Below, one piece after another: positions 1 through 64,000 of a stretch of DNA of 64,000 nucleotides; the stretch's first letter is position 1; each line of letters opens with the position of its first letter. Under the pieces are notes generated by a model. That model saw only the letters and a program-made list of their open reading frames with translations, ran no database searches and was not told the DNA's origin. Both the position numbers and the translations under genes were made by a program. Origin of the DNA: Sulfuriferula multivorans (GTDB lineage Bacteria > Pseudomonadota > Gammaproteobacteria > Burkholderiales > Sulfuriferulaceae); assembly GCF_003851125.1 (NCBI RefSeq), contig NZ_BGOW01000014.1, positions 1 through 64,000 of the forward strand, read 5' to 3'.

Positions 1-26
1 GGCTGTACTACTTTGCGTTTGGTCAT
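1..26 (-). CDS. N-terminal fragment of an unidentified protein
   Basis: Only the first eight codons lie in the window (MTKRKVVQ), so no function can be assigned. An AAAGGA Shine-Dalgarno-like stretch sits a few bases upstream of the ATG, which supports a true start. The rest of the gene runs off the left edge. Confidence 0.3.
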
Positions 27-139
27 GGTTTTCCTTTGGAGGTGGCAGTCTCCTGCCTAATGACCGTTTACACAAAATTATTTACACCCTCGCGAAATGA
101 TGGTGGAAAAAGAAAAAAGTAGCAGTACTCGTCCGCACG

Positions 140-163
140 ACGCCAGCTTTTGGCGTTTTTCTT
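140..163 (+). terminator. possible rho-independent terminator
   Basis: ACGCCA pairs with TGGCGT across a five-base loop and is followed by TTTTCTT. No plus-strand gene precedes it in the window, so what it terminates is unclear. Confidence 0.3.
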
Positions 164-291
164 GCGAGCTCATGGGTCTTTCTCTGGTACGAAAGTTTGG
201 TGCTCTGCGCAAGAGGTGTTTCTTATGGCAGAACTAAGCGTCCTCGAAGAGCACACCGATTTCGCTTCGGCTGCTCGTAGAGCAAGGGAAC

Positions 292-543
292 TTGCCATAC
301 AGACTCCATGAGTCTACGGGCCTTCAGCGCTCTTCAAACAGTTGGGCTGTGCTCGCATCACCTAGTGTTGTCTCCATGTTGGTTCGTCAGGAAGAGGAAT
401 CGATTGATGACGTTAGCGACTATAGCGACCCCTACGATGATGAATATCAGAGAGAGGTGCTGCAACCGCTTATTGAGGAGTTTGAAAGTGACCAAGACGC
501 GTGGGCTCAGTCGGAAGAGGACGGGTGGTTCTATGAAGATTGA
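292..543 (+). CDS. small acidic hypothetical protein or gene remnant
   Basis: The C-terminal half is strongly acidic (DYSDPYDDEY, ESDQDAWAQSEEDG) and looks coding, while the first 28 residues do not. An internal ATG at 376 would give a 55-residue protein and may be the real start. A separate short frame at 225-311 (MAELSVLEEHTDF...) has a plausible AAGAGG ribosome site and ends just after this ORF begins, so the region could be one older gene broken by a frameshift. No family was recognised. Confidence 0.3.
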   Translation: MPYRLHESTGLQRSSNSWAVLASPSVVSMLVRQEEESIDDVSDYSDPYDDEYQREVLQPLIEEFESDQDAWAQSEEDGWFYED

Positions 544-604
544 ACCTAATCAGGTAAGGGCAGGCTTCTAACCCGCACCTTCCACACCACCCGGCATGCA
601 GCTC

Positions 605-637
605 GCGTAGGGCGCAATCATTGAATTGCGCCGGATG
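605..637 (+). repeat. intergenic repeat, copy 1
   Basis: The copy begins GCGTAGGGCGCAAT and ends ATTGCGCCGGATG. A longer version lies in the opposite orientation at 741-780. Together they form an inverted pair in the otherwise empty stretch 544-821, in which I see no gene. Confidence 0.55.
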
Positions 638-740
638 TGTACCAAAATTATGCTGCCTTCTGTTTTTCTAGCCACTCCCGCATTTACGCATTCACACGGG
701 TTCGCCAGTTGCGTTAATCCATCCGGATGTTTTTAAGTCA

Positions 741-780
741 CCATCCGGCGCAATGCGCTTCGCTTATTGACGCCCTACGC
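741..780 (-). repeat. intergenic repeat, copy 2 (inverted)
   Basis: Read on the minus strand it begins GCGTAGGGCGTCAATAAG and ends ATTGCGCCGGATGG, sharing both ends with copy 1 at 605-637. Repeats of this kind are common between genes in many proteobacteria. The position just past the end of the zinc-ribbon gene suggests a role in mRNA 3'-end structure. Confidence 0.55.
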
Positions 781-821
781 GGGTTATCTCGTTCGGTGCG
801 CTACCGACGGCCACGCGACAA

Positions 822-1781
822 TCACGGATAAAACACCAGTACCCGGTAACCGGTTGCGGGAAGATTGCCGATGTCGAGCAATAAATCGACGCTCGCCTCG
901 CTACCTGGCTTGATGCCGACGGTTTCTTTGGCGGTGGCGTGAAGGTATTCGTTCGGCGCAAAAATGCGCTTTGCCAGCGCGGCGTCGTGGGTGTCGGTGA
1001 GGGTGAGTTCGATATGCGGATAGGCTTCGGCATACCCCGCCTCATTGGCGATTAGCAAGCTGACCTGGATACGCGACGGATGCGCGGGATCGGACAGCAG
1101 GTCGGAACTGGAAATTTTGATGGCATCGGTGTCGCGCGGCAGCGGCACGCTGCAATCAAGGGCCGTACATGCGGTGACCAGCCAGGGCTTGACGGCGGGT
1201 AGGCGGGCCGCGATCGGGGTGCGCAAAAAATAGACCAGTTGCGCCGCCAGCAATAGGCCGAGCAGGATGCTGCCGGTGCCGAGCAGCGTGGTGCGGATAC
1301 GTTTGCGCCGCGCCAGGTTGGTGGTGCCTGTGGAGGAATCCGGGGCCAAGGACGGTTGTGAAAATTCCTGTTGCCGTTCCACAACGGGCTCTACAACGGG
1401 CTCCACGATGGGCGTTTCAACAGCTTCCTCAATCGGTGCCTCGACGAGAGACTCAGGTTCCTCAAATTTCGCAGTCTCCTCAACCGGAGGCGTTATTTCT
1501 TCGGCCGATATGGTCGGCAGGTCTGTTTCAGGAGTGCTGATTTCCGCTGCTTCAGGTTGTTCATCCGGGCTGTTCGAGAGTTCAGCTTCGGGTGAGACGC
1601 TGGTCTCGGCATGCGGTATGTCTGCCGGGAAGCTTGGGTAGACTTCCGGCGTCAGATATTCGCGCGCATCAAATACGCAGCTGCATACCCCGCAACGCAC
1701 CTGCCCGTCGCGCGCCGCCAGGACTTCCGCGGAGACGCGAAACACGGTATGGCAGTCGGGGCAGGTAGTGAGTATGTTCAC
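822..1781 (-). CDS. zinc-ribbon DUF3426 membrane protein
   Basis: The 319-residue protein opens with a zinc ribbon: Cys7/Cys10 in TTCPDCHTVFRV and Cys30/Cys33 in RCGVC. An acidic, proline-rich linker (about 42-150) follows, then one transmembrane helix (about 164-186) and a C-terminal domain matching the DUF3426 layout. The GTG start is chosen because it overlaps the prmA stop (GTGA) and puts the zinc ribbon at the N terminus, as in relatives. Translational coupling with prmA is likely. The function is not known; membrane-bound sensing or regulation is only inference. Confidence 0.8.
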   Translation of the reverse strand: MNILTTCPDCHTVFRVSAEVLAARDGQVRCGVCSCVFDAREYLTPEVYPSFPADIPHAETSVSPEAELSNSPDEQPEAAEISTPETDLPTISAEEITPPVEETAKFEEPESLVEAPIEEAVETPIVEPVVEPVVERQQEFSQPSLAPDSSTGTTNLARRKRIRTTLLGTGSILLGLLLAAQLVYFLRTPIAARLPAVKPWLVTACTALDCSVPLPRDTDAIKISSSDLLSDPAHPSRIQVSLLIANEAGYAEAYPHIELTLTDTHDAALAKRIFAPNEYLHATAKETVGIKPGSEASVDLLLDIGNLPATGYRVLVFYP

Positions 1782-2668
1782 GCTCGTTTTGTGCCGGCCA
1801 GACACGCCCAGCCATCTTCGGCGCGCCACAGGTGGATATCGAACCAGTCGGTATAGGCGGCGATGACCTTGTCCACCTGCTCGACCAGAATGCCGGACAA
1901 TACGATGCGCCCTCCATTTCGGCAGGCATTGGCGAGCAGCGGGGCAAGTGCCAGCAACGGGTTGGTGAGGATGTTCGCGACCACAATATCGGCATGCGTG
2001 GTCGGGGTGGCATCGGGCAGGTAAAAATCCGCCTGCACGGCGTTGTTGCACGCATTGTCCTGTGCGGTGGCAACCGCCTGCGCATCGATGTCCACACCGC
2101 ACGCGTAGCCGGCGCCGAATTTCAGCGCGGCGATGGCCAGAATGCCGGAGCCGCAGCCGTAATCCAGCACGCGCTCACCGCCCGCGATATGGTTGTCCAG
2201 CCATTGCAGGCACAGGCGCGTGGTGGGGTGCGAGCCGGTGCCAAAAGCCAGGCCGGGATCGAGTTTCAAGTTAATGGCGGCGCTATCGGGGGCTGCGTGC
2301 CAACTGGGGATGATCCACAGGCGTTCGGAAATGCGGATCGGATCGAATTCAGCCTGGGTAAGTCGTACCCAGTCCTGTTCGGCGACTTGCTCAATACGGT
2401 ATGCGGGGATGGTAAAGCCTGCGGTTTGCGCGGCCTCCGCCAGGATCGCTGCCACGTCGGCAGTTTGCGCAAACAGCGCGAGCACATTGTTGTCGCGCCA
2501 TAGTTCATCTACGGGCATACCCGGCTCGCCGAAAATGGGGGCTTCAGTAGCAGTACCGGCCGCGGCGTCTTCGATGCTCACCGACAGGGCTCCTGCTTCC
2601 ATCAACGCATCGGACAAACGTTCTGCCTCGTCTGCGGTAGCGGCCAGGGTGACAGATTGCCAGGACAT
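1778..2668 (-). CDS. prmA: ribosomal protein L11 methyltransferase
   Basis: PrmA uses S-adenosylmethionine to methylate lysines and the N terminus of ribosomal protein L11 in the cytoplasm. At 296 residues it has the usual length. The N-terminal L11-recognition domain starts MSWQSVTLAATADEAE. The SAM motif I reads VLDYGCGSGILAIAALKFGA, followed by the acidic motif GVDIDAQAV and the catalytic-loop motif ANILTNPL. It lies five bases downstream of accC in the same direction, a common betaproteobacterial arrangement, and overlaps the next gene by four bases. Confidence 0.95.
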   Translation of the reverse strand: MSWQSVTLAATADEAERLSDALMEAGALSVSIEDAAAGTATEAPIFGEPGMPVDELWRDNNVLALFAQTADVAAILAEAAQTAGFTIPAYRIEQVAEQDWVRLTQAEFDPIRISERLWIIPSWHAAPDSAAINLKLDPGLAFGTGSHPTTRLCLQWLDNHIAGGERVLDYGCGSGILAIAALKFGAGYACGVDIDAQAVATAQDNACNNAVQADFYLPDATPTTHADIVVANILTNPLLALAPLLANACRNGGRIVLSGILVEQVDKVIAAYTDWFDIHLWRAEDGWACLAGTKRA

Positions 2669-2673
2669 GGTGG

Positions 2674-4026
2674 CTAGGTACTGGATGGTTTGGCGAGCTT
2701 TTGCTCAAGATAATGGATGCTGGTGCCGCCTTCCACAAAAGCGGCGTCGTACATCAAATCCTGGTGCAGCGGAATGTTGGTATTGATGCCTTCCACTATC
2801 ATTTCCAACAATGCAGTGCGCATTCGTGCGATGGCTTGCTCGCGCGTGGCGCCGTGCGCCAGCAGTTTGCCGATCATGGAGTCGTAATACGGCGGCACGA
2901 CGTAGTTCTGGTACACATGCGAATCTACCCGGATGCCTGGTCCGCCGGGCACGTGATAGGCGGTCAAACGCCCGGGTGACGGTACGAAGGTATAAGGGTG
3001 CTCGGCATTGATGCGGCATTCGATGGCGTGGCCGCGGAACTCGATATCTTTTTGCTTGAAGCGCAGCTCTTCGCCAGCGGCAATTCGGATTTGCTCCTGC
3101 ACGATGTCCACGCCGGTAATCAGCTCCGTGACCGGGTGCTCGACCTGCACGCGGGTGTTCATCTCGATGAAGAAAAATTCGCCATCCTCGTACAGGAACT
3201 CGAACGTGCCTGCGCCACGGTAGCCAATCTTGCGGCAGGCAGCTGCACAGCGCTCGCCGATCTTGTCGCGCAGTTTGCGGTCCAGGCCGGGTGCCGGGGC
3301 TTCCTCGAGGATTTTCTGATGGCGGCGCTGCATCGAGCAGTCGCGCTCGCCAAGGTGGATGGCATGGCCGTGCTCGTCGGCCAGCACCTGAATTTCAATG
3401 TGCCGCGGTTTTTGCAGGTAGCGTTCCATGTACACCACCGGATTGCCGAAAGCGCTTTGCGCTTCGGCCTGGGTCATGGCGACCGCGTTGAGCAGCGCGC
3501 CATCGCTATGCACCACGCGCATCCCGCGTCCGCCGCCGCCGCCGGCGGCCTTGATGATGATCGGGTAACCCACCTGGTTGGCGATGCGCATGATTTCTTC
3601 CGGATTGTCCGGCAATGCGCCGTCAGAGCCGGGTACGCACGGCACGCCGGAGGCTTTCATGGCGTCTTTGGCAGAAACCTTGTCGCCCATCAGGCGGATG
3701 GTTTCCGGGCGCGGGCCAATAAACACGAAGCCGGAAGATTCCACGCGTTCGGCAAAGTCGGCATTTTCCGACAGAAAACCATAGCCGGGGTGAATCGCTT
3801 CGGCATCGGTGAGTTCTGCTGCACTGATAATTGCCGGCACGTTCAGATAGCTCAGCGCCGAGGCGGCAGGGCCGATACACACCGATTCGTCGGCAAGCTT
3901 GACGTATTTGGCGTCGGCATCAGCTTCGGAGTGAACGGCGACTGTCTTGATACCCATTTCGCGACAGGCGCGCTGGATACGCAGAGCGATTTCGCCACGG
4001 TTGGCGATGAGGATTTTTTCAAACAT
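2674..4026 (-). CDS. accC: biotin carboxylase subunit of acetyl-CoA carboxylase
   Basis: AccC carboxylates the biotin carried by AccB using ATP and bicarbonate, the first half-reaction of fatty-acid synthesis. The 450-residue protein opens [20 protein letters not shown]. It has the glycine-rich ATP-grasp loop [13 protein letters not shown] and the metal/active-site segment [14 protein letters not shown]. Length and motifs are complete. accB lies 136 bp upstream on the same strand, forming the usual accBC unit, with prmA directly downstream. Confidence 0.96.
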
Positions 4027-4162
4027 GGAGTGCCTGTTAAATGATGGGGCCGTATAACCAGGATAGTTGCAGGATGAGCAGGGAGCGCCTTCGAATTAAT
4101 CCTGCCAAATGATATTGAGTTTATCGGCGCTGCTTAAAATCCTGCTGATCCCGCCCGGTTTG

Positions 4163-4618
4163 TCAGCCAATAATAAACATCGGCTCGCCGTATTCCACCG
4201 GCTGACCGTTCTCGACCAGAATCGCCTTGATAATGCCGCCCTGGTCGGCCTCGATTTCATTCAGCAGCTTCATCGCCTCGATGATGCACAGTGTTTCGCC
4301 GGCGGAGACTGTTTGCCCAACCTCCACAAAAGATTTGGCTCCCGGACTGGACGAACGGTAGAACGTGCCGACCATGGGTGATTTGACGATATGCCCCTCG
4401 GGTGCGGCTGCCTCCGCTACTACAGGAGGTGCTGCCGCGGGTGCCACAGGTGCAGCCGGAGCAGGTGCATAGCTCGGCATATTGCTCATGTATATGGGCT
4501 GAGTGTTTTGTGCGGTACGGGTAATGCGGACTTTTTCTTCGCCCTCGGTGATTTCGAGCTCAGCAATGCCGGACTCTTCCACGAGGTCGATCAGTTTTTT
4601 AAGTTTTCTCAGATCCAT
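4163..4618 (-). CDS. accB: biotin carboxyl carrier protein of acetyl-CoA carboxylase
   Basis: The 151-residue carrier has an N-terminal helix, an Ala/Pro-rich hinge (about 50-73) and a biotinyl domain. Lys117 in the [10 protein letters not shown] motif is the biotinylation site, acted on by BirA. The protein shuttles the carboxyl group between AccC and the carboxyltransferase. It starts two bases after the aroQ stop, so aroQ-accB-accC probably form one transcript, an arrangement widespread in proteobacteria. Confidence 0.96.
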
Positions 4619-4620
4619 AT

Positions 4621-5112
4621 TCAGGCCTTGATAGTCAGTTGGGTGAGCGCATGGTCGAGCGCCAGTTCGTATCCCTGCGCGCCGAGTCCGCTGATGATGC
4701 CCACCGCCAGATCGCTGAAATACGAATGATGGCGGAAGGGTTCACGGGCAAATACATTCGACAGGTGGACTTCAATGAAAGGAATGGCCACGGCGGCCAG
4801 TGCATCGCGTAGTGCAACGCTGGTATGGGTGAAAGCTGCCGGATTGATGATGATATAGCGGGTGTGCTGCCGGGCCGAGTGAATGCGGTCAATCAATGCC
4901 GCTTCGCTGTTGCTTTGCCAGCATTCAAGTGCAACCTTGGCCGCCTTGGCACGCGCAGCCAGACGTGCGTCGATGTCAGCGAGCGTCGTGCTGCCGTAAT
5001 GCTCGGGTTCGCGCGTCCCCAACAGGTTCAGATTCGGGCCGTGCAGCACCAGAATATGCGGTGTTTCAACCTTGCTTGCGGGCTTGGCAGAGGGTGTGCG
5101 CTGGGAATTCAT
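4621..5112 (-). CDS. aroQ: type II 3-dehydroquinate dehydratase
   Basis: AroQ converts 3-dehydroquinate to 3-dehydroshikimate in the shikimate pathway. The signature [17 protein letters not shown] holds the flexible loop with its catalytic Arg and Tyr. NPAAFTHTS and [17 protein letters not shown] are the other conserved active-site segments. The 163-residue protein has about 18 extra N-terminal residues ([18 protein letters not shown]) compared with typical members, so a later start is possible but no better one is visible. Confidence 0.94.
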
Positions 5113-5205
5113 GGGCGCAAGTTTGCCGCAAGTTGGGTGAAGTTGTCCAGACGTTTAACGAAAATGCCGCCAAATGCATGTTTTAACGCGGCGAGGTATT
5201 TCTGC

Positions 5206-5763
5206 TCAGTGAGTTGCCAGCAGTGGTTTCAGTATGGCTTCGAGTTTGGCAGTACTTAATCCGCCCAGTTCGGTGGCGACGATCTTGCCGGTGCGATCCA
5301 GAATGAGCGTATAGGGCAGCCCGCCCAAGCGGTTGCCGGTCGCCTGAGACAAGGCCACCGCGTCCAGGTCGCCCACCAAAACCGGATAATTCATGCCCAT
5401 TTGGTCGGAGAAGGCCTGAACCTTGGCCGTCTCGTCAATGGCGATACCGACAAACTGCACACCCTGTGCGCCGTATTTGGTTTGCAGCTTGATGAATTCC
5501 GGAATCTCCGTGCGGCACGGGGGGCACCAGGTGGCCCAGAAATTCACCACCAGCACCTTGCCGCGCCATTGCGACAGCGGTTGACGGATACCGGCCAAAT
5601 CCTTGAATCCGGCCTTGAACAGCGTGGCGGCAGCATCACCGCTGTCAACAGCGGTCGACACGGGCGCAGATTGTGCCCGATTGTGCTGGTACGCATAGTA
5701 GCCACCGCCCAGCGCCAGCAAGCCGATCAATACGAATAAAACAAGAGAGAGATTTTTTTTCAT
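5206..5763 (-). CDS. TlpA/ResA-like thiol:disulfide oxidoreductase
   Basis: A membrane anchor (about 4-25) is followed by a periplasmic thioredoxin fold with the active site WATWCPPC (Cys80, Cys83). Such proteins reduce disulfides in the periplasm, often during cytochrome c maturation or to keep other redox proteins reduced. It ends 93 bp before aroQ and starts five bases after dsbD, so DsbD is the likely electron donor. TlpA, ResA and CcmG cannot be separated on motif alone. 185 residues. Confidence 0.88.
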   Translation of the reverse strand: MKKNLSLVLFVLIGLLALGGGYYAYQHNRAQSAPVSTAVDSGDAAATLFKAGFKDLAGIRQPLSQWRGKVLVVNFWATWCPPCRTEIPEFIKLQTKYGAQGVQFVGIAIDETAKVQAFSDQMGMNYPVLVGDLDAVALSQATGNRLGGLPYTLILDRTGKIVATELGGLSTAKLEAILKPLLATH

Positions 5764-5768
5764 GGGGA

Positions 5769-8063
5769 TCAGCGCAAAGCGGCGTCCAGGCTATTCAGGA
5801 ATTGTGCGGGCGGCTGATAGCCGATTACCCGGTAAGCGACTTCTTTGCCGTTACGATCAAAGAAGATCAGCCCGGGTGGGCCGAACAGGCCAAAGCGTTT
5901 AAGCAACGCCTTGTCGTCACTGGTATTGTTGGTGACGTCTGCCTGCAGCAACACCGCATCCTTGAGCGCGGCCTGTACTTTAGGATCGGTAAAAGTGCCA
6001 TGTTCCATTTCTTTACATGACACGCACCAGTCGGCGTAAAAATCCAGCACGACAAATTTTCCGTTTGATTGACTGATCTTGCTGTCCAGTTCAGCCAGGT
6101 TTTTGACCCGGGTGAATTTCAATTCGGTCGCCTGTGCAGCGCTTGCCGCACCGCCCCTGAATACTGACAGGGGTTGCAACACATCGCGTCCGCCAGCCAG
6201 TACGCCGACAATGAGGGCTACGCCAGCCAGCAGCGTGATGACGCCCAGGCCCTTCCACAGGCGTAGCCAGCCGGAGGCGTTGACAGCAAGGGGTTCAATG
6301 GCCTTGAGGTGCATGGCAGAAGCAATGAGCAGCGTGGCCCACAGCAACATTTGAATCCAGGCCGGTATCAGCGGGGTAATCAACCAGATGGCGATTGCCA
6401 GCATGAGTACGCCGAAGAAGTTTTTCACGGCGTTCATCCAGCTGCCGGCGCGCGGCAATAACGTGCCGGCGGAAATACCCACCAGCAATAACGGCACGCC
6501 CATGCCGATTGCCAGCGAGAACAACGCCCAGCCGCCAAGTACCGTGCTGCCGGTCTGGGCGATGAACGCCAGCGCAGCGGCCAGCGGCGGTGCGACGCAA
6601 GGACCGACAATCAGCGCCGACAGCGCGCCCATGACAAACACGCCAATGAAATTGCCGCCCTTGACTTTATTGCTGGCATCGGAAAATTTGCTCTGGATGA
6701 AACTGGGCAACTGCAGTTCAAAGAACCCGAACATGGACAATGCCAGCAATACGAACACGCTGGCGCCGATGGATAGCGCAATCGGGTTCTGCAGCGCGTT
6801 GGAGATCAAGGTGCCGGACAAGGCCGCCGCCACTCCGGCCAGCGCATAGGTAATGGCCATGCCCAGTACATAGGCGAGGGACAGCATGAACCCGGAAAGC
6901 CGCGTGACCCGTTTCTGTCCGGCGATAATGCCCGACAGAATCGGGATCATCGGGAATACGCATGGAGTGAGCGACAGCAACAGTCCGGCACCGAAAAACG
7001 TGGCGATGATGGTCCAGAAATGACCGCCTTTGAGGACGCGTTCGATTTGCGACGATTCTGATAGCGGGGCTGCTGCAGGCGCCGCCGCAACCGAGGTGGT
7101 CGCCGTTGCGGGTGGCAAGGGTGCCGCAGCCGGCGGCATGATGGGTTCCAGATTCGTCGCCGGGTTGGCCGATCCAACTGCGGTAGCCGCAGGCAGGGTC
7201 AGGGTGAAGGTTTTGCTGATCGGCGGATAGCACACGCCTTTTTCACTGCATCCCTGATAACTCGCTTCTACCACGACCTTGTCGGCACTGCCGACGGGGC
7301 GATTGAGGATGATGTTGCCATTAAAATTATGATGATAAACCTCAAGGCGACCAAAGTTGGGGTCCTGTTCAATGTCACCGGCAGGCAATGCGATATTGGC
7401 CACACTAACCCCGGCGGGTGACTTTACCGTGAAGTGGATCTTGTCCTTGTATAAATAATAATCGGGAGCCAGAGTGAAGCTGGCTTTCAGGGTCTGGGCG
7501 TCGACAGCATTCAGGCTCAATTTAAAGGCTTCGTCCGGCGGCAGAAATTGAGGCTGCGCGTTACCGGTGATCCGGTCGCCCAGATTGCGCAGGCCGGACA
7601 ATATGCCAGCGGACTGTGCGGTAGTGGATGGCTGGGAAGAAGCGGGATCGGCAGCGGCGAGTTTGATGGTTGCCACGCTATCCATCGGCGTATAGCACAC
7701 TCCCGCATCTGCACAGCCTTGCGACACGGCCTTGAGCTTCACGCTCTGCGCGTTGCCGGTACGGGTAAATGGCAACTTGACGCGTATTTCGTTGCGATAG
7801 GTTTCCACTTGGCCGAATGTCGGATCCGTGTGCATTTTTCCGGCGGGGAACTGAGGCGTACCGAGTGTGCCGCCATCCAGGCTGAACTTGAAACGTTCGC
7901 GGTACATGTAGTAGCCATCCGCAATCTGGTAGCGGACTTCCAGATGGTTGGCATCGGCCTGCTGCGCCGAGAATCGGAACGCTTGCTCGGGTTCCAGCAA
8001 GTCTGCAGCGTTTGCCTGGGCCAGACCGAGAAACAACAAAAACAAAAAACCAAAAATGCGCAT
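5769..8063 (-). CDS. dsbD: thiol:disulfide interchange protein DsbD with two N-terminal domains
   Basis: DsbD carries electrons from cytoplasmic thioredoxin across the inner membrane to periplasmic thiol proteins. A signal peptide (about 1-19) is followed by two tandem DsbD-alpha domains (about 20-135 and 172-290). Each has a cysteine pair, in QGCADAGVCYTP and QGCSEKGVCYPP. The membrane domain has its redox cysteines in SLTPCVFPM and VGPCVAPPL, and the C-terminal thioredoxin domain has DWCVSCKEME. At 764 residues it is about 200 longer than the roughly 565-residue E. coli protein, mainly because of the extra N-terminal domain and a linker. Confidence 0.94.
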   Translation of the reverse strand: MRIFGFLFLLFLGLAQANAADLLEPEQAFRFSAQQADANHLEVRYQIADGYYMYRERFKFSLDGGTLGTPQFPAGKMHTDPTFGQVETYRNEIRVKLPFTRTGNAQSVKLKAVSQGCADAGVCYTPMDSVATIKLAAADPASSQPSTTAQSAGILSGLRNLGDRITGNAQPQFLPPDEAFKLSLNAVDAQTLKASFTLAPDYYLYKDKIHFTVKSPAGVSVANIALPAGDIEQDPNFGRLEVYHHNFNGNIILNRPVGSADKVVVEASYQGCSEKGVCYPPISKTFTLTLPAATAVGSANPATNLEPIMPPAAAPLPPATATTSVAAAPAAAPLSESSQIERVLKGGHFWTIIATFFGAGLLLSLTPCVFPMIPILSGIIAGQKRVTRLSGFMLSLAYVLGMAITYALAGVAAALSGTLISNALQNPIALSIGASVFVLLALSMFGFFELQLPSFIQSKFSDASNKVKGGNFIGVFVMGALSALIVGPCVAPPLAAALAFIAQTGSTVLGGWALFSLAIGMGVPLLLVGISAGTLLPRAGSWMNAVKNFFGVLMLAIAIWLITPLIPAWIQMLLWATLLIASAMHLKAIEPLAVNASGWLRLWKGLGVITLLAGVALIVGVLAGGRDVLQPLSVFRGGAASAAQATELKFTRVKNLAELDSKISQSNGKFVVLDFYADWCVSCKEMEHGTFTDPKVQAALKDAVLLQADVTNNTSDDKALLKRFGLFGPPGLIFFDRNGKEVAYRVIGYQPPAQFLNSLDAALR

Positions 8064-8081
8064 CTATTCAATCTCCAGGCG

Positions 8082-8101
8082 TTGCGTATTTATATACGCA
8101 A
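8082..8101. promoter_or_regulatory. perfect palindrome upstream of dsbD
   Basis: Two perfect 8-base arms, TTGCGTAT and ATACGCAA, surround a 4-base centre, ending 18 bases before the dsbD start codon. It could be an operator or a 5'-leader hairpin near the ribosome site (GGAG in the leader). The factor is unknown. Confidence 0.35.
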
Positions 8102-8180
8102 TATTAATAAGTCTTTTAGATCCACGAAATTCTTACTGCATACACGCTTTAAATTTTCATGAATGTCCTAATCTGGACAA

Positions 8181-8504
8181 TCATGGGTTGCCGGTAGTTT
8201 CTGTGGCGATCCAGCCCAGATATTCGGCCAGACCAGCCACGATGGGTAGAGCGATGATTTCAGGTACCGTATAGGGATGGCATGCGCGGATGCTTCGTTC
8301 CACTGCATCGTAATGACATCGCTGAGTTTTAATCAGTACAGGCACCTCGGTTGTGGTTTCTATTGTGTCGTGCCACCGGTAGGTGGACAGGCAGGGTGGC
8401 ATAATGTTCACACACGCGGCAATTTTTGTTGTCACCAGCTGTTTTGCCAGGCGTTGAGCGCTGTCTTCAGTAGGCAGGTTGGTTAAGATAACGATTGCTT
8501 CCAT
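8181..8504 (-). CDS. cutA: divalent-cation tolerance protein CutA
   Basis: The 107-residue protein has the CutA1 trimeric ferredoxin-like fold signature: IVILTNLPTEDSAQRLAKQL near the start, AACVNIMP, YRWHDTIE and a late HPYTVPEIIALPI. It is linked to copper and other metal tolerance, though its molecular role is unsettled. It lies upstream of dsbD on the same strand with a 117-bp gap, so it is probably a separate unit or the promoter-proximal gene. Confidence 0.92.
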   Translation of the reverse strand: MEAIVILTNLPTEDSAQRLAKQLVTTKIAACVNIMPPCLSTYRWHDTIETTTEVPVLIKTQRCHYDAVERSIRACHPYTVPEIIALPIVAGLAEYLGWIATETTGNP

Positions 8505-8528
8505 ATTTGGATTTAGAAGGTTTCAGCG

Positions 8529-8951
8529 ATGCGCGTCTTGTTGGGCATGATTATAGTGCTGAGTTTCCCGGCGCTGGAGATTTATACCCTGGTCCAGATA
8601 TACCATTATATTGGCTGGTGGATTATTGTTTTGCTGGCAGCCGGCATGTTGGCAGGATGGTTGCTGATCGTGGGTGAGCGCATGGCATTTTTTGCGCGCA
8701 TGAGCATGACCCTGCAGTCAGGAGGCTCTCCGTTGCGCGCGCTGATAGATAGTGGTCGCACCATGATTGCGGGCGCATTGTTTATTTTCCCGGGAGTAAT
8801 CAGCGACGTGTTAGCCGTGCTGGTGTTGTTCTTGCCATTGCCGGGAAGCGGCTCACCACAGTCAGCGGAGAGTGAGCCAGGCGTGATCGAAGGCGAATAC
8901 CGGCGAGAGCATGATGACAGGCTGGAGCGCGGCGCAGATTCGAAACGCTGA
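8529..8951 (+). CDS. fxsA: FxsA family inner-membrane protein
   Basis: FxsA proteins are small cytoplasmic-membrane proteins; overproduction in E. coli reduces phage T7 exclusion by the F plasmid. This 140-residue protein has two N-terminal hydrophobic segments (ALEIYTLVQIYHYIGWWIIV and nearby), the conserved central stretch QSGGSPLRALIDSGRTMIAG, a third helix (FIFPGVISDVLAVLVLFL), and a charged hydrophilic tail. It is transcribed divergently from cutA with only 24 bp between starts, so the promoters overlap. Confidence 0.85.
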   Translation: MRVLLGMIIVLSFPALEIYTLVQIYHYIGWWIIVLLAAGMLAGWLLIVGERMAFFARMSMTLQSGGSPLRALIDSGRTMIAGALFIFPGVISDVLAVLVLFLPLPGSGSPQSAESEPGVIEGEYRREHDDRLERGADSKR

Positions 8952-9038
8952 CCCTTGCTGCGTATGAACGTTACCCATAACTGGCGCGAGGCGGAATGGC
9001 TGACCGTTTAGCTGCGTTTTTCCAGCGCCATTACGCCA

Positions 9039-9644
9039 TTAGCGGCGGGGTCCAGTCAGCTCGATAAAGCGCGCTTTGTCTGTAGCAAATCTGGCCCGGG
9101 TATCGGCCATTTCCTTGTTTTTTTGCGCAATCGCGCTTTCCAGCAGAGCAATTTCCCGCGCGTTGGCATCATGGCCTTCTGTGATGCGTACCGGGATGCG
9201 GTGCTTGCCCTGCGTTTTTAACGTGATTTGCTGATCGATCTGGGCTTGCTGGGCACGCAGTTGGCTTAATTGATTTTGGCTGTTCTGGATGGACAGCTTG
9301 ACCAACTCCAGGCTGCGGTCACGCGCCAGATCGATATCCGCGGCAGAGGTATAGGTATTCAACAGCGCAGTGTCACGCCGTTTCTGTTCGGTTTTGGCTT
9401 GCAATTCCTGTTGCTGGCGCACTTGCTCGGCGGCGCGCAATTGTTGTTGCTCCGGTGTCATCGCACCGGCATTCTGTTTGATCGTCAGACCCTGTTTATC
9501 CAGTTCTACATTGGCACGCCCGGTGGCCTGTTGCGGCAAGGTATCGCCGTAATGCGTACGGCCTTGCGCATCCACCCATTTATACATGGCAGCCTGTGCG
9601 GGGAGTGCCAACCCAAAAATCATCATGCAAAGCAAAGCGCGCAT
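9039..9644 (-). CDS. secreted DUF4124 domain protein
   Basis: A signal peptide (MRALLCMMIFGLALPAQA) is followed by the DUF4124 motif AMYKWVDAQGRTHYGDTLP. A long coiled-coil-prone region rich in Gln, Arg and Ala (about 65-195) fills the rest of the 201 residues. DUF4124 proteins are common envelope proteins of unknown role in beta- and gammaproteobacteria. It lies 11 bp downstream of pyrE on the same strand. Confidence 0.8.
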   Translation of the reverse strand: MRALLCMMIFGLALPAQAAMYKWVDAQGRTHYGDTLPQQATGRANVELDKQGLTIKQNAGAMTPEQQQLRAAEQVRQQQELQAKTEQKRRDTALLNTYTSAADIDLARDRSLELVKLSIQNSQNQLSQLRAQQAQIDQQITLKTQGKHRIPVRITEGHDANAREIALLESAIAQKNKEMADTRARFATDKARFIELTGPRR

Positions 9645-9655
9645 TTTTTATTCTC

Positions 9656-10297
9656 TTAAGTCACACCGTAAACTTCCCGGTAACGGGCCACTGCCTGCAA
9701 ATTCTGTTCCATGTTCGGGTGATCATGCAAATACGCCAGCAGGTCGCCGAGGCTGGCAATGGCGAATACCGGGATGCCGTATTGCGCTTGCACTTCCTGC
9801 ACCGCCGACAAAGTCCCTTGACCGCGTTCCATGCGATCCAGCGCGATGACTACACCAGCCGGGGTGGCGCCATGACTGCGAATCAGCTCCACCGACTCGC
9901 GCACCGAAGTGCCTGCCGAGATCACGTCGTCAATAATCAGCACCCGTCCGTGCAGCGGCGCACCGACGATGGTACCGCCCTCTCCATGGTCCTTGGCTTC
10001 TTTGCGGTTGAAACTGTACGGCACTTTCTGCCCCTGTGCGGCCAGTGCGACGACCGTGGTCGCTGCCAGCGGAATGCCTTTATATGCGGGCCCGAACAGC
10101 ACATCGAATTTGATTCCGGCAACGCGTATCGCTTTCGCGTAAAATTCGCCAAGCTGTTTCAAGGCCATGCCATCGGCAAATAGCCCGGCATTAAAGAAAT
10201 AGGGACTGATGCGCCCGGCCTTGGTCTTGAATTCGCCGAAGCACAATACGTTTTGTTCAATGGCGAAAGATAGGAACGCTTGTCTGAAATCGGACAT
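9656..10297 (-). CDS. pyrE: orotate phosphoribosyltransferase
   Basis: PyrE joins orotate to PRPP to make orotidine 5'-phosphate in UMP synthesis. The PRPP-binding motif reads [17 protein letters not shown], and the lysine-containing segments [15 protein letters not shown] and [11 protein letters not shown] are present. 213 residues is the normal length. It is transcribed divergently from xth, leaving a 33-bp shared start region; pyrE next to an exonuclease III gene is a familiar proteobacterial pairing. Confidence 0.96.
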
Positions 10298-10330
10298 GAT
10301 TAGGGCTCGTTAATTCTGGAAAATAAACAC

Positions 10331-11110
10331 GTGCGCATTATAACCGCCAACCTCAACGGGATTCGCTCTGCCAGCAGCAAGGGCTTCTTCGACTGGCTTG
10401 CCACGCAAAACGCCGACGTGGTGTGCGTGCAGGAACTGAAAGCACAGATGACCGACATGCGTCGTGAAATGCTCCAGCCAGACGGCTTCTTCGGTTACTT
10501 CCATTATGCGGAAAAAAAGGGCTATAGCGGTGTAGGCATCTACGCCAAAAAGCAGCCGGATGCGGTAATCGAAGGATTGGGCATTGCCGACATCGACGCG
10601 GAAGGGCGCTACATTGAAGCGCAATTCGGCAATCTGAGCGTGATTTCGCTGTACCTGCCGTCCGGCTCCAGCTCAGATGAGCGTCAACAGGTCAAATTCA
10701 GCTTCCTGGAGCGGTTCTACCCGCGCCTGGCTGAACTTAAAAATTGCGGGCGCGAAGTGATTCTGTGCGGTGACTGGAACATCGCCCACAAGGAAATCGA
10801 CCTGAAAAACTGGAAATCCAACCAGAAAAATTCCGGATTTTTGCCTGAAGAGCGCGCCTGGATGAGCAAGGTTCAGGATGAACTCGGTTTTGTGGATGTG
10901 CATCGTATGCTCTGCCCGGATGCCACCGGTGACGCCTACACCTGGTGGAGCAACCGCGGCCAGGCCTGGGCCAACAACGTCGGCTGGCGCATTGATTACC
11001 AGATTGCCACGCCCGGCATTGCGGCGCAGGCGCGCGCCGCGAGCGTGTATAAGGGCGCGCGTTTTTCCGACCACGCTCCCCTCATCATCGACTACGCATC
11101 CTCGCAATGA
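10331..11110 (+). CDS. xth: exodeoxyribonuclease III
   Basis: An ExoIII/APE1-type AP endonuclease and 3'-5' exonuclease acting in base-excision repair. Motifs visible: ITANLNGIRSA with the active-site Asn, VCVQELKAQ with the metal-binding Glu, CGDWNIAHKEID with the Asp/Asn pair, and SDHAPLIIDY with the catalytic His. GTG is the start codon, giving 259 residues. The stop overlaps the following ampG-like start by four bases. Confidence 0.94.
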   Translation: MRIITANLNGIRSASSKGFFDWLATQNADVVCVQELKAQMTDMRREMLQPDGFFGYFHYAEKKGYSGVGIYAKKQPDAVIEGLGIADIDAEGRYIEAQFGNLSVISLYLPSGSSSDERQQVKFSFLERFYPRLAELKNCGREVILCGDWNIAHKEIDLKNWKSNQKNSGFLPEERAWMSKVQDELGFVDVHRMLCPDATGDAYTWWSNRGQAWANNVGWRIDYQIATPGIAAQARAASVYKGARFSDHAPLIIDYASSQ

Positions 11111-12360
11111 CTCAGCAGGTAGCGAAGCCCAGTTGGCAGGAAACGCTCAAATCCATTTTTAGCGGCCGCATGCTGGTGGCGCTGGTGATGGGGTTTACCT
11201 CGGGGCTGCCGCTGTTGCTCACCGGTTCGGTATTGCAGGCGTGGCTGAAGGATTCCGGAGTGAGTTTGGCTGCGATCGGCGCGGCGTCGCTGATCGGGCT
11301 GCCGTATACGCTGAAATTCCTGTGGGCGCCGCTGTTCGATCGTTTCACCCTGCCGCTATTCGGGCGGCGGCGCGGCTGGTTGCTGCTGATGCAGATAATT
11401 CTGGCGGCGGCACTGGTGGGATTGAGCTGGTCCAATCCGGCGACTAATCTGTGGGGCGTCGCTCTGGCAGCGCTGCTGGTGACGTTCTTTTCCGCCTCGC
11501 AGGACATCGTTGTCGACGCCTACCGGCGCGAAAGCCTGCAGGACGCGGAACTGGGTTTCGGATCGGCGCTGTTCGTCAACGGTTATCGCATCGGTATGCT
11601 GCTGGCGGGCGGCGGCGGACTGATTCTGGCCGACCTGCTGAGCTTCCCGGTGATGTACCAACTCATGGCGGCGTTCATGGGGGTGGGCATCATCACCACG
11701 CTACTGGCGCGCGAACCGGCGCTGGCTCCCGGCGCGCCGCGCACGCTGAAAAGTGCAGTTATCGAACCCTTCGTGGAATTTTTCAAGCGCGAGGAAGCGT
11801 GGCTGATCCTCGCCTTTATCCTGTTCTACAAGCTCGGCGACACCCTCGCTACCGCCATTTCCACGCCGTTTTATCTGGATCTCGGCTTCACCAAAACCGA
11901 GATCGGCGCGGTGGTCAAACTGTTCGGCTTCTGGGCCACCATCCTCGGCGGCACGTTGGGCGGCATCTGGATATTGCGTATGGGTATGTACCGGGCATTG
12001 TGGACGTTCGGCATCCTGCAAATGCTGTCCACTTTCGGCTTTGTCCTGCTGGCACACCTGGGCCCTCACCTTTCCGGGCTGGCGGCGGTGGTCGCGGTGG
12101 AGAATTTCACCGGCGGGCTGGGTACGGCGGCGTTTGTCGGTTTCATGGGGGCGATGACCGACAAACGGTTCACTGCCACCCAGTACGCGCTGCTGTCCAG
12201 CCTGATGGGCGTGCCGCGGGTGATCCTGTCCGCTCCGACCGGGTGGATGGCGGAAACCATGGGCTGGACGCTGTTTTTCCTGACCTGCACGCTCATGGCA
12301 CTACCGGGTTTGTGGTTGTTGCGCCGCTTTAAAGGATGGACGGAGCCAGCCAGTGCCTGA
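11107..12360 (+). CDS. ampG: AmpG-family muropeptide/MFS transporter
   Basis: AmpG permeases import anhydro-muropeptides from peptidoglycan turnover for recycling. The 417-residue protein has about 12 hydrophobic helices and the family pattern MGFTSGLPLLLTGSVLQAWL, LPYTLKFLWAPLFDR and SASQDIVVDAYRRE near the N terminus. The start overlaps the xth stop (ATGA), suggesting coupled translation. AmpG proteins in E. coli are somewhat longer (about 490), so this is the shorter 12-helix class. Confidence 0.88.
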   Translation: MTQQVAKPSWQETLKSIFSGRMLVALVMGFTSGLPLLLTGSVLQAWLKDSGVSLAAIGAASLIGLPYTLKFLWAPLFDRFTLPLFGRRRGWLLLMQIILAAALVGLSWSNPATNLWGVALAALLVTFFSASQDIVVDAYRRESLQDAELGFGSALFVNGYRIGMLLAGGGGLILADLLSFPVMYQLMAAFMGVGIITTLLAREPALAPGAPRTLKSAVIEPFVEFFKREEAWLILAFILFYKLGDTLATAISTPFYLDLGFTKTEIGAVVKLFGFWATILGGTLGGIWILRMGMYRALWTFGILQMLSTFGFVLLAHLGPHLSGLAAVVAVENFTGGLGTAAFVGFMGAMTDKRFTATQYALLSSLMGVPRVILSAPTGWMAETMGWTLFFLTCTLMALPGLWLLRRFKGWTEPASA

Positions 12361-13024
12361 GATTTCCTACGTCTCGGTATTCCTGGTCGGCCTGCTGGGC
12401 GGGGTGCACTGCGTGGGCATGTGCGGCGGCATTGTCACCGCGCTGTCGCTGTCTTCGACCACGCGCCGCCCCGCACTGCCCATGCTGCTGGCTTACAATT
12501 TCGGGCGCATCACCAGCTATGCGCTGGCCGGAGCGATTGTCGGAGCAATCGGGGCAAGCACTCTGTTGCTGGAGAGATTCGTGCCCGCCGAGCGCGTACT
12601 GTATGGCGTTGCCAATATCATGCTGATCCTGCTGGGACTGTATCTGGCGGGGTTGTCGCGCGCAGTGCTGGCGCTGGAACGGGTGGGCAGCGTGGTGTGG
12701 GCACGGCTGCAACCGCTGATGAAACGCTTCATCCCGGTGCGTACCCTGCCGCAGGCATTTTTTACCGGCGCCGTGTGGGGCTGGTTGCCGTGCGGATTGG
12801 TGTATTCGGTGCTGATCTCGGCGCTGGCCACCGCCAGTGCCGCACACGGCGCGCTGTTGATGCTGGCGTTTGGCGCGGGGACCTTGCCCAATCTCTTGGC
12901 GATGGGGTTGTTCGCCCAGCGTCTGCAAACACTCACCCGCAAGCCGGGCGTGCGGCTGGCAGCCGGACTGCTGGTAGCGGCCTTTGGCGTGTGGGGATTA
13001 ACCCGGTTGATTTTATATGTCTGA
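12353..13024 (+). CDS. TauE/SafE-like (UreH-type) membrane protein
   Basis: A 223-residue polytopic protein with the family signature GLLGGVHCVGMCGGI near residue 15-25 and a second conserved half containing GWLPCGLVYSVL and FGAGTLPNLL. Relatives are annotated as sulfite exporter TauE/SafE family or UreH-like proteins, and the Cys/His motif suggests metal or thiol handling. The substrate cannot be told from sequence. The GTG start overlaps the ampG end by eight bases, and rsmB starts before this gene ends, so all three are probably co-translated. Confidence 0.78.
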   Translation: MPEISYVSVFLVGLLGGVHCVGMCGGIVTALSLSSTTRRPALPMLLAYNFGRITSYALAGAIVGAIGASTLLLERFVPAERVLYGVANIMLILLGLYLAGLSRAVLALERVGSVVWARLQPLMKRFIPVRTLPQAFFTGAVWGWLPCGLVYSVLISALATASAAHGALLMLAFGAGTLPNLLAMGLFAQRLQTLTRKPGVRLAAGLLVAAFGVWGLTRLILYV

Positions 13025-14294
13025 ACCTATCCATCAACCACCGTTGCGCCAGTTATTGAAACGCGCCGCCTATGCTGTGGACGCCGTGGTGCACAAAGGC
13101 CAGAACCTCAATCGCGTGTTGGCGCAGCAGCCTGTTGAGGGACGCGCCACCGTACAGGACATCTGCTACGGCAGTTTGCGCGAGTATGCGTTGCTGGCGG
13201 CGCTGCGCGATGCGCTGCTGAGTAATCCGCTCAAGGACAGCCTGATCGCCGCGCTGCTGGTGGTGGGGTTGCGTCAGCTGCGCGTCCGCCCGGATGCGAC
13301 GCATACCGTGGTCAACGAAGCCGTGGAAGCCGCCGCCGCGATCCAGCCGTGGGCGCGCGGGCTGGTCAATGGCGTTTTGCGCAATTACCTGCGCCAGGCC
13401 GATGCGTTGAGTGCCGCGGTGATCCGGAAGGAAAGCGTGCGCTGGAATTACCCGCAGTGGTGGATAGACAAGCTGCGCGTCGCCTACCCGGAACACTGGC
13501 AAGCGGCACTCACAGCGGGCAACCAGCATGCGCCGATGACGCTGCGGGTGAATCAGCACCATGGCAGTGCCGCGACGTACCTGGAATTGCTGCGCGATGC
13601 GGGGGTGGAAGCCACGCAAACCGGCGCATTTGCATTGCAACTGGTGCAGCCGGTTGCGGTGGCGCAACTGCCAGGCTTTGCGTCCGGACGGGTGTCGGTA
13701 CAGGATGCCGGCGCGCAGCTGGCTGCGCCGCTGCTGGATTTGCACGACGGCCTGCGCGTGCTGGATGCCTGTGCTGCACCGGGGGGCAAGACCGGACATA
13801 TTCTGGAAACTGCCGATGTGGCGCTCACCGCGCTGGATTCCGACATGGCTCGCCTGGAGCGCGTGCGCGAAAATCTCGATCGCCTGCAGCTCAAGGCCAC
13901 GCTTGCCTGTGGCGATGCCGCTCAGCCCGACACCTGGTGGGATGGTCAACCGTTCGACCGTATCCTCGCCGACGTACCCTGCTCGGCATCGGGCGTGGTG
14001 CGCCGTCACCCGGACATCAAATGGCTGCGGCGCCCGGACGATATTGCGCATTTTGCGGCACAGCAAGCCGCCATGCTGCCTGCGCTCTGGCGGTGCCTGG
14101 CGCACGGTGGTAAATTGCTGTACGCAACCTGTTCCATTTTCCCTGAAGAAAATCAGCGCCAGGTGGACGCCTTTCTTGACCGGCATGATGATGCAAGCCA
14201 GCTGGATCTGGAAGGTGAATGGATCAACCCCGGTCAGCTGCTACCCGATGAACAACACGATGGTTTTTTTTATGCGCTGCTTGCCAAGAACTAG
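13017..14294 (+). CDS. rsmB: 16S rRNA (cytosine-967-C5)-methyltransferase
   Basis: RsmB methylates C967 of 16S rRNA. An N-terminal NusB-like RNA-binding domain (about 8-140) precedes a Rossmann SAM domain with VLDACAAPGGKTGHIL. The catalytic cysteines lie in DVPCSASGVVRRHPDIKW and YATCSIFPEENQ, and QDAGAQLAAPLLD is the substrate-side motif. 425 residues is standard. It heads the chain rsmB-DUF4390-ntrY-ntrX-trkA-trkH. Confidence 0.95.
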   Translation: MSEPIHQPPLRQLLKRAAYAVDAVVHKGQNLNRVLAQQPVEGRATVQDICYGSLREYALLAALRDALLSNPLKDSLIAALLVVGLRQLRVRPDATHTVVNEAVEAAAAIQPWARGLVNGVLRNYLRQADALSAAVIRKESVRWNYPQWWIDKLRVAYPEHWQAALTAGNQHAPMTLRVNQHHGSAATYLELLRDAGVEATQTGAFALQLVQPVAVAQLPGFASGRVSVQDAGAQLAAPLLDLHDGLRVLDACAAPGGKTGHILETADVALTALDSDMARLERVRENLDRLQLKATLACGDAAQPDTWWDGQPFDRILADVPCSASGVVRRHPDIKWLRRPDDIAHFAAQQAAMLPALWRCLAHGGKLLYATCSIFPEENQRQVDAFLDRHDDASQLDLEGEWINPGQLLPDEQHDGFFYALLAKN

Positions 14295-14850
14295 CTGGTT
14301 GGCGCTGCTGATGCTGGCGCTATTCATGCAACTCATACTGTTCGCTCCTGCCGGACGCGCGGCGAGCGAGGGTATCCATATCAAATCCGCAGAACTCAAG
14401 CTGATGGATGAGGTATATCAACTTAATGCACATTTGACCATCATGCTGGGCCCCACCCTGGAGGAGGCTGTCAAAAAAGGCCTTGCGCTTAACTTCATTA
14501 CCGAATTCCAATTGCATCGTCAACGCTGGTACTGGTTCAACGAAGAAATCGCCAAAGTCACTCGCAATACCCGGCTCACCTATAATCCGCTGTTGCGCCA
14601 GTACTTGCTGAGCGAGGGTTCGCAGCAGCTTAGTTTTGATACGCTCGAAGATGCGCTCGCAGCATTGGGGGAAATCAGCGCCTGGCCCGTGCTGGATCGG
14701 CGTTTGCTCTACAAGCGCTACAGTTATGTGGCCACTCTGAGCATGCGCATGGATGTGTCGCAACTGCCCAAACCGCTGCAAATCAATGCCATCAGTTCGC
14801 GTAAATGGGATCTTGAATCTGCTCCGTTTGAATGGGGTATGTCGCCGTGA
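14272..14850 (+). CDS. DUF4390 secreted protein
   Basis: The frame overlaps the end of rsmB. ATG codons at 14248, 14260 and 14272 are possible; 14272 is chosen because it gives a standard signal peptide (MRCLPRTSWLALLMLALFMQ with cleavage near AGRAAS). The mature part matches the DUF4390 pattern, with IKSAELKLMDEVYQLNA, RQRWYWFNEEIA and WDLESAPFEWGM. Such genes regularly sit between rsmB and ntrY in betaproteobacteria. The role is unknown. 192 residues. Confidence 0.8.
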   Translation: MRCLPRTSWLALLMLALFMQLILFAPAGRAASEGIHIKSAELKLMDEVYQLNAHLTIMLGPTLEEAVKKGLALNFITEFQLHRQRWYWFNEEIAKVTRNTRLTYNPLLRQYLLSEGSQQLSFDTLEDALAALGEISAWPVLDRRLLYKRYSYVATLSMRMDVSQLPKPLQINAISSRKWDLESAPFEWGMSP

Positions 14851-14860
14851 GCAGAAGTAG

Positions 14861-16993
14861 ATGAAGTATCTGGTACTGCTTGGGTTCGGCATTGGTGCCG
14901 TACTGGTTTATCTGCTGTCCAGCGCAAGCGCGAATACCGAACTGTTCGCACGCAATTTCCCCTATCTGCTGGCGGTAACCGGTGCGCTGGTAACGGCGTT
15001 GCTGGTGCTGGTGGGCTATCAGATCATCCAGCTGCGCCACAAGATCAAACACGGCGTGTTTGGTGCCAAGCTCACCGTGCGCTTGATGCTGGTATTTGGC
15101 TTGATGGCGCTGTTGCCGGGCGCCGTCGTGTATGGCGTATCGGTGCAGTTTCTGTCCAAGAGCATCGAATCCTGGTTCGATGTGCGCGTGGATAATGCCC
15201 TGGGCAGCGGTCTCAATCTGGGGCAGGCGGTGCTCGACAACCTGCAGCGCGAACTCACCAAAAAAGCCGAATCCATGGCGCTGGCGCTGGCTGATCAGCC
15301 ACCCGCCGCGCATATCCATTTGCTGAATACCCTGCGCGAGCAGTCCGGGGTACAGGAGGCCACCTTGTTTAGCGAACGGGGCAAAATCATCGCCTTTGCC
15401 GGTAACGAGCGCGCCGGAATGTTGCCGATGATACCCGGCAATACCATCCTGTGGCAGGTGCGCCAGCAACAGCCCTACTCGCGCATCGAATCCATTCCCA
15501 ATCGCGGCCTGTTGGTGCGCGTGGTGGTGCCGGTCAATTTGCTGTCGTTCACCGAAAATATTCGCGTGCTGCAGCTGATGCAGCCGGTGCCACCAAAACT
15601 GGCCAAGGATGCCGAAGCCGTGCGCACGGCATATCAGGATTATCAGGAGTTATCGCTGTCGCGGTTGGGTTTGAAACGCCTGTATGGCTTGACGCTGACG
15701 CTCATCATGCTGCTGGCGCTGCTGGTAATGATAGCGCTGGCATTTCTTATCAGCGAGCAGATGGCCGCACCGTTGCGCGCTTTGGCCAAGGGCACGCGCG
15801 CTGTTGCCAAAGGGGATTTTACCCAGATGCATCCGGTGCATAGCCGCGACGAGCTGGGCATCCTGACCCAGTCGTTTAATCGCATGACGCGGCAACTGGC
15901 CGAGGCCCGCAATGCCGCCGAAGTTAGCCGCGAGCAGATCGAAAAATCGCACGCCTATCTGGAAAACATACTCGCCAACCTGACCTCGGGCGTGGTTGCA
16001 TTCGACGAGCAATTGCAGGTGCGCAGCATCAACCCGCTGGCCGAGCAGATACTTGACGTGACGGCTGGCACGTTGCGGGGCGCGCAACTTTATCAATGGG
16101 GCAGCCGGGCGCCCGCACTGGCCGAATTCGCCGGGGAGATCGCCGCACAGTTCAAGCTGCATGGCGACATCAGCTGGCGCCAGCAGATTGAATATGGTGC
16201 AGATGGCAACAAGCGTACTTTGCTGGTTCATGGCACCCATCTCCCAAGCGGGGTGGATAACGGTTATGTGCTGGTATTCGACGACATTACCCACCTGATC
16301 AAAGCGCAGCGTGATGCGGCCTGGGGCGAAGTGGCGCGGCGCCTGGCGCACGAGATCAAAAATCCGCTGACACCGATTCAGCTCTCGGCCGAGCGCATCC
16401 AGCACAAGTTTGCCAGCAAGCTTGATGCCGCTGATGCCGAAACGCTGACACGCTCGACCCAGACCATCGTCAACCAGGTATCGGCGATGAAAGAAATGGT
16501 CAATGCTTTCGCTGAATACGCGCGCACCCCGACCGTGCAACTGGAGGCAATTGAACTCAATGCACTGGTGCGTGAAGTGCTGAGCATGTACGAGCCTGGC
16601 CCGGGTATGGTGCTTAATTTGGCCGCGGATTTGCCGCAAGTGCTGGGGGATCGCAAGCTGTTGCGCCAGGTCATTCATAATTTGCTGCAGAACGCCCAGG
16701 ATGCGCTGGCCGATTCACACGATCCACACATTGTGTTGACGACTACGCAGAGCGAAAGCGGCGTCCAATTCAGTATTGCGGATAATGGACCGGGTTTCCC
16801 GCCCGCTCTCATGGAGCGCCTGTTTGAGCCCTACGCCACCACCAAACCCAAGGGAACCGGCCTGGGCTTGGCCATCGTCAAGAAAATCATCGAGGAACAT
16901 CACGGCATGATCCGTATTGAGAACATCAAACCGCACGGCGCCAGCGTCTGTATTCGCTTGCCCGTCGCGCCTATCCTGGAGACCAGCGTATGA
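14861..16993 (+). CDS. ntrY: NtrY-type sensor histidine kinase
   Basis: A 710-residue membrane kinase. Several N-terminal transmembrane segments (about 1-85) flank an extracytoplasmic region, and a further helix near 270-295 leads into a HAMP domain. A PAS domain (YLENILANLTSGVVAFDEQL) and a HisKA domain with AHEIKNPLTPIQLSAERI follow, then an HATPase domain with ADNGPGFPP and KPKGTGLGLAIV. NtrY pairs with NtrX; the systems respond to nitrogen or redox state. It overlaps the ntrX start by four bases. Confidence 0.92.
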   Translation: MKYLVLLGFGIGAVLVYLLSSASANTELFARNFPYLLAVTGALVTALLVLVGYQIIQLRHKIKHGVFGAKLTVRLMLVFGLMALLPGAVVYGVSVQFLSKSIESWFDVRVDNALGSGLNLGQAVLDNLQRELTKKAESMALALADQPPAAHIHLLNTLREQSGVQEATLFSERGKIIAFAGNERAGMLPMIPGNTILWQVRQQQPYSRIESIPNRGLLVRVVVPVNLLSFTENIRVLQLMQPVPPKLAKDAEAVRTAYQDYQELSLSRLGLKRLYGLTLTLIMLLALLVMIALAFLISEQMAAPLRALAKGTRAVAKGDFTQMHPVHSRDELGILTQSFNRMTRQLAEARNAAEVSREQIEKSHAYLENILANLTSGVVAFDEQLQVRSINPLAEQILDVTAGTLRGAQLYQWGSRAPALAEFAGEIAAQFKLHGDISWRQQIEYGADGNKRTLLVHGTHLPSGVDNGYVLVFDDITHLIKAQRDAAWGEVARRLAHEIKNPLTPIQLSAERIQHKFASKLDAADAETLTRSTQTIVNQVSAMKEMVNAFAEYARTPTVQLEAIELNALVREVLSMYEPGPGMVLNLAADLPQVLGDRKLLRQVIHNLLQNAQDALADSHDPHIVLTTTQSESGVQFSIADNGPGFPPALMERLFEPYATTKPKGTGLGLAIVKKIIEEHHGMIRIENIKPHGASVCIRLPVAPILETSV

Positions 16994-18255
16994 GCGGTCA
17001 AATTTTGGTAGTGGACGACGAGCCGGGGATTCGTGAACTGCTTTCGGAAATCCTTACCGACGAAGGCTACGACATCAGTCTGGCGGAAAATGCCGGCGCC
17101 GCGCGCGCATTGCGTCACAAAGCGCGGCCCGATCTGGTGCTGCTGGATATCTGGATGCCCGATACCGACGGCATTACCCTGCTCAAGGAGTGGGCAGGCA
17201 ACGGTCAGCTCACCATGCCGGTGGTGATGATGTCCGGCCACGGCACCATTGATACCGCTGTCGAAGCCACGCGCCTGGGCGCGGCGGACTTTCTGGAAAA
17301 GCCCATTGCGCTGCATAAATTACTGTCCACCATCAAGCGTGTGCTCAAGCCCGGCGAAGCGCGCGCCCAGCCCAGCATGAGCCTGGCGGGGCTGGGGCGG
17401 GGTGCGCTGATCCAGCATCTGAAAGAACAGCTTAGCCGTATCGCCAACCTGAAGACTCCGGTGTTGCTGCTGGCCGAGCCGGGCAGCGGAGCGCGTATCT
17501 GCGCGCGTTTTTTGCAACCTGCCAACAGCAACTGGGTTGAGCTGGACGACACCAGCCGCCTGGTGGATGCGCCGCTGGATTTGCTGCAACAGGCGCGCGA
17601 TGGGGTGCTGTACATTCCGGAAGTCGCCAACCTTGGCAAGCTCGCGCAAAAAGGTCTGGCGCTGGCGCTGGAACGCGCGGAAAAGCATAACGTACGGGTG
17701 ATATGCGTAAGCAGCGACGACCTGTCGCGCTGTGCTGCCGAGGGTGAATTCGATAGCCGCCTGTATTACGCGCTGGGTGCACTCACCATCCGCGTGCCCA
17801 GTCTGCACGAGCACCGTGAAGACATTCCCGACATTGCTGCCTACATGCTGGCACAGCTGGTGGAAGCCAACCAGCTGCCGCCGCGCCGGTTTGGCACCGC
17901 CGCATTGAATGCACTGCGCAACGCCGACTGGCCGGGTAATCTGCCGCAACTGGATAATATTGTTCATACCCTGCTGATGACCGCTGACGCTGACGAAATC
18001 AGCGCCGAAGCCGTACAGCATGCGCTGCGCCCGTTGGCGCCGCGCACTTCGCCACCGGCAGCGGTGGAGGTCGCGATAGAGCTGCCACTGCGCGAGGCGC
18101 GCGATGCTTTTGAGCGCAGTTATTTCGAGCGTCTGATTGCGCAGGAAGAAGGCAACATGAGCCGCGTTGCGGAGCATGCCGGGGTGGAGCGTACCCATCT
18201 GTACCGGAAGTTAAAACAACTCGGCATCAAGCCCGGCAAAAAGGTCGGTCTTTGA
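16990..18255 (+). CDS. ntrX: NtrX-type response regulator with degenerate AAA+ domain
   Basis: The receiver domain is intact: acidic pair in VVDDEPG, phospho-acceptor Asp53 in LLDIWMPDTDG, Lys104 in FLEKP. The Fis-type helix-turn-helix (about 380-415, GNMSRVAEHAGVERTHLYRK) is also intact. The central AAA+ domain is not. The Walker A position reads AEPGSGAR (162-169) without lysine, the Walker B position reads GVLYIPEV with Pro in place of Asp, and no GAFTGA loop is present. Sensor-side remnants (RLYYALGALTIRVPSLHEHREDIP, split) remain. It therefore probably cannot hydrolyse ATP or open sigma-54 promoters, and more likely works as a plain DNA-binding regulator. 421 residues. Confidence 0.88.
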   Translation: MSGQILVVDDEPGIRELLSEILTDEGYDISLAENAGAARALRHKARPDLVLLDIWMPDTDGITLLKEWAGNGQLTMPVVMMSGHGTIDTAVEATRLGAADFLEKPIALHKLLSTIKRVLKPGEARAQPSMSLAGLGRGALIQHLKEQLSRIANLKTPVLLLAEPGSGARICARFLQPANSNWVELDDTSRLVDAPLDLLQQARDGVLYIPEVANLGKLAQKGLALALERAEKHNVRVICVSSDDLSRCAAEGEFDSRLYYALGALTIRVPSLHEHREDIPDIAAYMLAQLVEANQLPPRRFGTAALNALRNADWPGNLPQLDNIVHTLLMTADADEISAEAVQHALRPLAPRTSPPAAVEVAIELPLREARDAFERSYFERLIAQEEGNMSRVAEHAGVERTHLYRKLKQLGIKPGKKVGL

Positions 18256-19625
18256 AAATCATCATTCTCGGTGCCGGACAGGTCGGTGCCACGCTGGCGG
18301 AAAATCTGGTCTCGGAAGCCAACGACCTGACCATCGTTGATCTCGACGCGGACAAGCTGGCCCTGCTGCAGGACCGCCTCGACCTGCGCACCGTGGTGGG
18401 CTCCGCTTCACACCCCTCGGTGCTGCGCGCAGCGGGAGCAGAAGACGCCGACATGCTGGTGGCGGTGACGCAGAGCGATGAAACCAACATGCTGGCCTGC
18501 AAACTGGCTGAATCGCTATTTAACATTCCCACCAAGATTGCGCGCATCCGTGCAGCCGATTATCTCAAGCACCCGCAAATCTTCTCGGCAGAGAACCTGT
18601 GTGTGGATTACACCATCAGCCCGGAACAGGAAATCACCAATTATCTGCGCCGCCTGATCGACTATCCGGATGCATTGCAGGTACTGGATTTCGCCGCCGG
18701 AAAAGTGCGCCTGGTTGCAGTGCGCGCCTATCACGGCGGCCCGCTGGTCGGGCACGAATTGCGCGACATACGCAAACACTTGCCGAAGCTGGATGCACGC
18801 GTGGCGGCGATTTTCCGGGGCAACCGCGCCATCATTCCGGAAGGCCACACGGTGATTGAGTCCGGCGACGAAGTGTTTTTTATCGCGGCCACCGAAAACA
18901 TCCGCAGCGTGATGAAGGAAATGCGTCGCCTCGACAAAAAAGTAAGCCGGGTAATGATTGCCGGCGGCGGTAATATCGGCCGCCGTCTCGCCGCTGCGCT
19001 GGAAAACGACTATCAGGTCAAGCTCATCGACCATAACAAAAATAACGGTGCGCGGCTCGCCGCCGAACTGCACAACACCCTGATCCTGGTGGGCGACGCC
19101 ACCGACGAGACGCTGCTCGAGGATGAAAATGTCGACGACATGGACGTGTTCTGCGCGCTCACCAACGACGACGAAGACAACATCATGGCGTCGCTGCAAG
19201 CCAAGCGCATGGGCGCGCACAAGGTGATCGCGCTGATCAACCGCGCCAGCTATGTCGATCTGGTGCAGGGCGGCGAAATCGACATCGCCGTGTCGCCCGC
19301 GCAAGCCACCATCGGGCCGCTGTTGTCGCATGTGCGGCGCGGCGACATGGCGGTGGTACACAGCCTGCGCCGGGGTGCCGCCGAAGCGCTCGAAGCGGTG
19401 GTGCACGGCGACAGCAAGACCTCCAAGCTGGTGAATCGCCGCATCGAGGAAGTGAAATGGCCTGAAGGCGTTACCGTCGGCGCGATTATCCGGGGCGAAG
19501 AAGTCATCATCGCGCACCACGACACGAAAATCGCGGCCGAGGACCACATCATCCTGTTTGTTCCCAACAAGCGCATGATTCCCAAGGTGGAAAAGCTGTT
19601 CCAGGTCGGCTTCGGGTTCATATAA
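18252..19625 (+). CDS. trkA: Trk potassium uptake regulatory subunit TrkA
   Basis: TrkA is the cytoplasmic NAD(H)/ATP-binding gating subunit of the Trk K+ transporter. The 457-residue protein has two RCK-N/RCK-C repeats, with nucleotide-binding loops IILGAGQVGATLAENL and IAGGGNIGRRLAAAL. The TTG start is chosen because it overlaps the ntrX stop (TTGA) and gives the normal N terminus. trkH follows without a gap. Confidence 0.95.
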   Translation: MKIIILGAGQVGATLAENLVSEANDLTIVDLDADKLALLQDRLDLRTVVGSASHPSVLRAAGAEDADMLVAVTQSDETNMLACKLAESLFNIPTKIARIRAADYLKHPQIFSAENLCVDYTISPEQEITNYLRRLIDYPDALQVLDFAAGKVRLVAVRAYHGGPLVGHELRDIRKHLPKLDARVAAIFRGNRAIIPEGHTVIESGDEVFFIAATENIRSVMKEMRRLDKKVSRVMIAGGGNIGRRLAAALENDYQVKLIDHNKNNGARLAAELHNTLILVGDATDETLLEDENVDDMDVFCALTNDDEDNIMASLQAKRMGAHKVIALINRASYVDLVQGGEIDIAVSPAQATIGPLLSHVRRGDMAVVHSLRRGAAEALEAVVHGDSKTSKLVNRRIEEVKWPEGVTVGAIIRGEEVIIAHHDTKIAAEDHIILFVPNKRMIPKVEKLFQVGFGFI

Positions 19626-21083
19626 GTGTTGCGCGTTTTCCCCATCCTCAATGTCATCGGCCTGGTGGTGCTGCTGTTTGCCTTCACCATGCTGGTGCCG
19701 TGGGGCGTAGCGTTTTATTACCATGACGCTGCGCGCGGTGCGTATGACGACGCCATTCTGATTACTTTCGCCGCCGGATTGCTGCTCTGGCTCTCCACCC
19801 GTCACCTGCGCCGCGAATTGAAAATCCGCGACGGCTACCTGCTGGTGGTGCTGGTGTGGGCGGTGCTGCCCGCGTTTGCCACCTTGCCGCTGCTGATTTA
19901 CCTGCCGCACCTGTCGTTCACCGACGCCTATTTCGAAACCATGTCCGGCCTGTCCACCACCGGTGCAACGGTGTTGAGCGGGCTGGATCAGTTGCCCAAA
20001 TCAATCAACCTGTGGCGCACGCTGCTCAACTGGCTCGGCGGCATGGGGATCATCGTGCTGGCAGTGGCGGTGCTGCCGCTGTTGGGTGTCGGCGGACGCC
20101 AGCTGTTCAAGGCTGAAACGCCGGGGCCGATGAAAGACAGCAAGCTCACGCCGCGCATCGCCCAGACCGCCAAGGCGCTGTGGCTGGCATACAGCGGCAT
20201 TACCGTGGCCTGCATCGTGTCGCTCAAACTGGCTGGCATGAGCTGGTTCGACGCCGTCTGCCATGCCTTCGCCACCATGGGGCTGGGCGGCTTTTCCACC
20301 CACGACGCCAGCGTCGGTTATTTCAATTCGCCCGCCATCGAAGCCGTGCTGATCGTCTTCATGCTGCTGGCGGCGATGAATTTCGCCACCCATTTCCTCG
20401 CCTTGAGCGGGCGTTCGCTGCGCGTCTACCTCACCGACCCGGAAGTGCTGCCGATGCTCGGCCTTGTTTTCGTCGCCTGCGTCAGCCTGGCAGGTTATCT
20501 CTGGTACGTTGGCACCTATGCCAACTACTTGACTGCGCTGCGCTACGTCAGCTTCAACCTGGTCTCGCTCGCCACCGACTGCGGCTTCGCCAATACCGAT
20601 TTCAACCTGTGGCCGATATTCGTCCCGCTCACCATGCTGCTGCTCAGCTGCGTCACCGCCAGCGCCGGCTCCACCGGCGGCGGCATCAAGATGATCCGCA
20701 CGCTGCTGATGCTCAAGCAGGGCAAGCGCGAACTGGAAAAACAAATCCACCCCAACGCTCTGCTGCCGGTCAAACTCCGCCAGAGCGTGATCAGCAATCA
20801 GATCGTGTTCGGGGTGCAGGCGCTGGTCATGCTATACATCATCAGCATCATCGCGCTCACCCTGGTGCTGGTTGCCAGCGGGCTGGATTTCGTCTCGGCG
20901 TTTTCCGCCATCATCGCCTGCATCAACAACGCCGGTCCGGGCCTGAATAAAGTCGGGCCCGCCACCACCTACGCCATCCTCACCGACTTCCAGACCTGGG
21001 TGTGCAGCTTTACCATGCTGCTAGGCCGACTCGAACTATTCACCCTGCTGGTGTTATTCACACCGGCTTATTGGCGCAAATAA
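19626..21083 (+). CDS. trkH: Trk potassium transporter channel subunit TrkH
   Basis: TrkH is the membrane channel of the Trk K+ uptake system and is gated by TrkA. The 485-residue protein has the four pore-loop repeats, including MSGLSTTGATVLSGLD, FATMGLGGFSTHD, ATDCGFANTDFN and the late AFSAIIACINNAGPGLN. The GTG start comes directly after the trkA TAA. Operon membership with ntrYX and trkA is clear from spacing. Confidence 0.94.
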   Translation: MLRVFPILNVIGLVVLLFAFTMLVPWGVAFYYHDAARGAYDDAILITFAAGLLLWLSTRHLRRELKIRDGYLLVVLVWAVLPAFATLPLLIYLPHLSFTDAYFETMSGLSTTGATVLSGLDQLPKSINLWRTLLNWLGGMGIIVLAVAVLPLLGVGGRQLFKAETPGPMKDSKLTPRIAQTAKALWLAYSGITVACIVSLKLAGMSWFDAVCHAFATMGLGGFSTHDASVGYFNSPAIEAVLIVFMLLAAMNFATHFLALSGRSLRVYLTDPEVLPMLGLVFVACVSLAGYLWYVGTYANYLTALRYVSFNLVSLATDCGFANTDFNLWPIFVPLTMLLLSCVTASAGSTGGGIKMIRTLLMLKQGKRELEKQIHPNALLPVKLRQSVISNQIVFGVQALVMLYIISIIALTLVLVASGLDFVSAFSAIIACINNAGPGLNKVGPATTYAILTDFQTWVCSFTMLLGRLELFTLLVLFTPAYWRK

Positions 21084-21085
21084 CC

Positions 21086-21427
21086 ATGATCACACCCATC
21101 ATACTGAACTTCGAAAAAATGCTTGCCGCTGGCAAGGACAATGCCCTGCTGCGCTTCTCTCTCGGTAATGAATATCTCAAGATCGGCGATCCTGCCAATG
21201 CTGCAACGCACCTGAAGCAGGCGGTAGTACAGGATCCAAAATATTCCGCAGCCTGGAAATTATTGGGCCGTGCGCTGGTCGAATCCGGACATCCTGCCGA
21301 AGCCCTGGCTGCATACCATGACGGCATCGCCGTAGCTGAAGCAAAAGGTGACAAGCAGGCCGCAAAGGAAATGGCTGTATTTGCGCATCGCATCGAAAAA
21401 CAGCTTGGCGCAACCGATGGCGAATAA
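21086..21427 (+). CDS. tetratricopeptide-repeat protein
   Basis: The ATG two bases after the trkH stop gives 113 residues with two to three TPR helices: LRFSLGNEYLKIGDPANAAT, WKLLGRALVESGHPAEALAA and a charged C-terminal helix. TPR proteins scaffold protein-protein contacts; no partner can be named. An upstream in-frame extension into trkH is possible but would have a non-TPR leader. Confidence 0.8.
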   Translation: MITPIILNFEKMLAAGKDNALLRFSLGNEYLKIGDPANAATHLKQAVVQDPKYSAAWKLLGRALVESGHPAEALAAYHDGIAVAEAKGDKQAAKEMAVFAHRIEKQLGATDGE

Positions 21428-21505
21428 CAGCAGGGATTTATCCGGCATGAATTTGGTCTTTGCGAGAGCCAAATAGCTTACGCGATACCAGAAATGGAGG
21501 CGAAA

Positions 21506-22201
21506 ATGATAGACGTTTATTACTGGACCACGCCAAATGGTCACAAAATCACGATCTACGCGGAAGAAGCGGAAATACCCTACCGTATCGTGCCGGTGAA
21601 CATTGGAGCAGGTGATCAGTTTCGGCCGGATTTTCTCAGCATCGCTCCGAATAACCGTATCCCGGCGATTATCGACTATGCGCCTGCTGATGGCGGCGCC
21701 GCCATCAGTGTGTTCGAGTCTGGAGCCATTCTGCAATATCTGGCCGAGAAAACCGGCAAATTCCTGCCTGCCGATCTTCGCGGCCGCACCGAAGTCATGC
21801 AATGGCTGTACTGGCAAATGGCCGGACTCGGACCGATGGCGGGGCAGAATCACCATTTCGTGCAATACGCACCGGAAAAAATCCCATATGCAATCGAGCG
21901 CTACGTTAAAGAAACCAATCGTCTCTACGGCGTACTGGACAAGCGCCTGGCCGACCGAGAATTCGTCGCTGACGCCTATTCGATCGCAGATATGGCGATT
22001 TATCCCTGGGTCGTGCCATACGAGCGCCAGGGCCAAAAGCTGGAAGATTTCCCGCACCTCAAACGCTGGTTCGAGACCATCCAGGCGCGCCCCGCTGTGC
22101 AACGCGCCTATCAGGTGGCGCAAGAGATCAACGAGCGGCCAGTGGTATCCGACGCATCGCGCTCGATATTGTTTGGACAGACAGCCGGCGTCGTGAAATG
22201 A
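21506..22201 (+). CDS. glutathione S-transferase, YfcG/YghU-like
   Basis: A thioredoxin-fold N-terminal domain with YYWTTPNGHKITIYAEEAEI carries the Thr/Asn active-site signature of nu-class (YfcG-like) enzymes. It is followed by an all-helical C-terminal domain (QWLYWQMAGLGPMAGQNHHF). Such enzymes act as disulfide-bond reductases on glutathione-linked substrates. The start at 21506 is preferred over 21494 because a GGAGG site lies about seven bases upstream. 231 residues. Confidence 0.88.
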   Translation: MIDVYYWTTPNGHKITIYAEEAEIPYRIVPVNIGAGDQFRPDFLSIAPNNRIPAIIDYAPADGGAAISVFESGAILQYLAEKTGKFLPADLRGRTEVMQWLYWQMAGLGPMAGQNHHFVQYAPEKIPYAIERYVKETNRLYGVLDKRLADREFVADAYSIADMAIYPWVVPYERQGQKLEDFPHLKRWFETIQARPAVQRAYQVAQEINERPVVSDASRSILFGQTAGVVK

Positions 22202-22256
22202 GTGATTCCGCCTGAATGATTTTGACGATAGCCATGCAATCTATACAAATTGAGGA

Positions 22257-23192
22257 ATGAACGCTGTGACTGAAATCATTATTCATCATTATCCCGCTTC
22301 CCCCGTTTCCGAGAAAATTCGCACCGGAATGGGGCTCAAGCAGCTCTCCTGGCGCTCTGTCGAACAAAACCGCCTGCCGGACCGGCCCGAACTGTTCGCC
22401 ATGACCGGCGGCTACCGGCGCATTCCCGTCATGCAAATTGGCGCCGACATCTATTGCGATACGCAATGCATTCTGCGTGAGATGGAACGCCGGGTCCCGA
22501 CCCCGACTTTTTTTCCAAACAATGGCGCAGGTCTGCCTTTCGCGCTCTCGCGCTGGTCCGATGGCGCGATGTTCGAGCTGGCGTTCCGTGTGGCTTTCGC
22601 ACCGGTTGCTGACAAGCTGCCTGCGGCACTGATTGCGGATCGAACGCGGCTCTATCTGGGCGAACAGGGCGATCTCAAAAACGAAGCCGCTGATCTGCCG
22701 CACACGCTGGCCCAACTGCGTCCTCAACTCGGCTGGCTGGAAGCCTGCCTGACCAGCGGACAGCATTTCATGCTGGGTGGTGAGCCGGGCATGTCCGACC
22801 TGCTCGCCTGGTACTTCGTCTGGTTCGTGCGCGAACGCTATGCAGCTGCACCGGAGTTTATGGCCGAATTCCCGCTGCTCAACGCCTGGGTGCAGCGCAT
22901 GCAGGCGATCGGCCATGGCAAATCAACACCCATGACACCGGTTGAGGCGCTGGCTATTGCGAAGGCGGCAGAACCCGCAACACAGGAAAAATCCGACCCA
23001 CATGATCCGCAAGGCCTGAGTCCTGGCATGAAAGTCACCGTTGTACCCATCACGCATGGCGGCGACCAACCCGTTGAGGGTAAGGTCCTTGCCGTCGATC
23101 GTGACACGATTGCGATATCTCGTGAACATCCGGATTGCGGACGCGTTGCCGTGCACTTTCCCCGCGTAGGTTACCGCGTGACACTTCGCTGA
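22257..23192 (+). CDS. glutathione S-transferase family protein with C-terminal extension
   Basis: The 311-residue protein has an N-terminal GST thioredoxin-like domain (IIHHYPASPVSEKIR, GGYRRIPVMQIGADIYCDT) and a helical GST domain. About 60 further residues (from SPGMKVTVVPITHGG) look like a small beta domain. The usual catalytic Cys/Ser position appears to be SPVS. It follows the previous GST by 55 bp and may be co-transcribed. The substrate is unknown. Confidence 0.82.
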   Translation: MNAVTEIIIHHYPASPVSEKIRTGMGLKQLSWRSVEQNRLPDRPELFAMTGGYRRIPVMQIGADIYCDTQCILREMERRVPTPTFFPNNGAGLPFALSRWSDGAMFELAFRVAFAPVADKLPAALIADRTRLYLGEQGDLKNEAADLPHTLAQLRPQLGWLEACLTSGQHFMLGGEPGMSDLLAWYFVWFVRERYAAAPEFMAEFPLLNAWVQRMQAIGHGKSTPMTPVEALAIAKAAEPATQEKSDPHDPQGLSPGMKVTVVPITHGGDQPVEGKVLAVDRDTIAISREHPDCGRVAVHFPRVGYRVTLR

Positions 23193-23328
23193 GACTGACG
23201 CGCAATGCCAGGTTACCAAGTGCAACCATATTGATGAAGACCGGTCCAATTTTTGGAGATCCTCTAAACTGAACTAGAATAGATCTGTAGCCGATATCAG
23301 GATTGTCTATTGGCTACTGGTTTTGTCG

Positions 23329-23352
23329 ATAGAATGCCACGTCGGATTCTAT
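23329..23352. promoter_or_regulatory. inverted repeat upstream of the HiPIP gene
   Basis: Perfect 7-base arms ATAGAAT and ATTCTAT lie ten bases apart, 38 bases before the HiPIP start. It could be an operator or a leader hairpin; no regulator is implied by the sequence. Confidence 0.3.
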
Positions 23353-23389
23353 TTTATGGGTTTGCTTTTCTTTCTTACTGGAGGTCAAG

Positions 23390-23683
23390 TTGGACACGTT
23401 AAACAGCAAAAAAGTCACACGCCGTTCTTTCCTGAAAGGTGCTGCTCTGTTGGCAAGTATCGCTGTCGTACCTGCAGCCATTACCAGCAAAGACGCATCG
23501 GCAGCAGCCAAAGCAACACAGGCAGCCATGCAATATCAGGATCATCCCAAAGGAAAACTGGAATGCAGTAATTGCATTCAGTACATTCCCGGTAAAACTG
23601 CCAAGGCAAAAGGTACTTGCAAGGTAGTGGAAGGCGCAATCAGCCCACAAGGCTATTGTCTTGCCTACGCACCAAAAGCCTGA
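23390..23683 (+). CDS. high-potential iron-sulfur protein (HiPIP)
   Basis: A periplasmic one-electron carrier with a [4Fe-4S] cluster that moves between 2+ and 3+, used in photosynthetic and sulfur- or iron-oxidising chains. The Tat signal VTRRSFLKGAA (about 9-39) fits export of a folded cluster protein. The four cluster ligands are Cys59, Cys62, Cys77 and Cys90 in the order C-x2-C-x14-C-x12-C. The TTG start follows a strong TGGAGG ribosome site. 97 residues. A preceding 196-bp gap suggests its own promoter. Confidence 0.93.
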   Translation: MDTLNSKKVTRRSFLKGAALLASIAVVPAAITSKDASAAAKATQAAMQYQDHPKGKLECSNCIQYIPGKTAKAKGTCKVVEGAISPQGYCLAYAPKA

Positions 23684-23703
23684 GTTTTCTGCTTGGCTTC
23701 AAC

Positions 23704-23804
23704 GGGTCAGTACACCAACGCCAATTTGTTAAGCAGCGAAGGGCCGGCCAAATCTGTCTTTGCTATTGGCCGTTCTGCTCGGCGGTTAAACGGTGTACTG
23801 ATCC
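23704..23804. repeat. 101-bp element with 13-bp terminal inverted repeats
   Basis: The outer arms GGGTCAGTACACC and GGTGTACTGATCC are complementary at 12 of 13 positions. An inner pair GGCCAA/TTGGCC and AGCAG/CTGCT would extend folding. It contains no ORF. It could be a MITE-like remnant of an insertion sequence or a structured RNA end of the HiPIP transcript. Confidence 0.45.
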
Positions 23805-23874
23805 AGGTTCTTTAGTCCAACGGGCTAGAGTGCCGGTATCAGACGGTACAAATTATTATTGCGGATGGGGTATG

Positions 23875-23950
<76 letters not shown>

Positions 23951-24004
23951 ACTTCGAACATGAATTCTACACGAAGATTTTTCGTTAATCGCTAGATAGT
24001 GTCG

Positions 24005-24403
24005 TCACGAGATAGCGAGCCAAAGCGCAAGGCAGCGTATGCGGACTGCAGCCAGGAATGATGCGGCGTTTTTGGCGTAGCGCGTAGCGATCCCTCGCCA
24101 GCGTTTGAGATGCAGAAATGCGTTCTCAACGAGGTGGCGGTGTCGGTAAAGATGCTTGTCATAGCTTCGTTGCTCCTTTCTGTTTTTGCGAGGCGGGATC
24201 ACGATGCTCATGCCTTGAGCGGTGGCTTGCTCAACGATGGCATCGCTGTCGTAGCCCTTGTCAGCCAACAGATGCCCGGCACTGAGTCCTTCAATCAATT
24301 GCGCAGCCTGCGTGCAATCTGCTGTGGTACCTTGCGTAACAATGACTCGGATCGGCATACCAAACGCATCCACGGCCAGATGTAGCTTGGTGTTGAGCCC
24401 CCT
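24005..24403 (-). CDS. IS5-family transposase, C-terminal frame (OrfB)
   Basis: This frame carries the rest of the DDE catalytic domain: LNTKLHLAVDAFG, LLADKGYDSDAI with the second Asp, and HLVENAFLHLKRWRGIATRY with the Glu-containing Y-(2)-R-(3)-E-(6)-K-like end. There is no independent good start; it is reached by a -1 shift near 24403 from OrfA. The product is 132 residues from the shift point, and the fused transposase would be about 254. Confidence 0.85.
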   Translation of the reverse strand, partial: RGLNTKLHLAVDAFGMPIRVIVTQGTTADCTQAAQLIEGLSAGHLLADKGYDSDAIVEQATAQGMSIVIPPRKNRKEQRSYDKHLYRHRHLVENAFLHLKRWRGIATRYAKNAASFLAAVRIRCLALWLAIS

Positions 24404-24768
24404 TTTGTAAGGCTCATGGCTTGATTGCCGCCACGGGCACCTGCGGCGTGCGGATGAACCTTGATATGGCTGGCATCAATCATCAGCCATTCGTAATCAG
24501 GATCATCGATCAATTGCTCCAGCAATGCCTCCCAGGCTCCGTTGTCACGCCATCGGCAGAACCTTCGGTGCGTGTTCTTCCAGTCCCCGTACGAGGGCGG
24601 TAAATCCCGCCATGGCGCACCCGTTCTCAAAATCCAACATACCGCATTGATAAATCGTCGGTTGTCGTGTGCGATGCCGCCCCACACGCCTTTACGCCCC
24701 AGCAATCGCGGCTCAAGTAGAGCCCACGCCGCATCGGAGATGTCATGTCTTTGATAGGCCTCAGCCAT
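24295..24768 (-). CDS. IS5-family transposase, N-terminal frame (OrfA)
   Basis: The 157-residue frame begins MAEAYQRHDISDAAWALLEP and contains GAPWRDLPPSYGDWKNTHRR and the first catalytic Asp in WLMIDASHIKVH, all typical of the IS427 group. After SLTKGG it continues in a meaningless frame. The sequence ACAAAAGGGGGC near 24408-24397 is a good slippery site for a -1 shift into OrfB. Confidence 0.88.
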   Translation of the reverse strand: MAEAYQRHDISDAAWALLEPRLLGRKGVWGGIAHDNRRFINAVCWILRTGAPWRDLPPSYGDWKNTHRRFCRWRDNGAWEALLEQLIDDPDYEWLMIDASHIKVHPHAAGARGGNQAMSLTKGGSTPSYIWPWMRLVCRSESLLRKVPQQIARRLRN

Positions 24769-24830
24769 TCGCGTCCACCGCAGTTTATGTAAAAAACCAC
24801 TTTAACATATCTCGTGACGACACTATCTAG

Positions 24831-25071
24831 TCTGCAGGTGGTGCTGAACCAGTGCGGCGATTCTGGTAGTTCAAAGAATTTTTTCTATACTTGACTGCAA
24901 TTCCGGGTGCGCACAAAAAAATAAACCCACATCTGTCGAAAATGCTGTAGTCTTACCGGAGTTCTATGGAATTCAAGCACCAAATTGCGGTACTTTAAGT
25001 TGGCCCTGTTTTTTCTTGATTCGATAGACCTCGGGCGACCGCCCAAACGACTTATGAGTTAGGAAAAGAAA
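24831..25071 (+). promoter_or_regulatory. cspA upstream region
   Basis: These 241 bp between the IS end and cspA hold no ORF. A TATACT hexamer near 24885 could be a -10 element. Downstream of it the DNA is AT-rich and contains the short hairpin GGGCGACCGCCC near the gene. Long leaders are typical of cold-shock genes, where they control mRNA stability and translation, but no thermosensor fold was demonstrated here. Confidence 0.35.
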
Positions 25072-25275
25072 ATGGCATTAGGTACTGTTAAATGGTTTAA
25101 CGACGCTAAAGGTTTTGGATTCATTACCCCCGATGATGGCGGTGATGATTTATTCGCCCACTTCTCGGCGATTAATGCAGACGGCTTCAAAACGCTGCAA
25201 GAAAATCAGCGTGTCAGCTTCGAAGTAACAACCGGACCTAAAGGCAAACAAGCCTCTAATATCCAAGCGGGCTAA
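25072..25275 (+). CDS. cold-shock protein, CspA family
   Basis: The 67-residue OB-fold protein has the RNA-binding motifs KGFGFI (RNP1) and DLFAHF (RNP2) and begins [17 protein letters not shown]. Such proteins bind single-stranded RNA and DNA and act as RNA chaperones. An AGGA ribosome site precedes the ATG, and a strong terminator follows 13 bp after the stop, so it is monocistronic. Confidence 0.95.
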
Positions 25276-25288
25276 GTTTCACCCGCCA

Positions 25289-25321
25289 ACAAAAAACCCC
25301 CGCCGGTCGGGGGTTTTTTGT
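25289..25321 (+). terminator. rho-independent terminator of the cold-shock gene
   Basis: CCCCCGCCGGTCGGGGG forms a GC stem flanked by an A-tract and a T-tract (AAAAAA/TTTTTT). The symmetry means it could also terminate minus-strand transcription from the ECF sigma gene. Confidence 0.9.
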
Positions 25322-25365
25322 TGCCTAACGCTTGAATGCCTAATCTCTAAAAGACTATGTAACAT

Positions 25366-25980
25366 TCAAACAGTTGCTAACGCTGGTTGCGATTGCCCGC
25401 GCGCCATAACCGATACCGGGCGGCGTTCATCCAGGCCGACCGCAGTCAAAAACGTTTGCATTGCCTTGCGTGCGCGATGTACGCGTACCCAGACATTGGC
25501 TTCGCTGATCGCAAAGCGCCGCGATACGGTTTGCGCAGATTCACCCTCGATTTCTCTGGCATAAAATACTGTCGAGATACTTTTTGGCATGGTTTGCAGC
25601 GCCTGGTCCACACCCTGGAGCAACTGCTGCATCTCCATGGCCTTTTGTGGATTGGGCAGCAAGCTGTCGGCTATCTGATGCAGGCTGAATGAGCCGGGAT
25701 CGTGTTCCAGCAGGTTGTCGCCGGCTTCATCTTCCAGGCACAGGTGGCGCCCGCGCTCCCGAAATGCATCCAGCATTTTGTGTTTGAGTATGCCGGTTAG
25801 CCATACCCGATAGGTCGAACGGCCCGCATAATCATTAGCGCTTTGTAGTGCGGCGAGCAAGGTTTCCTGCACCAGATCATCGGCCAGATGTGAGTCCCTT
25901 ACGTGTTTGAGGGCGAAGTTATAAAGATAGGCGCGATGTTCGGCGGCGGGGTGCGCAATGGTGTCTTGGCTGTGTTGCAT
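25366..25980 (-). CDS. ECF-type sigma-70 family RNA polymerase sigma factor
   Basis: A 204-residue sigma factor with region 2 (HVRDSHLADDLVQETLLAAL) and region 4 (AREIEGESAQTVSRRFAISE, ending in the helix-turn-helix VWVRVHRARKAMQ). There is no region 1.1 or 3, as usual for ECF factors. A GGAG site lies about nine bases upstream of the ATG. No anti-sigma gene is adjacent; the divergent neighbour is a two-component system. The signal and regulon are unknown. Confidence 0.88.
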   Translation of the reverse strand: MQHSQDTIAHPAAEHRAYLYNFALKHVRDSHLADDLVQETLLAALQSANDYAGRSTYRVWLTGILKHKMLDAFRERGRHLCLEDEAGDNLLEHDPGSFSLHQIADSLLPNPQKAMEMQQLLQGVDQALQTMPKSISTVFYAREIEGESAQTVSRRFAISEANVWVRVHRARKAMQTFLTAVGLDERRPVSVMARGQSQPALATV

Positions 25981-26124
25981 GATACATCTCCGCTGGCTTT
26001 GAGTGACAACCCCAGTTTGCTGGCTGATAATCTCGTCTGCGTTGCGCGAACATATCGTTTTGATAACAAATTTTGCGTATTCGATGTCAGGTTGGGCGCT
26101 CTTCTCAGACTAAAGGGTATGGAT

Positions 26125-26835
26125 ATGCTCAATGATTGCCGCACCCTGGTGGTGGAGGACACTGCTGAAATTGCCGATCTGATTCGCCTGCATCTGGAGG
26201 ATTTGGGCCTGCAGGTGACGTGTGCAGCGGATGGAATTTCGGGCTTGGAACTCGCACGAAACGGCATGTTCGATCTGATCGTGCTGGATTTGATGTTGCC
26301 AGGGTTGAACGGTCTGGAAGTATGTCGCGCGTTGCGTTCCGATCCCCGTTATTACACGCCGATTTTGATGCTGACCGCCAAGGCCAGTGAAATCGATCGC
26401 GTGGTGGGGCTGGAACTGGGCGCGGATGATTATCTGGGCAAGCCGTTCAGCATTCCTGAATTGCAGGCACGCGCCAAGGCGCTGCTGCGCCGCTCCGAAA
26501 AAATGCGGGGAGTCGCAGCGCCGGATGATCAATCCATGGTGCGCGCAGGCAGTCTGGAGATCGATACGATGCGCCACGAAGTCCGATTGTCCGGCAGACC
26601 CATCCCATTGACCGCCAAGGAGTTCGATCTGCTGTTGTTCATGGCGCACAACCCTGGCCGGGTCTATTCGCGCGCGCAACTGCTGGATGCAGTTTGGGGC
26701 ACTACGCTGGAATCTTACGAGCACAATGTGAATACCCATATCAACCGGTTACGTGCCAAGGTCGAAGCCGATCCGGCCAATCCGCAATACGTGCTGACCG
26801 TGCGCGGAGTCGGTTACCGCTTTGCTGACAGCTGA
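26125..26835 (+). CDS. OmpR-family response regulator
   Basis: The receiver domain has LVVEDTAEIAD, the phospho-acceptor Asp in LIVLDLMLPGLNG, and GADDYLGKPF. The C-terminal winged helix has the typical LTAKEFDLLLFMAHNPGRVY and VRGVGYRF. The start at 26125 is favoured because AAAGGG lies seven bases upstream; an in-frame ATG at 26119 is too close to it. The stop overlaps the kinase start by one base. 236 residues. Confidence 0.92.
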   Translation: MLNDCRTLVVEDTAEIADLIRLHLEDLGLQVTCAADGISGLELARNGMFDLIVLDLMLPGLNGLEVCRALRSDPRYYTPILMLTAKASEIDRVVGLELGADDYLGKPFSIPELQARAKALLRRSEKMRGVAAPDDQSMVRAGSLEIDTMRHEVRLSGRPIPLTAKEFDLLLFMAHNPGRVYSRAQLLDAVWGTTLESYEHNVNTHINRLRAKVEADPANPQYVLTVRGVGYRFADS

Positions 26836-28331
26836 TGCGGCTGCTGGCAGACAGCCTGCGTGCCCGCATCACCGCGCTGGTAATTGGATTTTGCATACTC
26901 ATCGCGGCGATTTTTACTTTAGCCGTGCATTTTGCCCACAGCGCTTACAACGACGAGTTACGTCAGCAACAGGGCCTGCTGTTCACTCATAACGTGGCAT
27001 TGATGTACCCGGAACTGGGAAAATTAAAACACATTCAACGTGAACAGATTGAAACCCAGTTTGAGCAGATGTTGTTGCTGGAGCCATCCAGCGCGTTGTA
27101 TCTGATCGACGACCAGGGCCGGGTGCGCGTCGGCTATTCCAAACAACGTTCGATAGGCGGCAGCAGCCATGTTGATCTGGCACCCATCCGGCAGTTGCTG
27201 GGTCAGCCCGGCGGAAAAATCATATACGGCAGCGACCCGGATTTCCCGGACATGAAATGCCTGTTTGCCGCCGCGCCGATCTATGATGGCAAGGTGCAAT
27301 CCGGTTACCTCTACATGCTGATGCGGCCGCCGGAGACCAATCCGGGCCAGCTACTGGCTTCCAGCTATGCCAACCGCACCGCACTGCTGGTCGCTTTCGG
27401 TGCGAGCATACTCAGCGCCCTGTTTGTATTGATTGTGATGGGGCAGATCACGCGTCCACTGCGCCGTCTGGCCAGCGCAGCCGACCAGGTGCGTGCGGCC
27501 GGTATCGAGGATATTCCCGACCCCGCCAGTTTTCCGCATCAGGATCGGCGCGATGAAATCGGCCATCTGTCGCGCGCCTTCCGCGACATGGTGCAGCGCC
27601 TGCATGAACAGGTGCAGCGGGTACGGCGCATGGATGCCACCCGGCGCGACTGGGTGGCCAGCATTTCGCATGACCTGCGCACGCCGCTTACCTCGCTGAC
27701 CGGACATCTGGAAACCGTTATCCTGCGCGGCGAACGTCTGGGTGAAGCAGAGCGCGAACGCTTTCTTCAGGTTGCATTGAAAAATGCCCAGCACCTGGAT
27801 CGTTTGTCCGCGTCGCTATTTGATTTTGCTCGTCTCGACAGTGACGCCGTGCGCCTTGAAAAAGCGCCCACCCATCTGGGCGAGTTGATTGACGACATTG
27901 CCCAGCGCTTTGCCCCCGCCGCTGAAGCGCGCGGCGTGCACATTGATAGCAACTATCCGGATGCGCTGCCGCTAGCGCAAGTGGATGCTGCGCTAATTGA
28001 GCGCGCCATTGCCAATCTGATGGAAAACGCGCTGCGCTATACGCCTGCGGGGGGCACCATCCGCCTTGCTGCCAAGCATCATGGTGGCGGTATTGCTGTA
28101 ATAGTGAGCGACACCGGAGCAGGGATTCCCCCCGCCGACATTGCCAGGGTGTTCGAGCGTTTTTTCCAGGGCAGCCAGCAACGCGAAGGTCGGGGTCACG
28201 CGGGTCTGGGGCTGGCCATCGTCAAGCGTGTGGCAGAGTTGCACCGGGGACATGTCCAGGCGAGTAACCAGCCGCAGGGTGGCGCATGTTTTACGCTGTG
28301 GCTACCCATGAACGCACCTGCGGAGTGCTAG
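26835..28331 (+). CDS. sensor histidine kinase
   Basis: Partner of the preceding response regulator. Two transmembrane helices (about 10-35 and 175-200) flank a periplasmic sensor domain, followed by HAMP, a HisKA domain with SISHDLRTPLTSLTGHLE, and HATPase with NLMENALRYTPAGG, DTGAGIPP and GHAGLGLAIVKR. 498 residues, complete. The ligand is unknown. A convergent DUF302 gene ends two bases downstream. Confidence 0.92.
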   Translation: MRLLADSLRARITALVIGFCILIAAIFTLAVHFAHSAYNDELRQQQGLLFTHNVALMYPELGKLKHIQREQIETQFEQMLLLEPSSALYLIDDQGRVRVGYSKQRSIGGSSHVDLAPIRQLLGQPGGKIIYGSDPDFPDMKCLFAAAPIYDGKVQSGYLYMLMRPPETNPGQLLASSYANRTALLVAFGASILSALFVLIVMGQITRPLRRLASAADQVRAAGIEDIPDPASFPHQDRRDEIGHLSRAFRDMVQRLHEQVQRVRRMDATRRDWVASISHDLRTPLTSLTGHLETVILRGERLGEAERERFLQVALKNAQHLDRLSASLFDFARLDSDAVRLEKAPTHLGELIDDIAQRFAPAAEARGVHIDSNYPDALPLAQVDAALIERAIANLMENALRYTPAGGTIRLAAKHHGGGIAVIVSDTGAGIPPADIARVFERFFQGSQQREGRGHAGLGLAIVKRVAELHRGHVQASNQPQGGACFTLWLPMNAPAEC

Positions 28332-28333
28332 AT

Positions 28334-28792
28334 TTATTTCGATTCGCGCACTTCGTCAATGATCGACACCATGTCATTTTCCCAGTGCTCGAATATGGGT
28401 TTTAGGCTCGGATCAGGAAAAAACGCTTCCAGCATCCGTGGATGGCTCGCTACCACTATGGCCTGATCGCCTTCCGCGAAAATAGTGATGCTCAGTGGCA
28501 GGAAAGGGATTAGATCAGGGTATTTAGCCGTTACCTGTTTGATTTCGTCGTATTTGCCGAAATACACCACGCGGTACATGTCACTTTTGAAATGACGCCT
28601 CGCCAGATTTTCATTCACTTCCTGCAAGCGCGTGATCTTGTAACCATGCGATGAAATGGCGCTTTGCAGTAAGGTCATCGCTTCCGGGAACTGGTTATCC
28701 GTGCGCGCCATGAGCAGACCCTCCGCCATGGCCGGCGCGCTTAAGAATAGCGTCAGACTGACTATGCTTATCCACTGCATCAGTTTGTTCAT
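28334..28792 (-). CDS. secreted DUF302 protein
   Basis: A signal peptide (MNKLMQWISIVSLTLFLSAP, cleavage after AMA) leads a 152-residue protein with the DUF302 pattern, including YRVVYFGKYDEIKQ and PLSITIFAEGDQAIVVASHP. The ATG overlaps the stop of the cytochrome-DUF302 gene by four bases, so the pair is translationally coupled. DUF302 proteins are small periplasmic domains of unresolved function, often near redox or sulfur genes. Confidence 0.85.
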   Translation of the reverse strand: MNKLMQWISIVSLTLFLSAPAMAEGLLMARTDNQFPEAMTLLQSAISSHGYKITRLQEVNENLARRHFKSDMYRVVYFGKYDEIKQVTAKYPDLIPFLPLSITIFAEGDQAIVVASHPRMLEAFFPDPSLKPIFEHWENDMVSIIDEVRESK

Positions 28793-29835
28793 AGTGTCGC
28801 CTCTTCCATGATGGTGGTGTAGTTTTTCTTCATCTGTTCACACAGGAGATTCAGTTCGGAATTGTTGAACAGTTTGCTGAGTACTTCAGGATTTACCGAC
28901 ATCACCTGTACCTTGCCGTTGTGCTCAACAATGGTGATGCGGCAGGGCAGGAACATGCCCACGCGCGGGTCAATGCCCAGCGCCTGATTGAGCAGGCTGA
29001 TGTTGCAAAAATACACGATGACCTGCTTGGGGTTTTCCTTGTCCGGTGTGGTCAGCCCATATTCCAGCGTTTGCACCCGCCCATAGAAAAAATTGTTGTT
29101 GCTCACCGCCTGCTTTACATTTTCCACCGTGGTTTTCAGGTCATAAGGCGAGTCGCGCACAATGACCGGATTCTCCACTTGCAATAGCTTCGCGCTTTCT
29201 GCCAACGGCTGTTTTTCGAAGCTGCGTACATAGCTGACGATATCGTTGATGTCGTCCTCCTTCAGTCCGCGTTTGATGAACGAGACCATCGGTGTACCTT
29301 CCCGGCCTTTCATCAGCGTGGCTTTGATCATGGCATCAGTGGCCGAGGCAAGAAAACCGGGATTGTGCAGGGCGGGCGCCATGATTGGTAAATCGCGCGG
29401 GCGGGAAAACGTGACGCCGGTACCTTCGCTACCTTCTCCGTTGGCGCCGTGACAAGCCGCACAGTATTGCGCGAACAGTTGTTTGCCATGTACCACATTG
29501 CCCTGAATCGGCCGGGTGGAATAAGTGACGGCTGGCCCCTTGTTCCAGGCGCGCACGTAGCCGACGATGGCATTGATCTCATCCGGTTTCAAATTGCTGA
29601 ATGACGGCATCACTCTGCCGGGCCGTCCCAGACGGATAGTCTGTCGCAGGTAGTCGTCGCTGATGCTGGCCTGAAATGACGGCAACGCGAGCGGAACACC
29701 GATCCCGCCAGTGCCGTTTTCACCGTGACAGACGGCGCAGTTGCGCGCAAAAAGCGCCGCGCCGTCAGGTGCTGCAATGGCTTGGGATATCCCCAACCCG
29801 GCAAGTAAAACCAGTATCAGTAATTGGCGCAGCAT
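28789..29835 (-). CDS. diheme cytochrome c fused to a DUF302 domain
   Basis: A signal peptide (about 1-21) is followed by two cytochrome c domains with haem sites CAVCH (Cys33-His37) and CAACH (Cys125-His129). A C-terminal DUF302 domain (about 215-345) contains VIVYFCNISLLNQALGIDPR and MFLPCRITIVEHNGKVQ. The 29835 start has GGGGAAG upstream and gives a clean signal peptide. It probably works as a periplasmic electron carrier; how the DUF302 part contributes is unknown. An FNR-type box lies 60 bp upstream. 348 residues. Confidence 0.87.
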   Translation of the reverse strand: MLRQLLILVLLAGLGISQAIAAPDGAALFARNCAVCHGENGTGGIGVPLALPSFQASISDDYLRQTIRLGRPGRVMPSFSNLKPDEINAIVGYVRAWNKGPAVTYSTRPIQGNVVHGKQLFAQYCAACHGANGEGSEGTGVTFSRPRDLPIMAPALHNPGFLASATDAMIKATLMKGREGTPMVSFIKRGLKEDDINDIVSYVRSFEKQPLAESAKLLQVENPVIVRDSPYDLKTTVENVKQAVSNNNFFYGRVQTLEYGLTTPDKENPKQVIVYFCNISLLNQALGIDPRVGMFLPCRITIVEHNGKVQVMSVNPEVLSKLFNNSELNLLCEQMKKNYTTIMEEATL

Positions 29836-29894
29836 CGCTTCTTCCCCTTGGTAGGTACGTGGTTCCATATTACAACTGATGTGCCGAACATTGT

Positions 29895-29908
29895 TTGATC
29901 TAGATCAA
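29895..29908 (-). promoter_or_regulatory. FNR/Anr-type binding site
   Basis: TTGATCTAGATCAA matches the FNR consensus TTGAT-N4-ATCAA at every fixed position. Its centre is 66 bp upstream of the cytochrome c-DUF302 start codon, a distance that fits a class II promoter centred near -41.5. It suggests activation under low oxygen. Confidence 0.7.
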
Positions 29909-30034
29909 TTGTTGTAGCCAGTATCCGGTCGGGCCAGGGGGTATGCTCTCCGAAAGATTGTAACGGCCTTTCCCCCGGATCATGAAGGGAGTTGAAAATT
30001 ATGCGGGAAGGGATGGTCAGCGCACCTCATGCCC

Positions 30035-30706
30035 TCATCCCATCGGTCTGCTGTACCAGGCAAAGAAGTGCGGTACCGGCGGGTCTTGATCGTCATCGTA
30101 AGCCACGAAGCCTTCCTCCTGCAGTCCGGCATGGACGAACCCGTCTATTTCCGACCGGTCGAGGGGCAGCGGAAATGCGTCCTCCTTTTCTCCGGTATTG
30201 CGACTGCGGCACGAGACCAGGGCGACGCCGCCGGGGGCGACCATGGCGGCGATCGCGTTCAGGGCGCGCACACGGTATGCGCCAGGCAAGACCTGAATCG
30301 TGTTGCACTCGAACACCAGATCGAATCCGTGCGTCCAATCCCTGGGGTGATCGAACAGGTCCGCCACGACATACTCGACGCGACTGTCCGGATAACGCTG
30401 GCGACACAGATCAATCGCAGCAGGAGAAATATCGAAGGCGGTAACCTGGTAGCCATGTGCAGACAGGGCTTCAGCATCGTCGCCCACGCCGCAGCCGATG
30501 GTGATCGCGCGTAGCCTGCTACCGGTTATCGGGTGATCTTCAAGCCATGAAATCAGATAGGGGTTGGGGACCAGATCAGCCCAGAAAACCGCCGTAAAAT
30601 CACCGCCGACATCGCGGTACACCTGATCGCACCATCCGCTGGGATCACCACGATCCTGGTGCGCTTTGACCATGTTCAGAAACTCGCGCCGGGCGGCCTC
30701 ATCCAT
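30035..30706 (-). CDS. class I SAM-dependent methyltransferase
   Basis: The Rossmann motif I reads AITIGCGVGDDAEALSAHG, followed by the acidic motif VTAFDISPAAIDLC and motif IV FDLVFECNTIQVL. Overall it resembles thiopurine-methyltransferase-like enzymes, but the substrate cannot be assigned. ATG at 30706 is used; a TTG at 30721 would add five residues. It stands alone, oriented the same way as the cytochrome pair but with a 199-bp gap. 223 residues. Confidence 0.82.
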   Translation of the reverse strand: MDEAARREFLNMVKAHQDRGDPSGWCDQVYRDVGGDFTAVFWADLVPNPYLISWLEDHPITGSRLRAITIGCGVGDDAEALSAHGYQVTAFDISPAAIDLCRQRYPDSRVEYVVADLFDHPRDWTHGFDLVFECNTIQVLPGAYRVRALNAIAAMVAPGGVALVSCRSRNTGEKEDAFPLPLDRSEIDGFVHAGLQEEGFVAYDDDQDPPVPHFFAWYSRPMG

Positions 30707-30766
30707 GACAGGTTGTTTCAAGATTATTTGTAATTACAGTATCGGCCAACCGAAAACCGGGCGATC

Positions 30767-31105
30767 TCAGTGGTTAGCCGTCGAGGAAGAAGTGGATGAT
30801 GGGTCCACTTTTCTTTCCACAGTCTTGGCCGCGTGGGCTGTTGCGGTAGCGCCGCGCTTGATGCCTTTCGATGTCGCCTCCATACCGCGTTCAACCCCGT
30901 GGGCTGCCGCGTGCGCGCCCCGCTTGACTCCGCGTTCGCCCGCAGCCACACCGATTTTGACACCCTTGACGGTGGCCTTTGCGCCACGTTCAATGGCCTT
31001 CTCCACCTTTACGACAACAGGCGATGACTCTTCCGCGCCGGCAGCAACGCCGTAGCAGAATAAGACGGCCAGCAATGCAAGCCTGATTCCAAATGGTCTG
31101 TTCAT
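30767..31105 (-). CDS. small secreted Lys/Ala/Gly-rich repeat protein
   Basis: A signal peptide (MNRPFGIRLALLAVLFCYGV, cleavage near AGA) precedes a mature part of about 90 residues. It is made of short basic repeats with alternating Lys/Arg-Gly and Ala-rich pieces (KGVKIGVAAGERGVKRGAHA, then GVERGMEATSKGIKRGATAT), ending in a Ser/Thr tail. The pattern suggests amphipathic helices that could touch membrane or nucleic acid. No family was recognised. 112 residues. Confidence 0.6.
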   Translation of the reverse strand: MNRPFGIRLALLAVLFCYGVAAGAEESSPVVVKVEKAIERGAKATVKGVKIGVAAGERGVKRGAHAAAHGVERGMEATSKGIKRGATATAHAAKTVERKVDPSSTSSSTANH

Positions 31106-31230
31106 GATCGTGAAATCCGTAAAAAAATAAGGGTTGAGGTGACTGTGAAGCACATCAGCCACCCTGATCAGACACAAAGGAAAAGAATTGGTGCCATGAC
31201 CCCACGATGGCTTCGCAATGGTCTGTCCTG

Positions 31231-31722
31231 CTAGCCCGCGTCGCCCAGTTTGGCATTCAAACCTGGCTTTTTAAGCCATTTCAGAATATCTTCCGTAATT
31301 TCCTCACTGAGCGACTCCAGTGTCCCGCAAGCCCGAAATGAACCGTGAATCGTCTGGCGCCTGACTTCGAAATTCCCCAGCAGTTTGTTACCTTGCATTA
31401 GCTTCCCTTCCAGCACCAGCCACTTAGGCCCTGTCCAGCCCCCACCACCGAGTGTGTGGAGATGAGTGGCAACCAGCACCAGCTTTTTACCGGTTATCGT
31501 ATCAAGGTTCTGCTCCGCGACTTTAACGCGCCCATCGGACTCCTTGGCCAAATTGAGCGGCATGGTGGTATTCCAGTTGCATTCCTTGCGAACGGTTTCA
31601 TTCGCAACCTCATCGCTTTGATAAGGAATGAGTGAAGACACTTGCACAACGTCCTCGGCTTGAGCAGATGCTGCAGCGAGACAGCCCAAGGCCACCACAA
31701 ACAATCCATGTATAGCTTTCAT
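31231..31722 (-). CDS. secreted hypothetical protein
   Basis: The ATG at 31722 has AAGGGG upstream and gives a signal peptide (MKAIHGLFVVALGCLAAASA). The 163-residue protein has two cysteines in the mature part (KECNWNTT and FRACGTLE), which may form a disulfide, and a C-terminal helix ending KWLKKPG. No family was recognised with confidence. An envelope function is likely from the signal peptide only. Confidence 0.65.
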   Translation of the reverse strand: MKAIHGLFVVALGCLAAASAQAEDVVQVSSLIPYQSDEVANETVRKECNWNTTMPLNLAKESDGRVKVAEQNLDTITGKKLVLVATHLHTLGGGGWTGPKWLVLEGKLMQGNKLLGNFEVRRQTIHGSFRACGTLESLSEEITEDILKWLKKPGLNAKLGDAG

Positions 31723-31887
31723 ATAAACCCCTTTTGTTAAATTGAATTCAATCAGTGTGCGCAATTTTTTTGGACGCAGAAAGCGAAGCGCCTTTTTCAT
31801 GCCGTTTGAGATGAGTGGTGTTTGGCGTGCATGCAGCGCGGTGGATGTGTCTCCTCTCTTAGAGATAAGGGCATACGTCGGTAAAGA

Positions 31888-32391
31888 CTATTTGAGCTTG
31901 TGGTCTTCCCGTTTTGCCTCGGCCATTGCCTCCGGCTCCAATTCCTCGGCAGAGCGATTGAGATGCACGAATAGACCCCAGGCGGCGAGAAGCACGCCGA
32001 CTGCCACCAAAAGACTTGCCGCATAAGGGAGTTGCGCGGGATTTTCGTGCAGGGCCTTGAATGTTGCGACAAGTCCCTCGATCGCCAGCGCGACAATGAC
32101 AACCACGAAGAATCGAGACAGAAAACGTCGTACCCGAGTCGGTGCGCTGATGTCGGCATCGCGTATGACCTCTTCTTCAAAAATCGTCTCGGCAATCTGT
32201 AAAGCAACGACAGCAGCGGCCAATAGGCCAACGGCTTCAATAATTCCCTGGGCGGCAACTCGATTTAATCCATCAATGAAGGCCAGCCAGCCTACGCGAG
32301 TGGCAATTGCGATAAGCATGAGCGCAGCGCAGGCAAAAAGAATAGCCATCAGCCCATGAATGAATCGGAATATACGCAAAAGGGATCGCAT
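31888..32391 (-). CDS. four-helix inner-membrane protein of unknown function
   Basis: The ATG at 32391 has AGGAGAG upstream. The 167-residue protein has about four transmembrane helices (FRFIHGLMAILFACAALMLI, IIEAVGLLAAAVVALQIAE, FFVVVIVALAIEGLVATF, AASLLVAVGVLLAAWGLFVH) with a cytoplasmic loop containing EEEVIRDADISAPTRVRRF. No family was named with confidence. The 32392-32591 stretch before it holds no gene. Confidence 0.7.
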   Translation of the reverse strand: MRSLLRIFRFIHGLMAILFACAALMLIAIATRVGWLAFIDGLNRVAAQGIIEAVGLLAAAVVALQIAETIFEEEVIRDADISAPTRVRRFLSRFFVVVIVALAIEGLVATFKALHENPAQLPYAASLLVAVGVLLAAWGLFVHLNRSAEELEPEAMAEAKREDHKLK

Positions 32392-32591
32392 TTTTGTTCT
32401 CTCCTGGCTGTTATGCATCATCCGGGATACAAGGTAATGGATAGATTCATGGTTCGTTCACCCCAACTATCTATTCGCAAATTTGCCATGAAGTCGCATG
32501 TTACGACGAACGTGCATTTGGAATCGGGTTGGCATCCCCCGTGTTGGTTTTCGGTCTGCCTGGGCGGAATATTGGCCACGGATCCAGCCGA

Positions 32592-34421
32592 TTATTCCAC
32601 CGTCACCGATTTCGCCAGATTCCTCGGCTTGTCCACATCGGTGCCTTTTTGCAGGGCGGCGTGGTAAGACAGCATTTGCAGTGGGATGGTATGCAGGATG
32701 GGCGACAGCGGCCCGGCGTGGTCGGCCAGTTGCAGCACGTGGATGCCTTCGCTGGGAGCGATGTGGGTGTCGGCATCGGCAAACACGTACAGCTCGCCGC
32801 CGCGCGCACGGACTTCCTGCAGGTTGGATTTGAGCTTTTCCAGCAGAGTGTCGTTGGGGGCGATCGCCACCACCGGCATGTCCTTGTCCACCAGCGCCAG
32901 CGGGCCGTGCTTGAGTTCGCCCGCCGGGTAGGCTTCGGCGTGGATGTAGGAGATTTCCTTGAGCTTCAGCGCGCCTTCCATGGCGATCGGATAGTGCATG
33001 CCGCGTCCCAGAAACAGCGCATGCTGCTTGTCGGCGAAGCGTTCCGCCCAGCGCTCCACCTCGGGTTCCAGCGCCAGTACATGCTGCACTTTGCCGGGCA
33101 GCTCGCGTAGCGACTGGATGTGCGCGGCCTCGGCAGCTGGCGTCAAGCGCCCGCGCTGTTTGGCGAGTAGCAACGTGAGCAGAAACAGTGCGGCGAGCTG
33201 GGTGGTAAAGGCTTTGGTGGAAGCCACGCCGATTTCGGGGCCGGCGCGGGTGAGAAAGCGCAATTTGGATTGACGCACCAGCGCCGATTCCGGCACGTTG
33301 CAGATCGACAGGGTGTATTGATGGCCGAGTGCTTTGGCGTGGTTGAGCGCCGCCAGGGTGTCGGCGGTCTCGCCCGATTGCGACAGGGTGATGACCAGCG
33401 CATCGGGATTGGGAACGCTGTCGCGGTAACGGTATTCGCTGGCGATTTCGGCGCGGCACGGGATACCGGCCAGCGCTTCGATCCAGTAGCTGGCGACCTT
33501 GCCGGCGTGGAAGCTGGTGCCGCAGGCGAGGATGGTGACGGCATTGATGCGGCTGAATACTTCGGCGGCTTCAAAGCCGAACAGCTCGGGCATCAGGCTT
33601 TCTCCGGCCACGGCGTCGTGCAGCGTGTCGGCCAGCGCGCGCGGCTGCTCGTGGATTTCCTTCTGCATGAAGTGGCGGTAATTGCCCAGTTCGGCCATCT
33701 CAGAAGACTGCTCGGAAATGTGTGCGGCACGTTCCACCAGGTTGCCGCCGGCATTGTATATGCGGATGCTGAGCAGGCCGATGTCGGCCACGTCGCCTTC
33801 CTCCAGATAAATCACTTTCTGGGTGACCGGCAGCAGCGCGGAGATGTCCGAGGCGATGAAGTTTTCTTCGATGCCCAGGCCGATCAGCAGCGGGCTGCCG
33901 CGTCGCGCGCACACCAGCTGGTGCGGTGCATCATGCGCCACCACGCCGATGGCATAGGCGCCGTGCAGTTCGGCAACGGCGCGGCGCACTGCGCTGAGCA
34001 GGTCCTTGTCGGTATGATAGTAATGGTGGATGAGATGGGCGATGACTTCGGTATCGGTTTCCGAGGTGAACGCATAGCCCAATTCGCGCAGGCGGCTGCG
34101 CAACGCCTCGTGATTTTCGATGATTCCGTTGTGCACCACCGCCAGGTCGTCGCGGCTGATATGGGGGTGGGCATTGAGCTCGGTGGGCGCGCCGTGAGTG
34201 GCCCAGCGCGTATGCGCGATGCCGAGGTGGCCGTGGGTTTTTTGCGCCAGCGCAGCCTCGGCCAGCGAGGCGACACGCCCGATGCTGCGTACCCGGTTCA
34301 GGCCGCCATCGACAGTCACCAGCCCGGCCGAATCATAGCCGCGATATTCCAGGCGGCGCAGGCCTTCGAGCAGGATGGGGACTACATTGCGTTGCGCCAC
34401 GGCGCCGACGATTCCACACAT
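32592..34421 (-). CDS. glmS: glucosamine-fructose-6-phosphate aminotransferase
   Basis: GlmS makes glucosamine 6-phosphate from fructose 6-phosphate and glutamine, the first step to UDP-GlcNAc. The N-terminal glutaminase domain begins [13 protein letters not shown] with catalytic Cys after Met1 and has [11 protein letters not shown]. Two SIS isomerase domains follow ([30 protein letters not shown]), and the C terminus ends [10 protein letters not shown] as in the family. 609 residues. It follows glmU by 16 bp. Confidence 0.97.
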
Positions 34422-34437
34422 AACGGTTTCCTCTTGC

Positions 34438-35814
34438 TTATGCTTTCGGTTTTTTGACCGGCCGTTGCCAGCCGGTAATGCTCAATTGCTTGCTGCGCGA
34501 CAGGGTGAGTTCGCCTGCCGGCGCATCCCGGGTAATCGTCGAGCCCGCGCCGATGGTTGCGCCACGGGCTACGGTTACCGGTGCGATCAGTTGCGTATCC
34601 GAGCCGATAAAAACATCGTCCTCGATCACGGTGCGGTGCTTGTTGGCACCATCATAGTTGCAGGTAATGGTACCTGCACCGATGTTTACTTTTTTGCCTA
34701 CCGTGCTGTCGCCGACATAAGACAGGTGGTTGATCTTGGAGCCGTCGTCCACCTGGCTGTTCTTGATCTCGACAAAGTTGCCGACATGTACATCACTGGC
34801 CAGCACCGTGCCGGGTCGAATGCGCGCGTACGGGCCGATGTGGTTATGGCTGCCCAGTGTGGCTTCGACGATATGCGAGAACGGCGCAATTTGCGTGCCC
34901 TGGCCCACGCGCACATCGCGCAAAACACAGTTGGCGCCTACATTCACGCCATTTTCCAGCTCGACCCGGCCTTCGAATACGCAGTTCACATCGATGCTCA
35001 CATCGCGCCCGCACAGCAGCGTGCCGCGCACGTCCAGGCGCGCCGGATCAAGCAGCGTCACGCCTTGTTCCAGCAAGACGTGTGCCACATTGGCCTGATG
35101 CAGGCGCTCCAGTTGCGCCAGTTGTACTTTGCTGTTCACGCCGAGGATTTCCCATTCATGGCGCGGGCTGCAGGTACGTACCGGCACCCCGTCGGCCACC
35201 GCCATGCCGATGATGTCGGTGAGATAGTACTCGCCCTGCGCGTTGTGGTTGGTCAGCCGTGCCAGCCAGCCGGCGAGCAACTGCGTGGGCAGGGCCATCA
35301 GGCCGGTGTTGACTTCGTGAATGGCGCGCACGTCCGCATCGGCGTCCTTGTGCTCGACTATGCGTGCGACGGCACCGCTGCTGTCGCGCACGATGCGGCC
35401 ATAACCGCTGGGGTCGGGCAGCTCGATGGTGAGCAGCGCCAGGCTGTCCTGTGCGGCGAGCGCAGACAGCTCGCGCATGGTTTCCAGCGTGGTGAGCGGC
35501 ACGTCGCCGTACAGAATCAGCGTCACGCCGGAGCCGCCCAGATGCGGCAACGCCTGCATGACTGCATGGCCGGTGCCGTGCTGTTCGGCCTGCAGCGCCC
35601 AGGCGATGTTGGGGTCGGCGATGGCCTGCGGCACCGCATCGCCGCCGTAGCCATACACCACGCAGGTCTGTATCGGGTCGAGGCGGCGCGCGGTGTCCAG
35701 CACGTGGGCGAGCAGTGGTTTGCCGGCCAGTGGATGCAGCACCTTGGGCAGGGTGGATGCCATGCGCGTGCCGCGCCCGGCGGCCAGCACGACAATATTG
35801 AATGGAGCGGTCAT
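34438..35814 (-). CDS. glmU: bifunctional UDP-GlcNAc pyrophosphorylase / GlcN-1-P acetyltransferase
   Basis: GlmU acetylates glucosamine 1-phosphate and joins it to UTP, giving UDP-GlcNAc for peptidoglycan and LPS. The nucleotidyltransferase domain has [20 protein letters not shown]. The C-terminal left-handed beta helix has hexapeptide repeats and the conserved [20 protein letters not shown] and [10 protein letters not shown]. 458 residues is standard. It lies directly upstream of glmS on the same strand, forming the usual pair. Confidence 0.96.
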
Positions 35815-35872
35815 GGTGTTCTCACGGGATCAGGATTCCGCGCAAGTATACCCAATTGCTGTGCCGGGCGAA

Positions 35873-37303
35873 TTAACCCAGCTTGCGCTTGAGGATGTCG
35901 TTCAACTGCTGCGGATTGGCTTTGCCCTTCATGGCTTTCATCGCCTGGCCGACAAAAAAGCCGAACATCTTGTCCTTGCCGCTGCGGTATTCGGCGACCT
36001 GATTGGGATTGGCGGCGAGAATGGCATCAACAATGGCTTCGATCGCGCCGCTGTCGGACACCTGTTTCAAGCCGCGCGCCTCGATAACCACATCCACTTC
36101 GCCCTCACCCTGCCAGAGCGCTTCGAATACTTCCTTGGCCAGCTTGCCGGACAGCGTGCCATCGGTGATGCGTTGTATCAGTGCAGCGAGCTGGCGGCTG
36201 GATACCGGGCTGTCGGCGATGTCGAGTTCGTTGCGGTTGAGTGCGGCCGACAGGTCGCCCATCACCCAGTTGGCGCAGGTTTTGGCCTCGCCACCCACTG
36301 CCGCCACCAGCGCTTCGTAATAGGCGGCGAGCGCCTTGCTGGCAGTGAGCAGGCCGGCATCGTAAACGGGCAGGCCATACTGCGTCACAAAACGGCTGCG
36401 CATCGCTTCCGGCAATTCCGGCATGGCGGCGCGCGTGCGTTCTATCCATTCCTCGGAAATCACCAGCGGCAGCAGATCCGGGTCGGGGAAATAGCGGTAG
36501 TCGTGCGCGTCTTCCTTGCTGCGCATGGTGCGGGTTTCGTTGCGATCCGGGTCGTACAGGCGGGTTTCCTGGCGGACGACGCCACCATCCTCGATGATCT
36601 CGATCTGGCGTCGCGCCTCGTAGTCGATGGCGTGTTCCAGGAAGCGGAACGAGTTGAGGTTCTTGATTTCGCAGCGCTTGCCGAGTTCGGTCTCGCCCAT
36701 GCGGCGTACCGAGACGTTGGCGTCGCAACGGAAGCTGCCTTCCTGCATGTTGCCGTCGCAGATTCCCAGCCATACCACCAGACTGTGCAGCGTTTTGGCG
36801 TAGGCCACGGCTTCGGCCGAACCGCGCATGTCTGGCTCGGAAACGATCTCCAGCAACGGCGTGCCGGCGCGGTTCAGGTCGATGCCGGTCATGCCGTGAA
36901 AGTCTTCGTGCAGCGACTTGCCGGCGTCTTCTTCGAGGTGGGCGCGGGTGATGCGGACGGTTTTTTCAGTCTCGCCGACCTGGATCGTGAGGCTGCCGCC
37001 TTCCACCACCGGCAGCTCCATCTGGCTGATCTGGTAGCCCTTGGGCAAGTCCGGGTAAAAGTAGTTTTTGCGCGCGAACACCGAGCGGCGGCTGATATGC
37101 CCGCCGATTGCCAGGCCGAGTTGGACCGCACGTTCTACCGCGCCCTTGTTCAGCACCGGCAGCACACCGGGCAGGGCGATATCCACCGCGCATGCCTGGG
37201 TATTGGGCGCCGCGCCAAATGCGGTGCTGGCCCCGGAGAAGATTTTTGAACTTGTGGAGAGTTGCGTGTGAACCTCAAGCCCGATAACGATTTCCCATTG
37301 CAT
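35873..37303 (-). CDS. gatB: aspartyl/glutamyl-tRNA amidotransferase subunit B
   Basis: GatB binds mischarged Glu-tRNA(Gln) or Asp-tRNA(Asn), activates the side chain and receives ammonia from GatA. The start at 37303 ([17 protein letters not shown]) gives the family length of 476; a longer open frame upstream overlaps the repeat element and is not used. Visible: [12 protein letters not shown] (as [12 protein letters not shown]-like), the zinc/active-site region, and the C-terminal YqeY-like tail ending [12 protein letters not shown]. Confidence 0.95.
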
Positions 37304-37320
37304 AGTTTCAGCCCTTTTTG

Positions 37321-37388
37321 CCACAGAGGGCACAGAGGCCACAGAGGAATCGAAATCCCGACTCTGTGTTCTCTGTGATCTCTGTGGC
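37321..37388. repeat. palindromic CACAGAG/CTCTGTG repeat between gatA and gatB
   Basis: Three CACAGAG units at a 9-base period (37322, 37331, 37340) face three CTCTGTG units at the same period (37362, 37371, 37380) across a 15-base loop. The arms of about 25 bases would form a strong hairpin in the gatA-gatB mRNA. Repeats with this motif are widespread between genes in proteobacteria. Confidence 0.75.
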
Positions 37389-37394
37389 TGAGAT

Positions 37395-38849
37395 CTAAAT
37401 TGTATTCGGCATACGCGTATGCCAGTCTGTCGCCAGCTGGTATTGATGGGCGACGCCGAGCATTTTCGCCTCGGCAAAGTAGTTGCCGATGATCTGCAGG
37501 CCCACCGGACGGCCATTGGCGCCGAAGCCGCACGGCACCGACATGCCCGGCAGCCCGGCGAGATTGACGGCGATGGTGTAAATGTCGGACAGATACATCG
37601 CCACCGGGTCGTCGGCTTTTTCGCCGAAGTTGAACGCGGTGTCGGGTGTGGTCGGACCCATGATGACGTCGCATTGCTGGAACGCGGCGTCGAAGTCCTG
37701 CGCAATCAAACGGCGGATTTTCTGCGCCTGCAGGTAATAGGCGTCGTAATAACCGTGGCTCAATACGTAAGTACCGATCATGATGCGGCGTTTGACTTCA
37801 CTGCCGAAACCTTGCGCGCGGGTTTTCTGGTACATGTCGGTGAGGTCGGTGTAATCCGGCGCACGGTAGCCATAACGTACGCCGTCGAAGCGCGACAGGT
37901 TGGTGGATGCTTCAGCAGGAGCGAGCACGTAGTACACCGGGATCGACAGTCGTGTGTTGGGCAGCGAAATGTCCACCGTGGTGGCGCCGAGCTTGCGGTA
38001 TTCGGCCAGCGCGGCTTCCACCGCAGCACCGACGTCGGCGCTCAATCCTTCGGCGAAATATTCGCGTGGCAGGCCGATTTTCAGCCCGGCCAGCGGTTGC
38101 TCCAGATCGCGTGTGTAGTCCTCGCTCGGGCGTTCCAGGCTGGTCGAATCGCGCTCGTCGAAGCCCGCCATCACGTTCATCAGCAGCGCGCAGTCTTCGG
38201 CGGACTTGGCCATCGGCCCGGCCTGGTCGAGGCTGGAGGCAAAAGCAATCATGCCGTAGCGCGACACCACGCCGTAGGTGGGTTTCAGGCCGGTAATGCC
38301 GGTCAGGGCGGCGGGTTGGCGGATCGACCCGCCGGTGTCGGTGCCGGTGGCGGCGGGTGCCAGACGCGCCGCCACGGCCGCTGCCGAGCCGCCGCTGGAA
38401 CCGCCGGGAACAGCATTCGCGTCCCACGGGTTTTTCACCGCGCCGAAATACGAGGTTTCGTTGGAAGAGCCCATGGCGAACTCGTCCATGTTGGTTTTAC
38501 CCAGGCTGACCATGCCCGCTGCCTTGAACTGGCTGACAACATGTGCGTCATAGGGCGCGATGAAATTATCCAGCATCTTCGAGCCGCAGGTGGTGCGCCA
38601 GCCGTCGGCGCAGAAGATGTCCTTGTGCGCGATGGGGATGCCGGTGAGCGGCGCGGCGCTGCCGGCGGCGATGCGGGCGTCGGCAGCGCGCGCTTCCGCC
38701 AGCGAGATTTCCGCGTTGAGCGTGACAAAGGCGTTGAGTGCCGGATTGTGCGCCTGGATGCGTTCCAGGTAGCTTTGCGTCAGCTCCTGGCTGGAGGTTT
38801 TTTTCCCGGCCAGCAGCGCGGCGAGTTGTTTCAGGCTTGCGTTGATCAT
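37395..38849 (-). CDS. gatA: aspartyl/glutamyl-tRNA amidotransferase subunit A
   Basis: GatA is the glutaminase of the GatCAB complex and releases ammonia for tRNA-dependent amidation. The amidase signature is complete: catalytic Lys in [13 protein letters not shown], the serine-rich loop [17 protein letters not shown], and [14 protein letters not shown] with the nucleophilic Ser. 484 residues. It lies nine bases after gatC and is separated from gatB by the CACAGAG hairpin. Confidence 0.96.
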
Positions 38850-38858
38850 GGGAGAGGA

Positions 38859-39146
38859 CTATTCAATGACTCTGGGTACCAGGTACAACCCGGCTTCGAC
38901 TTGCGGCGCAATGGCCTGGAACTTTTCGTGCTGATCGGTCTCTGTCACGGTGTCGTCGCGTAATCGCTGACACACATCCTGGGCATGCGACATGGGTGCG
39001 ACACCGGCGGTGTCCACCGCCTGCATGGCTTCGATCAGGCCGAAAATGCCGTTGAGCTGTTGTTGATAGGCCGCCGCTTCCTCATCGGTAACGGCAATGC
39101 GGGCGAGCATGGCGACGCGTTTTACGTCTTGCAGGGTGAGTGACAT
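38859..39146 (-). CDS. gatC: aspartyl/glutamyl-tRNA amidotransferase subunit C
   Basis: The 95-residue GatC stabilises the GatA-GatB interface. It shows the conserved N-terminal [20 protein letters not shown] and central [21 protein letters not shown], and ends with the common LVPRVIE tail. It begins the gatCAB operon and is divergent from mreB, with 147 bp between the starts holding both promoters. Confidence 0.94.
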
Positions 39147-39155
39147 ACAGCTTAA

Positions 39156-40337
<1,182 letters not shown>

Positions 40338-40400
40338 TTTGTAATGTTGTACTGCTGTATTTCATCGCCGTTCCCAATCATCGGAATACCTCGCTAGCGC

Positions 40401-41288
40401 ATGTCTAACCGGGACGATCAGCTGCAACTTTTTCCGCGCGGCCCCGGCGCGGGCGCGCGGCTGCTGATTTATGTGCTGATCAGTATCGCGGTAATCGTCG
40501 CGGATACGCGCTTCAAAGTACTGGGAGGCGTGCGCAGCGCCTTGTCGACACTGCTCTTCCCGGTTCAGGAGGCGGTACAGGCGCCGTTGGGCATCTATGA
40601 CCGGGTCAGCGGATTTTTCGTCAATCACGCCGATTTGCAACGGGATAATGCCGTGCTGCGCCAGCGCAATCTGGATTATGCGGGTGCCGTACTGCGTTAC
40701 CATGATCTGGAGCAGGAAAACAGTCGTCTGCGTACCCTGCTGGGAGCCCATCAGCGCACTGCGCTGCATACCCGTCTGGCGGAAATCATTTCGGTGCCGC
40801 GTGACCCATACAGCCGCAAGATCATTGTCGACCGCGGCAGCCAGGATGGCGTACACGCCGGCCAGCCGGTGATGGATGAAATCGGTCTGCTGGGTCAGGT
40901 TACCCGTGTCTATCCCTACACCAGTGAAATTACGCTGCTCACCGATGCCGGCCAGCCGGTGCCGGTGCAGATCCAGCGCAATGGTTTGCGCGCGGTTGCC
41001 TTCGGCCAGGGTGTGGAAAATGAGATTGATGTACGTTATCTGCCGCAAAGCGCAGATATACGCATTGGCGACGTGCTGGTGACTTCCGGAATTGACGGGA
41101 TCTATCCGGCCGGTCTGCTGGTAGCCACGGTTGCGCGTATTGACCATAGCGCGAACCGTGCGTTTCTGCGGGTTGAATGCACCCCGAAAGCGGCGATAAA
41201 CAGCTATCGGCAGGTGTTGATCGTGGATAGCGTACCCGCCGGCGCAAAGCTGCCGGCGCAGCATGCTCCTCAAGGCAAGCCGAAATGA
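40401..41288 (+). CDS. mreC: rod shape-determining protein MreC
   Basis: MreC is a bitopic inner-membrane protein linking MreB to the periplasmic enzymes. There is one N-terminal helix (about 18-36), a coiled coil (HADLQRDNAVLRQRNLDYAG to LLG) and the beta-barrel MreC domain with DRGSQDGVHAGQPVMDEIGL and GDVLVTSGIDGIYPAGL. 295 residues. The stop overlaps mreD by four bases. Confidence 0.95.
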   Translation: MSNRDDQLQLFPRGPGAGARLLIYVLISIAVIVADTRFKVLGGVRSALSTLLFPVQEAVQAPLGIYDRVSGFFVNHADLQRDNAVLRQRNLDYAGAVLRYHDLEQENSRLRTLLGAHQRTALHTRLAEIISVPRDPYSRKIIVDRGSQDGVHAGQPVMDEIGLLGQVTRVYPYTSEITLLTDAGQPVPVQIQRNGLRAVAFGQGVENEIDVRYLPQSADIRIGDVLVTSGIDGIYPAGLLVATVARIDHSANRAFLRVECTPKAAINSYRQVLIVDSVPAGAKLPAQHAPQGKPK

Positions 41289-41806
41289 CCTTTGCCACGC
41301 CCAAGGGGCCGACCATGCCAGTCGCGGCCAGCACCCTGCTGATTGTGATCAGTCTGCTGGCAGGACTGGCGCTCAACCTGCTGCCCTGGATGGGTACGGC
41401 GTTGTGGTGGCGCCCGGATTTTTTATTGGTCATCACGCTCTACTGGGTAGTGCGGCAACCGCGCAGTGTGGGCATGGGCGTGGCGTGGGGTCTGGGGCTG
41501 CTCACCGATATGGCGAATGGCGGCGTGCTCGGTCAACATGCCATGGCCTATACCGTGGCGGCATTCGGCACATTGCTGCTGCAGCGCCGCATCCTCAATT
41601 TCAATCTGTGGCAGCAGGCATTGCAAATACTTCCTCTGCTATTGGTCGAGCAACTAACCAGCATTGTCGCCGCCACTTTTGCCGGGCATGCATTCAGCGG
41701 TGCTGAATATTTTCTGGCAGTCCCCAGTGGTATGTTGTTATGGCTGCCGGTTTCCCTGTTGCTGCAGTGGCCGCGTCAGGCACCGCGTGCTGCAGATGCC
41801 TCATGA
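41285..41806 (+). CDS. mreD: rod shape-determining protein MreD
   Basis: A 173-residue polytopic protein with five to six helices and the MreD pattern WRPDFLLVITLYWVVRQPRS and GLLTDMANGGVLGQHAMAYT. It helps assemble the elongation machinery with MreC. Its ATG overlaps the mreC stop and its own TGA overlaps the mrdA ATG (ATGA), so three genes are translationally coupled. Confidence 0.92.
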   Translation: MTFATPKGPTMPVAASTLLIVISLLAGLALNLLPWMGTALWWRPDFLLVITLYWVVRQPRSVGMGVAWGLGLLTDMANGGVLGQHAMAYTVAAFGTLLLQRRILNFNLWQQALQILPLLLVEQLTSIVAATFAGHAFSGAEYFLAVPSGMLLWLPVSLLLQWPRQAPRAADAS

Positions 41807-43713
41807 TCCGGCCTGCGCAGCTCAGGAATTACCAGCTTGAATTAGCCGGATTTCGCAAACGAGTGACCATCGCGGCGTGGATGGTGGTGTTGTTGTTCCT
41901 GCTGCTGCTGGCGCGATTTTTTTATGTGCAGGTGCTGGAATACCAGCGCTACCATACCCTGGCCGAAAACAATCGCATCACGATCGTACCTACGCCACCC
42001 AATCGGGGATTGATTCTCGACCGCCACGGTGTGGTGATGGCGCACAATTACTCTGCCTACACGCTGGAACTGACGCCAAGCAAAACCGGCAATCTGGAGG
42101 ACACCATCAATAAGCTGGCACAGCTGGTTGAGATTACTCCCGCACAGCGCAAACGGTTTGCCAAGCTGATGACCGAGAGCCGCAATTTTGAAACGCTGCC
42201 GCTGCGCACCCGGCTCACCGATGAAGAGGTGGCGAAGCTGGCTGCCAACCGTTATCGATTCCCCGGCGTCGATGTCAAAGCGCGCCTGTTCCGGCAATAC
42301 CCGCTGGGGACCACTGCCTCGCACGTGCTTGGTTACATCGGACGCATCAATGACGCCGACCTGAAGCGTCTCGATGATGAAGGCGTAATGGCCAACTATC
42401 GCGGTTCGGATCACATCGGCAAGGTCGGCCTCGAGCAGAGCTACGAAACCGAACTGCATGGCATCACGGGTTCCGAGCAGGTCGAAACCGATGCGGGTGG
42501 CCATGCGATTCGCACCTTGTCGCGTACCAGTCCGATATCCGGTAACAATCTGGTGCTGAATCTGGATAGCAAGCTGGAGACGATAGCGGAAAAAGCCTTT
42601 GGCAGTTATCGCGGCGCGCTGGTGGCCATCGACCCCAAAACCGGCGGCGTACTGGCCTTTGTCAGCACCCCCGGTTTCGATCCCAATCTGTTCGTCGATG
42701 GTATCGATACGGCGAACTGGAATGCGCTCAACGACTCACCCGACAAACCTCTGCTGAATCGCGCACTGCGCAGTGCCTATCCGGAAGGTTCCACCATCAA
42801 GCCGTTCATGGCACTGGCAGGTTTGAGTTACGGGGTGCGCAAGCCCGGCGATACCATCTTCGATCCCGGTTATTTCTCGCTGCCCAACAGTAGCCACCGC
42901 TATCGCGACTGGAAGGCAGGCGGTCACGGCACCGTGGACATGCACAAATCCATCGTGCAATCGTGCGACACCTATTATTACCGTCTGGCCAATGACCTGG
43001 GCATAGACCGCATGCACGCCTTTTTGTCCCAGTTTGGCTTCGGCAAGAAAACCGGCATCGACCTGGAGGGCGAGGTAGCGGGGGTCTTGCCGTCGCGCGA
43101 ATGGAAGGCCAAGCACTCGAAACAGCCCTGGTACCCGGGCGAAACGGTCATCGCCGGTATCGGTCAGGGGTATAATCTGGTCACCCCGCTGCAACTGGCG
43201 GTTGCTACGGCTGCGCTGGCCAATGGAGGTACTGTTTATCGGCCGGAACTGGTCCAGGCAATTATCGATAGCCGTACCGGTCAGCGTCGTGTCATACCAC
43301 CGCAAGTAATGAACCAGATCAAGATCAGTCCGGCGGATCTGCAGGTTGTGGTGTCCGCGATGGTGGATGTCACCCGCCCCGGTGGCACCGCAGTTGCTGC
43401 GAACGTTGGAGCGCCCTACCTGATTGCCGCCAAGACCGGCACCGCCCAGGTTGTCGGCATCAAGCAGGGCGAGAAATACGATGCCAAACATATATTGGCC
43501 ATCCACCGCGATCATGCGGTCTATATCGCATTTGCGCCGGCGGATGCCCCGCGCATCGCGATAGCCGTATTGGTGGAAAACGGCATGCACGGCGGTACCA
43601 CTGCGGCACCGATTGCGCGGGCGGTGATGGATTATTATCTGCTGGGCAAGCTGCCCAAAGGTGAAGTTATTAAGGCCCCGGCCGCCGCAGAAGGAGGTGT
43701 CCATGCGGATTAG
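41803..43713 (+). CDS. mrdA: penicillin-binding protein 2
   Basis: PBP2 is the elongation-specific transpeptidase. The 41803 start gives 636 residues, with one membrane anchor (about 20-42), a pedestal domain containing NRGLILDRHGVVMAHNYSAY, and the transpeptidase domain. Active-site motifs: SAYPEGSTIKPF (SxxK), SCDTYYYRLA (SxN-like) and AAKTGTAQVVG (KTG). It works with RodA, encoded next. Confidence 0.95.
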   Translation: MIRPAQLRNYQLELAGFRKRVTIAAWMVVLLFLLLLARFFYVQVLEYQRYHTLAENNRITIVPTPPNRGLILDRHGVVMAHNYSAYTLELTPSKTGNLEDTINKLAQLVEITPAQRKRFAKLMTESRNFETLPLRTRLTDEEVAKLAANRYRFPGVDVKARLFRQYPLGTTASHVLGYIGRINDADLKRLDDEGVMANYRGSDHIGKVGLEQSYETELHGITGSEQVETDAGGHAIRTLSRTSPISGNNLVLNLDSKLETIAEKAFGSYRGALVAIDPKTGGVLAFVSTPGFDPNLFVDGIDTANWNALNDSPDKPLLNRALRSAYPEGSTIKPFMALAGLSYGVRKPGDTIFDPGYFSLPNSSHRYRDWKAGGHGTVDMHKSIVQSCDTYYYRLANDLGIDRMHAFLSQFGFGKKTGIDLEGEVAGVLPSREWKAKHSKQPWYPGETVIAGIGQGYNLVTPLQLAVATAALANGGTVYRPELVQAIIDSRTGQRRVIPPQVMNQIKISPADLQVVVSAMVDVTRPGGTAVAANVGAPYLIAAKTGTAQVVGIKQGEKYDAKHILAIHRDHAVYIAFAPADAPRIAIAVLVENGMHGGTTAAPIARAVMDYYLLGKLPKGEVIKAPAAAEGGVHAD

Positions 43714-44800
43714 GCGTTTGCTGCTCAGGGTGCTGTCGCACATTGATGCGCCTTTGTTGCTATTGCTGTTGACGCTGATGGTGATGAGCCTGTTCGTGCA
43801 ATACAGTGCAGCCAGTCAGAGCGATGCGCGACTCCTGTCGCATGGCCTCAATATGCTGGTGGCGTTGGGGGTGATGGTACTGGTGGCCAATATCCCGCCG
43901 CAATATTTGCTGAGCATGGCATTGCCGCTGTATGTGGTGGGCGTGTTGCTGCTGCTCGGTGTAGCCACAGTGGGCGAGGTCGTTAATGGCTCGCGGCGCT
44001 GGCTCAATCTGGGGGTGACGCGCATCCAGCCCTCCGAGATTATGAAAATTGCCATGCCGCTGATGCTGGCCTGGTATTTTCACCATCACGAAGCCACCCT
44101 GCGCCTCAAGGATTACGGCATCGCTGCGCTGTTGCTGGCGATACCGGTGGCGCTGGTCGTCAAACAGCCCGATCTGGGTACTGCGCTGCTGATTTCCGCA
44201 TCGGGTTTTTATGTGCTGTTTTTTGCCGGCCTGCCCTGGCGCATCATGCTGGGTATGCTGGTGGCGCTGGGCGCCAGCCTGCCGGTGGCGTGGCATTTTA
44301 TGCATGATTACCAGCAGAAGCGCGTGCTGACCCTGATTGATCCCACCCAGGATCCATTGGGCGCGGGTTACCACATTATCCAGTCCACCATCGCCATGGG
44401 CTCGGGGGGCAGCTTTGGCAAGGGCTGGTTGCAGGGCACCCAAACCCATATGGGTTTTTTGCCGGAACGCACCACGGACTTTGTCTTCGCGGTATTCGGC
44501 GAAGAGTTCGGGCTGCTTGGTAACGCGCTGCTTCTTATACTGTTCCTCGCCATCATTGTGCGAGGCCTGATGATCGCCGCCAGTGCGCCCACACTGTTCG
44601 CCCGCTTGATGGCGGGCAGTTTGACACTGGCATTTTTTACTTACGCATTCGTCAACATGGGCATGGTCAGCGGCATCCTGCCGGTAGTCGGCGTGCCGCT
44701 TCCGCTGGTGAGTTATGGCGGCACAGCGATGGTCACGGTGATGTTGGGCTTCGGCATATTGATGAGCGTAAAAACCCATAGAAAGTTACTCAAATCATGA
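43703..44800 (+). CDS. rodA: rod shape-determining peptidoglycan polymerase RodA
   Basis: RodA is the SEDS-family glycosyltransferase that polymerises lipid II during elongation. The 43703 start has AAGGAGG upstream and gives 365 residues with ten helices. SEDS motifs: QYSAASQSD, NGSRRWLNLGVTRIQPSEI, KQPDLGTALLI, FGKGWLQGTQTHMGFLPERT with TDFVFAVFGEE, and PLPLVSYGGTAMV. It overlaps mrdA by 11 bases. Confidence 0.95.
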   Translation: MRIRRLLLRVLSHIDAPLLLLLLTLMVMSLFVQYSAASQSDARLLSHGLNMLVALGVMVLVANIPPQYLLSMALPLYVVGVLLLLGVATVGEVVNGSRRWLNLGVTRIQPSEIMKIAMPLMLAWYFHHHEATLRLKDYGIAALLLAIPVALVVKQPDLGTALLISASGFYVLFFAGLPWRIMLGMLVALGASLPVAWHFMHDYQQKRVLTLIDPTQDPLGAGYHIIQSTIAMGSGGSFGKGWLQGTQTHMGFLPERTTDFVFAVFGEEFGLLGNALLLILFLAIIVRGLMIAASAPTLFARLMAGSLTLAFFTYAFVNMGMVSGILPVVGVPLPLVSYGGTAMVTVMLGFGILMSVKTHRKLLKS

Positions 44801-45675
44801 AACCACAATTTGCACTCTACATAATCGTCCTGGTGCTGGCAGGCTGTGCTGGCCAGCCGCTGCGCAGCGTACCGGAAACTCCCGCGAGGCCAACCGGGGC
44901 AGCCACTAAGCCCGGCCAGCCAATGGCCAGCGAAAATGCAGCCAAATCCGTCAAGCCGGGCGGCTATTATCTGGACGATGGGCCGGGTGACAATCCGCCG
45001 CCCGACCTGGATGCGATACCCGATGCCGTGCCCAAGGCAGAGCCGCTGCGCAAAACCGCCAATAAACCGTATATGGCGCTGGGCCGTGAATATACGCCGC
45101 TGGCCACCGGCAAGGACTATAAGGAGGAAGGATTGGCATCCTGGTATGGGCGCCGGTTTAATGGCAAACGTACCGCTTCCGGCGAAACCTACAATATGTA
45201 TGCGATGACCGCCGCACACCCCACTTTGCCGCTGCCTAGTTACGCGCGCGTGACCTCGCTGGCGACGGGAAAATCCGTCGTGGTACGCATCAATGACCGC
45301 GGCCCGTTTCACAAGGGGCGGATTATTGATCTGTCCTATACGGCGGCCCATAAACTCGGCATCGTGCAGGGCGGCAGCGGCCGCGTAGAGGTGGAGAGCA
45401 TCACCCCGGGCGACATCGCGCAGGACCATGAAGCGGGCAGCGATACCGGCACTTATTTGCAGTTGGGCAGTTTCACCAGCCGCGCCCATGCCGAAAAACT
45501 GCTGGCGCGCGCCGCCACCCAGCTCGACATCCGCAGCAACGAGCTGGTCATTCTCAACCACGACGAACGCTATCGGGTCGCGCTCGGACCTTATACCGAC
45601 CCTGACAGCGCCAACCAGGCTGCACGCGAAGTGCAGCAGCGCATGAATCTGAAGCCGGTTCGCGTCGTCCGCTGA
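44797..45675 (+). CDS. rlpA: septal-ring lytic transglycosylase RlpA
   Basis: RlpA is an outer-membrane lipoprotein that cleaves denuded glycan strands. The lipobox LAGC puts the lipidated residue at Cys17. The double-psi beta-barrel has GLASWYGRRFNGKRTASGE, YARVTSLATGKSVVVRIND and RGPFHKGRIIDLS, and a C-terminal SPOR domain (TGTYLQLGSFTSRAHAEKLL) targets septal peptidoglycan. 292 residues. The start overlaps the rodA stop by four bases. Confidence 0.94.
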   Translation: MKPQFALYIIVLVLAGCAGQPLRSVPETPARPTGAATKPGQPMASENAAKSVKPGGYYLDDGPGDNPPPDLDAIPDAVPKAEPLRKTANKPYMALGREYTPLATGKDYKEEGLASWYGRRFNGKRTASGETYNMYAMTAAHPTLPLPSYARVTSLATGKSVVVRINDRGPFHKGRIIDLSYTAAHKLGIVQGGSGRVEVESITPGDIAQDHEAGSDTGTYLQLGSFTSRAHAEKLLARAATQLDIRSNELVILNHDERYRVALGPYTDPDSANQAAREVQQRMNLKPVRVVR

Positions 45676-45709
45676 ACTAAATTCCTCCTGAATGCTCATT
45701 GATTACCTG

Positions 45710-46846
45710 ATGAAAAAACTTTTTACCCTCTTCCTGCTGGCTATTTCCTTCACCGCCATGGCCGCACCGTCCGACCTGCCCATGGCGCCGCCGCCCCAAC
45801 TGGCTGCCAAAGCCTGGTTGTTGCTGGATATGCAAAGCGGGCAGTCATTGGTTGAACACAATGCCGACCAGCGCATTGAACCGGCATCGCTGACCAAACT
45901 GATGAGCGCTTACCTGACCTTCTCCGCTCTGCGTCAGGGCCGCATCAAGCTGACCGATACCGTGCCGGTATCGGAAAAAGCCTGGAAGGCGGAAGGCTCG
46001 CGCATGTTCATCGAGCCCAACAAGCCGGTCATCGTGGCCGACCTGTTGCGCGGCATGATCGTGCAATCCGGTAACGATGCCACGATTGCCCTGGCCGAGG
46101 CCGTCGGCGGCAGCGAGACCGGATTTGTCTCAATGATGAACAAAGAAGCCCAGCGTCTGGGCATGAGCAACACGCACTTCGTCAATGCCACCGGCCTGCC
46201 GGATCCGCAGCACTACACCACGGCGCGTGATCTGGCGCGCTTGGCGGCCGCCATCGTGCGCGATTTTCCCGATTACTATCCGCTCTACTCGATCAAGGAA
46301 TACACCTACAACGGCATCACCCAGGCCAATCGCAACCGCCTGCTATGGACCGACCCCACAGTGGACGGCATGAAAACCGGCCACACGCAGAGCGCCGGTT
46401 ACTGCCTGATTGCCTCATCGCATCGCGGCACGCGCCGCCTGCTGTCGGTCGTGCTCGGCGCCGGTTCCGATTCATCCCGTGCGATGGAAAGCCAGCGCCT
46501 GCTCAATTACGGCTTCCAGTTTTTCGACAGCGTGAGGCTGTACGCCAAAAACCAGACCGTGGCCAACCTGAAAGTCTGGAAAGGTACATCCAACACCATC
46601 AAAACCGGTTTCAGGCGCGATATCTACCTCAGCCTGCCGCGCGGTCAGGCCAAAGACATCAAAGCCACCATGACCACGCGTCAGCCATTGCTGGCGCCGC
46701 TGGTGGCGGGGCAGCAGGTGGGCACCGTCACCCTGACGCTGAATAACAAACCGCTGGCGCAATATCCATTGCTGGCGCTGGAAAGCGTCGGCGTTGCCAA
46801 TATGTTCGGACGCGCCTGGGATAGTCTGCGCCTTATTTTCAAGTGA
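45710..46846 (+). CDS. dacA: D-alanyl-D-alanine carboxypeptidase (PBP5/6 family)
   Basis: This enzyme trims the terminal D-Ala from peptidoglycan stem peptides. Signal peptide MKKLFTLFLLAISFTAMA supports the 45710 start over 45692. Active-site motifs: EPASLTKLMSAYL (SxxK), QSGNDATIALAE (SxN) and DGMKTGHTQSAGYC (KTG). A C-terminal beta domain with the amphipathic membrane-binding tail ends NMFGRAWDSLRLIFK. 378 residues. Confidence 0.94.
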   Translation: MKKLFTLFLLAISFTAMAAPSDLPMAPPPQLAAKAWLLLDMQSGQSLVEHNADQRIEPASLTKLMSAYLTFSALRQGRIKLTDTVPVSEKAWKAEGSRMFIEPNKPVIVADLLRGMIVQSGNDATIALAEAVGGSETGFVSMMNKEAQRLGMSNTHFVNATGLPDPQHYTTARDLARLAAAIVRDFPDYYPLYSIKEYTYNGITQANRNRLLWTDPTVDGMKTGHTQSAGYCLIASSHRGTRRLLSVVLGAGSDSSRAMESQRLLNYGFQFFDSVRLYAKNQTVANLKVWKGTSNTIKTGFRRDIYLSLPRGQAKDIKATMTTRQPLLAPLVAGQQVGTVTLTLNNKPLAQYPLLALESVGVANMFGRAWDSLRLIFK

Positions 46847-46858
46847 GGTGGAGGTCGG

Positions 46859-47122
46859 ATGAGTGAAGACAGCCTGATTGAATACCCGAGCGATTTTCCC
46901 ATCAAGATCATGGGCGCGGCACACCCCGAGTTTGCCCAGACCATCCTCGAAGTGGTGCTGCAGCACGCGCCGGATTTTGACGCCGCCACGATGGAAATGC
47001 GCCCCAGCAGTGCTGGCAATTACCTCAGCGTGACCTGCACCGTGCGCGCCACCTCGCGTGAACAACTGGATAACCTGTATCGGGCGCTGACCAGCCATGC
47101 CATGGTCAAGATGGTGCTGTAA
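46859..47122 (+). CDS. UPF0250/DUF493 (YbeD-like) protein
   Basis: The 87-residue protein has the YbeD pattern YPSDFPIKIMGAAHPEFAQ and SSAGNYLSVTCTVRATSREQ, with a ferredoxin-like ACT-type fold known for the family. Genes of this family regularly sit between dacA and lipB, as here, and may have a regulatory link to lipoate metabolism, though the role is unproven. A GGAGG site precedes the ATG. Confidence 0.9.
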   Translation: MSEDSLIEYPSDFPIKIMGAAHPEFAQTILEVVLQHAPDFDAATMEMRPSSAGNYLSVTCTVRATSREQLDNLYRALTSHAMVKMVL

Positions 47123-47125
47123 GCA

Positions 47126-47737
47126 TTGGCAGACGTGCTGATTCGCCATCTCGGCCAGGTGGACTACCTGCCCACCTGGCAGGCCATGCAGGATTTCACT
47201 GCCCGGCGCGATGCCGCGACGACGGATGAAATCTGGCTGCTGCAACACCCGCCTGTGTATACCCTGGGGCAGGCCGGCAAGCCCGAACATCTGCTGGATG
47301 ATATTGACATCCCGCTGGTCAGAATCGACCGCGGCGGCCAGATTACCTACCACGGCCCCGGCCAGGTGGTGGCCTATTTGCTGGTGGATTTGAAGCGGCG
47401 CGGGTTCGGCGTGCGCGAACTGGTCAGCCGCATGGAACAGGCCGTCATCGATCTGCTGGCCGAGCACGACGTCCGCGCCGAACGCCGCGCCGATGCTCCG
47501 GGTGTGTATGTGGCGGGCGCCAAGATCGCCGCGCTCGGGCTGCGCATCAAACACGGCTGCAGCTACCATGGTCTGGCGCTGAATGCGGACATGGATTTAA
47601 CCCCATTCAGCCACATCAACCCGTGCGGCTACCCGGCCATGGCGGTGACGCAAACCCGCGATACCGGCATCGCCGCGACCCCGGCCGAACTGGCCGAAAC
47701 GCTGGCCGCGCACCTGACCCGACATATCACGCTGTGA
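47126..47737 (+). CDS. lipB: lipoyl(octanoyl) transferase
   Basis: LipB moves octanoate from acyl carrier protein to lipoyl domains. The TTG start four bases after the previous stop gives 203 residues ([20 protein letters not shown]). Conserved pieces: [20 protein letters not shown], the lysine of [20 protein letters not shown], and the catalytic Cys in [13 protein letters not shown]. lipA follows after 22 bp. Confidence 0.94.
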
Positions 47738-47759
47738 AGCACAGCAAAGGAACCTGAAC

Positions 47760-48692
47760 ATGGCCGACATCAAACTCCACAAAGGCGAAGCCAAAACCGC
47801 GCGCATCCCGATCAAGATCGTGCCGCAGGAGCGCCTCAAAATGCCGTCCTGGATTCGCGCCAAATCGCCCAACTCGCCCGAAGTGGCCGAGCTCAAAGCC
47901 ATCCTGCGCGAACAAAAGCTGCATACCGTATGCGAGGAAGCCTCCTGCCCCAACATCGGCGAATGCTTCCGCCACGGCACCGCCACCTTCATGATCCTGG
48001 GCGACCTGTGCACCCGGCGCTGCCCGTTCTGCGACGTCGGCCACGGCAAACCGCTGGCGCCCGATGTTGACGAACCCGCGCACCTCGCCCACACCATCGC
48101 CGCGATGAAGCTCAAATACGTCGTCATCACCAGCGTCGACCGCGATGACTTGCGCGACGGCGGCGCCGGGCATTTTGCCGAATGTATCCGCGCCGTGCGC
48201 AGCGCCGCGCCGAACACCCGCATCGAAATCCTCACCCCGGATTTTCGTGGGCGGCTGGATATTGCGCTGGATATTTTAGGCAGCGCCCCGCCCGACGTGA
48301 TGAACCACAACCTGGAAACCGTGCCGCGCCTGTACAAGGCCGCCCGCCCCGGTTCCGACTACGCCCATTCCCTGCAACTGCTCAAGGACTTCAAGGCGCA
48401 GCACCCCGACATCCCCACCAAATCCGGCATCATGGTTGGCCTCGGCGAAACCGACGCCGAAGTGCTCGAAGTCATGCGCGACCTGCGCGCCCACGACGTC
48501 GACATGCTCACCATCGGCCAGTACCTGCAACCCTCCAGTCACCACATCCCGCTCACACGTTATGTCACCCCGGAACAGTTCGCCGTGTTCGAGGCCGCCG
48601 CCGCCGAAATGGGCTTCAAACACGCCGCCTGCGGGCCGATGGTGCGCAGCAGCTATCATGCAGATCAACAGGCGCAGGGGGTGACAACCTAA
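47760..48692 (+). CDS. lipA: lipoyl synthase
   Basis: A radical-SAM enzyme that inserts two sulfurs into octanoyl groups. The auxiliary cluster ligands are in [13 protein letters not shown], the radical-SAM cluster ligands in [13 protein letters not shown], and the C-terminal serine in [10 protein letters not shown]. 310 residues, complete. It is the last core gene before the restriction-modification island, which starts within 60 bp. Confidence 0.96.
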
Positions 48693-48747
48693 TGCCCCGA
48701 TTAACCGATTGTGCGATGATTGCGCAATAACAACACCAACCCTACCA

Positions 48748-51700
48748 ATGCCGCAGCCCGAACAACAAGCCAGGGAAAAAATAGATCAGTTGCTGCATGC
48801 GGCAGGCTGGCACGTCTGCGATGCTGCCGCTGCCAACATCCATGCAGCGCGCGGCGTTGCCATCCGCGAATTCCCGCTGCCCGGTTACGGCTTTGCCGAC
48901 TATCTGTTGTATGTGGACGGCAAGGCCGCGGGGGTGATCGAGGCCAAGAAGGAAGGTGTCACCCTCACCGGCGTCGAAACCCAGTCCGACAAATACACCA
49001 AGGGTTTGCCTGCCGGATTGCCGCGCTGGCGCAACCCGCTGCCGTTTTCCTACCAGTCCACCGGAATCGAAACCCGCTTCACCAACGGCCTCGACCCCAC
49101 GCCGCGCTCGCGCCCGGTTTTCGCGTTCCACAAACCTGAACTGTTTGCTGAGTGGCTGGGCTATGCGCCCACCGCGCAGCCGGGGGAGGGCAGCGCAGGC
49201 GAAACCGCCGCCACCTTCCTCGCCCGCCTGCAAGCCATGCCGCCGCTGAAAGAAGAAGGCCTGTGGCCCGCCCAGATCACGGCGATCCACAACCTGGAAA
49301 AATCTCTGAAGGAAAACCGCCCGCGCGCCTTGATCCAGATGGCTACCGGCTCGGGCAAGACCTTCACCTCGATTTCCTTCATCTACCGCCTGATCAAGTT
49401 CGCAGGGGCGCGGCGCATCCTGTTCCTGGTCGACCGCGGCAACCTCGCCGACCAGACCCTCAAGGAATTCCAGCAATACGTCTCGCCCTACAACAACTTC
49501 AAGTTCAGCGAGGAATACATCGTCCAGCGCCTGCAGGGCAACCAGATCGACACCACCGCCCGAGTCTGCATCTGCACCATCCAGCGCATGTATTCCATGC
49601 TCAAGGGCCGCGACTTGCCAGCCGACCTGGAAGAAGAATCCGTGGACCAATTGGGCAAGTTGTTCAAGGAACCCGAGCCCATCGAGTACAACCCGAATAT
49701 TCCCATCGAGACCTTCGACATCATCGTCACCGACGAGGCCCACCGCTCCATCTACAACCTGTGGGCGCAGGTGCTGGAATACTTCGACGCCTACCTCGTC
49801 GGCCTCACCGCCACGCCCGGCAAGCAGACCTTCGGCTTCTTCCACCAGAACCTGGTGATGGAATACAACCACGAAATGGCCGTGGCAGACGGCGTCAACG
49901 TCAACTACGACGTCTACCGCATCAAGACTGCCATCACCGAGGCCGGCTCCAAGGTCGAAGCCGGCTACTACGTCGAAAAGCAGGAACGCGACACCCGCAA
50001 AACCCGCTGGGAAGAGCTCGACGACGACTTCGCCTACGACCCCAACCAGCTCGACCGCGACGTCGTCACCCCCGACCAGATCCGCACCATCGTGCGCACC
50101 TTCCGCGACAAGCTGTTCAGCGAAATCTTCCCCGGCCGCAGCGGCGATTGGGTGCCTAAGACCCTCATCTTCGCCAAGGACGACAACCACGCCGAAAACA
50201 TCGTCGAAATCCTGCGCGAGGAATTCGGCAAGGGCAACGACTTCGCCCAGAAGATCACCTATAGAACCACCGGCGCCACGCCCAAGGAGCTCATCAAGGC
50301 TTTCCGCAACAGTCCCATGCCGCGCGTCGCCGTCACCGTCGATATGATCGCCACCGGCACCGACATCAAACCGGTCGAAATCGTCTTCTTCATGCGCGCC
50401 GTCAAATCGCGCGGCTTCTTCGAGCAGATGAAAGGTCGCGGTGTGCGCGTCATCAATCCCGACGACCTCAAGGCCGTCACCCCCGACGCCACGGCCAAGG
50501 ACCACTTCGTCATCATCGACGCCGTCGGCGTGTGCGAGCAGGACAAAACCGACGCTCGCCCCATGGAGAAAAAGCCCAGCGTCAGCTTCGAGCGCCTGCT
50601 GCAAGCCGTCGCCTTCGGCAACACCGAAGACGACGTCATCACCAGCATCGCCGGCCGCCTGTCAAGAATGGAACACCGCATCAGCGCCGAAGACGATGCG
50701 AAGATTCGCACCGCAAGCGGCGGCCTCGGCCTTAAAGACCTCGCCCACCAGTTGGTAGCTGCACTTTCGCCCGATCCCGTAGAAGCGGCGTCCCGCCGCT
50801 TGCCACACTTACCAATGGAAACCGCTGACGATTACGCGGGATACGGCTTCCTCGACCCCAATGCTCCTATCGAGATGCAGCGCGCCAACCTTCCACACTG
50901 GCGGCAGGATGAGGCCAGCTATTTCGTCACCTTCCGTCTGGCGGATTCGCTACCCAAACAACGTCTCATCGCCTGGCGGGAAGCGCGTGCCGGCTGGCTG
51001 ACGCGCAACCCCCGCCCCTGGTCAGCCGCACAGGAAACCGACTATACAGAGCGCTTTTCCGCCCGCATCGAGTCCTGGCTGGACGCCGGTGTGGGAAGCT
51101 GCGCTCTGGCAAACCCTCAAGCACGCGAGCTGATGGAGACGGCATTGAGGTATTTCGACGGAGAACGCTACCGGCTCGGAAAATATGTGGTGGCCGCCAA
51201 CCATGTCCACGTGATCGTCACGCCACTGCCGGGGCACGAACTCTCTGAAATCCTGCATAGCTGGAAAAGCTACACGGCCAAACAGATATTGCAGTTAGAA
51301 GCGGCGTCCAGCCGCTTGTCGGAAGGCACGATCTCAGTCTGGCAAAAAGAGTCCTACGACCGTATCGTACGCTCGCCCGAAGAACTGTTTCGCATTGAGC
51401 AATATATACAGCGGCATTCCGAATACGAATTGAGCGCGGCGGACAAGCGGCGAGACGCCGCTTCCACGGCGATGCAGCAGGCGCGGACACTCGCCGCCAA
51501 ACCCCTCTGCGACCCCGCGCTACGCCAGCTTATCCTCGACATCAAAGCCAAAAACGAACTCACCATCGACCACGTCAGCCAGGACCAGGTTCTCGAAGCC
51601 GCCTTCAGCCAGGCCGCCCGCGACCGCGCCAAAGGCCTGGTGCAATCCTTCGAGCAATTCATCGCCGACCACAAAGACGAAATCACCGCCCTGCAAATCC

Positions 51701-52206
51701 TCTATAGCAAGCCCTACAAACAGCGCCTCACCTTCGAGGCCGTAAAAGAACTCGCCGACGCCATCGAAAAACCGCCCTACCTGTGGAACGAATCCCAGCT
51801 CTGGCAGGCCTACGCCGCGTTGGAAGCCAGCAAGGTCAAAGGCGCCAGTGGCCGCCGCATCCTCACCGACCTGGTTTCGCTGGTGCGCTTCGCCATCCAT
51901 CAGGACAACGAACTGATCCCGTTCCCCGAGCGGGTCAACGCCAACTTCAAGGCGTGGGTGGAAGCGGCGTCCCGCCGCTTGGCTGAAACAAAGCGGCAAG
52001 ATGCCGCTTCTACGGGCTTCACTACTGAACAAATGAAATGGCTGGAAATGATCCGCGACCACATCGCCGCCAACCTCGGCATCGAGCCGGATGATTTCGA
52101 ATACGCACCTTTCGCCCAGGCGGGCGGATTAGGCAGGGTGCATCAACTCTTCGGCGATGAGCTGAGCACCCTCATCGAACAACTGAACGAAAGCCTGGCG
52201 GCATAA
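48748..52206 (+). CDS. hsdR: type I restriction endonuclease subunit R with in-frame RAYT and REP insertions
   Basis: HsdR is the ATP-driven translocase and nuclease subunit. The nuclease motif is FADYLLYVDGK...VIEAKKEG (Asp51, Glu65, Lys67), the helicase motifs ATGSGKT (199-205) and DEAHRS (from 329), and the C-terminal domain is of the EcoEI type (LEMIRDHIAANLGI). At 1152 residues it is unusually long. Residues 678-907 are an inserted RAYT transposase-like domain, and 1071-1089 an inserted REP pair, neither with a stop. Without them it would be about 900. The start at 48748 is chosen as the first ATG; a GTG at 48709 is possible. Whether it is active is open. Confidence 0.9.
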   Translation: MPQPEQQAREKIDQLLHAAGWHVCDAAAANIHAARGVAIREFPLPGYGFADYLLYVDGKAAGVIEAKKEGVTLTGVETQSDKYTKGLPAGLPRWRNPLPFSYQSTGIETRFTNGLDPTPRSRPVFAFHKPELFAEWLGYAPTAQPGEGSAGETAATFLARLQAMPPLKEEGLWPAQITAIHNLEKSLKENRPRALIQMATGSGKTFTSISFIYRLIKFAGARRILFLVDRGNLADQTLKEFQQYVSPYNNFKFSEEYIVQRLQGNQIDTTARVCICTIQRMYSMLKGRDLPADLEEESVDQLGKLFKEPEPIEYNPNIPIETFDIIVTDEAHRSIYNLWAQVLEYFDAYLVGLTATPGKQTFGFFHQNLVMEYNHEMAVADGVNVNYDVYRIKTAITEAGSKVEAGYYVEKQERDTRKTRWEELDDDFAYDPNQLDRDVVTPDQIRTIVRTFRDKLFSEIFPGRSGDWVPKTLIFAKDDNHAENIVEILREEFGKGNDFAQKITYRTTGATPKELIKAFRNSPMPRVAVTVDMIATGTDIKPVEIVFFMRAVKSRGFFEQMKGRGVRVINPDDLKAVTPDATAKDHFVIIDAVGVCEQDKTDARPMEKKPSVSFERLLQAVAFGNTEDDVITSIAGRLSRMEHRISAEDDAKIRTASGGLGLKDLAHQLVAALSPDPVEAASRRLPHLPMETADDYAGYGFLDPNAPIEMQRANLPHWRQDEASYFVTFRLADSLPKQRLIAWREARAGWLTRNPRPWSAAQETDYTERFSARIESWLDAGVGSCALANPQARELMETALRYFDGERYRLGKYVVAANHVHVIVTPLPGHELSEILHSWKSYTAKQILQLEAASSRLSEGTISVWQKESYDRIVRSPEELFRIEQYIQRHSEYELSAADKRRDAASTAMQQARTLAAKPLCDPALRQLILDIKAKNELTIDHVSQDQVLEAAFSQAARDRAKGLVQSFEQFIADHKDEITALQILYSKPYKQRLTFEAVKELADAIEKPPYLWNESQLWQAYAALEASKVKGASGRRILTDLVSLVRFAIHQDNELIPFPERVNANFKAWVEAASRRLAETKRQDAASTGFTTEQMKWLEMIRDHIAANLGIEPDDFEYAPFAQAGGLGRVHQLFGDELSTLIEQLNESLAA
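50779..50801 (+). repeat. REP palindrome, left end of RAYT unit
   Basis: GTAGAAGCGGCGTCCCGCCG continuing CTT, a 23-base REP with the stem AAGCGGCG/CGCCGCTT. It is read in the hsdR frame as V-E-A-A-S-R-R-L. It is the left boundary of the RAYT insertion. Confidence 0.85.
51295..51317 (+). repeat. REP palindrome nested in the RAYT sequence
   Basis: TTAGAAGCGGCGTCCAGCCG plus CTT differs from the outer REP at few positions and is read L-E-A-A-S-S-R-L, the same phase as the other direct copies. It lies between the SWKSYTAKQIL and VWQKESYDR motifs, where relatives have a short loop. Confidence 0.7.
51445..51467 (-). repeat. REP palindrome, right end of RAYT unit
   Basis: On the minus strand it reads GTGGAAGCGGCGTCTCGCCG plus CTT, inverted relative to the left copy. 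In hsdR it is read K-R-R-D-A-A-S-T. HsdR homology (QQARTLAAKPLCDPALRQLI) resumes right after it. Confidence 0.85.
51958..52013. repeat. REP pair (BIME) inserted in hsdR
   Basis: A direct REP (51958-51980) and an inverted REP (51991-52013) are separated by 10 bases. They are read as VEAASRRL-AET-KRQDAAST between NFKAW and GFTTEQMKWLEMIRD, which are adjacent or nearly so in typical HsdR proteins. The unit is 56 bp. Confidence 0.88.
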
Positions 52207-52297
52207 CGCAACGTGAGCTTGCCAGCCTGTAAGCACCGCTTACAAGTTCTGCCGCGCGTCCCGCGGGATAATCTTTGGCTTTACGGATACCTTATAT

Positions 52298-52315
52298 AGT
52301 GCTTTAATAAGTACT
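52298..52315. promoter_or_regulatory. possible toxin-antitoxin operator
   Basis: AGTGCTTTAATAAGTACT is an imperfect palindrome (12 of 18 positions symmetric) just downstream of TATATA and 23 bp before the antitoxin ATG. Antitoxins of this type usually repress their own promoter, so an operator is expected here. Confidence 0.4.
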
Positions 52316-52337
52316 GCTTTGAGTATTGGAGTTAAAC

Positions 52338-52610
52338 ATGAACATCGTCCCAGCACAGGAAATCAAGCGTCGTGGCATCGCCGCCGTGGATGAAGCCCTG
52401 GCGCAAGGCCCGGTGCACATCATCAAGAACAATCGCCCCCAATATGTCGTGCTGACTGAAGAGCGCTACAGCGAACTGATCGAGTCCCAGGAAGAAGCCG
52501 CACTGGCCCGCATCAAGGCCTCGCTGGAGGATGCCAAGGCTGGCCGCGTTACCCGGCACGACAGCGTCGAAGCCCTGATGCAGCACTTGGACAGCGAACC
52601 GGCCACATGA
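52338..52610 (+). CDS. type II antitoxin, Phd/YefM-like
   Basis: The 90-residue protein has an N-terminal DNA-binding/dimerisation part (MNIVPAQEIKRRGIAAVDEA, NRPQYVVLTEERYSELIE) and an extended acidic C terminus that would wrap the toxin. The ATG at 52338 has TTGGAG upstream. It overlaps the toxin start by four bases, the usual coupling in such modules. Confidence 0.85.
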   Translation: MNIVPAQEIKRRGIAAVDEALAQGPVHIIKNNRPQYVVLTEERYSELIESQEEAALARIKASLEDAKAGRVTRHDSVEALMQHLDSEPAT

Positions 52611-52885
52611 GCTGGACCCTGGCCACCACGGCCTTCTTCGACCGTCGTGTGCGCAAGTTCCTGGCCAAGCACCCCGACCTCCGGCCCCGTTTCATCGAGA
52701 CGATGGAGCAACTGAGTGCCGACCCTTTCCAGTCCAGCCTGCGCTTGCATCCCCTGACCGGCAAACTCCAGGGCATGCAGGCCGTCAGCCTCACCTACAG
52801 CTACCGCATCACACTCACCCTGCAAATCACAGAGCACGAAATCCTGCTGCTCGACATCGGCAGCCATGACGAGGTGTACGGGTGA
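52607..52885 (+). CDS. type II toxin, RelE/YafQ-like mRNA interferase
   Basis: The 92-residue basic protein has the RelE/ParE-superfamily fold pattern: FFDRRVRKFLAKHPDL, RLHPLTGKLQGMQAVSL, SYRITLTLQI and the C-terminal LLLDIGSHDEVYG typical of YafQ-like toxins. It would cleave mRNA on the ribosome when freed from its antitoxin. Its stop overlaps the GTG of the duplicated hsdR tail. Confidence 0.85.
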   Translation: MSWTLATTAFFDRRVRKFLAKHPDLRPRFIETMEQLSADPFQSSLRLHPLTGKLQGMQAVSLTYSYRITLTLQITEHEILLLDIGSHDEVYG

Positions 52886-53019
52886 ATCGCGGCATCGAGC
52901 CGGACGACTTCGAATACGCGCCCTTCGCCCAGGAGGGTGGGTTGGGTAGGGTGTATCAGCTCTTCGGCGATGAGCTGAACACGCTGATTGAGCAATTGAA
53001 CGAAAGCTTGGCGGCATGA
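52882..53019 (+). pseudogene. duplicated hsdR 3' end
   Basis: It encodes GIEPDDFEYAPFAQEGGLGR continuing to NESLAA, the same C terminus as the full hsdR. Over 129 aligned bases (52891-53019 against 52078-52206) I count 19 differences, nearly all synonymous. Its TGA overlaps the hsdS ATG (ATGA), as a native hsdR-hsdS junction would, whereas the full hsdR ends TAA ahead of the toxin-antitoxin pair. A GTG at 52882 could start a 45-residue peptide. Confidence 0.85.
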
Positions 53020-54467
53020 AGGTCCAAGAGCAGTCTGCGGCCTACTTCGTACAAACAGCATCTGATGGATGGTGCGAAAAGCCGCTTCGTGAACTGGTAA
53101 CCAAGCTCGTCGATGGCTCGCACAATCCGCCGCCTAAACAAGACACTGGGCTGCCGATGCTTAGCGCACGCAATATTGAAAACAACGAAATCGTTTTTGA
53201 TGTGTTTCGCCTGATCTCTGAGGGCGCTTTTAAAACTGAAAATGCAAGGACACGAATTGCTGCTGGCGATGTTCTATTGACCATCGTAGGCACTATTGGC
53301 CGAGCTGCTGTCGTTCCAGAAGCTGCGGGGCCCTTTGCCTTGCAAAGAAGTGTGGCTGTCCTTACACCGGGGCCAGAACTTCTGCCGAAGTATCTTGTTT
53401 ACCAACTTCAGTCGCCTGTGATTCAGCGTTACTTTGAGGCCAAGGCCCGAGGTACCGCACAGAAGGGGGTTTATCTTAAGACGCTTGGGCAGACGCCAAT
53501 TCAAGTTGCACCCCTCGACCAACAAAAACGCATCGTCGCGGAAATCGAAAAACAATTCTCCCGCCTCGACGAAGCCGTCGCCAACCTCAAGCGCGTCAAG
53601 GCCAACTTCAAGCGCTACAAAGCCGCCGTCCTCAAAGCCGCCGTCGAAGGCCGCCTCGTCGAAACCGAAGCCGAACTCGCCCGCCGCGAAGGCCGCAGCT
53701 ACGTAACCGGCGCCCAACTCCTGCAACGCATCCTCGAAACCCGTCGCAGCCAGTGGCAAGGCAAGGGCAAATACAAAGAACCCGCCGCACCCGACATCAC
53801 TGACCTGCTCGAATTGCCGGAGGGGTGGGTGTGGGCATCGCCTGCGCAATTGTCAGCTGGTGAGCCGTATTCACTAGCAATTGGGCCATTTGGTAGCAGT
53901 CTTAAGGTGAGCGACTACGCCACTTCCGGGGTGCCATTGGTGTTTGTGAGGAACATCCGCGCAGCTATGTTCGGTGGACCTGACACGGTTTACGTTAGCG
54001 AGGTGAAGGCCGGGGAGTTACGAGCGCATTGGGTCGCAACGGGCGATCTACTTGTCACAAAAATGGGTGATCCACCAGGTGATGTTTGTATCTATCCCGC
54101 GCATAGGCCACCTGCAGTTGTTACAGCGGATTGCATCAAGCTGCGGCTCGGCGACTTTGCGCTGACGCAGTTTTTCGCGTATGCAATCGAATCTGACTTA
54201 GTGCACAAACAGATACTCGGTATCACAAAGGGTGTTGCTCAGTTGAAGGTCAGCCTTGGTCGGTTTGGTTCAATCGCGTTCCCGTTACCGCCAATCGCTG
54301 AACAACACCGCATCGTCTCCGAAGTCGACCGCCATCTTTCAATCATCAGCAAAACAGAGGTTCAGGTGGACGCCAACCTTCAACGTGCCGAGCATATGCG
54401 CCAAGCAATTCTTGGTAAAGCCTTCTCGGCACGACAAACCGAGTATGTGATGGGGCTGTCGGCATGA
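53016..54467 (+). CDS. hsdS: type I restriction-modification specificity subunit S
   Basis: HsdS binds the bipartite DNA target and bridges HsdM and HsdR. The 483-residue protein has two target-recognition domains (about 15-165 and 270-425). These are separated by a coiled-coil conserved region, QQKRIVAEIEKQFSRLDEAV then LKRVKANFKRYKAAVLKAAV. A second conserved region reads AEQHRIVSEVDRHLSIISKT. The start is fixed by the overlap with the hsdR tail. The recognition sequence cannot be read from the protein. Confidence 0.93.
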   Translation: MKVQEQSAAYFVQTASDGWCEKPLRELVTKLVDGSHNPPPKQDTGLPMLSARNIENNEIVFDVFRLISEGAFKTENARTRIAAGDVLLTIVGTIGRAAVVPEAAGPFALQRSVAVLTPGPELLPKYLVYQLQSPVIQRYFEAKARGTAQKGVYLKTLGQTPIQVAPLDQQKRIVAEIEKQFSRLDEAVANLKRVKANFKRYKAAVLKAAVEGRLVETEAELARREGRSYVTGAQLLQRILETRRSQWQGKGKYKEPAAPDITDLLELPEGWVWASPAQLSAGEPYSLAIGPFGSSLKVSDYATSGVPLVFVRNIRAAMFGGPDTVYVSEVKAGELRAHWVATGDLLVTKMGDPPGDVCIYPAHRPPAVVTADCIKLRLGDFALTQFFAYAIESDLVHKQILGITKGVAQLKVSLGRFGSIAFPLPPIAEQHRIVSEVDRHLSIISKTEVQVDANLQRAEHMRQAILGKAFSARQTEYVMGLSA

Positions 54468-55372
54468 TTGCGATCGATACCGACCGTCGTCTTTTTTACG
54501 AAGGTTCAAGTAACTATGGGCACGGCATATGGCCTTCGCCCTTTGTTTCCATAGCTACCGTTTTGCCACTAGAAATGGACCTTTCTGCCATGCCGACGTC
54601 CTCATCTGATCTCGGACACGCCAAACTGATTTTCCGGGAAGACACTTTTGATCCGGTGACCCGCGTTCGCCGTGGTCGCTTCTATTTCAATCTAGGCTTC
54701 CAACCCCAGGAGTGGCACGTCCAGACCCACCCAGCCTTCAAGGAGGAAGTCGGGAATAGGGATCACCAAGGAAACCTCATCAAGCGACTCTATGGCTTCC
54801 AGCGCTGGCCCGCGTTCACCGAATTACATCCTGAGAAGACTTCGCCCCTTGTTGCCCTGGGTACAGCGGATGCATTTACGCTTTGGAAAGTCATCGGCAT
54901 CGAGCGGATCGTAACGGGTGAAGATTTGGTCACCTTGCGCGCCCGTTCAGCAATGGGCGTTCTGCCAGAAATCCAAATGGATTTGGTTCCTACCGAGGGC
55001 CGAGAGAAGGTGATGCAGACTATCGAGAAGGTGGTTGAAGCTGCTTACCGCGCCGGCCCGGAGTCAGTCATCGACCGCTGCCGCGACGCAGCGCAGGCGT
55101 CTTTGGGTGTCTGGATGGCTGACAAATTCAGTGATGATGGCCTTCGTCGCATCGACCTTGGCCCTCAGATTAAGGCACTGGAAAAACGGATGGCCGAAGA
55201 TTTACCAGTAATCGTTGTTTCGGTGGGCAAAGCGATCGCACGGCTACATGCCCGTTGCAAACCTAATGAACAGTTAACGCGGGAAGGGCGGTTGCTCATC
55301 GAAGATGATGCTGAATCCGCTATTGCCATGCTTGGTCTTCTCTATCGTGAATTTCGCTGGTGCCAATCTTGA
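54464..55372 (+). CDS. hypothetical protein inside the restriction-modification operon
   Basis: The 302-residue protein starts in a four-base overlap with hsdS (ATGA), so it is translated with the operon. It has no signal peptide or membrane segment. A beta-rich N-terminal half (FREDTFDPVTRVRRGRFYFN, LGFQPQEWHVQTHPAF) is followed by a helical C-terminal half (GPQIKALEKRMAEDLPVIVV, EDDAESAIAMLGLLYREFRW). No family was recognised. Its place suggests a defence or control role; that is inference from context only. Confidence 0.7.
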   Translation: MIAIDTDRRLFYEGSSNYGHGIWPSPFVSIATVLPLEMDLSAMPTSSSDLGHAKLIFREDTFDPVTRVRRGRFYFNLGFQPQEWHVQTHPAFKEEVGNRDHQGNLIKRLYGFQRWPAFTELHPEKTSPLVALGTADAFTLWKVIGIERIVTGEDLVTLRARSAMGVLPEIQMDLVPTEGREKVMQTIEKVVEAAYRAGPESVIDRCRDAAQASLGVWMADKFSDDGLRRIDLGPQIKALEKRMAEDLPVIVVSVGKAIARLHARCKPNEQLTREGRLLIEDDAESAIAMLGLLYREFRWCQS

Positions 55373-55449
55373 CCATCAAGATCGTCAGCCAAGGTGTCGC
55401 CCTTTTCAATCAGTTGGTGACCAAGAAGCACTCAATCGGTCTGTAAATT

Positions 55450-55764
55450 ATGAACTCCGCCACCATCGTCCAAAAACTCTGGAACTACTGCAACGTCCTG
55501 CGCGACGACGGCATGTCATATGGCGACTACGTCGAGCAATTGACGTATTTGCTGTTCCTGAAGATGGCCGACGAGCGCAGCCGGCCGCCCTACAACCAGG
55601 CCAGCCCTGTGCTCGCCGGCTATGACTGGCCCAGCCTGGTGAAGAAGGACGGCGACGAGCTGTTCGACCACTACCGCCACACGCTGGAGGAACTGGGCAA
55701 GCAGAAAGGCCTGCTCGGGCTGATCTTCAACAAGTTGCATGGAGGATCCGTTCATGAAATTTGA
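55450..55764 (+). pseudogene. duplicated hsdM 5' end
   Basis: It encodes the HsdM N-terminal domain (IVQKLWNYCNVLRDDGMSYG...GLLGLIF) and then breaks off at the fic gene. The 282 bases 55450-55731 align without gaps to 57008-57289 of the full hsdM with about 22 differences, most of them in the first half. The frame would give a 104-residue truncated protein, which could still be made and might interfere with or support HsdM. Confidence 0.85.
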
Positions 55765-56887
55765 AACCTTCCAGGCGGGCGTGTTGCGGCAGCGCTACCA
55801 GTACAAGAGCTTCGAGCCGGTTCCGGTAAACCATGAGTGGGTGTGGGAAGACGCCACCATCAACGCCTTGCTGGAGGCGGCCAACCGGGCGCTGGGCGAG
55901 CTGAATGCCTTTTCCCTGATCGTGCCGGACATCGACCTGTTCATTGAAATGCACGTGGTCAAGGAGGCGCAGACTTCCAGCCGCATCGAGGGTACCCAGA
56001 CCGGCTTCGACGAAGCACTGATGTCGGAAGAGCAGATTCAGCCAGAAAAGCGCGATGACTGGCGCGAGGTGCGCAACTACATCGACGCGGTGAACACGGC
56101 GATTGCCGAGTTGAAGACGCTGCCGCTGTCGAACCGGTTGCTGAAACAGGCCCATGAAATCCTGATGCGCGGGGTGCGCGGCGAGCATAAGCAGCCCGGG
56201 GAATTCCGCACCAGCCAGAATTGGATCGGTGGCTCCAGCCTGACGGATGCCGTGTTCATCCCGCCCCATCCGGACGGCGTGCCGGATTTGATGAGTGACC
56301 TGGAGGCGTTTTGGCACAACGAGGCTATCGTGGTGCCGCACCTGATCCGGGTGGCCATCAGCCACTATCAGTTCGAGACTGTCCATCCTTTTCTCGACGG
56401 CAACGGTCGCATCGGGCGGCTGCTGATCCCCTTGTATTTGGTCAGCCATGGCGTGCTGGCGAAGCCTTCGCTCTATTTGTCAGACTTCTTCGAGCGCAAT
56501 CGGGCGAGTTACTACGATGCGCTGATGCGGGTGCGCGTGTCGAACGATCTGATCCACTGGGTGCGTTTCTTCCTGCAGGGCATGGCGGAAACCGCCACCA
56601 AGGGACGCGAAGTGTTCCAGCAGGTGTTGGCCCTGCGCACCGAAGCCGAGCACGCCGTGCTGGGGCTGGGCAAGCGGGCCGCCAACGCCCGACAGGTACT
56701 GAATCTGCTGTACCGCAAGCCGGTGGTGTCGGCGGCCGACATCGAGAAAGCGTTGTCCGTTAGCACGCCAACAGCCAATGCCCTGATCCGGGATTTCGAG
56801 AAGCTGGGGATGCTGCTGGAGATTACCGGGCAGCAACGGGGACGGGCTTATGCGTTTGATCGTTACCTACGATTATTTGTTAGTTAA
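55754..56887 (+). CDS. Fic-domain protein (AMPylation type)
   Basis: The Fic catalytic motif HPFLDGNGRIGR (211-222) is complete, with the catalytic His and the ATP-binding loop. An N-terminal inhibitory-helix motif SSRIEG (75-80) matches the (S/T)xxxE(G/N) class II pattern, so activity is probably self-restrained. The C-terminal part has a winged-helix (VSAADIEKALSVSTPTANAL). GGAGG eight bases before 55754 sets the start. Fic enzymes usually AMPylate a host protein, such as a topoisomerase. 377 residues. Confidence 0.9.
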   Translation: MKFETFQAGVLRQRYQYKSFEPVPVNHEWVWEDATINALLEAANRALGELNAFSLIVPDIDLFIEMHVVKEAQTSSRIEGTQTGFDEALMSEEQIQPEKRDDWREVRNYIDAVNTAIAELKTLPLSNRLLKQAHEILMRGVRGEHKQPGEFRTSQNWIGGSSLTDAVFIPPHPDGVPDLMSDLEAFWHNEAIVVPHLIRVAISHYQFETVHPFLDGNGRIGRLLIPLYLVSHGVLAKPSLYLSDFFERNRASYYDALMRVRVSNDLIHWVRFFLQGMAETATKGREVFQQVLALRTEAEHAVLGLGKRAANARQVLNLLYRKPVVSAADIEKALSVSTPTANALIRDFEKLGMLLEITGQQRGRAYAFDRYLRLFVS

Positions 56888-57007
56888 CGGAAATCGTTTT
56901 TCGTTAACTTAAGTGGTGGCCAAGTTAAAGGGAGTGGGGATGAATCTGCGTGAGCCTGTCTCGCCCGCTGGTAAATAAAAGGTAGCTCAATAAATGGAAG
57001 CCAAGCT

Positions 57008-58558
57008 GTGAACACTTCAACCATCGTCCAAAAACTCTGGAACTACTGCAACGTGCTGCGCGACGACGGCATGAGCTACGGCGACTATGTCGAACAGCTC
57101 ACCTATCTGCTGTTCTTGAAGATGGCCGACGAGCGCAGCCGGCCGCCCTACAACCAGGCCAGCCCGGTGCTCGCCGGCTATGACTGGCCCAGCCTGGTGA
57201 AGAAGGACGGCGACGAGCTGTTCGACCACTACCGCCACACGCTGGAGGAACTGGGCAAGCAGAAAGGCTTGCTCGGCCTGATCTTCACCAAATCGCAGAA
57301 CAAGTTCCAGGACCCGGCCAAGCTGCGGCGGCTGATCGTGGACCTGATCGACAAGGAAACCTGGGTGTCGATGAGCGCCGACGTGAAGGGCGACGCCTAC
57401 GAGGGCCTGCTGGAGAAGAACGCGCAGGACACCAAGTCCGGCGCGGGCCAGTACTTCACGCCGCGCCCGCTGATCCAGGCGATTGTCGATGCCATGGCGC
57501 CCAGGGCCGGCGAGACCATCTCCGACCCGGCCTGCGGCACCGGCGGCTTTCTGCTGGCGGCGCACGACTATGTGGTGAAACACTACCCCAACATGACATC
57601 GGCGGAGAAGAAGAAACTGCGCGGCGAAAGCTTCAAGGGCTGGGAACTGGTGCAGGCCACCGCCCGGCTGTGCGCGATGAACATGCTGCTGCACGGCATC
57701 GGCAGTGTAGAAGCGGCGTCCCGCCGCTTGGACGACGATGAAAAGCGGCGGGACGCCGCTTCTACGTTGCCGATTGCGGTGGGCGATTCGCTGGCCGCCG
57801 ACCCGGGCGAGCGCTTTGATGTGGTGCTGACCAATCCTCCCTTCGGCAAGAAGAGCAGCACCACCATCGTGGGCGAGGAGGGCAAGGTCAGCAAGGAGCG
57901 CGACACCGTCGAGCGCGACGACTTCTGGGCCACCACCTCGAACAAGCAGCTCAACTTCGTCCAGCACGTGAAGACGCTGCTGAAGCAGAACGGCCGCGCC
58001 GCCCTGGTGCTGCCGGACAACGTGCTGTTCGAAGGCGGGGCCGGCGAGACCATCCGCCGCAAACTGCTGCACGACTGTGACGTCCACACCCTGCTGCGCC
58101 TGCCCACCGGCCTGTTCTACGCTCAGGGCGTGAAGGCGAACGTGCTGTTCTTCGACAAAAAGCCCGCCGCCGAAACCCCGTGGACCCGCAAGCTGTGGAT
58201 CTACGACCTGCGCACCAACATGCACTTCACGCTCAAGACCAGCACGCTGAAGCGGGAAGACCTGGACGAGTTCGTGAAGTGCTACCACCCGGAAAACCGG
58301 CATGACCGGAAAGCCACGTGGTCGGCAGAAAACCCCGATGGCCGCTGGCGTGAATATGGCTATGAAGAGCTGATCAACCGCGACAAGGCCAGCCTGGATA
58401 TCTTCTGGCTAAGGGATGAATCGCTGTCCGACTCCGACAACCTGCCCGCGCCGGAAGTGATCGCGGCGGAGATTGTGGAGGATTTGGAGGCGGCGCTGGA
58501 ACAGTTCAGGGAGATCGCTACTGATCTCAGTGCCAGCGGGACAGGCGAACACCCCTGA
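57008..58558 (+). CDS. hsdM: type I restriction-modification methyltransferase subunit M with in-frame REP pair
   Basis: HsdM transfers methyl groups to adenine N6 in the HsdS target. The GTG start matches the duplicated N terminus upstream. The SAM-binding motif DPACGTGGFLLAA (from 173) and the catalytic NPPF (276-279) are intact. Residues 234-253 are a translated REP pair (VEAASRRL...KRRDAAST) between HGIGS and LPIAVGDSL. 516 residues. It is the last gene of the operon. Confidence 0.93.
   Translation: MNTSTIVQKLWNYCNVLRDDGMSYGDYVEQLTYLLFLKMADERSRPPYNQASPVLAGYDWPSLVKKDGDELFDHYRHTLEELGKQKGLLGLIFTKSQNKFQDPAKLRRLIVDLIDKETWVSMSADVKGDAYEGLLEKNAQDTKSGAGQYFTPRPLIQAIVDAMAPRAGETISDPACGTGGFLLAAHDYVVKHYPNMTSAEKKKLRGESFKGWELVQATARLCAMNMLLHGIGSVEAASRRLDDDEKRRDAASTLPIAVGDSLAADPGERFDVVLTNPPFGKKSSTTIVGEEGKVSKERDTVERDDFWATTSNKQLNFVQHVKTLLKQNGRAALVLPDNVLFEGGAGETIRRKLLHDCDVHTLLRLPTGLFYAQGVKANVLFFDKKPAAETPWTRKLWIYDLRTNMHFTLKTSTLKREDLDEFVKCYHPENRHDRKATWSAENPDGRWREYGYEELINRDKASLDIFWLRDESLSDSDNLPAPEVIAAEIVEDLEAALEQFREIATDLSASGTGEHP
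57707..57765. repeat. REP pair (BIME) inserted in hsdM
   Basis: A direct REP (57707-57729) and an inverted REP (57743-57765) are separated by 13 bases. It is read in frame as VEAASRRL-DDDE-KRRDAAST, the same phase as in hsdR. The unit is 59 bp. It falls between the SAM-binding and NPPF motifs, in a loop that is short in typical HsdM proteins. Confidence 0.9.
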
Positions 58559-58561
58559 TCA

Positions 58562-58906
58562 TCAAGTTCTCAACCTCTCCAGCGCAGCAAACGCATCGTC
58601 AATCCGCTGTGCATTACTCACGGGTTTGGCTTGTTTGGTGGCCGCCTGCTTCTTCGTCACGCGTTTGCCGGACACTCTTTTTGCTTCGCCCTGCCCGGCC
58701 TGTTCCGGGCTGATCTGGGCCAGTTGTTCGACAAACATCAACAGGCTTTCGCGCGAGCCGCTGATGGAAGGCTCCGCAACCGCTGCTGTGGCCTTGCGCC
58801 CCTTGATTACCGGCAAATCGATGCTTGCTGGTGTATCCGTGCGCAGGGTCTGGCTTAATGCTTCTGCAATGCTGCGGGCTTGTTTGTCACCCGCGCCGGC
58901 CTGCAT
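58562..58906 (-). CDS. hypothetical protein, start uncertain
   Basis: A hydrophilic protein with a Lys/Ala-rich stretch (GKRVTKKQAATKQAKP) and a C-terminal helix (NAQRIDDAFAALERLRT). The only in-frame ATG is at 58906, giving 114 residues. The frame stays open and looks coding upstream to a CTG at 59020 (PAFEITPAPESIKQHIQ), which suggests a lost or non-standard start codon. It is convergent with hsdM, with three bases between them. No family was recognised. Confidence 0.55.
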   Translation of the reverse strand: MQAGAGDKQARSIAEALSQTLRTDTPASIDLPVIKGRKATAAVAEPSISGSRESLLMFVEQLAQISPEQAGQGEAKRVSGKRVTKKQAATKQAKPVSNAQRIDDAFAALERLRT

Positions 58907-59050
58907 GCGCGTACCATGGGCCGCATGTTTGCGGCGCCTTTCGGATGGCAGGTGAGGCGTAGCGGCCTGGATGTGCTGCTTGATTGATTCGGGTGCAGGG
59001 GTTATTTCAAAGGCGGGCAGAAGCTGTACTGTGGAATGCGAATAAACGAA

Positions 59051-59076
59051 GCCCCGACACCTGGCGGTGCCGGGGC
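59051..59076 (-). terminator. terminator hairpin after the PEP-CTERM gene
   Basis: Arms GCCCCGACACC and GGTGCCGGGGC pair with one wobble around a 4-base loop, five bases past the stop on the minus strand, followed by TTCGTTTATT. Confidence 0.65.
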
Positions 59077-59081
59077 CTGGC

Positions 59082-59237
59082 TTACTTGCGTTTATTGCGG
59101 GAAAGGATCAGCGCCACAACGCCAATCCCGAACAGAAAGAGAGTTTCAGGTTCAGGGACTGTTGTTGGTGCCACTCCCCCTGCAGCCCAAAGATTCGATG
59201 AAATGAGACTGAAGGCGATAAATGACAGATATTTCAT
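59082..59237 (-). CDS. PEP-CTERM sorting-signal mini-protein
   Basis: A 51-residue protein: signal peptide MKYLSFIAFSLISSNLWA, a very short mature part (AGGVAPTT), then the PEP-CTERM signal VPEPETLFLFGIGVVALILS ending with the basic tail RNKRK. Exosortase would cleave near the PEP motif. GGGAG lies about seven bases before the ATG and a terminator follows. Almost nothing remains between the two signals, so it may be a deletion remnant or a minimal exported peptide. Confidence 0.8.
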   Translation of the reverse strand: MKYLSFIAFSLISSNLWAAGGVAPTTVPEPETLFLFGIGVVALILSRNKRK

Positions 59238-59461
59238 GATGATCTCCCGGAAAGTTGCGCTTGATATGCGTGAAAATAATTAAGCATAAAACATACCATT
59301 ATTTATTATTTTGTTCGAAACAAGCACATGCGTAATTCAAGGTTATAAGATTGGGCGTATGTGTAAAATAAAACGACACTTGGAAAATAAAACGCGAAAG
59401 TATTTGTTCAGTGTAATTCACACTGCTTGATACGAAAATCCTGATGGCCTTGGCGAAATTC

Positions 59462-59797
59462 ATGAAATTCCCACATCTCCCGCTCGGCGCGCAGTTCGAA
59501 TTCGAGGGTAAAGTCTATACCAAAGTCAGCCCGCTGGTGGCTTCGGCAGAAGACGGTAGCGGTCAGCGCGTGATTCCGCGTTACGCAGTGCTCAGGCCCA
59601 TCGGCGATTCGGTGCAGCCCAAGGCAGCGGCGCATGCCGGGCAACTTGATCCGGACAAGGTGCGGGTGGCGTTTGCACGCTTTGAAGCCGATGCGATGCG
59701 GTTGCTGGACGAGGCTTGTGGCGACGATGCGGGTCGTGGCGATGCGCTCAAGGCGGAGTTGGTTGAGGCGGGACAGCGGTTTCTGGAGGCGCTGTAA
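59462..59797 (+). CDS. hypothetical protein
   Basis: The 111-residue protein starts MKFPHLPLGAQFEFEGKVYT and continues as a beta-rich N-terminal half with a helical C terminus ending LVEAGQRFLEAL. An in-frame start at 59444 would add six residues. Its last 36 bases recur at 63767-63802 beyond the cytochrome module. No family was recognised. Confidence 0.65.
   Translation: MKFPHLPLGAQFEFEGKVYTKVSPLVASAEDGSGQRVIPRYAVLRPIGDSVQPKAAAHAGQLDPDKVRVAFARFEADAMRLLDEACGDDAGRGDALKAELVEAGQRFLEAL
59759..59794 (+). repeat. direct repeat, left copy, bracketing the cytochrome module
   Basis: It encodes LVEAGQRFLEAL at the end of the preceding gene. The right copy at 63767-63802 differs at 3 of 36 bases. The stretch 59798-60003 after it holds no gene I can support. 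Confidence 0.7.
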
Positions 59798-60003
59798 CAC
59801 GTCGGTGCCCGGCAGCGTGCAATATCGAATATCGACGACGCTGGCGAGGAAATGCGTGTTCGGATTGTAATCCCCCACAAAAAAACCAAAGGTCGCGGTC
59901 ATGCACTGCAGCGTGTGCAGGTTTTCTGGCGGTGACATCAACCCTCAGCCCGGCAAGCCGCTAGCCAGCGCAGCTTGAGAGAGCCAGAGGACGCACAGCC
60001 CAG

Positions 60004-60020
60004 CTTAAGAAAGCCTTAAG
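60004..60020 (+). promoter_or_regulatory. PmrA/QseB-type response-regulator box
   Basis: CTTAAG-AAAGC-CTTAAG is a direct repeat with a 5-base spacer, the pattern bound by PmrA/QseB regulators. It ends 34 bp before the first cytochrome start. A QseB-like regulator is encoded in the same module at 61728, so autoregulation is likely. Confidence 0.65.
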
Positions 60021-60054
60021 ATTTCAGCCGCAACATGGCAACAAAGGAGTTGCC

Positions 60055-60474
60055 ATGAATCTATCGTCCCTGCATCAATCCCTGCTTCGATCCATCGCCG
60101 CCGTCGGGCTGGCCGTTGCTGCTCTCGCGCCTGCCGCCCAGGCGGCGACCGCGCCGGAGCTGTTGTCTGGCTATACCGCCCAGGCCGGTTCGCCTGCCGT
60201 GCCCGCCCGTGGCCAGCAGTTCTTCACCGCCCACCACGGCCGCGAATGGAGTTGCGCCTCGTGCCATGGCGCAGTGCCCACCAAGACCGGCAAGCATGCG
60301 TCGACCGGTAAGACCATCGGCGCGCTGGCGCCGGCCTTCAACCCCGAGCGCTTCACCGACGCGGCCAGGACCGAGAAATGGTTCCGCCGCAATTGCAATG
60401 ACGTCGTGGGCCGCGAATGCACTGCCGCCGAGAAGGCGGACGTGTTGAGCTGGCTGCTGACGCTCAAGCCATGA
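60055..60474 (+). CDS. DUF1924 c-type cytochrome
   Basis: A signal peptide (about 1-30, cleavage after AQA) and one haem site, CASCH (Cys67-His71). The segment WFRRNCNDVVGRECTAAEKA with two further cysteines and the ending DVLSWLLTLKP are typical of DUF1924. The 139-residue protein is periplasmic. AAGGAG precedes the ATG. It is the first gene of a cytochrome c / cytochrome c / cytochrome b / regulator / kinase operon. Confidence 0.9.
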   Translation: MNLSSLHQSLLRSIAAVGLAVAALAPAAQAATAPELLSGYTAQAGSPAVPARGQQFFTAHHGREWSCASCHGAVPTKTGKHASTGKTIGALAPAFNPERFTDAARTEKWFRRNCNDVVGRECTAAEKADVLSWLLTLKP

Positions 60475-60512
60475 TGCGCCCCACTTCATCCACCCTATAA
60501 GGAGAACCCGCC

Positions 60513-61001
60513 ATGCCGTTTCGACTTCACTCCCGCGTCCATCAGGCCCTGTTCGGCTTGCTCGTCGCCATCGCTATCAACCACCCGGCCATGGCCGATG
60601 ACGACCAGCGCGCTGCGCGGGTGCCGCTGTTGCCCAAGTATCAGCAGGAATGCGCCGCCTGCCACGTGGCCTATCCGCCCGGCATGCTGCCGGCCGCCTC
60701 CTGGCAGCGGGTGATGCACAACCTGCCGCACCACTACGGCACGGATGCCTCGCTTGATCCGGCAACGGTGAAACAGCTCGCGACCTGGCTCACCGCCTAC
60801 TCCGGCACTTATGGGCGCGTGCGCGAAGCGCCTCCCGAGGATCGCATCACCCGTTCGGCGTGGTTCATTCGCCAGCACGACGAGGTGCCTGCGTCCGCCT
60901 GGAAGCGACCGTCGATAAAGAGCGCTTCCAACTGTGCCGCCTGCCATACCCGATCCGACCAAGGAGATTTCAATGAACGATTTGTCCGTATCCCCCGCTA
61001 A
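60513..61001 (+). CDS. diheme cytochrome c
   Basis: A signal peptide (about 1-28, cleavage after AMA) and two haem sites, CAACH at 47-51 and CAACH at 141-145, in a 162-residue protein of the DHC family (PKYQQECAACHVAYPPGMLP and the ending FNERFVRIP). AAGGAG precedes the ATG. It would pass electrons between the cytochrome b encoded next and a periplasmic partner. Its end overlaps the cytochrome b start by 29 bases. Confidence 0.92.
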   Translation: MPFRLHSRVHQALFGLLVAIAINHPAMADDDQRAARVPLLPKYQQECAACHVAYPPGMLPAASWQRVMHNLPHHYGTDASLDPATVKQLATWLTAYSGTYGRVREAPPEDRITRSAWFIRQHDEVPASAWKRPSIKSASNCAACHTRSDQGDFNERFVRIPR

Positions 61002-61701
61002 CCAATCTGTCGACGCACTGGGAACCCGCAAGATCCTGGTCTGGGACGTTCCGGTTCGCGTCTTCCACTGGCTCATGGTGCTGAGTTTTGCCGGTGCCTA
61101 CCTCACCGCCGAAAGCGAATCTTGGCGACTGCTGCATGTGACGCTGGGCTACACGATGGCCGGTCTGGTGGGCTTTCGCATTGCCTGGGGCCTGATGGGC
61201 ACCCGTTATGCGCGCTTCTCGACCTTCGTGCGTGGCCCCAAAGCAGTGGCGCGCTATGTCGGCGCGTTGCTGCGCGGCCGGCCCGAACACCATACAGGCC
61301 ACAACCCGGCCGGCGCGCTGGCCATCGTGGCCCTGCTGGGCCTGGCGCTGGCCGTCACCGCAGCGGGCTGGGCCACCTACAACGATATCGCAGGCGACTG
61401 GCTGGAAGAGGTGCACGAGGCGGCAGCCAACGTGATGCTGGCCGTCATCGGTGTGCATGTCGCCGGTGTGTTGCTCAGCAGTTGGCTGCACCGCGAGAAT
61501 CTGGTGGGCTCGATGATCAACGGGCGCAAGCCGGGCCTGCCGGAGCAAGGTATTCGCCGCCCCTGGCGCAGCGTGGCCGTGCTGATGCTGGCGGTGGTGC
61601 TGGGTTTCTGGTGGATGCAGTGGCAAAGCGCACCGTCGGGCACTGGTCTCGCCGACCGGCCCGCTGCATCGGCGACGGTCGGGAACCCTGATCGCGGCTG
61701 A
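60973..61701 (+). CDS. cytochrome b561-family membrane protein
   Basis: The 60973 start has AAGGAG upstream. The 242-residue protein has four core helices with candidate haem-ligand histidines in VPVRVFHWLMVLSFAGAY, LLHVTLGYTMAGLVGFRIAW, EEVHEAAANVMLAVIGVHVA and nearby, and a fifth hydrophobic segment near the C terminus. It probably exchanges electrons between the quinone pool and the two cytochromes c encoded upstream. Confidence 0.9.
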   Translation: MNDLSVSPANQSVDALGTRKILVWDVPVRVFHWLMVLSFAGAYLTAESESWRLLHVTLGYTMAGLVGFRIAWGLMGTRYARFSTFVRGPKAVARYVGALLRGRPEHHTGHNPAGALAIVALLGLALAVTAAGWATYNDIAGDWLEEVHEAAANVMLAVIGVHVAGVLLSSWLHRENLVGSMINGRKPGLPEQGIRRPWRSVAVLMLAVVLGFWWMQWQSAPSGTGLADRPAASATVGNPDRG

Positions 61702-61727
61702 GCACGCTTCGTGAGACAATTCACGCC

Positions 61728-62399
61728 ATGCATATCCTGCTCGCCGAAGACGATCCGCTGCTGGGTGACGGCCTACGCGCCGGTCTGCGGCAGCTCGGCT
61801 TCCAGGTGGACTGGGTGCGCAACGGCGAGGCCGCAGAGCGCGAGTTGCGCGCCCAGCCTTATGCGGCTGCGGTGCTCGACCTCGGGCTGCCGTTGAAGGA
61901 TGGCATGGAGGTGCTGGCTGCCGTCCGCCGCGCCGGCGTCACGCTGCCGGTGCTGGTGCTTACCGCGCGTGACGCAGTGCCCGACCGTATCCGCGGACTC
62001 GACGTCGGCGCCGACGACTATGTGGTCAAGCCGGTGGACCTGCACGAACTTGCCGCACGGCTGCGCGCGCTGATTCGTCGTGCACACGGCCAGCCGCAGG
62101 AGTGCCTGACCGTGCAGGATGTCGTTCTCGATCCGGCGGCCCGCTCCGTGCGACAGGCGGGCGAGTCCGTCATGCTGTCGACGCGGGAGTTTGACCTGCT
62201 GCACGCGTTCATGCTCAACGCCGACCGCGTGCTCTCGCGTGAACAGCTCGAACAGCATCTCTACAGCTGGGGCCAGGAGGTGGAAAGCAACGCCGTCGAG
62301 GTGCATATCCACAATCTGCGACGCAAGCTTGGCGCTGCACTGATCCAGACCGTGCGCGGCGTCGGCTACATTCTGCTGCGCGACTTACCGAAATCATGA
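61728..62399 (+). CDS. OmpR-family response regulator, QseB/PmrA-like
   Basis: The receiver has ILLAEDDPLLGDGLRAGLRQ, Asp51 in AVLDLGLPLKDGMEVL, and GADDYVVKPVDLHEL. The winged helix has LSTREFDLLHAFMLNADRVL and ESNAVEVHIHNLRRKLG with IQTVRGVGYILL, as in QseB/PmrA. 223 residues. It overlaps the kinase start by four bases. The CTTAAG box at 60004 is its likely site. Confidence 0.92.
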   Translation: MHILLAEDDPLLGDGLRAGLRQLGFQVDWVRNGEAAERELRAQPYAAAVLDLGLPLKDGMEVLAAVRRAGVTLPVLVLTARDAVPDRIRGLDVGADDYVVKPVDLHELAARLRALIRRAHGQPQECLTVQDVVLDPAARSVRQAGESVMLSTREFDLLHAFMLNADRVLSREQLEQHLYSWGQEVESNAVEVHIHNLRRKLGAALIQTVRGVGYILLRDLPKS

Positions 62400-63757
62400 T
62401 CAAACCGTCTGGTTCGCTGCAAGGCCGGCTGCTCGCGCTGGTACTCGCCGTGGTGGTGGGCGTCTGGCTGGTCACCGCGGCGATGACCTGGTTTGACGCG
62501 CGCTACGAGCTCGACGAGTTGCTCGATAGCCACCTGGCGCAGGCGGCTGCGCTGCTGGTGGTGCAGCAGACGCGCGAGGTAGAGGACGACGGCCCCGGCA
62601 TTGATACGCCCACATTGCACCGTTATGCGCCCAAGGTGGCGTTCCAGGTTTTCCACGAGGGTCGCTTGGTGCTGCGCTCGGCCAACGCGCCGGTCACACC
62701 AATGGTCGAATCCGGCAAGGACATCAAGACCGGCTTCGCGACAGCGCAGATCAAAGGCATTGCGTGGCGTGTATTTGCGGCCTACGGGGCTGAGCGCGAC
62801 GTGCAGGTGTACGTGGGCGAGCAGGCGAGTTCGCGGGACTCGATTCTGTGGGCCGTGCTGCGCAGCACGCTGTGGCCGATGGTCGTGGCGCTGCCGCTAC
62901 TGGCGTTGGCGGTGTGGTGGGCGGTATACCGCGGCGTCGCACCCATGCGCCGGCTCGGGCGTGCACTGGCTGAGCGCCAACCGCAGGCGCTGCATCCGGT
63001 CGCGCTCGACGGCATAAGCTCGGAGATGGCGCCGATGATCAACGCCCTGAACGGTCTGTTCGAGCGCATTGGCACGTTGCTGGAATCCGAACGCCGCTTC
63101 ACGGCAGATGCCGCGCACGAACTGCGCACGCCGATCGCGGCGATCCGTGCCCAAGCGCAGGTGGCGTTGGGCGAAGCTGACGATGCCTTGCGTAGGCACG
63201 CGCTTAAAAACACGCTGGAGGGCTGCGATCGCGCCACGCGACTGGTGGAGCAATTGCTGACCTTGTCCAGGCTGGAAGCCGTTACGGCGCCTGCCATGGC
63301 GGCGGTCGATCTGAGCGCGTTGACGCAACTGGTGGTGGCCGAACTGGCACCGAAAGCGCTCGCCAAACATCAAACGCTGGAATTCGATGCCACTGAACCC
63401 TGCAGCGTTCCAGGCAACGAGACGCTGCTCGCGGTTCTGGTGCGTAATCTGGTCGACAACGCGGTGAGATACAGCCCGGCGTCAGCGCAAGTGAAGGTGA
63501 GCGTGCGGCAGCAGGCCGGGCGTGTTGTGTTGAGCGTTGAAGACAGTGGGCCGGGTCTGGCCGATACCGACCGGAACAGGCTGGGTGAGCGGTTCTTCAG
63601 AGTGCCTGGCAGCAGTGAGAGCGGCAGTGGACTGGGCTGGTCGATCGTGCGACGCATCGCAGCGGTGCACCGGCTGGATATGCAGGTCGAGACTTCGGCA
63701 GAACTGGGCGGCCTCGCCGTTCGCGTCATCGGTCAGGCGAATGTCGGGACAGTGTGA
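62396..63757 (+). CDS. sensor histidine kinase, QseC-like
   Basis: The 453-residue kinase has two transmembrane helices (about 12-30 and 158-178) around a periplasmic sensor domain. HisKA with TADAAHELRTPIAAIRAQAQ and HATPase with LVDNAVRYSPASAQ, DSGPGLADTD and SGSGLGWSIVRR follow. It is complete and translationally coupled to the regulator. The signal is unknown; QseC/PmrB relatives sense metals or other envelope cues. Confidence 0.92.
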   Translation: MIKPSGSLQGRLLALVLAVVVGVWLVTAAMTWFDARYELDELLDSHLAQAAALLVVQQTREVEDDGPGIDTPTLHRYAPKVAFQVFHEGRLVLRSANAPVTPMVESGKDIKTGFATAQIKGIAWRVFAAYGAERDVQVYVGEQASSRDSILWAVLRSTLWPMVVALPLLALAVWWAVYRGVAPMRRLGRALAERQPQALHPVALDGISSEMAPMINALNGLFERIGTLLESERRFTADAAHELRTPIAAIRAQAQVALGEADDALRRHALKNTLEGCDRATRLVEQLLTLSRLEAVTAPAMAAVDLSALTQLVVAELAPKALAKHQTLEFDATEPCSVPGNETLLAVLVRNLVDNAVRYSPASAQVKVSVRQQAGRVVLSVEDSGPGLADTDRNRLGERFFRVPGSSESGSGLGWSIVRRIAAVHRLDMQVETSAELGGLAVRVIGQANVGTV

Positions 63758-63766
63758 GTGTTTTCA

Positions 63767-63802
63767 TTGGCTGAAGCGGGGCAGCGGTTTCTGGAGGCGC
63801 TG
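63767..63802 (+). repeat. direct repeat, right copy, bracketing the cytochrome module
   Basis: It reads LAEAGQRFLEAL in one frame, then RR and a stop, an almost exact copy of the C terminus of the protein encoded at 59462. Only the gene tail is present, so it is a remnant. Confidence 0.7.
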
Positions 63803-63828
63803 CGGCGTTAGCCGGGGGCCTCGTCAGA

Positions 63829-64000
63829 TCAGACGCAGCCGGTGGGCTTGGGCAGGCCGCCGTATTTGGTGATGGGTTTCATCGGGCCGGTCATCCAGAT
63901 TTTGAAGAGTTCTTTTTGGTCTATCTCGATGTATTTGGCGAATTTCCGGACCGGCGGCACCGAGTTGCAATCCTCGTAGTATTCGCGGGCTTTCATGATC
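63829..64000 (-). CDS. DsrC/TusE-family sulfur carrier, C-terminal part
   Basis: The visible 56 residues include AREYYEDCNSVPPVRKFAKY and the family C terminus KYGGLPKPTGCV, with the conserved penultimate cysteine that carries persulfide. The second cysteine of true DsrC, 11 residues before it, is Thr here, so it looks more like a TusE-type or DsrC-like relative. The N terminus lies beyond the right edge. Confidence 0.88.
   Translation of the reverse strand, partial: IMKAREYYEDCNSVPPVRKFAKYIEIDQKELFKIWMTGPMKPITKYGGLPKPTGCV

Follow-up and report, generated by a model that had tools for sequence, protein, structure and literature searches.

The window, that is, the whole stretch of 64,000 nucleotides of Sulfuriferula multivorans DNA that we analyzed, contains an hsdR gene whose reading frame runs unbroken from an ATG at 48748 to a stop codon at 52204–52206 on the forward strand (ORF reading of the window). 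Within this one frame, Pfam identifies the HSDR_N, ResIII, and Helicase_C domains, followed by Y1_Tnp (PF01797) and then EcoEI_R_C. The part with the first three domains (48748–50778, forward strand) is 84% identical to the insert-free hsdR of another genome, G059; the part with EcoEI_R_C (51468–52206, forward strand; PF08463, E 1e−42) completes the gene. Between them lie 689 bp (50779–51467, forward strand) with a GTAG-tagged REP at one end (50779–50802, forward strand, translated as VEAASRRL) and an inverted REP at the other (51444–51467, reverse strand, translated as KRRDAAST). The preliminary description, made from the letters of the DNA, had read this segment as a REP-associated tyrosine transposase (RAYT) inserted in frame in hsdR and bounded by two REPs; the open frame, the bounds, and Pfam agree, and we confirm that 50779–51467 is a GTAG-REP/RAYT/inverted-REP unit in frame in an EcoEI/EcoAI-type hsdR (48748–52206).

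The Y1/HUH domain and candidate catalytic Tyr that had been proposed for the insert are also present: the HUH motif is NHVH (51199–51210, forward strand) and the Tyr is encoded at 51403–51405 (forward strand), with a further REP between the two (51295–51317, forward strand) that occupies the same place in the fusion of a Verrucomicrobiota MAG (L041, vide infra). The Tyr motif is YIQRHS, as compared with the common YIxxNP. Comparison of the insert with the Y1 and RAYT families gave Pfam, profile, and fold matches: Y1_Tnp scores 29 bits (cut-off 23), the insert profile matches the RAYT structure 4er8 (E 7e−8), and the predicted structure of the insert (pLDDT 76.6) has 30 PDB matches with E ≤0.001, the titles of which are IS200-type and other transposases and RAYT 4er8. 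The scores fall below the curated NCBIfam cut-offs, both for the RAYT (REP_Tyr_transpos, 47.0 vs 80) and for the fusion protein (HsdR equivalogs, 375.7 vs 729 and 167.3 vs 550). Prediction of the whole fusion (four rows) reached a pLDDT of 39 and was set aside as evidence that HsdR tolerates the insert.

Beyond hsdR, positions 52338–53019 hold a Phd/YafQ-like toxin–antitoxin pair, both members with Pfam scores below the cut-off, that has the end of hsdR on one side and a repeat of its last ~130 bp on the other; repeated hsdR ends also occur in L040 and G031. A Fic-like gene (55739–56887, named by eye) lies between a truncated first copy of the hsdM start (55450–55734) and the full hsdM; this gene (region 55450–57008) looks like cargo that was added with a duplicated gene end, in the same way as the toxin–antitoxin pair.

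hsdR homologues with and without the insert

The whole fusion is found in a Thiobacillus MAG (L039, 94% identity) and a Sulfurimicrobium MAG (L040, 93%) and, at 53% identity for the first part of HsdR, 51% for the RAYT, and 45% for the end of HsdR, in L041; two further loci from the phylum of L041 (L096 and L101) carry a RAYT at the same hsdR site. The preliminary description had proposed a search for relatives without the insert, and these were found. The hsdR of G059 (L010; 73% identity to the end of the gene) has no such segment, its insert site being a variable linker with no REP, and the site is without a RAYT in 23 of the 29 hsdR rows that span it (L011, L013, L014, L249, and L260 end before the site and were excluded). 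Together with the Y1 and RAYT matches of the insert, this answers both conditions under which the preliminary description would have given up its insertion reading, and that reading stands.

On a host tree of these 29 rows, four changes are required to place the six filled rows (mean of the shuffles, 5.6; as low in 25 of 500); L101, L041, and L096 each have an empty row as partner, and L010, also empty, is the row closest to the window trio. No REP scar was found at the empty hsdR sites that were examined. We considered a single ancient insertion followed by simple descent and rejected it in view of the four filled/empty changes and the scarless empty sites; homing, several gains at a single tolerant linker, or several clean losses are therefore possible. 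Among 399 sampled genomes of the window's order, 11 have a RAYT match (E 1e−15), and only in the window genome is it in hsdR. The HsdR query matches 230 plasmid records, all with <60% identity; viral contigs searched with the RAYT gave no match.

RAYTs in frame in other proteins

The preliminary description called a RAYT translated within hsdR unusual; that it is a lone oddity is unsupported, because RAYTs often lie in frame in the Verrucomicrobiota that we sampled and do so again before uracil-DNA glycosylase (UDG) in the order to which the window belongs. There, the other 10 RAYT matches belong before a family-4 UDG, and in all eight that were scanned UDG and Y1_Tnp share one frame; of the two unscanned matches, L214 is cut off by the contig end, and L215 has a frame that does not extend into UDG.

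Our sample of the Verrucomicrobiota, the phylum of L041, comprises 387 genomes, 89 of which have RAYT matches (E 1e−20); among the 150 RAYT matches listed, 52 are located in stop-free frames of at least 450 aa. We took 60 regions with long frames and 40 free-standing RAYTs as controls; the 60 were picked for their long frames, so the list of hosts is not a random sample. When 50 of the 60 were scanned for host families, 32 proteins matched a host family both before and after the RAYT within a single frame (our reading of the Pfam scans), and 18 had no host match on one or both sides, L107 and L121 having no host family. The hosts of these 32 include leuS and priA (four genomes each), ispG and metH (three each, one metH with two RAYTs), and also alaS, valS, carB, xseA, hypF, several types of HsdR, DNA methylases, and others. 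Scanning genome contigs for the fusion gave 17 loci, six of which are ispG with a RAYT (one of the six with two RAYTs). Double RAYTs in one frame were seen in L151 (G065 C35) and L047, in metH and ispG genes.

Despite the internal RAYT, the host models exceed their curated cut-offs for alaS, leuS, ispG, metH, and priA. For the RAYTs themselves, among seven relatives the REP_Tyr_transpos cut-off (80) is reached by those in leuS, ispG, metH, and one of two UDGs and is not reached by those in alaS, priA, and the other UDG. Many of the in-frame cases come from draft genomes; also, three MAGs (L046, L048, and L049) are titled Akkermansia muciniphila and have sample names that look lake-derived, so we presume that these labels are probably wrong.

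The arrangement also occurs in a second phylum (that of G459, Bacteroidota per NCBI), in which Pfam identifies the hosts as HsdR (L271) and a DUF1156 protein (L270); L273 and L272 resemble these two by eye. Five of the 56 RAYT rows listed for this phylum are in frames of at least 450 aa, vs 52 of the 150 listed for the Verrucomicrobiota, a rough contrast because the queries and E limits differ and, in a few cases, two of the 56 rows are pieces of a single RAYT. The hsdR insert is, then, one member of a recurrent arrangement.

Several hosts are essential enzymes for which the filled gene is the only copy seen. G063 has a single alaS match (E 1e−30; 49 of its 70 candidates were scored), and this is the gene with the RAYT. 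Among 13 other genomes, the alaS halves are adjacent in 10, separated by 345 bp in one, and represented by the first half only in two; the 345 bp (L198, G384) have no RAYT match and are located at the site that holds the RAYT in G063. G302, G305, G308, and G342 have one full leuS each, and it contains a RAYT; the site is empty in G384 (82% identical) and G190, and the leuS matches of G063 are spread over two contigs. For ispG, the sole full match is fused in seven genomes (G456, G457, G308, G453, G452, G384, and G065); elsewhere, the gene runs off the contig (G455), is split over two contigs (G458), or is empty (G190). As judged against solved structures, the RAYT replaces ~8 residues of LeuRS (1h3n, 364–373) and ~6 residues of AlaRS (4xem, 414–421).

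Conservation and history of the RAYTs and their REPs

The HxH motif and the Tyr are intact in 70 of 71 in-frame RAYTs and in all 44 free RAYTs, although the 44 'free' rows include L154 and L155 (flanked frames of 318 and 335 aa), which may be in-frame cases. The single exception is a RAYT in priA (L129) that has His in place of the catalytic Tyr. The values of dN/dS for the RAYT are 0.12 (window/L039; six non-synonymous vs 14 synonymous changes), 0.25 (window/L040), and 0.14 (L039/L040) within hsdR, 0.11 in an ispG pair, and 0.04 in a UDG pair; thus, the RAYT is shown to be under purifying selection as a protein.

The start codons distinguish the two classes. A Met within 30 residues before the domain is present in 10 of 70 in-frame RAYTs vs 35 of 43 free RAYTs (p 9e−13; each class omits one row that lacks the start motif, and GTG and TTG starts were not counted). 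In hsdR, this Met is kept in the three Pseudomonadota copies (window, L039, and L040) and is absent in L041. The proposal of the preliminary description that the RAYT could be translated separately from an internal Met is therefore weak, and as a general reading of in-frame RAYTs we dropped it on these counts.

The insertion sites recur in orthologues: ispG (8/8), priA (4/4), metH (3/3), alaS (2/2), rSAM (3/4), leuS (4/4 within 20 columns), and hsdR (6/6, no more than 13 alignment columns apart in a gappy linker). Eight methylases have about three insertion places; the sites compared in glycosyltransferases and nudix proteins have no common position. REPs encode the junctions, which are not the same from host to host. 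Mapped on a tree of 115 RAYT domains, the host labels require 23 changes vs 44.7 when shuffled (0 of 200 shuffles as low), with near-copies adding to the host clustering; free and in-frame rows are interleaved. (L044, a duplicate of L151, was left out, as were L050, L053, L055, one partial L112 domain, and domains matching <100 profile positions, L153 among them.)

Synonymous divergence compares the ages of element and host. The RAYT has a lower dS than its host gene in the hsdR trio (p 2e−4, 4e−6, and 4e−3) and in one ispG pair (p 4e−7), the same dS in a UDG pair, and a higher dS in a leuS pair and in an ispG pair that is more distant; therefore, element and host gene often differ in age. These differences could stem from homing, from recombination, or from insertion more than once at a single tolerant loop; the lower dS could also reflect constraints that codon use or structure places on the RAYT.

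RAYTs are known as genes of their own and are thought to feed REP populations. The REP motif (≤3 mismatches; palindromes scored on both strands) has 16 matches in the window vs 1.6 expected, a number reached in none of 100 shuffles. In addition to the REPs of the insert, the window has an in-frame REP pair in hsdR (51958–52013, forward strand; VEAASRRLAETKRQDAAST), which is present in L039 and L040 and absent in L010 and L041, and another in hsdM (57707–57765, forward strand; gene 57008–58558). Two further REP pairs, read by eye, lie in frame in L041 (2754–2814 and 6829–6889), in the hsdR and hsdS genes of this verrucomicrobial locus. Where the window hsdR has its REP pair, the insert-free hsdR of G059 has the low-complexity stretch PLPRGEGRGEG; the loop may therefore accept several element types. 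Tandem repeated peptides (e.g., PEATVPQASRL and SQSVAGTSCGWDLQ) adjoin the in-frame RAYTs of L111, L102, L152, and L052, as if REPs multiply inside the host gene.

The window genome (3.62 Mb, 87 contigs, 100% complete) has one match to this RAYT (E 1e−3) and, with this one match only, gives no sign of present RAYT movement. Its seven sites of this REP type (≤2 mismatches) are all within window positions 50782–57762. The same confinement to one contig, within 9 kb at the restriction locus, is seen in G061 (7/7), G062 (5/5), and G063 (9/9), and nearly so in G409 (five of six sites at the restriction locus); a reversed control pattern has no match in the window genome, three in G061, none in G062, and four in G063. 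The sites are dispersed in G223 (n = 33) and G237 (n = 28); G059 has two and G156 one, and G305, the genome with the filled hsdR of L101, has zero sites of this REP type. The restriction locus seems to travel with its own REPs. Because all sites of this REP type in the window genome are located there, the hsdR copy probably arrived together with its restriction locus.

Interpretation and comparison with known systems

From the sequence comparisons, we consider it probable that these are REP–RAYT–REP cassettes, with opposite REPs, that are translated within host enzymes, as domains inserted at tolerant loops. The host gene would supply the promoter, start, and stop; one polypeptide would be made, in which the RAYT would fold as a separate domain on REP-coded linkers; and the host enzyme would stay working because the insert is in a loop or variable linker. 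Nicking and joining of single-stranded REP DNA is established for the RAYT family, and the in-frame RAYTs would be expected to act in the same way by analogy. The cassette would persist because only a precise deletion would restore the host gene. We propose more tentatively, at somewhat less than even chances, that the cassettes form an intein-like class of elements without splicing, that is, elements that lack their own start and stop, are only ever expressed as internal domains, and home into the same loop. Re-entry into that loop in other alleles would then give element histories younger or older than the host gene, and the hsdR case would travel with a restriction locus that bears its own closed REP population.

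The RAYT might instead be a domesticated domain, that is, a useful DNA-handling part (in HsdR, a sensor of REPs or single strands) kept for the host. Purifying selection on the RAYT, the same site in homologues across phyla, and the grouping of RAYTs by host gene (23 changes vs 44.7 shuffled) are consistent with this; however, 23 of the 29 hsdR rows that span the site do without the RAYT and filled rows pair with empty ones over four changes, the hosts are unrelated enzymes with no common task, REPs accompany the RAYT, and the dS values of RAYT and host are unequal in the hsdR trio and one ispG pair, so we regard domestication as unlikely. The purifying selection (dN/dS 0.12, with six non-synonymous vs 14 synonymous changes) and the HxH and Tyr that are intact in 70 of 71 also make it very improbable that the insert is a neutral passenger, tolerated and slowly decaying with no function in either role, despite the single RAYT copy in the window genome and the confinement of the REPs to the restriction locus.

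Two further explanations concern the product. A separate RAYT could be made from the internal start (MQRANLPHW) in hsdR, which is present in the window, L039, and L040; this seems improbable given its absence from L041, the 10 of 70 in-frame RAYTs with a Met before the domain (GTG and TTG not counted), and the lack of a stop after the RAYT domain, so that a product initiated internally would carry the HsdR tail. Alternatively, the insert could be spliced from the RNA or protein or bypassed by the ribosome; the preliminary description had named a self-excised polypeptide. Self-removal would suit an element that is carried by essential enzymes, and inteins and IStrons (the latter mentioned in the available text of PMC4853749) are precedents. 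Yet the Pfam scans contain no Hint or intein family, which leaves the self-excised polypeptide unsupported; RNA removal or bypass requires no open frame, yet the frames are open; and the junctions are REP-coded and vary from host to host. We give self-removal scarcely any credence and retain the translated cassette as our explanation.

In the available text of their survey of RAYT/TnpAREP proteins, Quentin et al. (2018, PMC6006769) treat RAYTs as their own genes. The subclass 2.4 genes described there have in-frame REPs within the transposase gene between HuH and Y, and the window RAYT resembles them in its HUH motif and Tyr, its flanking REPs, and its in-frame REP between HuH and Y (51295–51317); it differs in that it is in frame in hsdR and not a free-standing gene. 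According to the same text, a small number of unexpectedly long proteins were left out of the survey as fusions or misannotations; in-frame RAYTs could account for these. GTAG-tagged REPs in frame inside genes, many of them repair genes, are described in the available text of Di Nocera et al. (2013, PMC3733652), with the highest intragenic number in a verrucomicrobium (species epithet terrae); over half of those inserts encode 20 to 30 residues and the larger ones 43 to 82. Both the GTAG tag and the in-frame position within genes are shared with our cases, but we found no RAYT inside another gene reported in that text. The Rickettsia palindromic elements, as presented there, are likewise in-frame palindromic insertions in proteins but are CGTC-type repeats and not transposase-associated.

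Our search of the literature, which most subscription papers and preprints lie outside, found no report of in-frame RAYTs. If our reading is true, they would be mobile elements whose expression and survival depend on a host protein without splicing; they would also amount to dozens of natural experiments on domain insertion into essential enzymes and offer a direct test of REP element persistence. Inteins with homing endonucleases are inserted in frame at recurrent sites in essential genes and are patchy among alleles. In-frame insertion, recurrent sites, and patchiness among alleles were all found here for the RAYTs; they differ from inteins in that the Pfam scans identify no splicing (Hint) domain and the insert appears to stay in the protein. 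Across unrelated hosts, the in-frame RAYTs thus look like an intein-like way of life without splicing.
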